A stretch of DNA of 64,000 nt from Auricularia sp. M13 (lineage: Eukaryota > Basidiomycota > Agaricomycetes > Auriculariales > Auriculariaceae). Below, piece by piece: positions 1-64,000 of the stretch. Numbering within the stretch: the stretch's first letter is position 1; each line of letters begins with the position of its first letter. The DNA lies in assembly GCA_037042915.1 (NCBI GenBank), contig CM073193.1, positions 5,890,001 to 5,954,000 on the forward strand. Direction: 5' to 3'. The notes below the pieces were generated by a model. That model had not been told where the DNA came from. It searched no databases and saw only the letters and a list, made by a program, of their open reading frames with translations. A program made the translations under genes and the position numbers.

Positions 1-503
1 AGTAACAGCCCAGATTCACCTCGGGGGTATTCAGAATGTACCTCGGGGCGCGCATCCCGCACGCCATTGAGCACCTCATCTATTCCGAAACTGGCGCCCA
101 ACAGGAACACCTCATCCGCTTCGAGGATCTTGGGCGCAGTGCCGAGCTGGCGGATGAATTCACGCGCCGCGGCGTACTCGTCGGGCGTGGGACGCGCCTC
201 CCGCAGGAATGCGTGCAGGTGCTTCACGAGGCTGTTCATGACGAACGTCGTGCGCGCGTCGACGGACAGCTGGTTCTGCACGTTGATGATGCTGTGAGAT
301 AATGTGTGAGAGGCGGGAGAGGAGTGATTCGGTGACAGTACGCAGCTGGTCAGTCAGCGTGTAGTCGCTCAGCTCGCTGCTCTCGCGGAGAGGGACGTGC
401 TGCAAGGGTCTCAGTTTCAGCGGAATACTCAACACCAGTCGGAGTCACAGAGGCTTACCTTGTGCTCCTTTCCGTAGATGCTCTTGGTGACTTGCTCGGC
501 CAT
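1..503 (-). CDS. Intradiol ring-cleavage dioxygenase (catechol/hydroxyquinol 1,2-dioxygenase type), 5' part only
   Basis: The gene runs off the left edge of the window, so only the N-terminal part is present. Exon 1 (503-459) encodes MAEQVTKSIYGKEHK and is followed by a 59-nt intron (458-400). The next exon starts HVPLRESSELSDYTL. A later frame reads VDARTTFVMNSLVKHLHAF, then PTPDEYAAAREFIRQLG, which resembles the helical N-terminal dioxygenase domain of fungal and bacterial intradiol dioxygenases (the 'RT..V...LV.HLH.F.RE..LT..E' pattern). The catalytic Fe(III)-binding Tyr/His residues would lie beyond the edge. The family opens catechol or hydroxyquinol rings during aromatic and lignin-derived compound breakdown. 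The junction after SDYTLTDQLR is uncertain: a frame change is needed near position 300 and the best donor (GTCACC) is weak. Substrate cannot be told from this piece. Confidence 0.68.
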
Positions 504-545
504 TGTCTCAAATGCTGGTGTGGTAGGTTGAGTGCGTCTTGCAGA

Positions 546-555
546 GGTTATATAG
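546..555 (-). promoter_or_regulatory. TATA box of the dioxygenase gene
   Basis: On the minus strand the sequence reads GGCTATATAACC, about 45 bp upstream of the ATG at 503. Position and match suit a core promoter TATA element. Confidence 0.5.
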
Positions 556-1411
556 CCTACGGTACTTGCAGGATGATTCATCGAGGTCAGCACGCTCACG
601 AGCTCTTCGCGCCCCTGAGGCAGGATTCAATGAAATTTTCGGTCGGAGCGGTGGGACGGGCTTACAATACGCGTGGATCGCAGTGGAACTGATACTCGGC
701 AAGCTTGCGTCTTCCCCGTCGGTAGGGAGCGCAATGAAAGAGGCGCAAGCTGTATCATGGGGTTACTTCCTTGAAGAAATCTCTCAAGCAACGATACGAA
801 CAGTGACAGCTTCACATAAATATCGCATCCCTGGTCTCCTAATCGAGCGCGGGCTCCCATGCAATCAAATCTTACATCGTCGGCGGAATGGTAGCGATGC
901 GAATCTTCTACATTCGTTTGCAGCGCAGGGCAATAATGCGTCTGACGGCTCTCGGTCATCCAGGGTACGGCAAATTAGTGAGCTCTGTCAGCTGGAAGCC
1001 GGTGACTTACAAGATGAACAACTGTGCTGCATCAGTTGGACTTTGCAGTTCTACGAATTTCATCCCGAAGTTGCTTCTTCGCCGGCACTGCCCTCGAAAA
1101 CGATCCCCAAATAAGTAGAGATGTGAGAAAATCGGGAAGTTGAGCGTTGGATTGTCTGAATTGTGTTAGGACTGGATATGATCATGAAGACCGAAGGCAG
1201 GAAGCAGACTTTTGAAGTAATGGATAAAACCCATCTACCATGTATTTGCACGATATTCTTCTATACGCCAGCTTAGGTGCGGCAGGAGTACAAGAGTTGA
1301 GGCAGCGCAAGGTTGACTCTGCCACAATGGCAGCCCAGACGCAAAAATCGGGGAGAAGAACGCGAGTGAGCTGAGTTTGAGGACCGCGTCCGCTTTCATT
1401 CCTGTACCATC
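556..1411. other. Intergenic region with one unassigned open frame
   Basis: This 0.85-kb stretch separates the dioxygenase and GPN1, which are transcribed divergently. A plus-strand frame of 191 codons (539-1114) is open, but it has no recognisable domain, and its start overlaps the dioxygenase promoter. The composition is close to random and there is no convincing splice pattern. I treat it as promoter and spacer DNA; a short lineage-specific gene cannot be excluded. Confidence 0.35.
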
Positions 1412-2833
1412 ATGGCGTCGGCGTCCACATCATCTGAAGGCGCCAGTACCACCGCGCCAGGACCTTCAATGCAGGTTGAGGCATCGCAAAAACCGACAGT
1501 CATCATTACGATTGGCATGGCCGGCAGCGGCAAGACAACCTTCGTCCAGCGGATTAATTCGCATCTGCATTCGCTCGACAAGCCGCCGTACATTATAAAC
1601 CTGGACCCAGCGGTCACGCACATGCCGTTCGAAGCCAATATTGACATCCGGGACACGGTGGATTACAGCCAGGTCATGAAGCAGTACGCGCTTCCCGCCT
1701 GTGCCGCTGCGTGCGCCCACGCCGATGCTGGCTAGGTATCGATTAGGTCCCAATGGCGGGATTATGACCAGTCTGAACCTGTTCACCACCAAGTTCGACC
1801 AGGTCCTCAGCTTGGTCGAAAAGCGGGCGAGTGAACTGGCGTGCGTTCCATTTTATTTGTCTGCAACTCCTGCCCTTACTGTTATTTACGTTGAAGGCAT
1901 GTTGTACTCGACACACCCGGCCAAATTGAAATATTCACCTGGTCAGCAAGCGGCGCGATCATCACCGACGCCGTGGCCAGCAGCTTCCCGACAGTTATAG
2001 CGTATATCATGGACACGCCGCGCTGCGCTGCGCCGGCGACATTTATGAGCAACATGCTTTATGCTTGCTCGTGCGTCCTCGCCCTTCAACATTGTCCATC
2101 TTTCAATATGCTAATGATGATTCAGGATTTTGTACAAGACGCGGTTACCTCTTTTGATCGTCTTCAACAAAACGGACGCGCACCCGGGCGGCCATGAGTT
2201 TGCCGTAGAATGGATGCGCGACTTCGAGGCGTTCCAGAAGGCGCTCGCGACGTCGCCGGCTAATCGTGACGCGGACGGCGAGCCGACGTACATGGGCAGC
2301 CTGATGAACAGCATGAGCCTCGTGCTTGACGAATTTTACAGCCATCTAAAGGTACGCTCCCTTGCTCTTGTCGCTGTGCCGCCACTTACTCGGCGATGCG
2401 CACTTGGACAGGCTGTGGGCGTGTCCTCGCTTACCGGCGACGGCGTTCCGGCGTTCTTCGACACCGTCAAGGATGCGCGCGAGGAGTACTTCAAGGAGTA
2501 CCTTCCTGAGCTCGAGCGCGTTACAAAAGAGCGCGACGCGAAGAACGCCGCGAAGCAGAACGAGTCGCTCTCGCGATTCATGCAGGACTTGAAGCTGAGC
2601 GGCAAGCCGCCGCCTGCGCCTGCGGAGTGGGAGAAGATGGACGAGGAGGACGACGAACAGGAAGACGAGACCGATGATGTCTATGGCGGTGCGTTTTGGG
2701 TGATATGGGGTGGCGTGCAAAACTGATTCTTACTTGACTCCCAGACGACCCGCGCCTGCTCGACATCCGTCGTGCGCGCAAAGCCGAGGCCGATGCCGCG
2801 GACAACTCGTTCAAGTGGCCGCGCCCCGGCTGA
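1412..2833 (+). CDS. GPN1: GPN-loop GTPase 1 (Npa3/XAB1 homologue)
   Basis: Six exons (1412-1683, 1736-1840, 1897-2070, 2126-2351, 2412-2688, 2745-2833) with introns of 52-60 nt give 380 residues, the usual size of the family. A Walker A loop GMAGSGKTT lies at about residues 35-43. The family-defining GPN loop (LGPNGG) follows at about 94, then [14 protein letters not shown] (G3 region) and the guanine-specificity motif FNKTD. The C-terminus is acidic (EEDDEQEDE) and ends in an FKWPRPG-type tail. GPN1 acts with GPN2 and GPN3 in assembly and nuclear import of RNA polymerase II. An [12 protein letters not shown] junction fixes intron 2. The gene appears complete and is a conserved housekeeping gene. 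Confidence 0.95.
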
Positions 2834-3141
2834 AGTCAAGCACTGCGATTCTCGACATTGTACGCTGCTCATGTACTGAAACCAATCTACACATTCTTCC
2901 GCTGCTGTGCGCCCGGCGCGGAAAACTAAATTCGTTCTGGTGATGTTTCTTCATTTTCGTCGGCAAGTGTCGAAGCCAGAATGTTGATAGCTGTCTGCGC
3001 CGTCGAGTACTCGACCAGAGACAGCTTTTGCCTATCCAGGCGACTGAGGGCCGACATATACGGACATAAGGGCAATATCAGCGAGATAATATCTGTTGCA
3101 ATTGCAGGTGCTTCCGAGTCCGCAGTCCCGAATCTCACGCA
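2834..3141. other. Short intergenic spacer
   Basis: About 310 bp between the GPN1 stop and the hydrolase start. It holds the GPN1 3' end and the next promoter. I see no gene, repeat or strong core promoter element. Confidence 0.5.
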
Positions 3142-5036
3142 ATGACCGCCCTATCCGAGCGCATCCGAGAAGTTCTCCAGAGGGGCGTCGACGCGCCAAA
3201 CGGCCCTGCAGGGCTGGTGTACGGTGCACTAGACCGCGACGGCAAGGTCCTCGTGCTCGAGGCTGCTGGCGTGCGAAAGCTCGGAACGGACGAGAAGGTC
3301 GGTGAGTGCTCTCAAAAGTGATAGCATGGCTAACATGCTTGCCGCTGTCATTGTCAGATGACGACGGACTCACTCTTTCCTCTCTTCTCCACGAACAAAG
3401 CCATTGTCGCTGTTGCGTGCGTTTCGCAGAATTTCCGGCCCTTCGTGATCCTGATGTTCATCCACTGGCAGAGCGTTGCAATTGGCAGAAGGTGGCAAAA
3501 TAGCCCTCGGTGAGCCTGTCAAAAAGTTTCTGTACGCCGTGCGACGATCTGCGCTCGGCGATGGCTCACTTTAGCTTCCCAGCCCAGAAATTGCGCAGTG
3601 CCAGGTCCTACAAGATGACGGTTCTCTGAAGCCGGCTCAGCGGGATATCACGTTGCGTATGCTTCTGACGCATACTTCCGGATGCGCGTAAGATTGTGCG
3701 TTTACAGCTAGAGATTCACTACTGACATACTATCCTCAACCTCAAGATATTCGTTCTTTAACGAAAAGTTAACCAAGTACATTGGCGACGGCCCGCATGA
3801 TTTGGCGGCAGGGTTCGACAGATGGAACATGCCTCTTGTATTCGAAGTGAGCCCGTTGGATACTCTGGTGTTCCTTACCGCGTCTCATTACATCTTCAGC
3901 CCGGGACAGCGTGGCAGTACGGCACAAGTAATCCCTTTTTTTTTTCCGCCAAGTCGCAGATCTCAGATTACTTCAGGCATTGACTGGACCGCTCGCCTTG
4001 TTGAGCGCATCGTCGGCGTTCCGTTCTGGGACTATGTGGAAGAGCAAGTCTTAACACCTCTTGACGTGCGTACATCAGCTTCGTCCGCATCCCCTGACCT
4101 ACCCTTCAACTAGATCCACGACACGGGATTCCATATCCACCCACACGCGAAGGACAGGCTCGTTGGAGTGCACGAACGCCGTCCAGATGGTTCACTTCAT
4201 CTCCGCGGTCAGTCCCAATCATTTCGCTTCCTTCGGTCTTCCGGTCTCCGATTTCGCGCTCAGTCTCTCACATTCACCCACGGCAGACCTTCTGCCATAC
4301 CAGCAGTTTATGTTGAACACTGGTCAGGGGACGTACGCGGCGTTCGGGACAGCACCGGACTACCTCAAGTTCTTGCACATCTTCCTCAACGGTGGGAAGG
4401 GCGCGAACGGGCACCGCGTCTTGAGCGAGGAAATGACCAAGGAAGCGTTGCGAGACCAGCTGCTGGATCTGGGGATCAGCATCCCCGACGTCGTCAAGAC
4501 GCATCGCGGATGGATCACGAACAACGTCGATCTGACGCCTGGGTGAGCATCTGTGCTCGTTGAAGTGTCAACGCGGCAGTGCTGAGCCTCCCGCACAGAT
4601 CAAGCAGAGGATGGGTACGTACGTTGTCAAAGGCCTAGAGCAGACACTGATCGCATGCTCGGTCTTCGTAGAGTCTGATTGCGATGGTTGACCGGGCAAG
4701 TAGCCAGTACACTCCAAGTTCAAGAAACTGATGAAGAACTGCATAGGACGGCAATACCTCCGGGCGCTCCGCTGGTTCTAACTGGTGGGCTGGGTGAGTC
4801 ATTATCAGTCTCCGTGCAAGGGCCGCTGCTGACATGGTCTGCAGCCTTGCGAACCTGTACTACACGTATGTTTCTATCATCATCCGTGTCAAGCTTTGAC
4901 GGCCGTACGCAGTGTGGACGCCACGACCGGTCTAGCTACCGTTCTGATGAGTCAGTCTTTCCCGTTCTGGGACGAGCAGGTGTTAGCTATTAGGGAGGAG
5001 GCAGAGCGTGAAGTATACCGTGTAGCCACGGCATAG
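3142..5036 (+). CDS. Class C beta-lactamase-fold serine hydrolase (esterase/transpeptidase-like)
   Basis: Fourteen exons separated by thirteen short introns join in phase to give 389 residues, the usual size for this family. The active-site S-x-x-K motif is visible as STNK in 'DSLFPLFSTNKAIVAVA'. The second motif is the YGTS of 'AWQYGTSIDW', a Tyr-x-Asn-like position. The conserved C-terminal block reads GRSAGSNWWAGLANLYYTVD. Fungal members are mostly cytosolic or secreted esterases and some serve in secondary metabolism; few are true antibiotic hydrolases. No signal peptide is obvious, so it may be cytosolic. Two internal exons are only 16 nt (4599-4614) and 15 nt (4672-4686). The exon 1 donor (AAG|GTCGGT at 3297/3298) is chosen to keep frame. 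Natural substrate cannot be inferred. Confidence 0.88.
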
Positions 5037-5490
5037 GCCTGACTGTGAGTGTTTCCGACTTTTTTCGATGATTTCTGTTTATAGTTTCTGAATGATTATG
5101 TAGGTCATCCGTTTGAGATCATGTTCAAACGACATTCGATAACAAGGAATTTTTCCGCCGCATAGGATTCCAAAAATTCCACTTGATCCGCCCGGCCCCA
5201 TAAGGCTAAGCTCTCTCTTCTTTTCTTGGCAGCGCAACGCTCCAGGCACGACGGTACCCGTTACACGCTCGCTATACCAGGACCCTGACAGTTAACCGGC
5301 CAATCGCGTCTGTTGCATTCCCGGCCGCACAACTTCACACGCTCTTTATGGATAGATTCATTTGTCGCAGCAGGAAGCGGGCCTGGATGAACTGTAGGAC
5401 GCTGCAGCCGGTGCTACCGGGCACAGCACGCGTGACCGGCGACTGGAAGCCTGAAGTGCTTCGCCCGCCAAACATATCATGCATGATCGG
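5037..5490. other. Intergenic and promoter region
   Basis: About 450 bp upstream of the MFS gene. Apart from the TATA element at its end I see no gene or repeat. It contains the 3' end of the hydrolase transcript. Confidence 0.4.
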
Positions 5491-5500
5491 TATATAAATA
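5491..5500 (+). promoter_or_regulatory. TATA box of the MFS transporter gene
   Basis: A clean TATATAAATA lies 50 bp upstream of the ATG at 5550, a spacing typical of fungal core promoters. Confidence 0.65.
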
Positions 5501-5549
5501 CGGACGGCCGCGCGCTCCCTTTGTTACGCGCGTTACGCCCTCTCCCTCC

Positions 5550-8146
5550 ATGGCAGACATCGAGAAGACGCCAACTAACGAGAAGCAGCGCGACGACGCG
5601 TCCAGCGACCAGGCGCAGGAGGCTCCCGAGCTCGACCTGCTTACGCTGCACGAAGTGCACGCGGGCCGGCTCGTGATTGATCCGGAGTGAGCACCATAAT
5701 CATCTGTAAACTCAGCGAACTGAGTGGGTGCTCGCAGGGAGGCCAAGATCGAATTTGGGGAGCGCGTCGCTGCGAAGCTGAAGTTGTCGCGGGATGGCAA
5801 AAAGGTGCTGTATCCCCAACCAACAGACAGCCCCAGGTGAGCGCATTTGAATCATATCCATGAGTTACGCTCACACGTTGCCAACTTAGGGACCCGCAAA
5901 ATGTGGGAAAGACAACTTCGGGCCCGCAGACCATGACTAACCACGGACTCTAGTGGAGCGATCGAAAGAAGAACTTTTTGCTGTTCATTGTCACCCTCGC
6001 AGCTATCGTACCTGACTTCGACTCGGGCATCGGTCAGTTGTATCTCATCGGAGTCCGTACCATCGGACTGACTAAAGTCTGTTATATTAGGCATTGCGGC
6101 CATTTTTGCTCTCGCTGAGCAATATGATACGACAACGGGCGTGATAAACAACATGACATCCAAGCGCGTCTCTTCCCTTCCCACGAGGGTCTGTGCGCTG
6201 ATGCCGCTCGAATTGTAGCTGGAGTATCTTCCTTCTCGGATGGGGCGGCCTTTTTGCCGTAGTTGTCGTGCGGCGGTACGGACGGCTCCCCGTGCTCTTC
6301 TGGTCTCAGGTGAGAGCTCACTTCAACGTGGCCGCGCACTGCGCAAGCTAAGCATCGCACCCCAGTTCATCGCCATGGCATTCCTCATTGGCTGCGCAGT
6401 CGCGCCGAACCTCAAGACCTTTACCGGTGTGTACAATGCAACTTCAACTTGGGAGACGACGCCTGAACATTGACCCAACCCTGCTGCCCCGGATTTCCCC
6501 ATTCCTGCCGCCTGTGCCTTATCCGACCGGCCGGCGCTCGCGTGCAATCTCCCATCCCAATCCGGCATGATCGCCCGATGCGATTCAATCGATCCACTGC
6601 AGCAATGCGCTGTCTGAATGGGTTCTTTGCGTACGTTTGCAATGTGCTTCAGAGTCAATTTGGGAGCAAGCCTCACCATCAAGGAAACAGGACGGCGCCG
6701 CAGGTCACAGGTCTATTCGTCGTCTGCGATCTCTTCCCGTTCCATTTGCAGGCGCGGAAGGTCTGCACCCCATATCATTTTGCCCCATTCCCACCGCTCA
6801 ATGTGCGAATGATATTATGTAGCTGAACATCTGGACGATGGGCTTTCTGATCAGTCCCTTCCTGTCGCCCTTCGCCTTCGGCTTCCTCGTCGCGCGCACG
6901 ACCTGGCGCTGGGCCTACGGCATCGGGTGCATCTACTCCGGCATCGTCGTCGCGATGATCGTGCTCTTCATGGAGGAGACGTGCGTCCGGTTTCCACGCC
7001 TGCGTGTACTTCGTATTCATGCGCAGACTACGCATGCAGGATGTACGACCGCCACGTCAAGCCCATCCCCGAGCCCACATCTACGGGCCCGCTGCGGCTG
7101 CGGATCGAGACGCTCCTGGGCATTACGGGCATCAAGATGGCCAAGCACCGCACGAGCTGGCGCGATGCGATCGTCAGCCCGTTCAACGTCGTCTGGAGGC
7201 CGCACTTGCTGCTCATGCTCATCTACGAGGGCGTCATGTTCGGATTCTCCATCGGCATCAACGTGCGCTCTCATCCGCCCATCCCATCGTCGAAGCTCAG
7301 TACTAACCTCTGCAGGTTACCAACGCTGTGTTCCTCGGAATGCCGCGTCCTGAGGGATACGGCTTCGGGCCCTTCAGCATCGCCGGCGGCTACGCAACAC
7401 CGATCGTACGTCTCCCTCTCCAGTCCCGCCACTCTACATAACCTCATAATGTTCGCGCTTCGCAGGTGGCAGTTCTGCTGGGCGAGATCATCGGCCGCTA
7501 CGTGAACGACGCGATCGCGGACTGGGGCATCCGGCGCAACCACGGCGTGTTCGAGGCGGAGGTCCGCCTGTGGATGTGCTACCTCGCGCTCCCGATCTTC
7601 ATCTGCGGCATGGTCGTCCTCGGCGCGACGTTCCAGAACCACCTCACCGTCGTCGCGCTCGTCTTTGGCTGGGGGTTGGCGGAGATCAGCGTCATGATGA
7701 CCACCGTCGCCATCTGTGCGTCGAGCTCCGAGTCTGAGTCTATTGGAGACTGACCGAGTGGCACGGTTTAATGTAGACGCGTACTGCAACGACTCGTTCC
7801 CGAAGCACCAGGGCGAGATCAGCGCGCTCATCAACCTCGCGCGTACGCTGGGCGGGTTCGCCATTGCGTACTACCAGGTCCCGTAAGTCCCGCCCCTTTT
7901 GTTCAACTCTCCAGACCCCATGATACTCACAACGACGTATCCGTATATAGATGGGCGGAGAAGAATGGCGCGCTGCAGACCTTCGGCTGCGAGGCGGCCA
8001 TCGTCGCGGGCCTATTCCTGCTGATCATACCGTTCATGCAGATCAAGGGAGGCGCTCTCAGGGTACGTACACCCATTTCTCAGGAGTGATTTCTTTAAGT
8101 ATATAACGCTGATCATGGTGGACACCAGAACCGGTTCTCCATTTGA
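5550..8146 (+). CDS. Major facilitator superfamily transporter (DHA1-like)
   Basis: A multi-exon gene starting MADIEKTPTNEKQ and ending GGALRNRFSI. The cytosolic N-terminus carries LYPQPTDSPRDPQNWSDRKK, a signature of fungal MFS drug/metabolite transporters, followed by repeated hydrophobic segments, VPDFDSGIG in helix 1, GWGGLFAVVVVRRYGRLPV (the loop 2-3 A-motif region), FHLQARKLNIWTMGFLISP and the C-terminal FPKHQGEISALINLARTLGG. All parts of a 12-helix carrier appear present. Intron 6164-6218 uses a GC donor (AA|GCGCGT) instead of GT; this is required to read the conserved NMTSNWSIFLLGW. Substrate is unknown; the class exports or imports small organic molecules at the plasma membrane. Confidence 0.9.
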
Positions 8147-9840
8147 TTGATGACTTGACGAAGCGGAGACGGGGTTGGCGTGGCACGATTTGTTCAACTT
8201 CTTAGTTCGACTGGGGAAAAATAGGAGTCATTTTTCGCATCAGTTACAGGTCGACAGAGTTGAAGGAATAACTTATACTTGAGTCAGTGGAGTGTCTCCA
8301 AGTCGAAGAATAACTACTAGTAGAACGATTACATTCAAGAACGGGAGGGAAGTAGTACAGTACCACAGTCCAGTCCAAAAGGCCTCTGCTCGGAAAGCTG
8401 GGGAACAATGCACTGATTTCGATTGAGAAAAGAGCAGCAAGGGCGATCGTCTAGCAAAGTGACTAGACTATGGCGCACTGGAAGCTACGATCTTGAAAGA
8501 CCGCATCCCATCGCTCGCAAAGTTTCTTCCAGTTCCTACCTCAGCTGCACCAAGCACCAGGTCTCCGGTGACGATCAACTGCAAGAAGCGCCTGCGATTG
8601 ACCACGTGGCGAAGACGGGCACACGGTTTTCGTCCATGGTCCACGATGACAGTCTCGCTGCGCGGTTAGCGGGCGCGCCGTAGTTCTTGTTCTGGGCCGG
8701 CGCCCATGGAAGGCGGGCGGGAGGACGAACGGCACAGGGCGGTTGTCCTAGTAGGCGAGGAAGCCAAGCCCGTCAGCGTGTCGACGGTGCACCCATTGCT
8801 CGGCGGCGGACGGGCGCGGGCTGCGCGTTCGTCTGCCGGTGCGGTCGCGACTGCGAAAGAGAGCGTGGATGCATAACCCACGATGTTGAAAAATCGTACT
8901 GGTGACCAGTGCGCTCAGAGCCGGCACGGATACGTTTTCAATGGGTGAGACATCGTCGTAGTTTACGAATTGTGCATCATCAACTCGGATTTCATACGAT
9001 ATGTGGGCGAAGCTCCGGCAGGGAAGGCCTTCCGCGGAAGCACCTGGCAGCCAGAAAGATATTGTGAGGCTTCGAGAGTGTAGAATGCATCGCAGACACA
9101 GGAGGAAGAACGTCGAGATCTGGTAGCGACTGCAGTAATACGGTGAGCGTAAAGCTCTATTCAGAGCACCTGAGCGGCAAGGAAATAGAAGGAACCAGTG
9201 CCAGAGATCTTTTCGGAGAGATACTGCCATAGAGCATATCTGGTAGAGTGGGAACTGCAGCTGTTCGAGCCGAGCCTATGGTCATCACTGCGCAGAGACT
9301 GTGAAAAAAGTGACATAACGTGATCCGCGTTGTAGGTAACAGTCGAGACGTCGGGCAGTGGGTTATGAGCTGCAGCGTCGCCAATAAGCGACTCCAGAGA
9401 GCCACCAGACTCGGAGGGTGGCCGGCTGGAGAAGACTGGGATGAATTCGACAATTCCGCCAGTGCAGCGTGGTGCCAAAGAAATTGGGGGACACTTCCAC
9501 GCGCGAATATCGGCATTGCGTGAAACAATCGGCGAAGGTCTGCGGCAGAATATGCGTTTTTCATGGTCGAGGTCAAGGAGAGGAAACGGTTGCAAGTCCG
9601 CTATTCCTCTTTTTCGTCCGGAATCGCAAAGAGCGCAACACCGCTCGATTGGAGTCCCAAAGCCACTCATCTACAGGTGAGCGTGAAGGCACTTTCAATC
9701 ACTGATATTGCGCAGGCTGCGCGGTTGGACTGTCCCGTTCAAGCTCACAACACCATCGTACCTCGCGCGCTCGCATGAATCCAGTAAATCGCGCAAAGTC
9801 CACTTCCCTTCCATGCTATATACACCCTCGCTCGTCGGCG
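8147..9840. other. Gene-poor spacer, 1.7 kb
   Basis: The stretch lies between the convergent MFS gene and the minus-strand gene ending at 9841. Several frames of 110-170 codons are open on the minus strand (for example 9161-9670 and 8748-9230), but they overlap one another in different frames and show no domain or family motif. I cannot support a gene here. Degraded coding sequence is possible. Confidence 0.35.
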
Positions 9841-11566
9841 CTACGACAGCCAGGCGTACTTCTTTATTCCGCTCTCCTTTCTGAACACTTCATTCCTCTC
9901 TTTGATATACTTGGCGTCGACCGGCGCCGGCTCGGATTTCTTCTTTCTCTTCCGTGCTGGTGCCTTGTCCTGCGCGTTGCCCTCGACCTTGGCTGGCTTT
10001 GCCTCTGCTTCGGGCGTGGACGTGGAAGGCCCTGCGACAGCTGACGAGCGACCCGCACGCGGATGGGCCAGAGGCTGGCTCGTCACTCGCGCAGACTGCT
10101 GGGCAGGCCCGGTCGCGGGAATAGGCCCAGTTCCTATTTCCCGCTCCTGGACTTCGCACGCGCCGGAAATCGATGTGTCGGGCGATGTATCCCGAACTTC
10201 ATGCGAGTTGTGCGATGGTATATAGGTGTTGTGATTTTGGACATGACGTCCAACCGTGTTGCTCGTGCTCGGCTCCTGGGACCCGAGCGACGACGAACGC
10301 GTCTGCCACACCTCTGTCAACTACAGTAAGCCGCACGTCCACCTTCACTCAAAACCGGAACTCACCATCTGTAGCAGCGCGTTTCGCAGAAGGCTCCGCC
10401 TCCGATTCAGGTCGCGCGCGCTTCAAGACTTGCAGTCGTTCAAAGAGCCCTGGAGCGAGTGCGCGCGCGAATCGGTGATGGTGAACAAGCGCTGCCTCCA
10501 CCCTCGCGGCGACCTCGGGCGTCAGCGGAGGCAGTGGTGCGGATGTGTACACTGAGGGGGGCGCAGGCAAGTATCCTTCATGAGCAACCGGCGAGCGCTG
10601 ACCGCTCGATGCAGGCGGAGGGAACGACTGCGTCGGTAGAGGGGACGATGGTGGTCTGCGTCCTGGCGCGGAGACCGTTGCCGTCTCAGTCGTCGCGTAC
10701 AGCGCCGTCCTTGGAGCAGCCGATTTACGCGCTTGCATTGCTGTCGTCACCGGCTTACGGCCAGCGATCGGTCGGTCTGCTTGTGCGACAGGCGGAGACG
10801 CAGGTGTCGTGCCCGGTGTAGACGGGGCTAGATACGGCGCGGCGTTGGTCCAGGCTGTCCCGCTTGACGCCGACTGCGATCCCCTGCGCGCACGCCGAAG
10901 CGTCTTCCTCAAATGCGTCCCGTCTGCCCGAGATTTCGCGGCGGGCGGCTGAGGTGGTGGTAGCGGGAGTGGCGTCGCTGCGGGGAGCATCAGCGCCGGT
11001 GGCGACACGGTATGTGGTGGGGATGGCGGCGGTGGTGCTGGTAGTGACGGCGCTGAAGGGAGCATCAATGCCGATGGCGCCACTGGGGGGAGCATCAGCG
11101 CCGATGGCGACACGGTATGTGGCGGGGATGGCGGTGGTGGTGCTGGTAGTGACGGTGCTGGAGGGAGCATTAGCGCCGATGGCGACACGGTATGTGGCGG
11201 GGATGGCGACGCCATGAACGCTGGCCCTGGTGCTGGCTGCCACCATGCCTGCATCAACGAGGTGTTCTCGAGATGCTGGAAGTCCGTGAGTGGCAGTTGG
11301 GGTAACTGTGTGGCACTTGTGGTGGTCGTGTTGGGCGTGGGACCTGTTTTGTGGCTCGCGTGGACTGGAGGCTGTGGCATCCCTACATCGACAGGCGGCG
11401 ACTGCTGCACATTGTGAATCGCGTAGTATTGTTCACCGAACATCATGTTGTAGAAATCGACGTCCTCCCCCAACCCAGTGGCAACGTCAGGCCCGTCGTA
11501 CGGCTCGAAGCTGTATGAGTCCTCCATGGCGAACATTTCGCCATCCGCAAACGGCAGGAGACTCAT
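9841..11566 (-). CDS. Pro/Ser-rich nuclear-type protein, KRAATD family member A
   Basis: Exon 1 (11566-10366) and exon 2 (10313-9841) join across a 52-nt intron to give 557 residues. The N-terminus is acidic and aromatic (MSLLPFADGEMFAMEDSYSF). The middle holds three proline-rich repeats of the type SPPHTVSPSALMLPPAPSLP. The motif LKRARPESEAEPSAKRAATD ends exon 1, and the exon 2 side reads VGRHVQNHNTYIPSHNS. The C-terminus is very basic (ARKRKKKSE), a likely nuclear localisation signal. The block around the intron recurs in the genes at 32943 and 44172, so this is one member of a local family. No known domain is recognised; low complexity suggests an intrinsically disordered, possibly transcription-related protein. 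Confidence 0.72.
10970..11215 (-). repeat. Coding minisatellite in family member A
   Basis: Imperfect direct repeats encode successive copies of SPPHTVSPSALMLPPAPSLP followed by a proline run; at least three copies are seen, one contracted. On the plus strand the repeated cores are GATGGCGACACGGTATGTGG and variants. Repeat number is likely variable between strains. Confidence 0.7.
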
Positions 11567-12049
11567 GTGTGCGAGTGGATATGGGTGTGGTGCAGGTGGC
11601 GGTTGGATTCAGGTGAAGAGAGTCGATGGCGGAGTTACGCAAGCGTGGCTGGACGAGGGTTGTTCTTGTGACGCGTTTTCAAATCCCGACTTTCGTTATT
11701 GTGCACCTTGGGGACTAATCATATAATCATACTTTGCACTATTTAGAACGGTATGAAGACTTTAAAACACAGGCTAAGTGAAGTGTGTGTACCAGGAGCC
11801 TGCCGTGTTCATCCTAAATTACGAGCTTTGAATCTCAGTATCGTACAAAGAATGCATTGACACGAGTTTACCGGGATCATACCAAGGTTCCATGCATTTC
11901 TCGGGGAAGATATTCCCAAATTGCGCAGAATGTTGCCTATTATTCCTGAGGCAGTCCGACGGGGTCGGGCGGAGGCGGAATCGGAAGCGGATTTGTGCGA
12001 TTCACGTGACCTGGGCGAGAAAACCGCACGAGCTGCGAGCGCAGAAGAA
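11567..12049. other. Divergent promoter region
   Basis: About 480 bp between the divergently transcribed family member A and the bromodomain gene. An in-frame extension upstream of 12050 (from 11921) is open, so the bromodomain protein could start earlier. No other feature is evident. Confidence 0.35.
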
Positions 12050-15000
12050 ATGTCACGGCCGCCCGCTGCCCCTCGGACGCCAGGCGACCTGCTCGTGCCG
12101 CCGCCGTCGTCCAGCGCCAGCACCAGCGCCAGTGGCACCCGCAACCCCCTCGTCTTCCGGCTGCCCGCGTCTGCGTTCCTCGGGCCCATCCCAGGCGCGG
12201 GCTCGAGCTCGAAGAAGAAGGCCAAGCACGGCAAGGGCAGCAAGAAGGACCGCGAGCAGCTGTACGAGTATGCCTCCCCCAAGAAGCCGCCGAAGCGCAA
12301 GCCGCTGGGCGACGTCCTGCCCGGCCTGATCTCCAGGATTAAGAAGTAGGTCGTCGGTACTTGCGCTTTGGCTGTTCGCTCATTGATTACTTGTAGGAAA
12401 GATGACTATGCTTTCTTTTTGAAGCCTGTAGACCCCGCCGTGGCGCCAGGATACAAGGATGTGGTCAAGAACCCCATGGACTTTGGGACGATGTCCAAGA
12501 AGGTCCAGCGCGGCCGATACAAGACCATGGACGACTTTACTGTGAGTGAACATTTTCTGAATTATCCCAAATACTCTTCGAGCCTTTCCAACTACCAACT
12601 GGTCTGGCGTCGTACGGTTACTCTGGCTTTGACACTGCTGCTCGACTTGACTCTGGTTTCACGGCGCCAACGAACGTACCGCTGGAACGGATATCCCGTG
12701 CTGCTCCTTCGAACCTGGTAATGCAGACGCTGCTGCACCTATCGGCTACCTGGCTATGCTGGAAGGGCTTTCTTTTTGCGACACTCAGAATACTATGCCT
12801 CAATTTCCCTGGTGGTGCCGCGTTGCTGCAGATGCCCGTCGTACAGCTTGCGCTCCCCGCTGGGTCTGGGCTGCAAGGCATGCTCGGGCTCGCACTCCCG
12901 GCGTTCATGTTCATGTTGGGCTCGTCGCTCGAGCCGGAGCATGACTTTGCGCGCTCTTGCTCCGCGCGACTTCATGTCATCCAACTCGCCACTCTCGCGC
13001 TGCTTCCAGGCTAGAAGGACCGATGCCATGTGCCACCACCCGACGCGCCGGGATCGCCAGTAGCAACACAATGTGGTCATCGTGGCGGTCAACAGCGCGG
13101 ATATAAACCTGCTGCCCGCGCTACCAGTGCTGCCGCCCCATGCTCAGCGACGCGCGATTGCTTGTCCCATCCTGTGCGGCCACGCCACCCGCGCTTAACG
13201 ACCTATCTCGCCGACCTGGCGCTCATCGCTCCGAGGCGCAGAGCTTCCACCGCGCTCTTCAGTGGTGAACACTGCACCTGGTGGATGGTGCGGGTGCTAA
13301 GCCGTCTCGTCGACGCCGCACTCTTTAAACCACCGTCCGTCGACCGCGCCCTCGCCGCGATGCACCACACGGAGCTCGACGCGCTCGGGCACGGCGGCGC
13401 AGCCCGGGTTCCAGCGCATCATGCTGCACGCTCTCGAACCTCGCTACTGATATCCGTACCGTCCACTTATCATGTGCACTGCACAACACTTTCTTTCGAC
13501 GTCTTTCCCGAACGCACTACGACGCGAAGTGTGCCGGATAAGCCGTGGCCATGCCGCAGTGCCATCCGACCAGCGCCGGCTTCGCGCGCCTTCTTGCGCG
13601 CCTGTGCGACGGTCGACTAGAAGTGCTCGCGCACCGCGCTGCTTCGCTTCCCGGCGCGGGGCTCTCGCTGTGCATCTGGATCCTTGACGTCGCATCCGAG
13701 TCTGACGCCCGTCCACGACCGACGCTAAGTGCCCGTCAGAACGCGCAGCGCACTGGATGGGCATTCTCTTTATCCAAGCGCGGTCCTCTGGCATCTCTGC
13801 CTGTTGTCGCCCCGCCTGCGATTGGGACGCCATGTTCTCGTTTGAGGCTGGGCTCTTATTCGAGATTGAGCTCACTGCGTCCACATCTTCCTCGTGCCAT
13901 TCCGCAACTACTATCCCGCCAGACAACACCCTGCTAAACCATACGCAATCCCACCCATGCCTTGTTCCCACCCTCTATCTTCACAAGCTGACGTTATTTC
14001 CGCAGAAAGACTTTCAGCTTGTCATAGACAACGCCAAGCTCTTCAATCCGCCCGGTTCGATATACTACACGGAGGCCGAGCGCATCCACGCCTTCGGGAT
14101 CGACGTGATCGCCAAGGCCGCGGAGACGGTCGACCCGGACGCATATGTGCCAGACGTCGACGAGGCCGACGCGGACGGCACGCACTCTGCGAGCGAAACG
14201 GACCAGCGGGCGGTCTCGGTGCCCGAAGAGCCCGTGCGCCGCGCACCGCGCGCAACAGACGAGCACATCGCGCTCTCGCTCGCCGGCGAGACGGGCGCCG
14301 CGCGGCGGCTGCGCGTGCGCGCGCACGCGCTGCGCGACAGCACCAAGTGCGAGGAGGACGGCGGGCTGCCGGGCTCTGCGGACGGCCTGGGTGTCTTTCC
14401 CGTCGGCCACGGCGCGGGCGAGCTGCTTGTGCAGTGGAAGCTGCGCGGGCGCAAGATGACGAAGAAGGAGCGGCTGAAGATGGAGAAGGAGGGCCCGCCG
14501 CGGCTCGCGGACTGCTCGCTCGACGTGTCGCGCCTGGAGAACCCGTATGCCGCGCTCGCCCCGCTCAGGGAGCCGCCGCCCAGCCGCCCGATGCTCGTCC
14601 CGCTTGCTGCTGCGCCCAAGGTGGACGAGGACGACGCGCTGCCTGGGCCGATTGCGCTGCCGTTTCGCCCGGGTGTGTCGCGCGGCGACGGTGAGCCTGC
14701 GCCGAAGAAGATGAAGCATTGGACACGGGTGCCGCCCGTCAAGCCCAAGACGTCCCAGCGCGAGGATACCGTCCCGCCCAGCCAGCCGCTCGAGCCGCGC
14801 GAGGCGCAGAACGCCGACTGGGGCGTATATGCCTTGCTCGACGCCATCATGCATCACCAGGCGTCGCAGGCTGGCGCCAGCACGACACCAGCCGTGCCCG
14901 ATATCTCCGACGTCCCACCATCCTTTCCAACAGAGCAGGCCCTATTCGAGCGGATACGCGCGGACATCGACGCCGGGCCTGATGTGGCGATGGCTGAGGT

Positions 15001-16000
15001 CGACGGCAAGGGCAAGGGCAAGAGTTCTGCAGAGTGGCCGCGCGACGACGTGCCAGCCATGGAGCGCGTGATTCGCGAGACGGTTTACGGCGGCGCCGAG
15101 GGGCTTGCGTATGTCTCGAGTCTCGCGCGGTTCGTGCAGGGTGCCGAGGCGGCGCGGCGCGCGCTGTCGCCGGAGGACTTGGCGGAGGCCGAGGCCGAGC
15201 ACGACGAGCCCATGGACGAGGACCACGACGCCATGGACGAGGACCACGACGACAAGGCGCGCGTGCCCAAGACCAAATGGCGTCAAGGCCCGCTGCACGC
15301 GCCCTCGCTCGCCGCGTACGTCGAGCGCGAGATCGTCGACCCGCTCACGGAGGGGCGGCACGCCCTGCTGCGCGCCGTCGGGCGGCATCTGCGCTTCGGC
15401 GACGACGCGGACGAGCGCATACGCGAGGCGCTCGTGGAGGGCCCGCGGCGGCGCGCGCGCAAGCAGGAGGTCGTGGCGATGTGCGGCGAGAAGCTCGACC
15501 TCGCCGCGGTGCTGCGCCAGCCGGCCGAGCTGTACGCCGCCGAGGCCGGCTGGCGGCAGCTCATCGCGACGTACAACTCCGAGCGCGAGCGGCGCCGCAT
15601 GGCCGTCGTCAAGGACGAGCCGATGGACGTCGACGCCGGCGGGCTGTCGGGCGCGCTGCGCGCCACGCAGGCCGCCGCCGCGCAGTTCGCTGCTGCACAG
15701 CGCGAGCCGGGCATTGTCGAGTATGCGCTGCGCCGCACGGCGCGCACCATCGACGAGATGGTCTCTGCGTCGAGCTTGTTGGCCGATATTACCGTTGCCG
15801 ACGGGGAGGGTAAGGAGGACGGGCAGCACCCGCCTGCTACCGAGGACGACGAGATGCGCGCCTTGAGACTGCAGCTGCTCGCCCTTGCCAAGCGTGCGCC
15901 GATCAAGATGATCGATGCCCTCCCCGTCGAGCTTGTACCGCCGCAAATACGACATGTATTTGAGGAGTACATGCGCAAGGATCCTGCGCCCGCCAGCTGA
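12050..16000 (+). CDS. Bromodomain protein, BRD7/BRD9-like
   Basis: Exons 12050-12345, 12397-12541 and 14006-16000 give 811 residues. A Ser/Pro-rich and lysine-rich leader (KKKAKHGKGSKKD) precedes one bromodomain: DYAFFLKPVDPAVAPGY, NPMDFGTMSKKVQRGRY, then NAKLFNPPGSIYYTEAERI, where the acetyl-lysine-contacting Asn is replaced by the N of NAKLFNPP in BRD7/9 style. The remaining two thirds are acidic and helical without a second domain, resembling fungal BRD7/9-like chromatin proteins of SWI/SNF-type complexes. The start chosen, MSRPPAAPRTPGD, is the last ATG before conserved sequence; an in-frame ATG at 11921 is an alternative. The bromodomain is interrupted by a 1464-nt intron, far longer than any other here. 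Confidence 0.85.
12542..14005 (+). other. Oversized 1464-nt intron inside the bromodomain
   Basis: The donor (ACT|GTGAGT) and acceptor (CCGCAG|AAAGAC) are canonical and keep frame between TMDDFT and KDFQLVIDNAKLF, which are contiguous in the family. Other introns in the window are mostly 45-66 nt. The interior is GC-rich with several open frames in both strands but no recognised domain. It may hold a decayed nested gene or an inserted element. I found no clear terminal repeats. Confidence 0.7.
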
Positions 16001-16432
16001 GATTTGGGGGTGTCCTTGCCGTTCTGTTCTCATTGTAGATTGTCGTGTACTGTTCCGAACGCTTTCGCAGGTTTTTGTAACCTTATACATCTTGTATTAT
16101 TGTTTCCCTACGAGAAGAGATGAGACAGGTAATGAAGCCGCGCGGCACGCCAACTATCAGTGGCTGACAATCAAACTCAGCGCGTGCCCCTTGACCCGCC
16201 ACCGCTTTCTTCCCGCGCAAATTACACCTGCTGCCTGCGTACTTCCTGGCATATTACACGTTTTGGACTATAATCCGCGCCAGCGCTGCCATATGCCATA
16301 AAACTCGGAATTTCATAGGTGTACACGCGCATAACGAGGGGCACATGCATATGAACATAGGTGTGACAACAATCCCCGGAAAAGGCGTCCACAGTCCTGC
16401 TCTGGCACGCCACGCCCACGCCTTCGACCTTC

Positions 16433-16829
16433 CTATACATGCGTCCTGCTCACGGCTACCGTCCAGACCTCGTACGCTGGTCTCGGCATCTGGACGATGG
16501 CCGTGCCCTCGAGCTCCTGTATCCTCCGCCTGGCCGCTGCCAGGTCGCTCTGCAGCCCCTTGGCACGTACTCCTAGGTCAAGCAGATCGCGGTCTGCATC
16601 GAGGAGCTCATTTTGCAGTTGCTGTGTGTGCTGTGCGAGCTGGCGGACGCTCTCCTTGGGCACGAGCTGCACGGTTGTAAGGGGACCGAATGTCTATCAA
16701 ATGTGCTGCGATACTCGCCTCGAACCATCGACAGACGACGGCGAGCATTCTGTCGTAAAGGACTTGGGCGAATGGTATCCATTGCAGGACGAGGCTGAGG
16801 AACAGGGCTACGGTCGTGCTCGTCGACAT
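16433..16829 (-). CDS. Small protein with N-terminal hydrophobic segment and coiled coil
   Basis: Exon 1 (16829-16719) encodes MSTSTTVALFLSLVLQWIPF and RMLAVVCRWFE; exon 2 (16666-16433) continues LVPKESVRQLAQHTQQL with heptad-like ARRRIQELEG. Total 114 residues. The 52-nt intron needs a GC donor (GAG|GCGAGT) and a normal CAG acceptor; its size fits the other introns. The N-terminal 20 residues could be a signal anchor. It lies just downstream of two paralogous coiled-coil genes in the same orientation and may be a shrunken third copy. Function unknown. Confidence 0.5.
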
Positions 16830-17090
16830 TTTCTTGGATATGTTGCTTGCGAGTAATGATTGTGGATTGTGGAGTAGGTCGTGAGCTTGGTGTTTAGCCC
16901 TTCCACGGTGAGTAGCTCATTTGTACCGTGGTATGCGCTTACGCGTAGCCCCTATTTCTGAAGCTGAACGCGTCCTCGTAGCGGAGAACACGCAATGCTC
17001 ATAGTCCACCCTGGCTATTCGGAACGCTTCAAACGACCTAGACGCTACACAGTACACGCGATTCCTCTCATCTCCGGGAACCCTTGGAGC

Positions 17091-17970
17091 TTACGCAGCC
17101 TCTGGCTCAGTTGTGACTCGACGACGCGCGTCGCTCCCTTGGCTCTTCGCCCTCTCGAGAGCGTGCGTGCGCCAGTTCGATCTGGAGCCGCGCATCAGGT
17201 GGCATCTACAACCTGCGATCTCGCCCACCTTCAACGCCTTCAGCGATTCTTGGAGCCTCGTGATTTCTGACTCTTTGTCGTCGACGACCCGCCGCTTCTC
17301 TTCCGATGCCCGCCGCAGATGTTCCTGTACCCGCGGCTCCTGTCAATATTGCTGCTCGGGTGCAGCTGCGTACCTTGGCTGTGTCCAGTCGTATCCCCAA
17401 GCGCATTATCTCGTCGTCACGGGCAGCGAGAGTCGCACGATGTTCTGAGCTGAGGCGGTTGAGTTCTTGTGACAGCTCGCCGTTCCTTTCGCGCAGCGGT
17501 TCTTGGCCTTCTGCGATACGCTGCAGCTCAAAAATTGTCGCTTCCCGGGTTGCGAGCCGCGCGCGGAGTTCTTGCAACTGGAACTTCAGAAGGACGCTGT
17601 CATTCCTCTCGGTGTCACATTCCTTGGCCTTGTACTGCAAGCTGTCCGCCATCGTGGCGTACGGCGCCTATTCATATGCGTCGCTCGTCAGCGCGTGCGC
17701 GTAGGTCGCGGTCTGAGCGGTACGCACGTGGAACAGCGCGAAGCTGGCCTGGCGAGCGTGTTCGGTGATCCAGTACGCGTGCGCCATCAAGGGAAGCCAC
17801 TTCGCGCCGTGTGCGATGACGACGTCCGTAGCTACGCAGAAGAGGTCAACCCAGGCCTCGCCCAGGCGGCGCACATGCTCATGGGGCAGAAGAAAGTCGC
17901 CTACGGACTGGGCAATCCTCGAGCTCCAAGAGGCTGCCGGGGTCGCTTCGGGCGTGGCCGTCGAGGTCAT
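17091..17970 (-). CDS. Coiled-coil protein, tandem family copy 2
   Basis: Three exons (17970-17728, 17667-17374, 17324-17091) join in phase to 256 residues. Exon 1 has the motif HEHVRRLGEAWVDLFCVA. Exon 2 opens APYATMADSLQYKAK and then runs as a coiled coil (LKFQLQELRARLATREATI, NRLSSEHRATLAARDDEI). The neighbouring gene at 18315 has HEKLRRLGEATTDVFCAGI and an exon 2 that opens APYARLHALYLEQQ, so the two share motif and intron position and are tandem paralogues. The C-terminus after KALK is uncertain. No known domain is recognised; a structural or scaffolding role is plausible but unproven. Confidence 0.62.
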
Positions 17971-18314
17971 GATGCAAAACGAAATGGAAATGAGAGTTTC
18001 TCGGAGTGGTGCGCTCGCCCTATACATATTCTTCTCTTGTGGACCTAATAGACGTGCATGCTTGTTCAGGGGTGTCATTACGACGACGTGTGCGTGCTTC
18101 TGTTCCTGCAGGCTTTTCATACGCAAGGATCTTCAACGCGTAAACCTCATGGTGGCCTTCCAACACGCCCTTGCCGGCTGGACGCGAACGGGGTCAATTA
18201 ATAGCGACGCGGCCTTGCGCGTACCATATATTCAAGCTGGATACACGAGCAAGTAAGAAACTATCAGACTGACAGGGCCTGCGTGAATCTGACGTCAACG
18301 TATCAATAATTAGA

Positions 18315-19583
18315 CTAAGCGCCGTTTGTGCTGCCCGTGGACGAGTAGCGCTGCATGTACCACGGGAGAGGCTGTGTCGGCCGGCGAGTGGGTGTAGCCC
18401 TGCCGCTGCTGGGCCTGGGGCTGCTCTCCATCTCCTTTATCCTAGCGCGCGCGTCCTGAAGCTCCTTCTCGAGGGTGCCGGCGTGTTCGCGGACAGACGT
18501 CAGCTGGGTCTCGACGCCGCTCAGCTCCTTCTGCAGCAGGGCCGAGTGTTCCTTCTGGTAGCTGATTTCGGACTCGCTTGCGGCGATGGCGCCGCGAAGC
18601 TCGGAAAGAAGCGCGTCCTGCTCCTGGACCTTGGTCTCGAGGAGCTTGTCTGCGGCCAGCATCTCGCGCAGATCCCGAATCATCGCCTCCTGCTCCGCAA
18701 CACGCGCCTCGTGCGTTTTGCCGGCCTCGGCCTCCGCGCTGAGCTCGGCGATGCGCGCGACCTGCGCCTCGACGTGTGCGCGCAGCGGAAGGAGCTCGTT
18801 CTGCATGTCGGCGACCGCCTTCTCGTGCGCGGCGACCTGCGCCTCGTGCGCCTGCTTGTCCTCCGCGATTTCGGCCCGGAGCGAGTCAATCGCAGCGTCC
18901 CGCGCTGAGATGACGTCCCTGAGTCCCTCCAGCTCGACAATTTCAGAGCGCAGCTCATCGATGATGCCCTGCTGCTCGGAGACCTTCGAACGCAAGGACT
19001 CCAGCTCGCCCGTTAGTGTCGCAATAATGCCTGCCTGTTCCCTGGCCTTGTCCTCGTGGACCATGCTCGCGTCCAGCTGCTCTTCCAGTCGCCGAATCTT
19101 CTGCTGCTGCTCGTTGATGCGATGCTCGAGGGCGGGAATCTGATCGCGCAGCTGGTCGATGAGCGAGCTCTGCTCAGAGAGCTTTTGCGGGAGGGTCTTC
19201 TCGCCGGAGAGATGGGCGCTTAGCTCCTCAACACGCGCCTGCTGTTCAAGGTACAGAGCGTGTAGCCTCGCGTACGGCGCCTTCAAGCGTGGTGAGGCCT
19301 CCCGTGCGCAGCAATCAGTATCCGTTCAACGAACCTGAAATATTTCGGTGCTTGTACCCTGGACGCTCTTCGTAACACGTTGCATGCGCTGGGACATGCG
19401 CTGAGTCCCCCATTTATCAAAGAGGGCCTCGATGCCGGCGCAGAAAACGTCGGTGGTCGCCTCGCCCAGCCGCCGTAGCTTTTCGTGGCCCTGGAGCTTC
19501 GTCTTCGTGTAGTTCTGCTGCGTGTGACTATGCAGCGGCAAGGCGGGAGCGGTCGACGAGCTCACTTTGGTGCGGGCAAGCAT
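18315..19583 (-). CDS. Long coiled-coil protein, tandem family copy 1
   Basis: Exon 1 (19583-19335) and exon 2 (19280-18315), separated by a 54-nt intron, give 404 residues. The N-terminus carries HEKLRRLGEATTDVFCAGI. From about residue 95 to 370 the protein is an almost unbroken coiled coil with heptads such as INEQQQKIRRLEEQLD and EQQGIIDELRSEIVELEGL. The tail is Ser/Pro-rich and ends WYMQRYSSTGSTNGA. A TATA-like element (TATATAAG on the minus strand near 19639-19648) lies about 60 bp upstream. Such proteins resemble myosin-tail or golgin-like rods only in general form; no specific assignment is possible. Paralogous to the gene at 17091. Confidence 0.78.
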
Positions 19584-20173
19584 CGCAGGAGACGGTTAGC
19601 TCGTGAGTGATGTTCAGGTTCAGCCCGCCGTTCATACCCTTATATATGTGGATAAAGCTGCAGGCGTCCGCGTGTATGGACCACTGGGGCGTGGGTCGCG
19701 CGAGTACGAAAGTGCGTCCAGCTCGTGCGTTCAGGCTCGACATGCATGTAAACGGACGAAAACGTCGTCATGAATGGTACTGCAGACGAGGAGGAATCCC
19801 GCTTGACACTACACCTCGAACTGACGTCTCGGAATTATGTAGTACCGGTGAGGTCACTTCGTTGGCTCCATCTTGTACCGAAATCATGCAGCTTCCCCTC
19901 CAGCGGCTTACTTCCCCACTACGCCACGCAGATCCGACTTTAGATCGACCCTGGATTTTGCCACCCGTCTCATTGTGGTGAAGGCCGCGCCATTCAAGTC
20001 TGTGCATCTACGCTGCATATCAATCTCTATTGACGATCCTTGTAACGACTTTATGCCGCGATCAGACCGTTGGGTCCAGGCTAGTATGTTGATGGACTGC
20101 ACGGATGATTGACAACTGACGTCGTTTCAGATTTGGGTTCTTTATAACCGGGCAGTCTTTCACAGATCTTAGT
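19584..20173. other. Divergent promoter region between coiled-coil and MATE genes
   Basis: About 590 bp of shared upstream DNA for the minus-strand coiled-coil gene and the plus-strand MATE gene. The only supported element is the TATATAAG near 19639-19648 on the minus strand. No gene is evident. Confidence 0.4.
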
Positions 20174-22536
20174 ATGGCCCGCTCCTCTCCCCCGACCTCG
20201 TCCTCGGAGGCGCAATATGGCAGCACGTACATTGCGCCACCGAATACGGCGCCGCGTGCAGAAATTACCGAGCCTTCCATTCAAGTCGTCCGCCGTTCGC
20301 GCCGGCGAAAAGCGGCGACGAGAATCCAAGATGCCGAATGGGTGATCCCTGAACTGAGTGGCAACTCCGAGCGGGGGCCCCTCCTCGCCACTGTCTCCAA
20401 GCCTGAGTCCGAGGTTAATAGCAAGCGCATAATATATCAGGAACTTGCGACGCTTGTAGGATATGCGATACCTGCATTTCTGTGAGCCATAACTTTCACG
20501 AGTGCTGGATGCTCACATACTACGCGCAGCACTCACTTTCTCGAATACTCTCTCTTAATGGCCCCGATCATATCGATCGGGCATTTATCGACGACAGCTC
20601 TCGCAGCAGGCACATTGGCTAGCATGACCGCCAGCGTTACAGGATTAACAATTGCACACTCATTCGCTTCTGCTCTCGACTCGATACTACCAGCAGCATG
20701 GACGTCGGGAAACCCAAGCTTGGTCGGCTTGTGGACTCAACGGTGACTGCTGCGACTATTTAGCAGGATGATAAAGCTAATTCTCCTCCCTTCGTAGCAT
20801 GCTCGTGATCATAGCTGCGCTGAATATCGTGGGTACTCCTCGCTGAGGCGTGCGATGAATTGATTGACGGTTCGCCAGCCCATATTAACAGTTTGGTGGA
20901 ATGTCGAACCGATCCTTCTCGGCCTTCGGCAGGATCCAGAAGTCGCACATTTGGCGTCGATTTATCTCAGGTGGCTAAGCCTTGGATTTCCCGCCTTCAC
21001 TATGAACGCCGTGCTTCGGTGAACTTTTCACGCTGTAATTGCGCGGATCAATGGCTCAAATTCTGTCGCTAGGCGATATTTCCAGTGCCAAGGCCAGTCC
21101 GTCCCTCTTTGTTCCGGCTGCCGCTGACGAGTAATGATACTGTAGGTCTTTTCTCGGTTCCGACCCAAATAATTCTTGTCATAGCGCCCATAAATGCTAT
21201 ACTCAACTACTTGCTAGGCGAGTACTGCCATTGCAAACAGGAAACGTTCCTGATCTGCAATAGTATGGGGTCCTCGCCAAACGCGACTGGGATTTATCGG
21301 TGGTCCAATCGCCACAGCTATTTCGTTCAACCTCGTCTCTCTGTTCTCGGTTGGCTATCTTCTATGGCTTCCCGATCGCCAGGCGTGGCATCCTTTTACA
21401 AGTGAAGTATTTCAGAATCTCGGAATGTTGACCTACCTCGGCGTAGCTGGCGTTGGTATGTATTCTGGACCAGAAAATGGGAAGGTAGTCACTCATATCG
21501 CTTGAAAGGCCAGGTACGACGCGCCTAAAGCTGCTATTTCTTCACCAGAAACCCGTCCCCAGATTGCAACCGAGTGGTGGGCTTGGGAGATCATCGATCG
21601 TACGTCAACAAATGCCTTCCATGGTCTGCAGCAGTCTGATCCTCATTCATTCAGTGTCTGTAAGCCTGTGAGCGGAACATCATTTTAGTAGAGCGCGCCG
21701 CTTAGTGAGGCACGTAGCATTGGGAAGACGAGCCTCGCTGCACAAAGCGTGCTTATAGTCTCGTGTACAACGACATATCAAGCACCCTACTCGATTGCGC
21801 TTGGCACGGCCGTAAGGTCTGTAGCTCGAGATTGGCTTACGCCTCTCTGATGGCAAACTTGCAGAATTGGGAACCTGCTCGGGGAACAGGACTCGTCGCG
21901 TGCGAGGCTAGTGGCACGACTCTCATTCCTCCTTGCCGCTGCGGTGGGCGCTGCTTGGTGGTACGCACAATCATTACTTGATGTGATTGAACACGGAGGC
22001 TTCTCAGTGTTATGTTCGTGCTTCTGAGGAAACGGTGGGCGTATATCTTCAATAGCGATCCTGAGGTCCTCGCATTGGTGTCGCGCCTGCTTCCCTTGGT
22101 CGGGGTCCTACAGCTACTCGACGGCATTTCTACCGTAGGCAGTGGGATCTTGCGCGCATGTGGACAACAGGTATGTCACGTTGCGAGCCATAATTCGTCA
22201 TGTTCTCGCTTGATGATTTCACGCTGTTTCAACAGGGTATAGCTGCTGTTATGGTGCTTGTGTGCGGTCACGACCCAGTCATTGAGTGGACCGAAAGCCC
22301 GCTGACGAACTGCCTCTACTTACAGTGCCTATTATATCGTCGGAATCCCACTGGGCGTTTTTCTTGCCTTCAGCAAGAAGTTCGGGCTACTTGGGCTGTG
22401 GATAGGCCTGTCCGCGGCCCTTATAATGACGGTGGCGTCCGTGGTGTATCTTTCGGCTCGTGTAGACTGGAGTTCCGAGGCAGAGAACGCTCGCCGGAGG
22501 CTTGAAGAGACTGGAGCACCCACGCCAACCCCATAG
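20174..22536 (+). CDS. MATE family efflux transporter, copy 1
   Basis: Fifteen exons join in phase across all introns to 548 residues. After a hydrophilic N-terminus (MARSSPPTSSSEAQYGST) the core reads SIGHLSTTALAAGTLASMTA, LPAAWTSGNPSLVGLWTQR, LGLRQDPEVAHLASIYLRW, RIGNLLGEQDSSRARL and LLDGISTVGSGILRACGQQ, all hallmarks of fungal MATE proteins, which exchange H+ or Na+ for cationic organics. Twelve helices are expected. Two introns (21093-21145 and 21218-21263) use GC donors where copy 2 has GT at one or both positions. A 13-nt exon (21655-21667) matches the position of one in copy 2. At first sight it looks broken, but no stop or frameshift remains once these introns are read. Confidence 0.85.
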
Positions 22537-22856
22537 GCAACTGCCTTGCATTCGGGTATTTTACACGTTGATGAATTCAAGGCCAACTGTATTGGCATGA
22601 GAACGTAGAGTGTTGTGATGCGGAATACTGTCCGATCAAATTAGCAGGGTATGAACGTTGGTTCGCTGAGTAGACAATCGATGTCCGCGGCAGCGAGTGG
22701 TTTTACATGACAACATGGAGTGCAAATGAAGAGATCCATACTGAAGGCGAAGTATAGACCAGGAACCGGTAGTTTGCGACTGCGATGCGGGACTTGGTTA
22801 GTCGACAAACCGAAGGAGTGCGCGCAAACACCGGGGCAAAGCTCGTAGAGGCGTAG

Positions 22857-24059
22857 TAGCATACCGTATGCTATTTAATAACCTTGATAATATACCGTAT
22901 GCTATTACCTTGATAGCATACGGAAAGTACAAGGTCTTGGTGCCACACGATCTCTCTGACGGGACAATGGTGCCTCCACTGACCTTCGGGGCCCGGGGGT
23001 GCCACACATGCTGGACTGAGAATATCTCGTCGTGCTGAGGGCAGTCTGCACCCCAATGTTCGAGTGCACCTCCATGTGGCATGACAGGATAAATCCCACT
23101 CGGCCGATGTTCATGGGAAAGTCTGATGACTGACATGCAAACCACTCACTAATCAATCGGAGCGATGGTAGTGTTGGTATTCCTCGTCGGGCTTGCAGCT
23201 GAGAGACAGCTCAACGCTGCCAAATATATTAACCTGGCCTTTGTGTCTGGCGACGTTAATATTGATGCATTGTTGGGTTATGGAAAGTAGCAGCAATTCT
23301 GTCCTGCTGGAGGTGTAGGCATTGCGAGAGCTGCTGACACCGTCAGTTATACTTGTGCAGCCAAAAAGTCCATTGTCTGAGTGTGGCACCAGGAGCCATC
23401 GGTTTTGCATATGCTATCAAGGTAATAGCTGTTGAAAGTGCTTTCCCAGCACTATGGCATTCTGAAGGGCATTCTCTCACTTTCCAGACAGTTCTAGAGA
23501 GTTCTCTCACATTCCGTGCGCATGACTGCGGAAACTGCGGATACTGAGATGACTCCTAGATGACTCCTGACTGACTCATGTCTAATGGGCTACGTGCCCT
23601 CAATCGCAACAGTATGAGTTTTAGCGCGGGTGTACTGGGCAGCGTGCCCCCCGCAGTGTATTGTAGTGGTAAGAGAGAGAGAGCTAATAGATGGGGAGTG
23701 GTTGGAGATAACGCAAACGATTTGGCGCGGCGAGCGCAAAACGGATGAAGAGCAAGTGATGCGCAATGTGCGCTTTAAGAAGTGGCCTATCCGCTGTCGG
23801 CAGCGATCGGGCTGCAGCGTGATCGTCGGGCCGAGGGGAACGTGCGCATCGGGCGCGGAGTGCATCGTGCATATTGTTGCAGGCGGGCGGCATGCCCATG
23901 AGACTGCTGAAACATTCTGCTTAATCACAAAATAAGGCCCTCTGCAGGCCCTCCAACTTCTCCAAGCAATTCAAGCCCTTTGCACTGTGTTCTCACCCTT
24001 GTGTAACGTCAAGCATTCAAGCAACTTCAAATTACAACAATAGCATACGGTATGCTATT
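22857..24059. repeat. Candidate 1.2-kb element bounded by palindromic ends
   Basis: The left end is TAGCATACCGTATGCTA (22857-22873), a palindrome with one central base; the right end (24039-24059) is the same palindrome extended by two bases on each side. Further copies of the core lie just inside the left end (22892-22907, 22913-22923). An inverted match of ATTACCTTGATAGCATA (22904-22920) occurs near 23409-23425. The interior has no long coding frame. The arrangement fits a non-autonomous DNA element of MITE type, but no target-site duplication is evident and the ends are self-complementary, so orientation cannot be fixed. Confidence 0.45.
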
Positions 24060-24101
24060 ACAGCCTTTGCGCCTTATCAGAAGGTACGGTAGGAAAAAGT
24101 T

Positions 24102-24188
24102 TGAGCCCTGCAGGATTTGAACCTACGACCTTGTGGAAGTCCCAGGTCACGTGACTAGCCACGTGACGACTGGAATCACACATTCTAC
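24102..24188 (-). pseudogene. 3' part of a disrupted intron-bearing tRNA-like gene
   Basis: Read on the minus strand it has D-stem 3' side and anticodon region (GTAGAATGTGTGATTCCAG), an intron-like insert with a perfect hairpin (GTCACGTG-ACTAGC-CACGTGAC, 24146-24167), TCCACAAGGTC, a T arm with box B GGTTCAAATCC, and the acceptor strand AGGGCTCA. The matching 5' acceptor strand GAGCCCT is not adjacent but lies at 26508-26514. The gene therefore appears split by inserted DNA. Confidence 0.5.
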
Positions 24189-24193
24189 TGGCC

Positions 24194-24290
24194 TTTGCAC
24201 CGTGGTCGCTTGAAACGTCAATCGCAGGCCGATTGGGCGCCGTCGTCTCTCCTCCGGCGTATTATACGGTATCAAGTTCTTATGCTAGGG
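24194..24290 (+). pseudogene. Truncated second copy of the BRCT gene 3' end
   Basis: The frame reads APWSL-TSIAGRLGAVVSPPAYY, nearly the same as APWSLQRSIAGRLGAVLTPPAY near the end of the BRCT gene ending at 25291. Only the last 30 or so codons are present, beginning a few bases beside the tRNA-like fragment. It is a duplicated relic. Confidence 0.6.
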
Positions 24291-24355
24291 CTTTCAAAGA
24301 AAATCCTATCTTATAAAATAAATATATATTGTAATAAGACACTGAGTAACCAGAT

Positions 24356-24441
24356 GACCCGTTAGTTCAGTGGTTAGAATGTGTGATTCCAGTTCAATCG
24401 GGATTTCCACAAGGTCGCAGGTTCAACTCCTGCACGGGTCA
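24356..24441 (+). tRNA. Candidate intron-containing tRNA, anticodon CCA (Trp) or TCC
   Basis: The acceptor strands GACCCGT and ACGGGTC pair perfectly, followed by discriminator A. Box A is TAGTTCAGTGG and box B GGTTCAACTCC; the T stem GCAGG/CCTGC is perfect. The anticodon stem TGTGA/CCACA has one mismatch. The anticodon loop is enlarged by about 13 nt, fitting a nuclear tRNA intron after position 37. With U33 placed at the second T of the loop the anticodon is CCA (Trp); a one-base shift gives TCC. Related split copies lie at 24102-24188 and 26481-26514 on the other strand. It could be a tRNA-derived repeat rather than a working gene. Confidence 0.5.
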
Positions 24442-24523
24442 TTGTTTTAAATTTGCAACTTTGACCCTGACCTGAGTAGTAATAAGAGTAGGAACTTTCT
24501 TGATTTTTTTTTGCCTTATCTAG

Positions 24524-25291
24524 TGTTGGCCAGAACGAGGCCATGGGTTTGCAGTCGACCCCATTGTGGCACCCGTGCAGCAAACCGATGGCGATGACGA
24601 CGACAATTGCTTCGACCACGAATATACGTCCTTCGACCCTGATATGCTAGATGCGTTGGACCCCCAGACCGCAGAGAGCGGCTCTGGCGCTGCAGATGAT
24701 GTAGATGCCAACGCAGCTCCAAGCCCGCTGCCTGTGCTCGCCGTCGCCGACGCTGGCGTAGCAAACGGCGTCTCGCAGCCGCTCGACGTCCCACTCTCTC
24801 TGTTTTTTGAGAATTATAGCTTCTACCTCCATGGCAACCTCAAATTGCCTGCTCGTGTCCGCGATATAATTCGTACCGCTGGAGGCGTGCTTGTGTCCGT
24901 CATCTTTCGCGACCCAGGACATACGTTTCTGACTACGCTCAGTGAATGCAAAGCTGCCAATTATATTATTTGTCGCGAAACTACGTCCATCGCCGTGTTC
25001 TTGGCCGACAAGGGCAAGACAAAGATTACACGCCAAGGTACGCTCCGCGGCGATTTCTGGTGTGCGCGCGCGGGCTAAATTCACCACCGCGGCTTATTAT
25101 TAGCTGCCTGGGTGCATGAGGAGTGGATTCATGCGTGCCAAACTGCCGGGAGAAAGCTATCTGCTGCACCTTGGTCGCTCCAGCGTTCCATTGCGGGCCG
25201 ACTAGGTGCCGTCCTGACCCCGCCAGCTTATGAACGTACAGCATATGCTTCTTTGTCTTCTGCTACTGAACCGCTTGGACGTGTAAAATAG
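24524..25291 (+). pseudogene. BRCT-domain protein, apparently lacking its 5' exons
   Basis: The reading begins after an acceptor (TTATCTAG|TGTTGG) with no convincing upstream exon, since a tRNA-like gene ends 80 bp before. An acidic leader (DGDDDDNCFDHEYTSFDPDML) is followed by a BRCT domain: LFFENYSFYLHGNLKLP, IIRTAGGVL, AANYIIC, then after an intron (25038-25103) AAWVHEEWIHACQTAGRKLS with the conserved Trp. A further intron in the middle (about 24898-24945) improves the match. BRCT domains mediate phosphopeptide or protein binding in DNA repair and telomere proteins. The 5' truncation and the duplicated 3' end nearby suggest a relic of segmental duplication, although it may be expressed from unseen exons. 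Confidence 0.5.
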
Positions 25292-25514
25292 TCGATTGTG
25301 TTAAAAAGAAAACCCGTAGGGTTAGTGCGGTGAAATGAAAAACATCGATTTATTTGGGAAAAAAGACGACTTGTGACTGAGATAGTCGGGAAGCGTCCCG
25401 AGTATGACGTCAACGAGCAAGCGCGCGTTCAGACTACATTGGGGACACGAGAGAGTTGGATGGCTGCGAGCGGCCGCGAGCGGCCGTGGTGCTGGGCCTA
25501 GCCGCGGGCTCCTA

Positions 25515-25532
25515 ACTTCTGCATGCAGAAGT
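25515..25532. repeat. 18-bp palindromic repeat, copy 1
   Basis: ACTTCTGCATGCAGAAGT, a perfect palindrome embedded in CCTAACTTC...GTCAGG. The same motif recurs at 25995 and 26288. Confidence 0.7.
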
Positions 25533-25692
25533 CAGGCGAGGACGGAGACGAGTGTGCGTGGCACAGCGACGTCGCGGTTCCGAGTTGCTGGGTCAGGCAT
25601 GCCAGAGCTGACCTCCCTGGCCCCGAGCGTTGGGTTCCCCTTGTCATTTCCCCCTTGAAGTCAGTCCTGGGGAAGGATGTTTTCCGGGGGCC

Positions 25693-26205
25693 ACGACGCG
25701 AGTGTTGGCGGCAAGGCTAGGCAAATTGACACGTGTGAGCAGCACGCCTGCGTGCGGATGGCAAAACCAGCCGGGCTATACGTACATAACTGGCGCGCAG
25801 CGTGTCAAGCACTGCGCCTTTGTGCGATGACTGGGGCGTCGGCTTCGGCACCTTTTTGCAAGCCATGTTGCGTCCGAGGCGAGGGCGCTCGCTAGTGAGC
25901 GAGCGCTGGGGCTGTGTCCGTGCGCGCGCAACGAGCACAACGCCGTCAGCGGGGCATCACAAACACCACGAGTGGCTTGTGGGTGTCGCCCCTAACTTCT
26001 GCATGCAGTAGTCAGGGGCAGACACCACAGACGACGACGGTGACAGCAGCAGAATCGACGCCGCATCCGCGACCCAAGCCGCCAAAGGACGACGTCACCA
26101 TCCTGCTGCTGCCTGCCGCACCCAGCAAGCAGCTGCAACCTGACCGACGGTCATGGTGCGTCGCTACGAGGCGCCAGTGCGGAGTGTACGGTTCTGGCGC
26201 TGCCT
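25693..26205. repeat. Dispersed repeat block R1 (related to 26990-27400)
   Basis: Its first half (from CGAGTGTTGGCGGCAAGGCT at 25697) is repeated in direct orientation at about 26999. Its last part, around 26127-26205 (CAGCTGCAACCTGACCGACG and onward), is repeated in inverted orientation at about 27309-27382. Identity is high but broken by small gaps. No coding function is evident. Confidence 0.6.
25995..26012. repeat. 18-bp palindromic repeat, copy 2 (one mismatch)
   Basis: ACTTCTGCATGCAGTAGT, one base different from the perfect palindrome at 25515 and 26288, in the same CCTA...CAGGG context. Confidence 0.65.
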
Positions 26206-26287
26206 CTCCCGGAGGCCGAGGCGGTGGATTGGCCTGGCGAGCGGAAAGACGGCCGTGGTGCTGGGCAATGCCGCGGGCAGGCCCCTA

Positions 26288-26305
26288 ACTTCTGCATGCA
26301 GAAGT
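26288..26305. repeat. 18-bp palindromic repeat, copy 3
   Basis: ACTTCTGCATGCAGAAGT, identical to copy 1. Flanks on both sides also match copy 1 (CGGCCGTGGTGCTGGGC upstream), so the repeat unit is longer than the palindrome. Confidence 0.7.
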
Positions 26306-26480
26306 CAGGGGAGGACGGGGAAGAGAGCTGCAGGGGACAGGCGGGTGCCGTGTGCGTGCAAGGAGGACAACGGCGCTGTCCGAGTCGGCCGCAGAGCCGG
26401 AAAGGTCCGTGTCTGGCCTTTAACGCCTCGCTTCCTCTCTCAATCACTAGTCCTGTGGAAGGATGTTTCCCAGATGTTCC

Positions 26481-26514
26481 GGAATCACACATTCTACCAC
26501 TGAACTAAGGGCTC
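26481..26514 (-). pseudogene. 5' part of the disrupted tRNA-like gene
   Basis: On the minus strand: acceptor GAGCCCT, box A TAGTTCAGTGG, then GTAGAATGTGTGATTCC, after which homology to a tRNA ends. The acceptor is complementary to AGGGCTC at the end of the fragment at 24102-24188. The last 17 bases are exactly repeated at 24172-24188, as expected for a duplicated insertion site. Confidence 0.5.
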
Positions 26515-26989
26515 ACTTGAAAGGAGGTTTGAACGTCAGTATACAGTCAAACACTTTAAGCAAAGCTGAATTTGGAGCACAACTTTTGGCCGGAGCTTGC
26601 CAGACCCATCTTTTTTTTCCACTGACCATGCTGTCCTTCCCTGGCTTCGTTACACGGAAACAACTGCGCGGCGCTGCTGCTTACTATGCCCTCATGGTGG
26701 TTGCTTTGGCAGCGGTGGCCCGTCGAGTTTATTTCTGGGCTCACGAGGCCATGTGCCAGCTCCAAACAGCGCTAAGTATCAGTGGCTGAGACATCTACAA
26801 TACGGCGACAACTCTTCCAACAGTCTCACTATGTACTCTCGTCGTCGGCCTGCGCGTGGCTTGCTTGCGAAGCATCCGGCAGCCCTCCGGGCGACGACGA
26901 AAGGCACGGCGCGCGCCGCCGACCGCGCATGCAATGTATCTCGCGCAGACTGCGATGGGCCGCGCGCGCGCATCTTCAGCACCGAGGCA
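26515..26989. other. Spacer without recognisable gene
   Basis: A short frame starting at 26628 (MLSFPGFVTRKQ...) has a hydrophobic stretch but no family resemblance. I see nothing else to annotate before the repeat block. Confidence 0.3.
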
Positions 26990-27560
26990 CCCATGATGCG
27001 AGTGTTGGCGGCAAGGCTAGGCAAACGGACGCGTGTGAGCAGCATGTTCAAGCCGGCTATACGTACAGTTGGCGCGCAGCATGTCGAGCACTGCGTAGTG
27101 ATTGTGACCTTTTGCAAGGCATCTTGCGACGCTCACCAGTGAGCGCGCGCGCGCGCGACGAGCACAACGTCATCAGCGGGAGGAGGGCTGTTGACGACGA
27201 GTTGCTTGTGGGTGCTGCCCCTAACTTACGACAGCAGAATCGACGCCCCATCCGCAATCCGCGACCGAAGCATTCGCCACTTCGAACGCGCCCGACGCTG
27301 GCGAGCTGCCAGAACTGTACACTCCGCTCTGGCGCCCCGTAGCGACGCACCATGTCCGTCGGTCAGGTTGCAGCAGCTGGCCCGGGGTGCGGCAGCAGGA
27401 TGCTGACTCCGCCGTCGTCCTTTGGCGGGGCGGTGGGCACAGCGTCCGGGTATCGCAGCTGCGTGAGGGCGGCGCTGTTGCGCGATGGGCTGCGCGAGCG
27501 GCTGCGCGATGGGCTGCACGAGCAGCTGCGCGATGGGCGGCTGCAAGAGGGCATTGGACG
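26990..27560. repeat. Dispersed repeat block R2 plus GC-rich tandem repeat
   Basis: 26990-27190 repeats R1 in direct orientation and 27309-27382 repeats the end of R1 in inverted orientation. The block continues into a tandem array at about 27476-27550 built on GCTGCGCGATGGGCTGC, with roughly three imperfect 24-30 bp units. No gene is supported. Confidence 0.55.
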
Positions 27561-27791
27561 CTGTGAGCGGGAAAGACTGCGGCAACGGGCAATAGCCTTA
27601 GCCAAGCTCGCTATGACCGCAGACCTAGCAGGCTCATACGACTCCAACATATTCATAACCCACGGCATCCTACATACAAGACTTCTCTGCGCTCTTTTCC
27701 CGAAGCCTGGCGACTCCATCGTGCACAATTATGGCCTCACTGATCGATGTGCTTAACCTTTGGACTGGCCTTGATATTGTGATCTTGCTCG

Positions 27792-29080
27792 CTAGTTTTC
27801 GGGGGCCAGAACGCGGACACCATGACCAAGCCAGAGGCAAAATAACGGCGGCAGCAGCCTTGGGCTCGCGGGTTCGCGTTCATTGTGCGGGTGTCGCGAC
27901 AGTTCAACCACAGTATGGCTCGCTTGAATGGGACGCCCAAGCCGAATGCCCGACACCAAGGCATCGAGTTTCGCACGCACGCTCGCATCTGTGGAAAAAG
28001 TCAGTACCCTTGGCCGTAGATTCATGCATTCCACTCACCATCAGTGTCAGCGCGTTGTCTGGCTATCTCCACCCGCAGTTCTTGTCGAGCACATTCGAGG
28101 ACGGCGCTCGCTGGCAGCCCCGCCTCCCTCTCCACGGCCGTCTTGTGCGATTTCGGCGGCTTGCGGATGTCACTCGCTACCAGCAGACACGCCGTCCACA
28201 GTTTCCGCGGGGCATGCGCTGCAGCTGCAGGAGGCTTTCCATTCGCGACGACGGCTGTCGTCCGGGCGCGAGCTCTAGTCAACCTCGGGTCGTCCAGCGT
28301 GCAAAGCTCAGGAAGCGGGTCGGCGGGAAGCTTCCCAGTCAACTCGCGGACTCTCCTGACCCAGCCCCCGACCTTGCACCTGTGCAAGTCTGTGCGCAGG
28401 AACTCTCTCAGCAGGACCTTCGTCAACCACGGCATTTTCTGATTCCAGTCGTGGTTCGTCGATTTGAAAAACTCCTGTGCTCTGCGCCAGGTCATCTGTC
28501 GTAGCACCGGCCGCGGGGGGATCTTTGGAATCGTTGACAACTGGGGTGCAGGCTGCTCAAACCCTATCGTTGGTGCCGGCGTAGATGCCGCAGTCTCCCC
28601 GTCCACAGGAGCTGTCGGCGGGAGACTTGGAATGCGCACACAGTTTCGGAATTGCTCGCGATGTGTCGGCGGCGCTATCGTGGATGCTGCCGGCCCAGCG
28701 TATGGACGTTGCGGCCTCCGAAAGCGCGTACATCTGGCGCTTTGGCGCTCGGAACTCTCGCGATTCGATGTTGAAAGTCCTGGCATTGGGTTTGAATCGA
28801 TGCTCCGAGTCGCGGCTGGCAGGGGGAGCTCGGCGGGTGACATGCAAATCGGTTCTGGCGGCAGAGTTCGTGATGTCGTGTTTGCCACATTCGCGACAGA
28901 CGGCGACGGCTGCGGCGATGTATCCGCCGCGGATGAGGATGGCCCGCCGAGCGACGACAAGCAGGACGTGTTTTGCTCCGTCAACACCTGCACGGAGTTG
29001 GAACAGTCTGACAGTACAGTGCGACTGAGCGACGACTCTGCGGTGAGCGCCTGCGGTTGAATGGACGGCGAGTCGCACAT
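27792..29080 (-). CDS. Ser/Pro-rich protein, probable KRAATD family member D
   Basis: Exon 1 (29080-28039) and exon 2 (27988-27792), joined over a 50-nt intron, give 412 residues. The N-terminal half is Ser/Pro-rich and disordered (MCDSPSIQPQALTAESS). The second half looks folded, with KSTNHDWNQKMPWLTKVLL and HRCKVGGWVRRVRELTGKL. The single intron is in phase 1 after a Thr-Asp (RADTD|D), the same phase and motif context as in the family genes at 9841 and 44172, so I place it provisionally in that family. No known domain is seen. It sits between the repeat block and MATE copy 2. Confidence 0.6.
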
Positions 29081-29623
29081 GGGTTCCGATACGGCGATGA
29101 TGGCAGGAGGGGAAAAGCGGAGTGAGATGGTAGCGGAGTTGTGTGCTCTTTTGTTCTCCCCGCTAAGCGTGGTGCTGCTTGCGAGAGTGACGCGTTTCAG
29201 AGTCCGAGAATCGTGGTGAGGCTCATGATTGATGTACTTCCGAGAGTCAAATGTAGTTCCGTCTTCGCTTGCAGGTACAGCAGTGCTCTAGCCGATCATG
29301 TTGGAGGGCGCAGGTTGGTGTTCGGACAACGGTCCAGGAGTTGAGCTCTGAACCATTTCACTTCCCCGCCTCTTGATTTTTTTCAATGCAGATTTTAAGT
29401 TGTGATCTGCAGTAATACCGACTTGATCGGCATAGGAAGATCCACTGGGAGGCTACCAGCTTCTCTGAATTGTATGGCACGTGCGGACAGGGAACGCCTG
29501 TCGGATCCGGATGTTTTTGTTGAGTCGGAACTTCGTACCGTGACTCCGCTTTTCGCGCCTTGTTGAGCGCCGAAGCAGCGTCGCCAGCTATCCCCCAGCC
29601 TAGATAAAGGCAGACAGCGCAGG
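29081..29623. other. Divergent promoter region
   Basis: About 540 bp between family member D and MATE copy 2. No gene or repeat is evident; a weak TATA-like element (TAGATAAAGG) lies about 25 bp upstream of the MATE ATG. Confidence 0.35.
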
Positions 29624-32144
29624 ATGTCGTCAACATACATCCATTACATGCCGCCGTCGTCGCTGCCGTCGGACTATGGCATTTTGTCGCGGTACAACGC
29701 GAATAAAGCCGGCGAGGAGGCGGCACACGACCAGGAGGGGGGTCCCAGCGGCCAAGTCGACGAGGACGGTACGCCCATACAATTTCAATCTGATGGATTT
29801 TACTCATCGTAGGCAGAAGAACTGCTCGCGCCGTACGGGGCGGTCAGCATCCCGCGCGGCCGACGGAATACGTTCTCTGCTGCCGGCACTCTCCAACGGC
29901 GCGCCTCGCAGCCACGCTTGACTCAGCTTGAAGCGCTCGCGTCCGGCGCTGCCTGGAACACCACTACTCCGGCCGTCCCTTCAGAAACCGACCCGCTGCT
30001 GACCCAGGTCCCTCGCATAAGCGAAGAGGTCGACAACGAAAATGCTGAGCACACCCACGCCATGTTCTGGGAGGAGCTTTGGGTCTTGCTGCGCTATTCC
30101 CTGCCAGTATTTGGGTACGTTTGCATTTTCTCCCACTTCCCAGCTATTCGCGTTGATCATGTACCGGCAGCACGCACCTCTTCGAGTATTCCTTGCAAGT
30201 AGCCTCGGTCGTTTCCAGTGAGTCACACAGAGGATCTTGGCATGACAACGACTGAATGCCAAAGATCAGTCGGGCACCTCTCTACTACCGCACTGGCCGC
30301 GGCAACGTTGGCTAGTATGACAGCCTCTGTGACGGGCTTTAGCATCGCCCAGGGCCTCACCAGTGCGCTGGACACGCTTCTCCCCGCCGCCTGGACGTCT
30401 GGTAACCCGCAATTCGTGGGTCTCTGGTCCCAACGGTGCGTTCTGTACCGGTTGGCAATGACCCGATGCTGAACGCTCTACAACAGCATGACGGTGGTTA
30501 TTCTGGCAACGATGCTCGTGCGTCCAAATGCACCCCGTGCAAACGTGCGCGCTATTAACCGCCACCTCTCAGCCTATTCTCGTTCTTTGGTCCAACGCCG
30601 AGGGCCTACTGCTTCTTCTAGGCCAAAAGGAGGATGTGGCATATCTCGCGGCATTGTATCTCAAGTGGATGAGCATCGGCCTTCCGGCGTACGGTTTGAA
30701 CGCCGTCATTCGGTACGAGCCACCGCCTTCGTTATCCCATGCTGATCGTCGCCTCCATTCAGTCGATATTTCCAGTCCCAAGGTAAGCATAACCTTTACT
30801 CTAGTCGATATATTACGGTCTAAATCGACTTCATCAGGTCTATTTAATGTCCCGACGCGAATCATCATAATCGTCGCACCTGTCAATGCAGTCATGAACT
30901 ACCTCCTTGGTACGTTAACAATCGCCACCGAAGTCCGATATATCGCGCGGCTGACGCTGTGGCAGTCTGGGGGCCCGAGACAATCCGGCTGGGATATATC
31001 GGCGCGCCGTTAGCCACAGCCTTGTCGTACAACCTCATTACCGTCCTCTCCTTGATATACGGTGTCTGGTTCGCGCCCGACCATACAGCCTGGCACCCCA
31101 TCTCCCTCCGGAGTCTGCAAAGTCTCGGGCTTGTCGTCAATCTCGGACTAGCGGGTGTCGGTAAGCCGTCGCGAGTGTCGGAGAAGAACGATCTGTTTGA
31201 CGAAAGTATAGGTCAGATTGCTTCGGAGTGGTGGAGCTGGGAGCTCGTTGGCCGTGAGTTGACCCATGTATCGACAATTCATATTATGCTGACGTCCTAT
31301 GCAGTCGCTGCCAGCCAGTGGGTCTATTCCTTCCACGATGCCCGAGCTGGTCCTCACCTATTGCAGACTCGGTCCAGTCGCGCTTGCGACTCAAAGCATC
31401 CTGCTGGTATCAGCAAGTACTACGTATCAAGCTCCGTACGCCGTCTCAGTGGCCGCCTCCGTCCGGTGAAGAGCACTTTTCATTTTATTTGTGCGGTTCC
31501 ATTAATGCGAATTATGCAGAGTGGGTAACTTGCTAGGCGAGCGCAATGCTCGGCGCGCGCAAATTGCCAGCCGCGTGTGCTGCGTAGTAGCACTGGTGAT
31601 CGCTCTCATCTGGAGGTACGCTGCCAGCCTCGCGCGCCTTTCCCATCGCTGAATTCCCTCTCAGCACCATGTTCCTCGTCTTCCGCAAGTCCTGGGCGAC
31701 GCTCTTCAACGACGACCCGGACGTCGGGAAGATGGTGTCGGGAATCCTCCCGCTCGTCGCGCTCTTCCAGGTCTTTGACGGAATCGCCGGCGTGACGAAC
31801 GGCATCCTACGCGCGCGCGGCAAGCAGGTGCGGACAAAGTCTTGCTCTCGTCCTCACTCTCGGACGGGGACAAGTTGCTGACGCATCTGCAGGGGACGGG
31901 CGCGATGATAAACCTCACAGCGTACTATGTCATCGGCATCCCACTCGGGCTGTACCTCGCCTTCCCCCTGAAGCGCGGCCTCACGGGTCTCTGGGAGGGC
32001 CTGACGGTGTCGTTGATCTACGCCAGCGCTATCAGCTTGTGGCTCGTGCTGCGCACTGATTGGCAGCGCGAGGTGCGCAAGGTTCTCGATCGCTTCGAAA
32101 AGGACCGTGCGGACCAGGAGGCCTACGAGACGAGTGCAGTCTGA
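29624..32144 (+). CDS. MATE family efflux transporter, copy 2
   Basis: The protein begins MSSTYIHYMPPSSLPSDYG, has a long hydrophilic N-terminus ending EELWVLLRYSLPVFG, and continues with SIGHLSTTALAAATLASMTA, LPAAWTSGNPQFVGLWSQR, IASEWWSWELVGLAASQLG, RVGNLLGERNARRAQIASR and FDGIAGVTNGILRARGKQ. It ends DQEAYETSAV. Most intron positions equal those in copy 1 at 20174, but there is at least one extra intron (after VASVVS). A 13-nt exon (31305-31317) is shared with copy 1. The two genes are diverged paralogues 7 kb apart in the same orientation. MATE proteins export toxic or secondary metabolites by cation antiport; substrate unknown. Confidence 0.9.
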
Positions 32145-32380
32145 CCTCAGTTTCCTTTTTGGATCATGATTATGGGTTTTATGATCTCACGTGTATAATG
32201 ACTTGCACTCGACCTGCATTTTTCAGCAACTTGCTGGACGCACGAGAACGAGAAGTTATTGAACGGGGTGTCATTACAGTGGACAGCCAATACGTATCCT
32301 GCGGAAAAGAATACGCCAAGCAATGCCTAGGAAACGGTCCGCGACGAGCGTATCCGCAAAGCCGATGCATCGCCCGAATG

Positions 32381-32423
32381 TCACAGATGTCGCACTCGAC
32401 ACAGTCGAGTGCGACATCTGTGA
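32381..32423. repeat. Perfect 20-bp inverted repeat with 3-nt loop
   Basis: TCACAGATGTCGCACTCGAC (32381-32400), loop ACA, then its exact reverse complement (32404-32423). It lies 240 bp downstream of the MATE copy 2 stop. Such a perfect stem is highly unlikely by chance in a 64-kb window. It would form a strong RNA hairpin if transcribed. Confidence 0.85.
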
Positions 32424-32942
32424 AAAGCACCTCAGCCTTCGCCAAAATATCTCAAGCGCTGTACACTAGACATACTTTTGATACGGTGCTCGTCTTCCAC
32501 GCAGGCACGCGGAACGAAAGTTGAAAGTGTCCGACTCGAAGAGTCTGTCGAGGCAGGTACAATTGAATGACATGTGAGTCGTGGACTGCCAGCGACACTC
32601 CATTATTTGACTCAGTGGTTCGTGTTCATGTCGTGTTGAATTCAGCATTGCATCGTCAGGCTGCTCAGTGCTTTGGCGGAATGTGGGTTACGGCAGTCTT
32701 AGCAGGCCTTTGACGATCTTGCCCGTTCTGGATGATAATAGCATTCATTCCGCAGAGTCTTATCATTGGTTTGACGAATTTACGGATTGAGATCTCTGAC
32801 AACGATACACTCCATCGGACTTCAAACCGCGTCGCCATCGGCGAACAACCCGCTTCCACGGGGCGCCCTGGCCCATCCTAACTCCGCTACCAGCTCTTCC
32901 TCCCAACACAACCCGCCACACTGCACATTCCCATTCGTATTC

Positions 32943-34142
32943 ATGCCAGGCGGCCAAGAAGTTACACACTCGCAGTCAACGATCCTCATCGATGACATGC
33001 CAGTCGATGTTTCGAGTCCCGAGGCCGATACCGTGGCGATGGATGGACGCGGACACAATGAGCCCATTGCCGCGACACATGACCACGCTGCTGATATACT
33101 GCCAACCCCTCCGGGCGAGGATCCCTCCTTTACGAAGGTGTCCGAAACAGCAGTGGCCAGACACCTTGTACCAGGACCTAGCCACACAGGCTATGCGACG
33201 CCCAATGCGTTAGCCACGGCGTTGATAAGCCTCCAACACGCCCAGTCTTTGCTGCAGAATCCATTGAGGGACATGTCGCCCGCGCCGAGCGTCGCAGGGC
33301 AGGATAACGACACACCAGAGGCGGCGCGCGTGTCACAGCCTGTACACGCAGCGACGCGTTCGCCACCGGCAGCAATGATCACACCGCACGCCATTACGCC
33401 GTCGCACAGCCAGGGTGTCACGCTCGCAGACCCGAATGTTGTCTCACAGCATCCAGCGCTGAGCACGCCCGATGTTAGATCTATCGCCGCAACGACAGGG
33501 ACATCGGGCCCTCATTCCCTAAGGCCAATGATGCCGTCGACGACTTCGCATTATGCAGGGTCGCGGTTGGCACTCTATGTTGCCAAGGAAAGGCGCATCT
33601 GCCGGCCGCCGGAGGTGCCATTGCTGAAGCAAGTGCTTGTGCAAGAGGCCTTGCGAGCTCACGAGGTGAGAATTGCGTCACGTCCCCGCACCAGCGCCAA
33701 GGCATCGACTACAGCTTCGCCTGCGCGCGGCGTGCGAGGCCCGCGCAAATCGAACAAGTTGTCTGCAATGGGCAGTGGAAGCGTGTCGATGTCAAATGAG
33801 GGGCAAGATGGGGATTCGTCGTACCAGGACGTCGCGCAGAGCTTGAGGAAGTCAGGGCGGCCACAGCAAAGCAACCTCAAACGCGGCCAGCTTGAACACG
33901 AGGCGCAGCCAGCTGCGAAACGCGCTGCCACAAACAGTAAGTCGAGTGTCCGAAAATGGGGACGCATGGGTACTGACGAGGACTGCTTGATAGAAGCTAG
34001 GCAGGCGCGTTCGGCGCTCGATTCTTCGCAGTCGAGCTCCCGGGTTGGGCGTCACGTCCAATCCACCAACACAGTTTCACCATCGCAGCACTCGTGCAAT
34101 ATTCCGGGACCGTCAGTCGAGAGGCGGGCGAACGGGCCTTGA
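32943..34142 (+). CDS. KRAATD family member B
   Basis: Exon 1 (32943-33936) and exon 2 (33994-34142) flank a 57-nt intron and give about 380 residues. It begins MPGGQEVTHSQSTILIDDMP. A conserved block follows: DILPTPPGEDPSFTKVSETA. The motif NLKRGQLEHEAQPAAKRAAT-N is cut by the intron, and exon 2 has SSRVGRHVQSTNTVSPSQHS, the same architecture as members A and C. The middle is Ser/Thr/Pro-rich with basic patches, suggesting a disordered nuclear protein. The promoter and N-terminal third are copied in inverted orientation at 43262-43886. No known domain is recognised. Confidence 0.68.
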   Translation: MPGGQEVTHSQSTILIDDMPVDVSSPEADTVAMDGRGHNEPIAATHDHAADILPTPPGEDPSFTKVSETAVARHLVPGPSHTGYATPNALATALISLQHAQSLLQNPLRDMSPAPSVAGQDNDTPEAARVSQPVHAATRSPPAAMITPHAITPSHSQGVTLADPNVVSQHPALSTPDVRSIAATTGTSGPHSLRPMMPSTTSHYAGSRLALYVAKERRICRPPEVPLLKQVLVQEALRAHEVRIASRPRTSAKASTTASPARGVRGPRKSNKLSAMGSGSVSMSNEGQDGDSSYQDVAQSLRKSGRPQQSNLKRGQLEHEAQPAAKRAATNSKSSVRKWGRMGTDEDCLIEARQARSALDSSQSSSRVGRHVQSTNTVSPSQHSCNIPGPSVERRANGP

Positions 34143-34700
34143 GCAAGGCGCTGCCGAACGAGGGCTCGCGATGCGATATGTGGCCAAGAGAGAATAGGAA
34201 AGTCTGGAAATAATGAGGCCAGTGGATGCGCATCAGTAGAACGGTACAGTTTGCAGGGCAGTTTCCATGAATTTATGCGAGCGTGCGAGGTACGACTATG
34301 TTGGCAGATTGAACGTGAGTGTCCAACCGAAGGAGACGACGGCTTGACCTGCGCTGTATCAGTCACTGAAGCCCATATCCAAGCTTACGCTGTAGCAGCA
34401 GATTGTAACGTATCTGAGGATCAGCCAGATAGCATGGTTTGAGGAGGCGCAGCGGACTTGTAATCCCTTGAACGGCTCTCTCTTCCTCATCCGTTCCGCG
34501 CATTTTACGCGTCGAATAACCGCATGGTACGGATAATATACAGCCCCGTTGAGCTCTAGCAGCTTTGCGTTGCACCATAAATATTCTGTCCGACCTGCTT
34601 TTGCCTGAATATTCGCTGTTTCTGCCTTCAAAGTTCACACGAATATTCGCGACAGCGAGCGCGCAACGGCTGCAGAATCTGGCGGTTTCTTTGCTTACCT
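34143..34700. other. Spacer without supported gene
   Basis: About 560 bp of AT-richer DNA downstream of family member B. Short frames only; nothing recognisable. Confidence 0.3.
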
Positions 34701-35393
34701 GGCAGGCCCTGCCATACATACCTGCACGTCACGCATTCGCCTTCGTCGTGCAACGCCCTGTCTCGCGCCTTCTTCTTCGTCGCGTTCCTCCGCGACTGCG
34801 TGCCAGACCTGCGCGGCTTCGACTGGCGGCGCAACCATCTCGGCCCCGTGCCCCCAGAGACCCACTCTGCGGCCGCGCTGCTCGGCGACCTCATGTGCCG
34901 AGGATCGAGTCGTGCGTCCTGGTGCACAGATATCGGCGACATCGTCACGACGCTGGGAGATATGGACGCGTTTGCCCCGCTGCGCTCCCTGACGATCGAC
35001 AACGACATGCTGTTCAGTCTTACACGGCCGCCTCCTCGTCTGTACGAGCTTATCATCGTCTTTTCCGGCCTACGAAGAGCCCTATCCTGCGTGGTGCAGT
35101 ACCTTCACTACTACGTGCTATCCTAGCTCGACTGGTACTATGCTCCATCGTTGCGTTCGATACAGCTCTGGGACGCGATTGAATTGTCGGCTCTGCGAGA
35201 CTGGGAGGTTGCTGCATATCTGCTCCGCAATTTCCTGACGCGCCTCGCCGTCGAACTTGCGCTCTATTTGGTCAAAGGCGCATCCCCGAACGCCGACAAC
35301 TCTAAGCTGTATCAGGCTGCAGAGAATGCAGTGCGACGGGAGTTCAAGCAGGCTGTTCATTTGCCTGTGGTTTTGGGGAAGTACCGGCTTTGA
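34701..35393 (+). pseudogene. Hypothetical protein or gene remnant, F-box/LRR-like in style
   Basis: One frame reads FVAFLRDCVPDLRGFDWRR, then DMDAFAPLRSLTIDNDMLF; after a probable intron ending in CCTAG (about 35126) it continues LDWYYAPSLRSIQLWDAIE and ends VVLGKYRL with a stop at 35391-35393. The 'PLRSLTI' and 'PSLRSIQLWD' phrases resemble the leucine-rich part of Agaricomycete F-box-like proteins. No start codon or F-box is found upstream, so this is probably the decayed 3' part of such a gene. Weak evidence. Confidence 0.3.
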
Positions 35394-35608
35394 GGTCTGT
35401 CGCGGGACTCGCGGCCTTTGTATCTCATAGAACTCATCGATGTTGCTGTTGTAAAAGTAATCAACGAATACACAGATTATTTCTGACCATGTCTTAAATA
35501 CTTCGGAAGTCTTATGAGCGTGGGAATGTCGTATTGTGGCGACGCTGTGGTGGATCAAGCCGGGACGCGCCTGTTGAAGCTCCGCAAAGCGCGTCTCTAC
35601 TCTCCGCG

Positions 35609-38600
35609 ATGGTTAGCACGCGCACGGCCAACGGCGCCGCGGCCGCTGGGCCCAGCACACCTGGGAAGCGGCGGCTGCAGTTTAACGACAAGCTGATAGG
35701 CAAGGGCTACTCGACCGAGGCGCTGCTGAAGAAGCTCAAAGCGCTGCACACCGAGCTCGCTGGCTTCGACCAGGACGAGGTCGACGTGGGCTCGCTCGCC
35801 GGCGTCCGCAAGGAGCTCATCTCGACCTCGCTCACGCTGCACAAGGACAAGGGCGTCAAGGCCTACGCCGCCTGCTGCCTGGCCGACATCCTCAAGCTCT
35901 ACGCGCCCGACGCGCCGTACACCCAGAACGAGCTCAAGGACATATTCGATTTCTTCTTCCGCCAGCTTGTCTCTGGCCTCAAGGGCAGCGACGCCCCGTA
36001 CTACGAGCAATATTTCTACCTGCTCGACTCGCTCGCCAAATGCAAGAGCGTGGTCCTCGTCTGCGACCTGCCAAACGCCGACGACCTCATGATCGAGGCC
36101 TTCCGCGGTTTCTTCTCGATCGTCAAGAATAATCTGGTCAAGAACGTCGAGATGGCCATGTCCGACATTCTGTGTGCTCTCATCGACGAGTGCACCAACT
36201 TGCCCACCGACGTGCTCGACATTATTATGGCCCAATTCAAAGAGAAGAATGCGGTATGTCTATCACTGTTGTAGCGGATTATACTCAGTTCAGATCAGGG
36301 AATGGAACATGCTGGCTACCGATTGGCGGTCGACGTGTGCAATTCACGCGCAGATCGTTTACAACGGCACGTCTGTCAGGTATGTGGTTTCGTTTGTCAA
36401 ACGTCTAGGGTTGCGGCCTGTACAGGCTCCAAGGAGCACCAGTTCCCACACTCGCGCTCAACTAGACTTCCGAGCATTTGTGGCGACGTGTGGCGGCGGT
36501 TCCGATCACTGCCCGCCGTTTGTTAGCCATATCAGCGCATTCATGGCTTTGCTTTGAGAGCTCGCCACTGGGCTGTTGGATTTATACGCTTCGAAGCTAT
36601 ACTTGACAGCAGTGGAACGCACAGAGGTTGCTCTTTCAAAGGGCTCCTAATCTGAGCCCGGCCCTTCATCTGAACCGTCAGCTCTTCGACCCCTAACTGA
36701 CATCTTCCCGCAGTACTTCACAGATATCATTATCCAAAGCAGCCAGGACGACGAGCTGGACGACCTGCGCAAAGCGCACGACCTCATCCGCGAGCTCAAC
36801 CGCGCCGCGCCCGGGCTGCTGCACAGCGTCGTGCCGCAGCTCGAGGACCAGCTGCGGGTCGACAACCTCGTGCTGCGCGTGATGGCGACGCAGACGCTCG
36901 GCGGCATGTTCGGCGACAAGAACGGCGCGGACCTCGCGCGGCGCCACCCGCACACCTGGGCGTTCTGGCTCTCGCGCAAGATGGACAAGGCGGCGCAAGT
37001 CCGGGTGGCGCTCGTCGACGCCGCGCACGACGTTCTTGTCGGACACCCCGAGCTGCGCAAGGACGTCGCGGAGATGCTCGTCATGAAGCTCGAAGACCCG
37101 GACGAGAAGGTGCGCGTCGCCGTGTGCAGGGCGTACGCGCGCCTCGACTTCGAGAACGCGCTGCACCACGTCGAGATCGAGCACCTGCACAAACTCGCTG
37201 AGCGCGGGAAGGACAAGAAGGCGCCTGTGCGCGCCGAGGCGTTTGGCGCGCTCGGGAAGTTGTACAAAGTCGCGCTGCCGGAGATGTACGTCTTCCCTTT
37301 CGTTTGCTCCTTGTTGGTGCGCGGTGCTGACGACGCGAATAGCGAGAACAATAATGTTGCTGCGATAAACCACTTTGCTTGGATCCCGGAAAAGATTTTG
37401 CATCTGCTTCCTGCGACACAGGAGACACGCGCGTCTGCTGAGCACACGCTGGCAGAGCTCATCTTGCCGTTGCCGAGCAAAGGCGAAGACGAGACTGGTT
37501 GGACGGAGCGTTTGTTGCTCGCCATGCGCTTCATGGACGAGGAAGCGATCAATACGCTCTTGGCCGTCAGCAACGTCAAACTGCAGCGGCCAACCGTCTA
37601 CGAGCGTTTCATTGATGTCTGCGTTGAGTACAATGTGGGTCGTCCTTCCTTTCTTTCTTTCAAAAAACCACTTGGCTGATGTTGTATAGGGTGGGACAAT
37701 GGACGGGAACGAGCAGCTCATCAAGAAGAAACTCGCCCTCATCATCCAGCGGATAACGGGTTCGTCTCCTCGCATTTACACCGCCGATTACTCGTATACT
37801 CAGCCGAATTGCCAGGCATGTTTCCCGACCGCGCCAAGGCGACGGAGGACCTGAACGAGTTCGCGAAAGCGAACGAGCAGCGACTCTACCAGCTCTTCCG
37901 TAAATGCATCGACCCGACCTCAGACCTCAAGACGCTCGCCAAGTCGCTCGCCGAGTTCAGCCGGCGCGTCGAGCAGGCGCTCTCGGGCGCGGGCGAGACG
38001 CTACGGCGGCTCGTAAGGCTCGCGAGCCTGTGGGTCGTCAACACGGCGTCCGTGCCGACGCTACTCGCGAAGCTGCGGCTGAAGGTGCCCGCGCGCAACG
38101 CGCCGCGGGTGAGCGTTGCGGACGCCGCGGCGCAGGACGCGCAGGAGAATGCGCGGAGGCTGCTAAGGGCGCTGTGTAAGTGGTGCCCGCCGACGCTCAC
38201 GCAGCATTTGCCGGAGTTTGTGAAGGCGCTTGTGGAGGATAAGAATCCTCTGCTGTGCGAGATGGCGCTCCAGGCGATTGCGAGTCTCGCCGTTATGGAT
38301 GCGTCGCTCGTGCCGAGCGATAGGTGCGTGCTTTATTGTGGACTGGGGCGACGACGACGGCTGTGTCTGATGTGTGCGTCGTCTACTCTAGGAAGTTTGT
38401 CGACCGGTTGGTCAAGGCTGCGTTGGACAAGAACGTGCGACACGCGAAGTTCGCGGCGAGGATCCTGGCTAAGCTAAATGGCAAGTCCGACAAGTGCGAG
38501 CATGTTGTGAAGGTGCGCCTCGTCTGGTTTTATGTCCACGTTCAAGGCAATTTTTATTGACGTTCCCTCCCTAGTCTATCGCCAAAGGCCTGCCCAACGC

Positions 38601-40569
38601 CAATCAAGAACTCGTAGTCGCCCATATCGCGGCTCTGGCGCAGGCTGCCAAGCACGCGCCCGAGACATTCGAGTTGCATAGCGAGCCCATCATCGAGTTT
38701 GTCGTGCAGAACGTCCTCATGGAGCCATGTGTCACCGAAGTAAGGTTTCTTACCCTGTGACATACTGGCGTTATTGACGGAGTATCTCAGGACGAGATGG
38801 ACGTCGACGACGAATGGGCAGAAGATAGCGAACTGTCCAGTCTGGCGCGCGCGAAGCTCATATCGCTCAAGATGTGCCGGAATCGCTGCATCGCGCAGGC
38901 CGGAAAGGACGGTGCGATGGAAGTCACGGCGCCAGTGCTGAAGATGCTTTTCTCGATTTTGGAGAATAACGGCTCGGTCAAGGACGACGTAGATGAGAAG
39001 TGGGTACCATGTTTATTGTAATGCTGCTAGGCGTTTGTTGCTGACGGACGTCCTGTGCTTAGTGGGAAAGTCAAGACTCGGATGCGATTCCAGGCTGCAG
39101 TCTGCCTGCTGCAGCTCGCTTGCATACCGGCGTACGCGCTGGAAATCGTGCCGCAGTTCGCCCTTCTCGCGTTGACCGTCCAGGTATGCGCACAGGCTTT
39201 GAGGAACGGTGGAGGGCTGACCGCTTCCAGGATCCTTGCTACAACATCCGCTCCGGCTTCTTGAACAAATTCACATCTCTGGCGTCCAAGCTTGAGCACC
39301 GGTTCAACTTGATCCCCTTCCTCACGGCCGTCGATCCAGAAAGCGACGTCCGGCAAAAGGTCTTAGCCCGGTCTTCCGTTTGGACTCGACACAGTTGACT
39401 GACGACTTGCCAGGCACGACAATTTGTACATATAAACGCAAGCCGCATGACTCCAGGTTTGCTTCCTTACTTCGGACTTCGTATACTGTGCTCACACTTC
39501 GCCAGAGCAGAGAGTCACTCAGCTCGAGATGATCTTCATCCGTTTCCTGCATCTCCTGGCGCACCACCCCGATTTTACGTCCCACGACTCCTTGGTACTC
39601 AAGGACATGGCGAAGTGCGCAGTCGTCTTGCCTTTACTTTGTCATTTTCGCTGATAGCGTCAAAGGTACATCGAGTTCTACGTCGATACTGTCTGCAATG
39701 CGGAAAATGTGGCCCTGATATATTGCCTGGCGCTGCGCGCGAAGAGCGTGCGGGATGCTGAATCGCATACTGCTTCCGAGGTCCGTTCATTCTTTGTGTT
39801 CCATGTCCGTCCGTCCGACTCTGACGCTTGGGGTAGAATCTTTACATCCTCAGCGAGATGGCGCAGGAGATCATCAAAGGCCGCGCGCGACACTACGGCT
39901 GGTCGATCAACAACTACCCTGGCAAGGTCAAGTTGCCCTCGGACATCTTCAAGCCGTTGCCGACTGTCGAAGCGGCGAACAAGGCGAGCTCCAGTCTGCT
40001 GAATAGGAAGTCGGGCGTACTAAATCGATATGTATGATGCAGATCGCGAAGACGTCGTACCTGCCGGACGAAACAGCGACGTGGCTTGAAGAGCACAGTA
40101 AACCCGTGAAGTCCCCCTCGCAGAAACATCACAAGGTGCCCCGCAAGCGCAAAGCGGCGGCGGCGACAAATGGTTCTCCAGCCAAGTATGTTCTGCAGCG
40201 GTCGCTCCGAGTTTGTGGTGTTGATGCATTGTGTGTAGGCGCACGCGTACGGCCAACGGCGCGAAGCGAAAACAGGGCAAGTGGAGTAGGACCGATGACG
40301 GCGAGGATTCGGACTCGCCCATCGAGGATAGCGATGCGGATGACAAGAAGCCTACCGACGACGCGGACAAGACGATGTCCGACGATGACGAAGACGTCGA
40401 CACCGGCGATGGCGCCGAAGAGCAGCTTGGTCGCGGCGCGCGGTCGCGTGCGAAGGTCAGTTTGTTGTTCACTCTTGTGTCTTGACTAGTCTGTCTTAAC
40501 ATGTATCGACATTTGCAGGCACGGCAGAAGAAGATCGCAAAACAGACCCTAAAGAAGGGCAAGAAATAA
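35609..40569 (+). CDS. PDS5: Sister chromatid cohesion protein Pds5
   Basis: A large multi-exon gene beginning MVSTRTANGAAAAGPSTPGK. HEAT-repeat sequence follows: RLQFNDKLIGKGYSTEALL, DSLAKCKSVVLVCDLPNA, ADRLQRHVCQYFTDIII, HDLIRELNRAAPGLLHSVVP, DKNPLLCEMALQAIASLAV, and later HYGWSINNYPGKVKLPSDIF. The C-terminus is charged and basic (PRKRKAAAATNG, DDDEDVDTGDGAEEQ, KQTLKKGKK), as in fungal Pds5. The protein binds cohesin and controls its maintenance and release on chromosomes. Exon 2 is 81 nt (36299-36379). The following intron (36380-36713) is 334 nt, long for this genome. Reading frame is kept throughout by short canonical introns; I see no disruption. Confidence 0.93.
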
Positions 40570-40943
40570 TGCATAGTGGACTATCCGTGGTCGTATCTTC
40601 TCATTGGGTATATTATGTAGTAGGTCGCTTGTGTTCTGTTGCCCGCCCGCTCTGTGCCACCTGCTGTATTACCACCGTCGCTCCATCATGTGTCCATGCT
40701 CCATGTTATCACTCGCTGTTCGTCTTGCTGTCTGCTTCGCTCGCGCCTTTGGCATTTGCTTGCTCCTCTGACTCATGACAATGATGATTTGCTTTCTAGC
40801 CCGCTTCACACCATTCTGGGCTCCAACCAAACGCCTAATGCAGTGGGTATCAACTCCCCAAATGTGCCATTTGAAGCAGGTCTAGCAACTCCCGCCTGTC
40901 CAAAATCTGTCTAAGTTTTAGGTGTACAAAAGCGCGGTGGACT
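40570..40943. other. Convergent 3' spacer
   Basis: About 370 bp between the converging PDS5 and sphingolipid desaturase genes. It should hold both 3' UTRs. No gene is visible. Confidence 0.5.
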
Positions 40944-42237
40944 TCACTGCTTTCCACGCAGGAAACCATCGTCGTCTAACGCTTGTTGGGCCGGCGCCTC
41001 CAGAGGCTTTTCTGATTCTACAACGGGCTCGGTTTTCACGGCTTCGGGCGCCGCCTGCTCCTTGGGCACGCCACGGCCTATGCGCTTAGCTCTTGCGAAG
41101 ATGCCGATGTCGCGGTCGAGAATGAAGTTGACGGTGACCATGGGCCAGGACGGGTGCGACGGGATGTTGTCGTAGAACTCGGGCGCAAGCGCACGGAGCG
41201 CGGGCAGGCGCGTCCAGGGGACCGACGGGAAGTCGTGGTGCTCGTTGTGGTAGCCGACGTTGTACGCGAGCACGTTGAGCGGGCCGTAGTACGAGTACGT
41301 CTCCTGGTCCGTGCCGTCCCACAGGAAGTGCTCCGCGATGAAGTGCGCGGCGCACGGGTGCAGGCTGCCCGCGAAGAACGCGGACGCGATGAGGTACAGG
41401 TAGGCGGTGCGGCCCCAGGTCGTTATCAGGAAGTAGTTGAAGACGAGCTGGACGACGACGTTCACGAGATGCCACATTGTCAGCGTCTGCGCGCGGATGA
41501 AGCCCGGGCGCAGGGCGTAGAACAAGATCTGGAATGTGCAGAAGAAGACCTTGCCAAGCACGTTGTTCAGGCAGAGCAGCTCGATGCGCGACGGCAGGTC
41601 GGTGTCGATGCCGTCTTCGCCCAGAAACTTGTGGTGCTCAATGTGATAGCCCTGGAATGACAGTTTCAGCGAAACTTCAGAACGGCGGGGAATGACTGAA
41701 CCTTGAACGCTGCAGCATATGGGATGCCAATAGGTAGGTTCGCGAAGACGGCAAGAAGCTTGTTGGCCTTGATTCCCTTGAATCCGAGGTTGTGCGTGAT
41801 CTCGTGAATGGCAAGGAACAGATTCTGGTTGGCCGTGCCGCCGACGATGTAGGCAGTCGCCAGGAATTTCAAGGACAGAGGGTGCGTGTTGCGGAGGAGA
41901 TACGCTGCCAATATCTGTATGCTCACGACGAGCAGCACTACCCACTTGGTTAGCGGCTCGTGACCCATGAGTTTTGTGACCTGAAAGCTCCTCAGTTTAT
42001 TTACAGGTATTCGGAGCAGTTGGCCGGTATACTGACCTCAGGATGAGCCTTAATGATAGCCATGCGCCGTGAACGATGCGGTTCCTCGGTCATAAGCCAC
42101 AGAAAGTCTCGCGGGTCCTGCGGCGCCTGGCGCACGTTCACCGAAGAGTCCAATGGGTTTGTAGCCAGCGTGCGCCGCGGCAGCTTGGCCCAATCCTCCT
42201 TGGTCTCTGCACCGCCGAATAAGCTGAAGTCGACCAT
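40944..42237 (-). CDS. Dihydroceramide/sphingolipid delta(4)-desaturase
   Basis: Three exons (42237-42037, 41980-41702, 41651-40944) give 395 residues. The N-terminus MVDFSLFGGAETKEDWAKLP carries the Lipid-DES-type domain, and the three histidine boxes of membrane diiron desaturases are clear: HEITH, HIEHH (in GYHIEHHKFLGEDGIDTDLP) and HNEHHDFPSVPWTRLP. Four hydrophobic segments separate them. The C-terminal tail is Pro/Glu-rich and extends about 40 residues beyond the core. The enzyme inserts the delta-4 trans double bond into dihydroceramide in the ER; in fungi the product feeds glucosylceramide synthesis. Homologous to DEGS1 of animals and DES of yeasts. The family is recognised with high certainty. 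Confidence 0.95.
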
Positions 42238-42720
42238 GGCTCGATGTGGGCTCTGCCAGAGGCAAACCGCGGCTGGACCCGGATGCCCAGCCAGCCATCG
42301 TACGTTCATGCTCCACTGGACCCACGACAGGCATTGTGTCAAACCCAGGTGTCGATCGGTGTGATTCTCAGCTGTAATGTGAGCATTCCCAACGTTGTAA
42401 TTCTCGGGAGAACGAACTCTGGGGCAAGCAATTTATGGAGCTTTCGGATTTAGCAGCGAAGGCCGTCAGAAGCGATGATCTTCCGGAAGAAACGCCCGGA
42501 CGGTATACTCCGCTCTGCTCTCATTTTCTTTCTTTTTTGTCAGCTCGAGATGGCCTTAGCCCTGCAGCATACGGCGAAGCGTATAGCCACCTCGTTCAAG
42601 TAGCTCTTGTCGAGTCTTGACTCTTCAAACGCCGCTGGAGTCTAGACAACTCATCAACCAACCGTCACCGAGGCAGTGACTCGAGTCGCCGACATGACTG
42701 CTCACCAATCCCACAACCTA
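42238..42720. other. Promoter region with possible small 5' exons
   Basis: Upstream DNA of the desaturase. A short plus-strand frame at 42435 (MELSDLAAKAVRSDDLPEET) looks coding-like and could be the first exon of the gene fragment that follows, joined through PAAYGEAYSHLVQVAL, but the splicing is uncertain. Confidence 0.3.
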
Positions 42721-43255
42721 GGCTCCCATGGACATTGATTGTCGACAACGTCGTCTTTAGAACAAAACCTGGAGGCACAGAATACGACTACTACCCAGCT
42801 GGTCGCAGAGGCGAGGCGAGTGCCATCTCCCACTTTGCGCGGAAATTCGCTGCTGCTGTCCAAATTTTCTCCGAGACTGAACGGGGTAAATACCCAACAT
42901 CCGTAGCACTTGAGGATGGGAAGCTCTTCCCAGACGCGCTGTTATCGGTCTCGAATCCAGAGGCTTGGGAGCAACCGCTGGAGAGAGAGCATCAAACGCT
43001 GGCTTTCTGGCAGAATGACAGCGATGGGCGCCCTCCCACCGCATTAAAGGCGCTTTTCCTCCACGACGCTGTCGACTCGCTGCTCTGTCTCGCGCAGCAG
43101 AAGGAGGGCTCCCTCGAACGCTTCGAGTGGGTGACTTACTCGAACTTCTTCCACTACGGCACGCGACGCCTGTTGACCGACTCGCTCGCCGGATACGATG
43201 ATCCTCATCAACGTCCACATCCCCATGGGGCTCTGCGGCGACCACTTACGCTCCT
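42721..43255 (+). CDS. Unrecognised gene fragment, truncated by a rearrangement
   Basis: After an acceptor (CAACCTAG) the frame reads LPWTLIVDNVVFRTKPGG, then EYDYYPAGRRGEASAISHF, LEDGKLFPDALLSVSNP, ALKALFLHDAVDSLLCLAQQ and WVTYSNFFHYGTRRLLTDSL. It has no stop and codon use looks genuine, but I recognise no family. Around 43255-43270 it runs directly into an inverted copy of family member B, so its 3' end is probably lost. Possible 5' exons lie at 42435-42600. Either a broken gene or a chimera. Confidence 0.4.
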
Positions 43256-43261
43256 CACCGT

Positions 43262-43886
43262 CGTTAGGTCCCAATGCAAGGTGCCTGGCTGCTGCTGTTT
43301 CGGCCACCTGCGTAAACGAGGGATCCTCGCCGGGCGGGACTGGCAGTATGTTATTAGCAGTGTGGTCATGTATTGCGGCAATGGGTTGATTTTGTCCACC
43401 CATCGCAGTATCGGGACTCGAAACATCGACGAGCATGTTGTTGATGACGACCGTTGACTGCGAGTGTGTACCTGGTTGGCTGCCTGTCATGAATGCGAAT
43501 GGAGATGCGCAGTGTGACGGGCTGCGTTGGGACCAAGAGTTGATAGCGGAGTTGGGCTGGGGCATGGGCGCCCCGTGGAAGCAGGTTGTTCGCCGATGGC
43601 GACGCGGTTGGAAGTCCAATGACCATGGGGTGCATCGTTGTCTTGGATTTCCTGTCAGAGATCGTTGCTTAGGATCGTCGAACCAATGATGAGGTTGTTC
43701 GGAATGAATGCTATATTTGTTCAGAACTGGCAAGACCGCGGCAATGGGCCTGCTACTGACTACTGTATACGACATTCTGCCACAGCAGTGATCAACCTGC
43801 TGATGCGATCCCGGGTAGGGTACGACAAGAGCTCGAAGTGCTGAGTTCAACGATGGAACATCGCTGGCAGTCCACTGCTCACGCAT
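43262..43886 (-). pseudogene. Truncated inverted copy of KRAATD family member B (E)
   Basis: On the minus strand the frame starts MTGSQPGTHSQSTVVINNML and continues NILPVPPGEDPSFTQVAETA and AARHLALGPN, matching the first third of member B (DILPTPPGEDPSFTKVSETA). Homology also covers about 370 bp of upstream DNA, including GGACTGCCAGCGA and TAGCATTCATTCCG. Homology stops near 43262, after which the frame runs antisense into the fragment at 42721. The conserved C-terminal KRAAT block is absent. This is a partial segmental duplication in inverted orientation. Confidence 0.7.
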
Positions 43887-44171
43887 CGGTCATTTCATGG
43901 CCTTCAAAGCGTGCCTCAAGTCCGAACAGCGTCTACCCTCCCTGCCTCGTTGGAACTCGTGACAGGCCACCGAAAGTCGGTCTGATTTTTGCCCGGAGCG
44001 CGATTGAACAATGAAACGCGGTCCATTGACCGTCGGAGTCTGAAACCGCGTTACCCACGCTTCAAAAGTTACAAACCACCCTCACGCAACTCCGCCCGTC
44101 TCTCTCTTCTCTCCCACCACCAGCGCCACACACCATCCTCCACCTGCACTCGCCCTCATCTCTCTGCACTC
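43887..44171. other. Promoter region of family member C
   Basis: About 285 bp with CT-rich stretches (CTCTCTTCTCTCCCACCACC) near the start codon, common in fungal promoters. No other feature. Confidence 0.35.
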
Positions 44172-46351
44172 ATGGACGCCTCGTTCACCAGCACGCGCAA
44201 TGACGTACTGCAAAGCCTCGACGACATGCTAGCGCGCCTTCCGCCTCTGCAGTACAACCCTCTGCTGGATGGTCCCCTTATTCCAGGGCCAACGGTACGC
44301 CAACACGCGAGGTCAGACGATGCGCACGACTGAACCCTCGCCCAGATGGCGCCGCCACCCGTGCAGTCGACCTCGTCGGCACCTGTGGTGACCGCGCAAC
44401 GGTCCAGCCACGCACCACCACAGCAAGCCGTTGTCCCCCAACGTGCGGGTTCGGTGCGCACAACGCCACCAGCGATGCCCCGCGCCCAGCTGCTGCCTGC
44501 CGGCCATCCCAGACCCCAGCAGCGACCAGCTCCGAGAGCCGGACCACCACCACCGGCGCCGACTCCGCAAGCCATCGTCACGCGGCGAGAGCAACTGCGA
44601 CTGCTCCTCCCGCAGCAACTCGTGCCATCGCAGCAGCCGATGGCATGGGCAGCGCCGGCGCCCCCTCAGCTTCCGCCGCAACTGCACCGGCTTTCGCAGT
44701 GGACGCACATGCACACGGAAGGCCCACCACCACGCTCAGAGACGTTGAGCCCGTACTCGCCGTTGTGGAACTTCTCTCCGTCGCCCAACTTGTCCACACC
44801 GGCTTCGACGCCGGGCGAGTATGGTCCGTCGCGGGCGGCGACCCAGAGCCCAGCGTTCCCACTGTTCGACGAGAAATATGCGCGTGAGCCGACGCCGAGG
44901 CTTACTGAGCCGGAGCAAACGCATCTTGCGGGCGTGCAGAGTGTCGTGAGAGGGGACGCCGGGGCTCCATCGCGCAACCTGAAGCGGCGCGCGCCCATCT
45001 CCGACACGGACGCGAGCGCGCCCGGTCCATCGAAGCGGCCTGCCACCGACTGTGAGTTTGTCGAGCTTGCAAGGATATGGTGGGATGCGCAGGCTGACCT
45101 TGGGTCACAGTGTTGGTGCAGGCTCGCTCCACGGTTGGACATCAAGTCCAGTCAAACAACAAACCCATACCATCGCAGCACACGCATGCTAGCCCAGGGC
45201 GTGATGCTGCACCAAAGCCTGCGCCTGCGCCAGAGCCCTCGCCTCAGGCCGCTGACGCCGCAGGCGAACTGAAAGACGACGCTGGCGACGACGTCGACTC
45301 CCTATTCGGGGGCTCCGACGAGGAGGCAGCAGCGTTGGAACCTGCAGGCAAGCTCTGCCTGCCGTCTGCCCTGCCCAACGGAAGCCGCGTGAGCGTTTCG
45401 AAGAGCGTCGCCAACCAGCCGAACGTTGAGACACTGGCGGCCGATGATGCCAGCGAGGAGGACTGGTTGTTCAACGCGTTGGTCGACGACGAGCAGCAGG
45501 TCAACCAGCCGAACGTCGCGACACCAGCAGCTGACGATGCTAACGAAGAGGACTGGCTTTTGGATGCATTGGTCAATGACGAGCAGCTGGCACAGGCGCA
45601 ACCCGCAGATGCGCTCTGCCTGCCCCTTGGGCCGGCCAGCGGGAGCGGTGAGGGCGCGACGAGGGTGGGTGCGCAACGCAGCTCTGCGAAACATTCTACG
45701 CCCGCGGCAGTCACGAGCAAGCGTGGTCCGGCCGCACATTCTTCGATGAACGCCACTGCCAGTGCTGGCCCCAGCAGTCGTACACCATTGGCAACACGGT
45801 CAGCGGCGCACATGTCAACGACTCCAAGCTCCGCGACAGTGGGCGCACAGCAGGGCGTGCAGCAGCAAGCGAGTTTGCCGGCCGAGCAGCCCAAAGCCCA
45901 GGATAAGTTGGAGACAACGATCGCCAAACGAAACCGGGCATTGCGCGAGCAGATCCCGGAACTGCAACCCCGGCACGCGTGGATGACGGGCCTTGCAGTC
46001 GCCAGCGCACCGGCGGCGCCGTCCGCGACGCCTGCAGCACCTCCTCGTGCACCGTTGGCGAACCCCGTTCCGGCCGTGCCAACGACAGCAGGAACTAGCG
46101 CAGCAGCTGCCACCACAAGCACGGCGTTGCGCCCTGACCCACCGCTCGGCCTCGCGAGCGAGCGCAGACCGTCGGAGAAGGGTAAGCGATACCCGACTTC
46201 GGTGCCTGCGCCCATCGACAAGCCGCTGTGGTGCAAACCTTGCTGGCAGGCGCATACTGCGGGGACCCAGTGGTTCAACTCCAAGGGTCTCGGAGCCCAC
46301 ACCAAGAGCAAGCATCCGCAGCTGTTCCATACCAATGTATGGAGGCACTAG
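44172..46351 (+). CDS. KRAATD family member C with C-terminal zinc-finger-like motif
   Basis: Exons 44172-44294, 44346-45051 and 45111-46351 give 689 residues. It begins MDASFTSTRNDVLQSLDDML, then a long Pro/Gln/Ala-rich stretch. The family block is NLKRRAPISDTDASAPGPSK followed by RPATD, cut by the 59-nt intron, then STVGHQVQSNNKPIPSQHT. Two near-repeats of a DDA-(S/N)-EEDWL(F/L)-(N/D)ALV unit (about residues 395-440) form an acidic segment. The C-terminus adds a C-x2-C...H-x5-H pattern (WCKPCWQAHTAG...AHTKSKH), like a C2H2/BED-type finger. Members A and B lack this end. A nuclear, DNA-binding role is possible but unproven. Confidence 0.75.
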
Positions 46352-47580
46352 ATGCAGCTGGGGGTGTTGTGTATCCATCCAATGTGATATAGGGTAGTAC
46401 AAGGATTTTCAGACTCTGGGCAGATGCGAGCGTGCGAGGTAGAAAGTTGTTGCGAGCCTGAACTCGACGCTCCAACAGCGAGCAAGTGTACTAGATCTAC
46501 GCGATGTTAATGGCTGACATTGATACACGCACCTGGACATCGTCAGAGTTCATGCATACAAGCGATATTGGACACGATAATTCTGCGAAGGAGGAACAGG
46601 CCTGGCGGACTTGTAAACTTTTCCGTTCTTTGTCCTCGAATTTATACCTGGCTGAAGCTCGTCGTCCGTGGCAGCGTGGTACACTCAGAGGTGCTGCGCG
46701 CCACGAATAACCATTGGCCAGCTGCGTTAATTAACTCTCGAGTCTAATTTCTGTGACTTCGACGCGGTCGAGGCTGAACCAAGGCTGAACGTCGCAGCAA
46801 CAACTACGTCGAACATCGCAGAAGCCTCAACCGTTCTACTCTCTTCAAGCTCTTGCTATCTCATGCACTCGAGTCATCGTTTATTCTGCCGTTGTTCTTG
46901 TCAGGTCTATCCTCCATGCTTGCGTATGGCCTGTCAAATAATTTCGACATGCAAGTCCAACATAAATCACCCACACGCATTCCTGCGCACACTGAACTCT
47001 CCCGCGTATGAACATCTCCGCGTCCTTGTATTCAAAGAGCTGTGCGCGGTGTTCCGCACTCATCATGCACGTCTTCCGCGGTCGGACGAAGTACATATTC
47101 TAGTACTACGCGCGGAGCATGGTGCGAGTCGTCACCACGTACACCTCCGCATCGATTGCACGTTATGCCTCGACGGCGTATTGCCGGGCATACCGCAGCA
47201 GTAGGCTCCCAATGCAGCGATCGGTGGCTGGGGTCTACGGCAAGCAAGCCCACGGCGGCGACTCGTCTATCGAACCCCTCGGGCCCCTTCTGCGCTCGAC
47301 ATTGAGAAGCACACGGATCCGTGGATGACGCTCGTGTCCTCTGCTTCGGCGGCAAGCAAAACGGCAAAGCACAGCGCGGCCAACAGGATCTCTATCTCGG
47401 CCAGTGTAGAGGATAACGTTTTCGGGAAGGTAGAGCATTGGGCACAATGGCACTGGCGCAGATCCACGGCCATGGGCAGCTTAATTGGTGCTGCCGCGTC
47501 TGCGCGGCTCCGTCTCCACAGAACGCTGCATATACAAAGAGGAATTATACCGGGTCCGCTGCTACTAATGTGGAGGGTTG
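46352..47580. other. Gene-poor spacer, 1.2 kb
   Basis: Only short overlapping frames; a hydrophobic minus-strand frame (47267-47584) has no family resemblance. I see no supported gene, tRNA or repeat. Confidence 0.35.
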
Positions 47581-48942
47581 TCAAGCGCGAAGTAGTCTAA
47601 TCTCGTCGAAGAAGCCCCATACGAGCTCCGGGTCCCCATGCAGCTGACAGCCTTTGAGGTGCAAATTGAGCTTGCCGCGCGCGACACAGCCCAGAGTATG
47701 CCCCATGAACTTCGCTAGCCAGAGAACATTGACCGGCGCGCGGCGGGCACTCGATATAACGATGGTCTTGAGCCGCGGCCATTTCACTTGCGAAATGGTG
47801 CGGTCCTCGGAACCGGGTCGAGAGATCGATAAATCCAGTGTTTCAGCGCTTGGGAGCTCGGGACACAGCTCGGCGATGTACTTCCAGAGCGTGATATCGA
47901 CCGAAACATGAGCAATGCGGCGGGCGAGGGGCGCAAACATGGGAATATGAGGTATCACGTCCGAGGCGAACTCCGGCCTTTCGCTTTCCCAGAAGTCCAG
48001 CTGCCGTTCCCGGCCGTCCGCATCTGTGAGCCGTACATTCCAGAAATCGTTGACCGAGGGATGCCGCGCAAATCTCAGCCCAAGTGCACCAGAAAGCGAA
48101 GAGACCATGAACTCGAAAACGTCTGCACTGATCCCATCGGTTAGACTGATGTGCCGAGTGTCAGCAGTTGATAATGCGGCCACGAAGTGAACTGTGGTCA
48201 TTGACGCGGCGCAGGTGCCGAGTTCCAGTCTGTGCATTGGCGTTGAAGGACTATGCGCGTCCCAGATGTCCTTGTCTGGCCAATCGCCGTCGCCGTTTAT
48301 GTAGAGATATTCGAGGTCGGGAAGAAGGCCTAGCATTGCGCGAAGAACGGAGGCTGGTCCGTCTCGGGGATCACATGGCGGCTCATATACGAGCTTCTTT
48401 GTCGTTGAAATCCCGGGTATGGTGCGTAATCCGGGCACAGACGTAAAACCGCGCGTGATGAAGGTGTGTAGGAGAGGTGCAGAGCCTCCGAGGAACGTTG
48501 ACGGAAGTTCCCAGATAGCAGGGCCGAGTGAGTCGGTAACGTCAAATCTAAGAGATTTAAGTCGGGGGGCCGGATGCTCCAGGACCCTTATCAGGTTCAC
48601 AGCTAAAGACGGATCCAGCACGAGTCGTAGATCCTCGACACGGGGCAAGCACAGGCTGACCAGTGGCAACACCACGTCCTTTGCAAATACCGATTGCGTT
48701 GACATAAAAATGCAAAGATTAATGATGCCCGAAGTTGCCAGCGCGCGCGCGAAAAGGAGGTCGGCAGCAGCAGGGGTGGGCTCGATGACTTTGTGGTGAA
48801 TGAATTGGATTTCGCGTGAGAATGTCGGGTGGCCATGAGCAGCCGCACGCCAGGCTCTCGAGACATGCGATGCAGTGACCAAGGATCTGAGCTCAATTTC
48901 GTCAAACACCCGCCGCAAGACGTCGTCGGGCAGCGACGGCAT
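47581..48942 (-). CDS. F-box protein
   Basis: A single-exon gene of about 453 residues. The N-terminus is a clear F-box: MPSLPDDVLRRVFDEIELRS then LVTASHVSRAWRAAA. The rest has irregular leucine-rich segments (CLPRVEDLRLVLDP, APRLKSLRFDVTD, WPRLKTIVISSARRA) typical of Agaricomycete F-box/LRR-like proteins. F-box proteins link substrates to SCF ubiquitin ligases through Skp1. The frame is open upstream to 49128, but the F-box normally lies near the N-terminus, so the ATG at 48942 is preferred. This family is strongly expanded and fast-evolving in mushrooms; substrate unknown. Confidence 0.82.
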   Translation of the reverse strand: MPSLPDDVLRRVFDEIELRSLVTASHVSRAWRAAAHGHPTFSREIQFIHHKVIEPTPAAADLLFARALATSGIINLCIFMSTQSVFAKDVVLPLVSLCLPRVEDLRLVLDPSLAVNLIRVLEHPAPRLKSLRFDVTDSLGPAIWELPSTFLGGSAPLLHTFITRGFTSVPGLRTIPGISTTKKLVYEPPCDPRDGPASVLRAMLGLLPDLEYLYINGDGDWPDKDIWDAHSPSTPMHRLELGTCAASMTTVHFVAALSTADTRHISLTDGISADVFEFMVSSLSGALGLRFARHPSVNDFWNVRLTDADGRERQLDFWESERPEFASDVIPHIPMFAPLARRIAHVSVDITLWKYIAELCPELPSAETLDLSISRPGSEDRTISQVKWPRLKTIVISSARRAPVNVLWLAKFMGHTLGCVARGKLNLHLKGCQLHGDPELVWGFFDEIRLLRA

Positions 48943-49638
48943 CCCTAAGGTATCGCACTCGCCATCAGCAACAATAATAATGACGCGTGAATCTGAAGCC
49001 TGACCGAAACTACGCAGTTTCCTGCTTAAGCTAATCGCGGGGTGGCGCAAGTCGGGTAGACTCCGCAAGCCTAAGCCTGTCACCGGTGGTCGGAACGAGG
49101 TGAAAACGCGGAGCTGGCCGATATGCATCCGAGTCAGGGCTGACCGGACCCGTCACCCATGTTCATTCATAATCACTAATTATGTTAGCGGTCCCTCATA
49201 CCTCACGGTGTGAATCCATTTACCGTAGCAAGTCTGGCTTATGATGCATAATAAATATGCGGTCGTATCAACACAGACACCGTGCAGACTCTGCAGAGCC
49301 TTCGATAGCCACACTGGAACTTGATGCAGCCACATAGAGTTACATCATAGCTTGAACAATGGCCCTCTCCTACAACTGGGACAGCTAATATTGCGCACGA
49401 ACCCATAGCAAATGGTGCTTCCGCGCGGCAGCGCGTTGACTGACATCGATTCTATCTCGCAGGAATAGTCCCGTGGATTAGCGGCGCGCTGCCTCACTCA
49501 GTCTAAGGGCGGTCAGTCGCAGGAGGGCGGTCAGTCGCAGGAGATACTCAGTCGTACACGTGTTCAAGATTCTATTGTGACTACACGTGCGAAGCAAACA
49601 GTAAGTTATTCGGAAATTCCGTACTTAGAAAGCATCGC
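48943..49638. other. Spacer between F-box and arrestin-like genes
   Basis: About 0.7 kb. It holds the F-box promoter and the 3' end of the arrestin-like gene. The only structure seen is the tandem repeat at 49507. Confidence 0.4.
49507..49542. repeat. Tandem duplication of an 18-bp unit
   Basis: GGGCGGTCAGTCGCAGGA occurs twice head to tail (49507-49524 and 49525-49542). A shorter related CTCAGTCG follows. Confidence 0.8.
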
Positions 49639-51229
49639 TCAAGTAGGCTTGCTCGCACCCAAAATATCCTCTGACCTCGGCTCAAGAGCAGCATGGGCTT
49701 TGTGTAATGCGAGGAGAGGCTGGACGAGCGTGTCGAAGCCATAGAGACACACGCAGATGTAATAATCGTCGGCGGATCGTCCAGTCGCCGTCTCCATTGG
49801 CCGTTTTTTGACGTCCAGCCGATCTGCGGTATAGTCGTTGTATGGGGGGAGGACGAGACTGTCTGGCAGACATCCGCACTGTGGCACGCCAGTGAGCCAC
49901 TTGGGACATGCAAGTTCAAGGGTGAACGAACTGAGACTAAGGTGAGAGGTCTCTCCGTCCGCAAGAGACGCGGAGCCGTGCCCGGGGTAGAGAACTTGAC
50001 GTCCAGGACGATCTTATGCGAGATGCGGATGGGCGTCTCGGTCCCGACCAGCGTCGACGCGCGCAGGACATAGTCGTCGGGCAGGCGCGCGACGTGGCTG
50101 ATCTTAAGCGCGTGGCCAGCAGGGAGAGACGCCATCAACCCTCGAGCATGGGGAGTGCAGGTCCTACGGGCGGGGGCAGAGGTCTTGAGCACGGTGCCAA
50201 GTCGCTGCCGACTGTCTTGGCCGCCGCAACTTGGAGCAGCGTTATCTTCGTTTGACCACAACGGCGTGCGACAGTCCAGCTGGAAGATAGGTCGACGATG
50301 TGGAGGTGGCGCCTTCGTCAGTCCGGGCGTTGTGTGCGAGCGGAGAATATAAGACTGGACGACGGTCGCAGTGACGGAATGTAAATCAAACTCGTTTGGT
50401 ACGGAGGGCAGGTGCAGCGAGAAATGCAGGACGCCGCCGACAGTGAGGTGCTCTGACTGCAGGGTCATCAGATATGGCTGGAAGACCGGTATAAGATGAG
50501 CATCATTAGAATATTCTGCCATGCTCATGTAGACTGACACCTGTTTCCTCATGGGAGCCTTCGATGCGCTCATTAAGCGAAGATGTTTCCCCATCTCTGA
50601 AAACATTTCAATTGTTCTAAAATCAATCTAAGGCAGATAAATTGCAGAATACGCACCGTATGGGTACTGCAATGACCTCGAAATGCCTCATGCTTTCGAT
50701 TGCGCCATCAGGGCCTTCCGCGACAGCGACCAGCTTATAGTATATGTTTCCAAATGGACACCGCTCGTATGGCGGGCTCGAGCAAGGCATTTTGAGCGAC
50801 CATGCGAAGCTATGCGTTTATTCCGTTTAAATTCAATCAGGCTTGTGCGTGCGCTGGAGGAATGGATCACACACCAGTGATCGCCTTTATTCAGGCGTTT
50901 AGGTATAGGTATATTGGATTCCCAGACGCCCAGAGTCCCCATTTCCGTACTGTTTGAATGCATAAGTCCATGGGTTTTAGCCCAACAAGATGAACATACG
51001 GTCGGCCAGGTATAGCGAGGCTATACTGGGCAACCAGCCTGACCACCAGGCTTGAGAAATCGCGTGCCTTTGGCAAGGATAACTCAACGCTTCCAAAGAA
51101 CGTCTCGGTCTCGTTGGGTGCAGTTGAGTACGGGCGTTGGACGGTGCCCAGAGGATGGAGGTGAAAAATGCCTTGGTAGGGCTTGATTTTGAGCGTTGGG
51201 CGCCGACCGCCTAGCAGCGTAGAAACCAT
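49639..51229 (-). CDS. Arrestin-like protein, copy 1
   Basis: Begins MVSTLLGGRRPTLKIKPYQG, with arrestin-N-like FGSVELSLPKARDFSSLVV and CFAWSLKMPCSSPPYERCPF, then the C-domain EHLTVGGVLHFSLHLPSVP, LPDDYVLRASTLV and ISHKIVLDVKF, and a last exon CGCLPDSLVLPPYNDYTA. Introns are short; the exon at about 50936-50873 is small. Fungal arrestin-related proteins usually recruit the Rsp5 ubiquitin ligase to membrane transporters through PPxY motifs; an LPPYND sequence near the end is the nearest match. It is paralogous to the plus-strand gene at 51521 and shares its upstream region. Upstream in-frame sequence to 51370 is open, but the chosen ATG aligns with the start of the paralogue. Confidence 0.72.
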
Positions 51230-51520
51230 CTCAGGGCCAGTCTGCACTTGCGGTTCAAGGGAGCGTAGCTCTAGTCTGTAACGTCTGTTGCGACCGGTTT
51301 GCGCAGTGACGCCGCAGTCAGAACACAGAAATCGGAACATCGGTCCTTTCGGCCGGAGTGCTAGCGCCACATTTTGAGTACCTTGTCGGTCGCGTCCGGC
51401 ATTTGCTGACGCGTCGGCATCTCCATCTAATCTGATAAAGCGGAGACGAAATCGTGTCGCCCGCCTTTTATTCCGCTACCTCCCCAGTCCCCCGCACTTC
51501 ACCAGCTTCACCTTGCAGAC
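51230..51520. promoter_or_regulatory. Shared bidirectional promoter of the arrestin-like pair
   Basis: Only about 290 bp separate the two divergent start codons. It includes CT-rich stretches on the plus side (TTTTATTCCGCTACCTCCCC). Joint regulation is likely by position alone. Confidence 0.45.
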
Positions 51521-53100
51521 ATGATCTACAACTTGTGGGCTGGCGCAACGCTGCAGGTTGTGCCGCACCAGGGCGTGGTCTTCCTACAGCCTATTCATCC
51601 GGGGAATGATGACTCGATGGAGGACGGCCCACTTCTCTATGGACACGTTATCCTCTCTCTTCCCAGATCGAAGTATATGGATCACATAGTCGTGCGCCAT
51701 GTGACAAACTACCTCGTTGCGATTCCCGGACACGAGTGCGTCTTGGGATTTCCGTCGTCCCTTCAATAATTGACTGTTTGTCCAGAGCAGAACGCGGCAT
51801 ACTCCAAGAGGACACAACCAAGATTAACATCAACTCAAGGCTCGGCAAGGGGGAGCACCGGTATGCGTGTTGGCCTTCCTCTTGACCTGCACTTCCGCTC
51901 ACCTTCTGATTCAGGTTCTCATGGAGCCTGCAATTACCTGCCACAACTCTTCCATACGAGCACAATATGTATGGCAGAGTAACACACCAGCTCCTGGCTT
52001 CTGCACCGGGGGCGGGATTTATGAAAAACGATTTGGAGGCAACCGCTCGTGTCAAGTTCGTCCTGAACTGCAACCAGTAAGTACGGCAGCGTTTTGCAAA
52101 CTATCCCTCTGCTCATCCACGCTCATTTAATAGAGACGGTCAAGATACGCACGAAGAAAGACGCATGGAGGGTTTCGTTGAGGAGCTAGGGGTATGCACT
52201 CAGACGCTGTGACTGGGAACATGGGCTAAGCACGCCGTTGCAGGCCTATTCAGCCGTCCTGAAGTCTCCGCATATGACAGTCGGCGGCCTGGTACAGGTC
52301 TTCATTGACTTACCCTGCGTCCCCAAAGAGATTCGGGTGCACTGCATCACGCTGCGCGTCTGGCAACGGTTCAACATCTCGCCCCCCTCTCGAAGGAGTC
52401 TGCCCGAGTCGTCACGGTCGTACGCCCCGCTGCAGGCGATAACCGTCATGACGCTCGACCGCGACACGCCGCGCAAGCAGCCCGCCGGCAGTGAAGGAGA
52501 TGTGCAACTGAAGCCCGACGTGCTCCTCACACCGAACTCGCGGCCGCACGCGCCCGAAGCGCTGGCTGTCGTCCCGCCCTCCGAGTCTCTACAGCTATCC
52601 TTCCTCACGCGCCTGCCGCGCGACAGCGAGTTGCGGCCGACGATGCCGCAGGCGGAGGCGGCCGCGCGCCGGCACCCGCTGAGCGTGTCGCACGAGCTGC
52701 GCATCGAGATCCGGTATTGGACGCCGGCGAGCACGAAGGAGCGCGTCGTGAAGCTGTCGCAGCCGATCGAGTTCGCGTCGGTACGTCCGTTGCCACCGCC
52801 TGTCGAGCGCCGCACACTGAGACCCACGTTTCTCCACAGTGTTGCTGCCTCACAGAGAGCACGTTCCTGCCGAGCTACAGCCCGCAAGACCTTGAAGGCC
52901 ACTCCGACGAGAGCGCCCATGGCCCCAGTATCGAACGGGCGCTTGGCCAGTGCGCATGCGAGATGTCCACAGAGGACCTCCTCCATATGCACGGCAGAGA
53001 GGCGTTCGAAGTGCGGCCGCCGGTCACGGTGATCGAGGGCGTCGAGCAGAGACCTAAAGCCGTCTACGTCCCCGCGTCGTCAGCCAGTTCGGAATCGTGA
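51521..53100 (+). CDS. Arrestin-like protein, copy 2
   Basis: Six exons (51521-51735, 51786-51860, 51915-52076, 52134-52191, 52244-52780, 52840-53100) join in phase to 435 residues. It begins MIYNLWAGATLQVVPHQGVV. Arrestin-fold signatures include YGHVILSLPRSKYMDHIVV, HRFSWSLQLPATTLPYEHNM and YGRVTH; the C-domain has HMTVGGLVQVFIDLPCVPKE and ISVSHEL-like LSVSHELRIEIRYWTP. The 'CCCLTESTFLPSYSPQD' block parallels the last exon of copy 1. Similar proteins act as adaptors in transporter endocytosis. The divergent neighbour at 49639 is its paralogue. Confidence 0.8.
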
Positions 53101-53384
53101 GAGATGGGACTGTGATGCACAATATTGTAGAATTACCACTGAACTCGCCTTATTAGACTCAGTATGCTGCAGATGTTCACTCAGCGCCATACTCCCTCAA
53201 AAACCCAGCGAGTTGGGTCACAATCAATGTACTGTTCAAGCGAAAGCATTCAACTGCATTTTGTTACAACGCGCGCCGCGACACGCACGGCTTCAAGTTT
53301 ACATTCAGAGTCCCTAGTCCGTTCGAATTCCAATCACCCACAGCCGCGCCAGCAGTCGGACGTTCAGCAGCAACGGCCGCGCGC

Positions 53385-55481
53385 TCAGCACTGCTTCGCG
53401 TACGTGTTCTGCCTCTTGGGGTGGTGCTTCTGCGGGCGGCCCTGCTCCCTCTCGGGCTGGTGCACGCCCTGCTTCGAGCGCGGGCCGGCAATGGCGGCCA
53501 TCATCTGCGACGTGCCGCCGTGCGAGTCGGTCGCTGCAATGCGAGAGCGGGCAAAGAAGAAAGTCAGCGGCCAGAAGACGATTGCGAGCAAGGTGCAGAG
53601 GTAGTTGAGTAAATTGTTCAAGTAGAAAGGTTTGACGATCATGGGAAAGGATTTGAAGTTGAAGTTGGAATGTAGAAGTTGGTTGCTGAAATTGAAAAGC
53701 GAAGGCGAAGAGACGGTATACGCACTCATTAGGCTCTCCGTGATCTCCAGCAGGTCGACCACGAGCCGCTCGACGAGATCGGCGGTCATGGTCTCGCGCA
53801 CGACGACGCGCAGGATCTCCTGCTTGTCCTCGGCGGGCGGCGCGCCGTAGTTGGGCACGATCCAGCCCTTCCCGCGCAGCAGGTTCTATAACAAGCCATG
53901 AGCGTCCACAACGACATCACGAGTCAGGACGCGCACCTGAATCCACGCTTGCTGTACATGCGAGTAATTCTTCTTGAATTCGTCCGACAGGCGGAATGCC
54001 ACAACAGGCAGACCCGGAAGGTATCGCTCGGGCTCGTGCTCGCCGGCGTTCTTGTTGCCCGACTCCTTATGGATGTTGCTCAGCACCTTGTAGTAGCCCG
54101 TCGTCTCCAGCGCGCGGCTCAGCAGGCGCGCGTTGCGCAGGTCCTTTCGCGCGACGTCGCGATAGCCCTGGTAGCCGAGGTTCAGGAAGTTGAACATCTG
54201 CGCGATGATGGGCGCCGCGGGCTTGGAGAAGTTCAGCGTGAAGCTGTACTCTACCGAGCCGAGGTAGCTGTGCGATAACTGTGAGCATCTGCGCAGGCTG
54301 TCTCGCGCGCGTTCAACTTACTGCAGCTCGAAGATCAGATCCTTGGGCAGCAGGCTCTCGTCTTTCCAGAGTACCCAGCCAAGACCCGCGTAGACAAGCC
54401 CGAACTTGTGACCAGAGGTGTTGATGCTCGCCACGCGAGCGATGTCGAAGCCCCACTTGAGCTCCGGGTACGCGAACGGCGCGAAGAAGCCGCCCGACGC
54501 GCCGTCGACGTGGATGGGGATGTCAAGTCCCTTCTCCTCATACAGCTTGTCCACTGGTGTTAATGTCAGAGCACGCAAATGAGAACAGGCGCTTGACACG
54601 CACGCAGATCGCTCATGAGCTTGACATCTTCGAAATGGCCGGTGTAGGTGCTCCCGAGGATGACCATGACGCCAATGGTGTTCTCGTCGATGTACTTCAG
54701 CGCGTCGGGCGGGTGCATGATGAAGTCATGCTCCTCCTTGACGGGCACCAGCCTGCACTCGACGTCGAAGTAGCGCGCGAACTTCTCGAGGGCGACCTGC
54801 GCGTTGGCGCCGAAGACGATGTTGGGGTGGAAGTAATCCTTGCCCTCCGCCTTGCGCTTTTCCTGCCAGCGCTTCTTGAGCGCCAGGCCTCCGAGCATGA
54901 TAGCCTCGCTCGAACCCGCGGTCGCAGTGCCGATCGCCTTCATGCCCTTCGGTACCTTCCACAAGTTGGCAACTGCAAGCGCAGATGAGAATTGCGACGC
55001 TTTCAGGCACAAAATTGGACTCACGCATGGAGATGCAGCGAGCGTGGATAACTTGAGTCTGCAGATGGTTCAGTCTGAGACATTCTAGCAATCTGAGCGC
55101 ACTGACCGCCGGATACTCATCCTGGTCGACCGCGTTCTTGCTAATGTTCTCCATGATGAGTTTTTCGGCTTCCGGCGGCATCCAGGTATGCACGAAGCTG
55201 GCCAGGTTGAGCGTCGGGTTGCCGTCCAGCGTCAGCTCATCGTGGATGACCTGATACGCGACCTTCGAGTTGACGCCGGTCTCGGGGAGCGTGTATTTTG
55301 GGATGGGCACGTCGCCGTCGCGCACGTAGCTGTGGAAGGGGCTGCGCTCGTCCTGCTTCCGGACAGGGTTGTCGGCGGCCTTCTGGAGGACCTCTTCGGG
55401 ATCGACTGTTGAGTTCGGATGGTTATGTAAGCAGAGACACAGACGACGCTACACGGGCTACGCACTGTGCAGCGAGAGCAT
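53385..55481 (-). CDS. GAD: Glutamate decarboxylase (PLP-dependent)
   Basis: The protein starts [20 protein letters not shown] and shows all expected blocks: [63 protein letters not shown], and [20 protein letters not shown], where the Lys of GHKFG binds pyridoxal phosphate. The C-terminal half has [18 protein letters not shown] and [14 protein letters not shown]. It converts glutamate to GABA plus CO2, the first step of the GABA shunt, in the cytosol. Introns are short except the last (53725-53534, 192 nt). A TATA box, CCTATATAATG on the minus strand (about 55529-55537), lies 50 bp upstream. The tail after the last intron is basic and His/Gln-rich and may be variable. Confidence 0.95.
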
Positions 55482-58400
55482 GACTGTTGTGGGACAAGCC
55501 TTGCGCGCGCGAGGCCGATGCTGGGCGCATTATATAGGAGGCGGCTAAATTTGGCTAGAACGACGTCATGTGGGGTCACCATCGATGTCAAGAGTGAATG
55601 CGGACCTGTGCGGCAAACACGAGGCACGTTGCCTCGAACTTGAAGGCCATCTCTGGCTGGCCATGGTCGCATCAGGGCCAGCTCGACGGTTTGAGGGTAT
55701 GAATGAGACTCCAATGAAAGGGTCGAAGGAATTATCGAACGCGTTACACGCCAGGGATGGGTAAATTGGCCACAGAGCCGGAAATTTCAACTCCCCGCAA
55801 AAGGTTGAGACTCTGGTGAATGTGGTAAGCCACAGCAGCATCGAAAACAACAAGCCTACCGCAGTATTGTTGAGGATCGACGTCAAATGAGGCCGAGGAC
55901 GTGCGGTGCTTGCGTTTGTCGTATTTCGGGAGCTGCCCAGCGCTATAGTCTGTGGTATCACCAAACTTGACGAATAATGGACGGTAGCCTGGTAAAGTAG
56001 AAGGTTAATGATCACATTGTCACGGAGGGAGCAGGCGACATACGCTGTTGGACAAGACACAAGCCTCGGGGGAGCCGTGGTACAAGGGCTAGCCTTCTGA
56101 CCAGTTAACAGAGATCCGGGCAGCGGGGAAGCCTCCAAGTCGGCTAACCGAGTAATGCGAGGCCAGAGGGATCAGAAGAACCCGCAAGAAAGCACTTGCG
56201 AGGTGGGAAAAAAACCAGGTGCGAGCGAATACATTTTTTGAACGATTATCGGGAGTAGCACCAGTCAGACGGTGACCTTGAAAACCAGACGCAAACGGCA
56301 GAGTACGATGCACAGCTAGTTGTCTCGTAATGATTGCCGTTTTGCAAGACGGCGCGCGCTTTAGGAAGAAAATGAACCGTAGAAAAGGCCTGGACCATTT
56401 GTATCAGTACATTCGAATAGGCCGGGTCCGAGCAAACAGTTGGCACTGTGGTTGCAGTGATACATACTTCAACTGCATTGCGTCAAGTAAGCGCGCGGGG
56501 CGAGCCCATCGACAAAAGTTCGAGTGGCAAGGTCAAGCGTCAGCAACTTGAAAAAGCACGCTGAGCGAGCCCTGGATTCTTGTCGACCAGACGAAGCGAT
56601 TGCCATGAGCGTCGGAGCAACGACGTTCGAACTCCGACGTGTAATCTCCGACAAGTTGATCATGACGCCCGTGCAGTTCAAGACTTCAAGTCCCCTTACG
56701 AGCGCCTGCTGCATGCGCACGCTACGACGGCCCGTGATTTTCTTAGTTTGCTCCATACATCTGGCGGCATGCGCTGCTGGCGACCCTTCGCGCCCCTGGG
56801 CCAGCGATTTGGACCGAAACTACCCGCCAGACTTGGCGCTCTGCGCAGGACATTGCTTTCGGATTTGTACTGGAACTCATCACGCGCTCAAGACAGCCTC
56901 TGGCTTTGTATCCTGGCTTTGTATCCGGTCCCGGATGATTCGTTCCACTCAGCATCGCGACTCGCTTGCGACCGAGCGCTCAAAGCTGTGATTTCGGCGC
57001 TAGAAATCCTAGACACACAGTACCCTTCCCCCATCGAGCTCTACTCCCACGCCGACTTCAGTCTCCACGAATAGTCTCTGTGTTTCATACGCGCTCCTAC
57101 GTTTCGCCGCTCCTGATGTCTGCCAACTGCCAACACTAATCTACAGGACTGTCACCGTGCAAGATATTGTCAGCGTTGCGCGACGGAACGCCGTCTCGAC
57201 CACAGTTTATTCTGGATTCTCAGGGGCTCCACTCGCTTCCGTACTGTTTGGACAAACTCAGTCTTGTGTTTTGCGCGATAAACTGAAGCGCCAAACAGAT
57301 CGCGCCCAGTCCTGGCGGCCGCGGCTGCCGAACTTTGTGCACTGTCTCCGACATGAACTCCTCCCGAGCTACTTCGATTTCTCCACATTTTGAGGCTTCA
57401 AATGCACTACTACGATGCGCTGGTCTGCGGGCTTCCGTACATTCCTTCCGATATGTGCTAATTAGCCCTTGGATTCTACGCACCGTCTTCACTGTCCCCG
57501 AAACAATGCAGCTACCACAAGAAGACAGCCGTACTGTACAGTTCCCGACACGAGCGTCTTCTAGCGCGCTACGACATACATGCCGATCGTCCTCGCGTTT
57601 CAGCATGGGTCTAACGGTTACGCTGCGTATTGACCGGAGCATATCACTGTGGAGTCTCCTGCCGAGTGCGCTACGCTCACATTCCACGAAATTGCAACCG
57701 GCGATTGCAGTTACCTGGGTAGATATGCTATATGAGGGACGTGCCGCCCACAATCTGCCATTTTTGGTGCGCGGCGCGTCGTCACGGCTCACTGCCAGTG
57801 TTCAGTCTGCAAATAGTCACCGCAAGTTGATGCGCATTGATTGCGAGCGATGCTTCTGCTATTTTCCGTGATCGCGAAGTGATGACCCGGAACCGATGGT
57901 CTAGCTCTGAGGAGTCTTCAGAAGGTGCTCCTGCCTGTGCTGCGCAAACGTGAGGGAGATCCTCGACCAACTAATCTCACAATGGCAGATGAGAGTGACG
58001 GACACCGGTATCGGACCGCTAGGTCTCCGAGTCGATGGTCTGGAGATCCACCAACTCCGAGGGTCATGATTCTGGCTTTACCTGGCGGCAGCTAGTGTCA
58101 ACCCGAGACTCAGAGTCGGTCTGCATGGGGTATGCTATCTTAGCTCGCACCCCGCTCCGATGTAAGTGCTGCGGTCTGACCACGACAGATACAGCCCTAG
58201 TCCATCTTCAAGTTGTCCACGCATATCTCACTCGGCGTTCACATCTTCGATTTGCCACAGTGCCATCATACTCTTCTCCACTGCTGCCTATCTCTGCAGA
58301 TACCATACTTGAGTCCCTTTGGATGCGCGAGGGCCCCTGTGCAATGCTATCTCATCGCAATATTTCGTCAGGACATCGGCGCTCGCTTCTGTGACACCTG

Positions 58401-58579
58401 CTGTCGACTTTCAATTTTAGACACCCGAGTTCTCGCATCTGTCTCTGTCGTCGTTCTCGGACAAACTCTGCACACAGCACGGTAAAGATTCCACGATCAT
58501 GATGTTGTATGAACCTTGACATAATATCGCGGACAACGTCGGCCGCGGAGGGCTGTCACTCTCAGTTCCGCTGTGGCCT
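55482..58579. other. Long gap of 3.1 kb between GAD and CFA synthase
   Basis: It begins with the GAD promoter. Several frames of 150-190 codons are open (55566-56138 minus; 56580-57074, 57220-57792 minus; 57335-57871), but they overlap on opposite strands and have no recognised motif. The plus-strand end ALKAVISALEILDTQYPSP near 57000 looks coding-like and may be a relic. I cannot support a gene. Confidence 0.3.
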
Positions 58580-60519
58580 TCAGATGGTGGAGGTCTCGAG
58601 ATTGCAACCATACGATCCGGTAGCTTCCCGGAGGAAGCTGATCGTATGGTTCCCCAGCGTGCGAGACTGGAATCCTGCCTCGCAATAGTAACTGGAACAT
58701 GCGTCAGGGGCTAGAATGTCGTCGCGGATAAGAGTCTCACAAGTAATCTAACGATCGGGACGCGGGGCGTTAGCGGTGTGCGAAGTGCTGAGGGGTTGAA
58801 ACCTACAGAGCCACTTCCTGCGGAAGATTTCGAGCTCACGGGCGCCGCCCTCGCCGTTCATGACGTCCGGATACTGAATCCTCAGCTCCGGCGCGATTAC
58901 ATCATCGAAACAAGCGTCGAAGCGCCTTGCCCATTCGCGGAGTGTGCGAGAATAGTGGGGGCCAATGTTATCGACGGTGTCGACGATGAACCGGGCCCCG
59001 GATCCCTTGTGGATGCCATCGACGAGCTGGGTCACCGTCGGCAGGAAGCAACCAGGAAATACTGCCAAGTTATTAGCTAAGAGAAAGTCGAACTGAGTGG
59101 CCACATACTCTGCGTGTGGGTGAGCCGCGCGTGCTAGCGCGTCAATGCTGTATACTCACGTATTTCTGAATGAAGTCGATGTTGGTCTCATAAGCCTCAA
59201 TTCCTGAGATACGATCGGTGGAGAGAAGTTGCACCATGTCGCAGAGACTCACGCGTATCAGGCATCGTGCTGACTTGAATGACGCCAACAGCATCGCGAC
59301 GCTTCAAGGCCCAGTTGACGACGCCGAAGTACGTGGGAAGGAACTTCAGCCCGACGTGTTCGATCATCTCGATGCTGACGAAGCGGTCAAACGTGCCTTC
59401 CCACTCCTTTGGGAGCGCGCGATAGTCGAGGAGATGGACGCGAATTTTGTCCTGAAGGCCAGCCGCGGCGATACGCTGCTCGGCCAGCGTCTTCTGCTCC
59501 GACGACAGCGTGATGCTCTCGACCGTGCAGTCGCAATTCGGAACAGACTGAACAGCACGGATAGCGAACTCGCCCCAGCCAGTGCCGATCTCGAGGATGC
59601 GACTGCCGGGCTTGATCTTTAGTCTGCGAAGGATGTGGCGAATCTTGCGCAACTGCGCCTCGTGCAGCTCCTCCGAGTCGTCGCGTGACGAGGCGCAAGT
59701 ACCTGCCAGCGGAGAAGTGCTGAGAACGTGGGAGCCAGTGTCGCCATCGAGCAGATCGCCGTCGAGCTTCTCGAAAATGGCACTCGAGTACATCATGTCG
59801 CGAGAGAGAAACCTGTCAACATGAAAGATGTGATCATGTGGATCGTGCCGTTTATGGGCGATGATGCCACTCACCCTTCAAACATGCAGTTCGAGATGTC
59901 GTAGTGAGCGCTGATGTTGCTGCGTGTAATGCCCAGCGCATTCGTGAACCGGTTCGAGGTGAAGTAATTGGGGATAGCGCTGAGTGCCTTGGAAAGCGTT
60001 CCTTCGATGCGATCCAACTTCTCTCTGTTGAGGAGAAAGATCTAGGCACTTTTCAAGCGTCTGCGAAGAAAGAATGGAAAGCCACAGACCTTGAACACGT
60101 TACGAAGATCCTCCGTACCACATTTTACCTACACAGTGCCTATATTAGGTAGGAAACGCATGCTAAGAGTCGAGGACCCTGCTTACATCGCCCAGCATGT
60201 ACCCTTCCGCAAAGCCGAGACCCCCCATGCATGCCAGGCGCAGCCAGAAGGCGTCTCTCACAACATGCAACTCCGCTGTAGGCCCAGGCCTCTTAATGAG
60301 AGGTGGGAAAACGTGAACGCGCCCGTCTTGCTTGACTACGCGTAGCTGGCCATGATCAAGTTGCTGAAAGGTGGAGACGACGGCTGACTCCGCAAGGTCT
60401 GCGAAAGGAAGCCAACTGCTCTTAAATATCGTGTCGCGCACGCTGCCAAGAAGTGTGTCGGCGAAGGAGGCAAAGGAAACGGCCTGAGAGGTAATGGGAA
60501 GGAGTTGCTGGTGGGTCAT
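58580..60519 (-). CDS. Cyclopropane-fatty-acyl-phospholipid synthase (SAM-dependent)
   Basis: The gene begins MTHQQLLPITSQAVSFASFA. Family blocks follow: LACMGGLGFAEGYMLGDV, SNISAHYDISNCMFEGFLSR, the SAM-binding glycine loop RILEIGTGWGEFAIRAVQ, TLSSEQKTLAEQRI, FDRFVSIEMIEHVG, and VFPGCFLPTVTQLVDGI. The last exon supplies SYYCEAGFQSRTLGNHTISF, restoring the conserved C-terminus after KWLC; its donor AG|GTTTCA at about 58775 is inferred. The enzyme transfers a methylene group from SAM to the double bond of membrane phospholipid acyl chains. Fungal homologues also include C9-methyltransferases of glucosylceramide, but the HYDISN and C-terminal pattern suit CFA synthase. It is divergently paired with a delta-9 desaturase. 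Confidence 0.9.
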
Positions 60520-60855
60520 GTTGAGCGCTAGGATTCTGCAGTGCGTTTCCGTTCTGTTTTGAACCTGATAAATGTTGCTGTGGCCAATGATACGTTAGCG
60601 GCTCCGATCGTCACACTCACGTCCCAGCTAAGTTAGAACAACATTGTTGCTTTGATGCGGCGGGCAATCTTCGGATACATTCTGCGGCAGGCCATCATCG
60701 GATCTGCTTCTGAACTTTACCGGTTACCCCTCTTGCGCCAGTCCTATCCCGTATCTGACCGCCAAGATTGGAACTATATAACCCTGAACGTGGATGTCGC
60801 GATGTCCTGGCATAAAATCAAGGCCGCTCCAGTCCAGGAGCGCTAGTTTTTAGCA
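60520..60855. promoter_or_regulatory. Bidirectional promoter between CFA synthase and delta-9 desaturase
   Basis: The 336-bp region separates two divergent lipid genes. A TATA box ACTATATAACC (60773-60783) lies about 75 bp upstream of the desaturase ATG on the plus strand. No equivalent element is clear for the minus-strand gene. Confidence 0.55.
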
Positions 60856-62766
60856 ATGACCTCGACCCCTCCTCCGCCCGGCCACGGTTTCACCAATGGC
60901 AGCGTGTTCTGGGCCTCAAACGCTGTGTTCTTCATTGTCACACATGGTATGGCTATCGTCAGCCTATATGTCTATTCACCAACGCGACTTCCACGTGCCA
61001 CGGTCGTAATGATACCGATCCTATGGCACTTTGCTATGTTCGGGTACGTACAGTATAAGTATTTGCCCTACCGCTCACAGCGCTCGGACTGCCAAGCATT
61101 ACCGTTGGATACCATAGGCTCTGGTCCCACAGATCTTTCCGAGCTGGACGTCTCGTGCGTATGTTCCTCGCCTTCGGAGGGGCGAGCGCCGTGCAAGGTA
61201 AGCCGGTGGTCCGCTCAACTGAAATTATCACAAATACCTAATACATCATGTTTACGTTTCAAGGCTCAATTAAGGTGCCGTCTTTCAGATTTTTTTTTTG
61301 TCTGTTTAACTAATTTGATTGACGGATCATAGTGGTGGTGTGCGTCCAGTCAATAGGAAGTTCGCCGCACTTTCCTAAACGTTCCCAGGCCTGCGCCATC
61401 GTCTGCATCATCGATTTACAGATGATCCTGTGCACGACCCGTAAGCACTCAGTTACTACATATACATGGATTAGACTGAAGCCAATATGAGATACGCCGC
61501 AACGCGCGGGATGCTGTTTGCACACATGGGTTGGATTTTCTTCAAGCCTTCGTATTCGCGCATGAACCTTATAGACCGCGAGGATCTTGAACGAGATCCA
61601 GGTGGGTGGGACTGCCTTCGTTTTCGAGACTGGTCGTACTCAATCAATCCTTCTCGACCAGTCGTACGCTTGCAACACCGCTACTATGGTAAAATTATCA
61701 ATGCGCCGAACGCGTAGATCCCCGTCACTAATACAAACAGCAGTTTCCATCGCATTGTTCATGGGCTTCATCTTTCCGGCACTACTCGGCGCACTGTGGA
61801 ATGATGCTTTGGGCGGCTTCCTGTACGGTGCCGTCTGGAATCGGGTCCTCATCTGGCACTGTACCTTTCTTGTCAACTCGTACGGAATTCTGCCCTTTCC
61901 CTTCTTTTGAGAACTTATTCGAGCAGACTCGCACATTGGCATGGTTTTCAGCCGTACAGCGACGAGGTTACGGCGAGAGGAAACCTTGTGAGTACCTGAT
62001 TCCGCCTCAGATAAAGCTGATCAACTTTCATAGCTACTGGCCATGCTTACCAATGGGGAAGGGAATCACAATTTCGTGAGCAATACGTCTTTGTGTTCGA
62101 ATGAATGTCGTTAACAATACAATGATTAGCACGTGCGATACTTCCAGCTATTATGTCCAGACTCTGAGATCATGTAGCACGCGTTCCCGCACGACTTCAG
62201 AGCCGGAATGCACGCCTCAGAGTACGACCCCAGCAAATGGTTACTCCTGTTTCTGCGCCGGCTGCGTCTTGTTTGGGGTCTTCGACAGGCACGACAGGAA
62301 GACATAGCATGGGCTGTGGAGGATATGAGACGTCGTCACAGTGATGTCAAACCCCTCACCAATGGCTGTGACAACGAGCCTGATGCACCTTCAATGGCGA
62401 TGCCGACATGGAGTCTCCACGACGTACAAGACTTTGTGCACACTGACTGTCGCTGTGCGCTTTTATTAGATGGTTTCGTAATCGACGCAACATCACTCCT
62501 GGGAGACCATGTGCGCTTGCCCCGTTCGTCCTTCTCATCCGCTGATAGTATTTCAGCCTGGCGGGGGCTCAATCATCCGAGCGTATGCCTATCGTGGCGG
62601 ACCCCATACGCAGGGTCAGCATTGCGCCCATCCGGACAAGTGGCTTGAAGGCCAATGGGCGTTTCACGGCGGGTTGAATAATCATTCCCGTGCGGCTAAT
62701 AGACGTGTGAGGGAACTCCGTGTAGCTCGTTTCCAGAGCAGTGCAGAGGACGCTGGATCCGGCTAG
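60856..62766 (+). CDS. OLE1: Stearoyl-CoA (delta-9) desaturase with C-terminal cytochrome b5 domain
   Basis: Thirteen exons join in phase to 427 residues. Histidine box 1 is GYHRLWSHR, box 2 is HRLHHR, and box 3 is GNHNF-H-HAFPHDF. The core also has RGMLFAHMGWIFFKPS and LIWHCTFLVNS. The C-terminus is a cytochrome b5 domain: LLLDGFVIDATSLLGDHPGG and a distal His in FHGGLNNHS. The enzyme makes oleic and palmitoleic acyl-CoA in the ER. Exons: 60856-61043, 61097-61197, 61264-61274 (11 nt), 61333-61339 (7 nt), 61389-61440, 61492-61601, 61662-61688, 61741-61879, 61927-61987, 62034-62075, 62130-62132 (3 nt), 62178-62510, 62557-62766. Introns are 45-66 nt, matching the genome norm. It is the divergent partner of CFA synthase. 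The microexons rest on homology, not on transcripts. Confidence 0.9.
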
Positions 62767-63008
62767 ACAAACTATATGCTAGCACCTTTGCGGTGCCTTG
62801 AACAACTTGCTTCGATCCGCATATGATCTGTCCCAAATTTATGGTATACGAAGTCCGATTGAATACCCCCCAAACCCTTATAAGCGCTCCTCGATGCGTT
62901 CGAAACGAATTCTCGTCTCTCAAATCTGCTGTCCGCGCTGGTATATTTGGCTGAACCCGTCGCTTGACTCTGACTAAACTACAACACCACCGCAGATCGA
63001 AGACGACC
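62767..63008. other. Short spacer with promoter of the thioesterase gene
   Basis: About 240 bp. A TATA-like CCCTTATAAGC (about 62876-62886) lies some 125 bp upstream of the thioesterase ATG. Confidence 0.4.
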
Positions 63009-63732
63009 ATGTCAGTCGCACCGCAATACGACCGCGTTCCCATAGACGAAGGGGCGCTGGCAGCCATATCTGGGAACGCATCGGCCAGCGTGAAGCGCAC
63101 ACTGTTACAGATGCTGGCGACCCAATGTTTTCCCGGCCTTTTCGGGGCGTCCATAGCGCAAAGCATGCGCATCGTCAAGATCGACCTTGTACCACGTATC
63201 GGAGATCCATCTCGCATTGAGAGCGTTGTGGTTTGCGACGTTACTGTCACACCAGGTTATCGCTCAGACTGCTAATTTGTCACACTGTTTCGACAGCTGA
63301 TAGGACGTCTGACAGATATGATCGACGAGCGGGGTAACTTGGCACACGGTTGCGTTGCTTTCTTCATCGACATGTTCTCAACGTTTCCTATCGTTGTGCA
63401 AGGCGCTCACAAAGGGATGTCGGGCGACCTCATCGGGGTCTCACAGTCTATGAACTTCGTCTTCCACGCCACAGCTCATGTGTACGTCCCATCTTTGGGC
63501 GTCCCTTAACAGTGCTGAAAAATCAATATGTAGAGGAGCGCAGCTTCGAGCGGTATCAACATGCCTGTCTCGTGGAAGTCGCACTATGAGCGCTCGCTGT
63601 GAAGTAAGTGCGTGCCGCGCGCGTCCGCTGGGGCCGACTAATCCCTGATTCCAGGTATGGGACATAACAGGAAATCAGATTATCTGTTCTGCTGTACATG
63701 TTAAGATGGCCCCCTCTCTCCCCAGACTGTAA
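63009..63732 (+). CDS. Acyl-CoA thioesterase, hotdog fold (PaaI/ACOT13-like)
   Basis: Exons 63009-63255, 63304-63481, 63534-63603 and 63655-63732 join in phase to 190 residues. The central helix region reads NLAHGCVAFFIDMFSTFPIV, followed by GVSQSMNFVFHATAHVGAQL, MSARCEVWDITGNQIICSAV and HVKMAPSLPRL, which match the PaaI/ACOT13 thioesterase pattern (HGG replaced by HGC). The enzyme hydrolyses acyl-CoA thioesters, tuning free fatty acid and CoA pools. It follows the delta-9 desaturase in the same direction 240 bp downstream. The first acceptor (CTGATAG|GACG) is chosen to keep frame into GRLTDMIDERGN. Confidence 0.85.
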
Positions 63733-64000
63733 CGTCAGTAATCACCAACCTGATCAAGTCCAGTGGGTCAGCTCAGTCGGCGGGAGAACGTAGCATTGAT
63801 GGCGGTTGATCTGAGGAGCTATCACGTGATGCGGAACTTCATGTCGAACTGTCGGAGTTTGCACCGTCACGTTACCCCGCTGCGTCAACTCAGTGCAGTA
63901 TCTTATATAATCATGTGCTATCCTTGTGTAGACTATGTGGCTATTTATGGCTAAAGGTTTGCCTACGGCCACTTGTAATACGAGGAACTCGCTTGTCAAA
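63733..64000. other. Right-edge spacer
   Basis: The last 268 bp contain no recognisable gene. It may include the 3' end of the thioesterase transcript. Confidence 0.4.

What the first reader, a model, noticed from the sequence alone, without database searches (positions are those of the whole stretch)
61264..62177. Delta-9 desaturase read through 11-, 7- and 3-nt microexons, the smallest encoding one catalytic histidine
The reading frame of the conserved protein can be kept only if three microexons are spliced in: GCTCAATTAAG (61264-61274), TGGTGGT (61333-61339) and CAC (62130-62132). Together the first two give the conserved GSIKWW. The third gives the second histidine of HNF-H-HAFPHDF. The flanking introns (66, 58, 49, 54 and 45 nt) have GT and AG ends and match the normal size here. 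Skipping the 3-nt exon keeps frame but removes a metal-ligand histidine, so splicing could switch enzyme activity on or off. Exons this small are rare and are missed by automatic annotation. Seen: sequence and splice signals. Known: the three histidine boxes of delta-9 desaturases. Inferred: use of the microexons and possible regulation.
Basis: partly seen in the sequence, partly recalled or inferred. Interest (0 to 1): 0.88.

Follow-up and report, generated by a model that had tools for sequence, protein, structure and literature searches.

The report
Tiny exon carrying desaturase iron-binding histidine
A fungal fatty-acid desaturase gene appears to be assembled from thirteen exons, one of them only three letters long and encoding a single iron-binding histidine; a sister gene has the same exon, and many database models of related genes seem to miss that amino acid through annotation error.

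Summary
Window 60856-62766(+) reads as an intact 426-aa acyl-CoA desaturase with 13 exons, including 11-, 7- and 3-nt ones at the stated coordinates; all 12 introns are GT-AG and 45-66 nt. Main support: a paralogue 1.6 Mb away has the same CAC exon, in the same phase, between diverged introns, plus a 5-nt TGGTG exon at the WW site. An uninterrupted 453-aa ORF from a contig of at most 1778 nt, 89% identical to that paralogue, carries HNFHHAF. Of 136 family proteins seen in three capped listings, 11 of 11 that are not annotated gene models have HNFHH or HNYHH, against 21 of 125 annotated models; 80 of 125 lack exactly one residue there. The nearest model, Auricularia subglabra, lacks the residues of all three microexons. 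So the microexons are very probably real, the 3-nt one probably old in Agaricomycetes, and many public models probably wrong there. A splicing on/off switch is not supported; constitutive inclusion fits better. The gene belongs to a paralogous subfamily, not canonical OLE1, whose two copies here have no intron at these sites. No RNA from this gene, and no genomic DNA from other fungi, was available.

The parts
60856..61043 (+). exon 1, start codon at 60856
   Evidence: joins in frame to exon 2 (FG|ITVGYHRLW); a 53-nt intron at the same place in the paralogue
61097..61197 (+). exon 2 (first histidine box, HRLWSH)
61264..61274 (+). microexon 3, 11 nt GCTCAATTAAG (completes G, then SIK)
   Evidence: only parse of 40 giving GSIKWWCLRHR; its upstream intron is absent in the paralogue; A. 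subglabra model lacks these residues
61333..61339 (+). microexon 4, 7 nt TGGTGGT (WW plus first base of C)
   Evidence: paralogue has a 5-nt TGGTG exon here, downstream junction shifted by 2 nt
61389..61440 (+). exon 5 (second histidine box, HRLHH)
61492..61601 (+). exon 6
   Evidence: 110-nt exon in paralogue too
61662..61688 (+). exon 7, 27 nt small exon
   Evidence: 27-nt exon at the same place in the paralogue
61744..61879 (+). exon 8
   Evidence: 136-nt exon in paralogue too
61927..61987 (+). exon 9
   Evidence: 61-nt exon in paralogue too
62034..62075 (+). exon 10, ends in HNF of the third histidine box
   Evidence: 42-nt exon in paralogue too
62076..62129 (+). 54-nt intron before the 3-nt exon
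62130..62132 (+). microexon 11, 3 nt CAC = first His of the HH pair
   Evidence: same CAC exon, phase 0, in the paralogue at G000:C1:7544343-7544345(-); chance 129 of 20000 shuffles; aligns without a gap to HNYHH of SCD1
62133..62177 (+). 45-nt intron after the 3-nt exon
   Evidence: its acceptor is the lowest-scoring AG of the stretch
62178..62510 (+). exon 12, starts HAFPHDF (second His of the HH pair)
62557..62766 (+). exon 13, with stop; joins to exon 12 to form HPGG of a cytochrome b5-like tail
   Evidence: Pfam Cyt-b5 17.4 bits, below its 23.7 cut-off here; 30.0, above it, in the paralogue

Best explanation
This is an intact acyl-CoA desaturase gene of an Agaricomycete paralogous subfamily, spliced from 13 exons with 12 short introns. 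Three exons are 11, 7 and 3 nt. The 3-nt exon CAC supplies the first histidine of the HH pair in the third histidine box (HNFHH), by alignment and spacing the equivalent of His301 of SCD1. It is included constitutively. Because 3 nt cannot hold two splicing complexes at once, the introns are presumably removed one after the other by intron definition, the downstream intron perhaps first since its donor (CAC|gtgcga; CAC|gtgagt in the paralogue) is the strongest in the stretch; either order gives the same product. The 3-nt exon probably predates the duplication of the two genes and dates to early Agaricomycetes; many public gene models of the family omit it. Shown: DNA structure in two genes, reading frame, homology, the pattern in database models. 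Inferred: use in RNA of this gene, splicing order, age, need for catalysis.
For: In-frame parse and intron sizes. Paralogue with the same CAC exon; flanking introns share only 24 of 54 and 21 of 54 aligned columns. P0002, an uninterrupted 453-aa ORF on a contig of at most 1778 nt, 89% identical to the paralogue and running over its 12 intron sites, has SVKWWC and HNFHHAF. 11 of 11 non-annotated family entries have HH versus 21 of 125 annotated models; 80 of 125 lack exactly one residue; Fisher p 2.6e-8, treating entries as independent (lists capped at 120 each). Congeneric models differ among themselves (Trametes and Lentinula each show HH, one-residue deletion, QH and an insertion), as annotation noise would. 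A. subglabra P0001 lacks SIKWWC (18 nt = 11+7) and one H. Profile score 587.2 full, 578.1 without CAC, 552.7 without 11+7, 543.6 without all. SCD1 His298, His301 and His302 are listed as active-site residues (PMC8533217, passages); nine His bind the two irons (PMC10359943, passages).
Against: No transcript of this gene was found: the best listed hit is 69% identical. Only two genes of one genome give DNA evidence. 21 of 125 annotated models have HH; whether they lost the introns or were annotated well is unknown, and 4 of the 15 'other' models have HH after inserted residues. Acceptor 62177 scores lowest of 6 and two of the six sites around the 11- and 7-nt exons score poorly. The profile was built from 10 HH-bearing rows, so its 9-bit preference for HH is partly built in. 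P0001 also departs from the expected frame at the first intron site (extra residues before ITVGYH), so it is a poor model in general. That 'lgn' marks assemblies of archived reads is recalled, not from a call; that those contigs are cDNA is inferred, shown by comparison only for P0002.
Confidence: 0.88

Rival explanations
1. Regulated microexon switch: the 3-nt exon is skipped under some conditions, giving an in-frame HNFHAF protein without one iron ligand, so splicing turns the enzyme off.
For: Skipping keeps frame and uses the same outer sites; 80 of 125 annotated models show the skipped form, some of which may have RNA support that I could not see. A microexon with two protein forms is reported in Trichoderma Xlr2 (PMC11121469, abstract and passages).
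Against: 11 of 11 non-annotated ORFs carry HH, although clustering at 90% identity could hide a minor form. A skipped intron would be 102 nt, outside the 45-66 nt range of all 24 introns of the two genes. The donor after CAC is the strongest in the stretch in both genes.
Confidence: 0.07
2. The subfamily truly has a one-residue-shorter third box (HNFHxF) and the AG-CAC-GT is chance; the 102-nt stretch is a single intron.
For: Most of the annotated models examined read that way (80 of 125); acceptor 62177 is weak but is used in either reading.
Against: Chance 129 of 20000 and 43 of 20000 in two diverged intron sequences; two strong donors in each stretch; congeneric models disagree; all 11 non-annotated ORFs have HH; the residue aligns to an active-site His of SCD1.
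Confidence: 0.03
3. The gene is a decaying paralogue whose odd exon pattern reflects degeneration.
For: Cytochrome b5 tail scores below the Pfam cut-off (17.4 against 23.7 bits); some splice sites score poorly.
Against: The full 426-aa frame is open over 13 exons with all splice dinucleotides intact and all histidine boxes present; 69% identical to the A. subglabra protein over 98%.
Confidence: 0.03

Closest known systems
Conserved, misannotated plant microexons of 1-15 nt (PMC8831610; abstract start and passages seen)
   Same: Tiny, mostly included coding exons, conserved between species, often absent from reference annotations, protein predictions wrong as a result
   Different: Plants; this case is fungal and its omission drops a single metal ligand without changing the frame
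Single-nucleotide exon of Arabidopsis APC11 (PMC4674806; abstract and passages seen)
   Same: Constitutive exon too small for exon definition; removal of the flanking introns one after another proposed
   Different: 1 nt; here 3 nt, frame-neutral, one catalytic residue. That 2015 paper gives 6 nt as the smallest constitutive exon known before it
3-bp microexon of Drosophila homothorax (PMC7392893; search listings with abstract start only)
   Same: Exon of one codon
   Different: Alternatively spliced in an animal transcription factor; here most likely constitutive in a fungal enzyme
Microexons in Phanerochaete chrysosporium P450 genes (PMC1184071; passages seen)
   Same: Agaricomycete genes with microexons and small introns (45-55 bp)
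   Different: Shortest exon reported in the passages is 6 bp; no single-codon exon in what I saw
Stearoyl-CoA desaturase 1, PDB 4zyo / 4ymk / 6wf2
   Same: Same enzyme family, HNYHH third box aligns without a gap
   Different: Animal enzyme; match ends before the b5-like tail; gene structure not compared
Canonical OLE1-like genes in the same genome (L029)
   Same: Desaturase with an HPGG-bearing tail, seen by eye in the frames, not tested with Pfam
   Different: 31-43% identity by piece; GSIRWW and HNFHH are contiguous, no intron there

Membership tests
Acyl-CoA (delta-9 type) membrane desaturase | FA_desaturase domain | tested here: met
   PF00487 52.4 bits, cut-off 29.7; PDB SCD1 E 4.9e-41
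Acyl-CoA (delta-9 type) membrane desaturase | Three histidine boxes (HRLWSH, HRLHH, HNFHH; motif names recalled) | tested here: met
   All present in the spliced model, the third complete only with the 3-nt exon
Acyl-CoA (delta-9 type) membrane desaturase | Double bond placed at C9 of acyl-CoA | not testable with these tools
   Needs expression and product analysis
Canonical OLE1 of this fungus | Closer to canonical OLE1 than to a separate paralogue family | tested here: not met
   31-43% by piece to the two canonical copies, 48-74% by exon piece to the paralogue, 69% to A. subglabra P0001; no tree built
Cytochrome b5 fusion desaturase | C-terminal Cyt-b5 domain | tested here: inconclusive
   17.4 bits, below cut-off 23.7, HPGG present; paralogue 30.0 bits
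Constitutive ultra-small microexon | Exon of 15 nt or less flanked by GT-AG introns | tested here: met
   11, 7 and 3 nt
Constitutive ultra-small microexon | Conserved in a homologous gene | tested here: met
   3-nt exon in the paralogue; a 5-nt exon at the site of the 7-nt one; the 11-nt exon not (intron absent there)
Constitutive ultra-small microexon | Included in mature RNA | tested here: inconclusive
   Inclusion seen in an uninterrupted ORF of a relative of the paralogue; no RNA of this gene
Regulated microexon switch | Inclusion varies with condition | not testable with these tools
   No reads available

The most novel reading that the evidence does not exclude
A single-codon exon encoding an iron-ligand histidine has been kept and constitutively spliced since the early radiation of Agaricomycetes, in a whole desaturase subfamily, so that most public protein models of that subfamily are missing an active-site residue or are garbled there. 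A bolder form, with much lower probability (about 0.07), is that skipping of this exon is a regulated off-switch.
Probability: 0.75. Interest if true: 0.72.

Novelty: new member of a known kind. Interest (0 to 1): 0.62.

Why it matters
If true it is a clean test case for how intron definition handles an exon of one codon in fungi, with a built-in readout (enzyme presumably dead without it). It also means that many Agaricomycete desaturase models in public databases are wrong at the active site: of the 125 annotated models examined, 104 do not read HNFHH or HNYHH and 80 lack exactly one residue there. That would mislead heterologous expression, activity prediction and structure modelling, and suggests that fungal annotation needs the tiny-exon treatment already applied in plants.

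Tried and rejected
DNA from other species: a scan of viral contigs gave one viral contig with a desaturase at 29% identity (L032), not used; a scan of genome contigs gave no relative.

A start for exon 2 at 61081 (after cacag) was considered by hand and dropped: it gives a 37-nt intron and the wrong frame; the accepted junction gives 53 nt and FG|ITVGYHRLW, as in the paralogue.

Stwintron reading (one intron inside another; term recalled): any order of removing the two introns leaves CAC in the product, so it makes no different prediction here; not pursued.

Looking for a skipped isoform in the protein collection: not attempted, since clusters at 90% identity would hide a one-residue difference.

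Structure prediction was not run: the spliced protein is not letter-for-letter in the window, and the gap-free alignment to SCD1 already places the residue. No family tree was built.

No report of a single-codon exon in a fungal desaturase, or of conserved exons under 6 nt in Agaricomycetes, turned up in the searches; most subscription papers are not held, so this is not proof of absence.

Full report
What is there. The window lies in an unnamed 52.1-Mb, 14-contig fungal genome; of the seven best protein matches, five are named as Auricularia, Exidia or Auriculariales. At 60856-62766(+) the sequence reads as one open 426-aa protein if 13 exons are joined; all 12 introns are GT-AG and 45-66 nt. 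The protein is a membrane desaturase (PF00487 52.4 bits; SCD1 4zyo E 4.9e-41), 69% identical to a protein of Auricularia subglabra over 98% of its length.

Is it more than chance? In the 102-nt stretch between HNF and HAFPHDF, AG-CAY-GT with two introns of at least 40 nt arises in 129 of 20000 dinucleotide shuffles; in the paralogue's 105-nt stretch in 43 of 20000. For the 11- and 7-nt exons I tried 40 parses (no, one or two internal exons; introns 40-100 nt except for the full skip); 10 joined to the conserved RHR in frame without a stop, and exactly one gives GSIKWWCLRHR. A second contains GSIKWWC but carries three more residues before LRHR; it uses the same 11-nt exon. A donor matrix trained on the 15 introns of the two genes that do not touch a microexon ranks the two donors around CAC first and second in both genes, far ahead of the rest. 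Results the other way: acceptor 62177 is the lowest of 6 AG in its stretch; donor 61275 is not among the best five of 17, nor acceptor 61332 among the best five of 9. The best AG, 62147, is too close to the inner donor and from exon 10 runs into a TAG. The matrix is small.

The paralogue. A search of the genome with the spliced protein found a second gene of the same subfamily at C1:7543600-7545627(-). Joined by the same logic it gives 458 aa in 13 exons, again with a 3-nt CAC exon between introns of 48 and 54 nt in phase 0, and with a 5-nt TGGTG exon where the window gene has 7 nt. The flanking introns share 24 of 54 and 21 of 54 aligned columns with those of the window gene, so the CAC exon is kept while its introns have drifted. 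The intron that cuts off the 11-nt exon is absent in the paralogue, which has instead one extra intron within its HHR. Two canonical OLE1-like genes at C1:6588-6592 kb have GSIRWW and HNFHH uninterrupted in single frames: the microexons mark the paralogous subfamily, not OLE1.

RNA-like evidence. P0002 is a 453-aa ORF from contigs of at most 1778 nt, 89% identical to the paralogue over 454 aligned columns, and runs without interruption over its 12 intron sites; it has SVKWWC and HNFHHAF. It is not from this genome's gene but from a relative, and is the closest thing to a transcript that I could reach. Its source tag 'lgn' I take, from recall, to mean assemblies of archived reads. No such entry for the window gene is among the listed hits.

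Database pattern. Three searches, each listing its best 120 of 1852, 512 and 486 hits, gave 136 different family proteins. Eleven carry only 'lgn' or 'jgi' as source, that is, they are not annotated gene models; 11 of 11 have HNFHH or HNYHH. Of the other 125, 21 have HH, 80 lack exactly one residue (H-N-F/Y-H-x-F-P with x = A 48, S 27, T 5), 9 have QH and 15 have other insertions (Fisher p 2.6e-8, treating entries as independent, which related species are not). Four of the 15 have HH after the inserted residues. Within genera all forms occur: among Trametes models HH (polyzona), deletion (versicolor, elegans, punicea, sanguinea, meyenii), QH (gibbosa) and an insertion (cingulata); in Lentinula HH (edodes), deletion (detonsa), QH (raphanica), insertion (aciculospora). 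Evolution is unlikely to look like this; prediction programs stumbling over a 3-nt exon would. The deletion form appears in models from at least eight orders looked up: Auriculariales, Sebacinales, Cantharellales, Hymenochaetales, Jaapiales, Russulales, Atheliales, Gloeophyllales, which is why I think the exon is old in Agaricomycetes; the DNA of those species was not seen. At the WW site, of 133 proteins then in hand 104 read as expected, 23 did not and 6 could not be matched; all 11 non-annotated entries read as expected. The A. subglabra model P0001 reads SAVQG-LRHR and HNF-HAF: it lacks the 18 nt of the 11- and 7-nt exons and the 3 nt of CAC. It also has extra residues at the first intron site, so it is a weak model in general.

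How it works. The third box HNFHH aligns without a gap to HNYHH of SCD1, whose His298, His301 and His302 are listed as active-site residues (PMC8533217, passages); nine histidines bind the two irons (PMC10359943, passages). By spacing, the 3-nt exon is the His301 equivalent. Without it the motif HxxHH is broken, so inclusion should be needed for activity (inference). An exon of 3 nt cannot host two splicing complexes at once; removal of the two introns one after another under intron definition was proposed for the 1-nt exon of Arabidopsis APC11 (PMC4674806, passages) and is the natural reading here. The inner donor is the stronger in both genes (7.5 against 5.1; 10.6 against 5.3), so removal of the downstream intron first is my guess. 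Either order yields the same RNA.

Switch or constitutive? The skipped form is what 80 of 125 gene models show, but it is absent from the 11 non-annotated entries, would need a 102-nt intron in genes whose 24 introns are 45-66 nt, and is just what a program without tiny exons would predict. I put regulated skipping at about 7%.

Known and new. Tiny, conserved, misannotated exons are established in plants (PMC8831610, passages), a 3-bp exon in an animal gene (PMC7392893, listings only), microexons down to 6 bp in P450 genes of an Agaricomycete (PMC1184071, passages); [quoted passage not shown] I found no report of this one. It is therefore a new member of a known kind, unusual in its size, its location on a metal ligand, its likely age and its effect on public databases.

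Limits. No RNA from this organism, no genomic DNA from any other Agaricomycete, and substrate and regiospecificity are untested.

Noticed in passing
window 58751-59155(-), 59200-59877(-), with a possible start codon near 60519(-): A cyclopropane-fatty-acid-synthase-like gene (CMAS, 136.4 bits; C-terminal piece 30.3 bits) is transcribed divergently from the desaturase; if its start codon is the one near 60519, read by eye (that piece has no Pfam match), about 336 bp separate the two. A desaturase makes the double bond that such an enzyme would methylate, so a shared pathway is plausible; none of the 11 CMAS matches listed lies near the paralogue.
   Followed up: partly
window 63009-63760(+), approximate: A thioesterase-superfamily gene (4HBT 25.3 bits, cut-off 20.6, on a hand-spliced model) lies just downstream: a possible three-gene lipid cluster.
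   Followed up: partly
window 40947-41996(-): Another FA_desaturase-domain gene (PF00487 66.2 bits) in the same window; it did not come up in the search with the desaturase protein.
   Followed up: no
L029 (G000:C1:6588200-6592200): Two canonical OLE1-like genes lie tail to tail within 4 kb, with very similar C-terminal halves by eye: perhaps a recent duplication or gene conversion.
   Followed up: no
window 61662-61688(+) and paralogue C1:7544798-7544824(-): A 27-nt exon is also shared by both genes.
   Followed up: partly
paralogue G000:C1:7545202-7545206(-): The WW exon is 5 nt (TGGTG) in the paralogue and 7 nt (TGGTGGT) in the window gene: the downstream intron seems to have slid by 2 nt with compensation in the next exon.
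   Followed up: partly
L032 (IMGVR_UViG_3300002144_000640): A viral contig encodes a distant desaturase, 29% identical to the first sequence of the family alignment.
   Followed up: no
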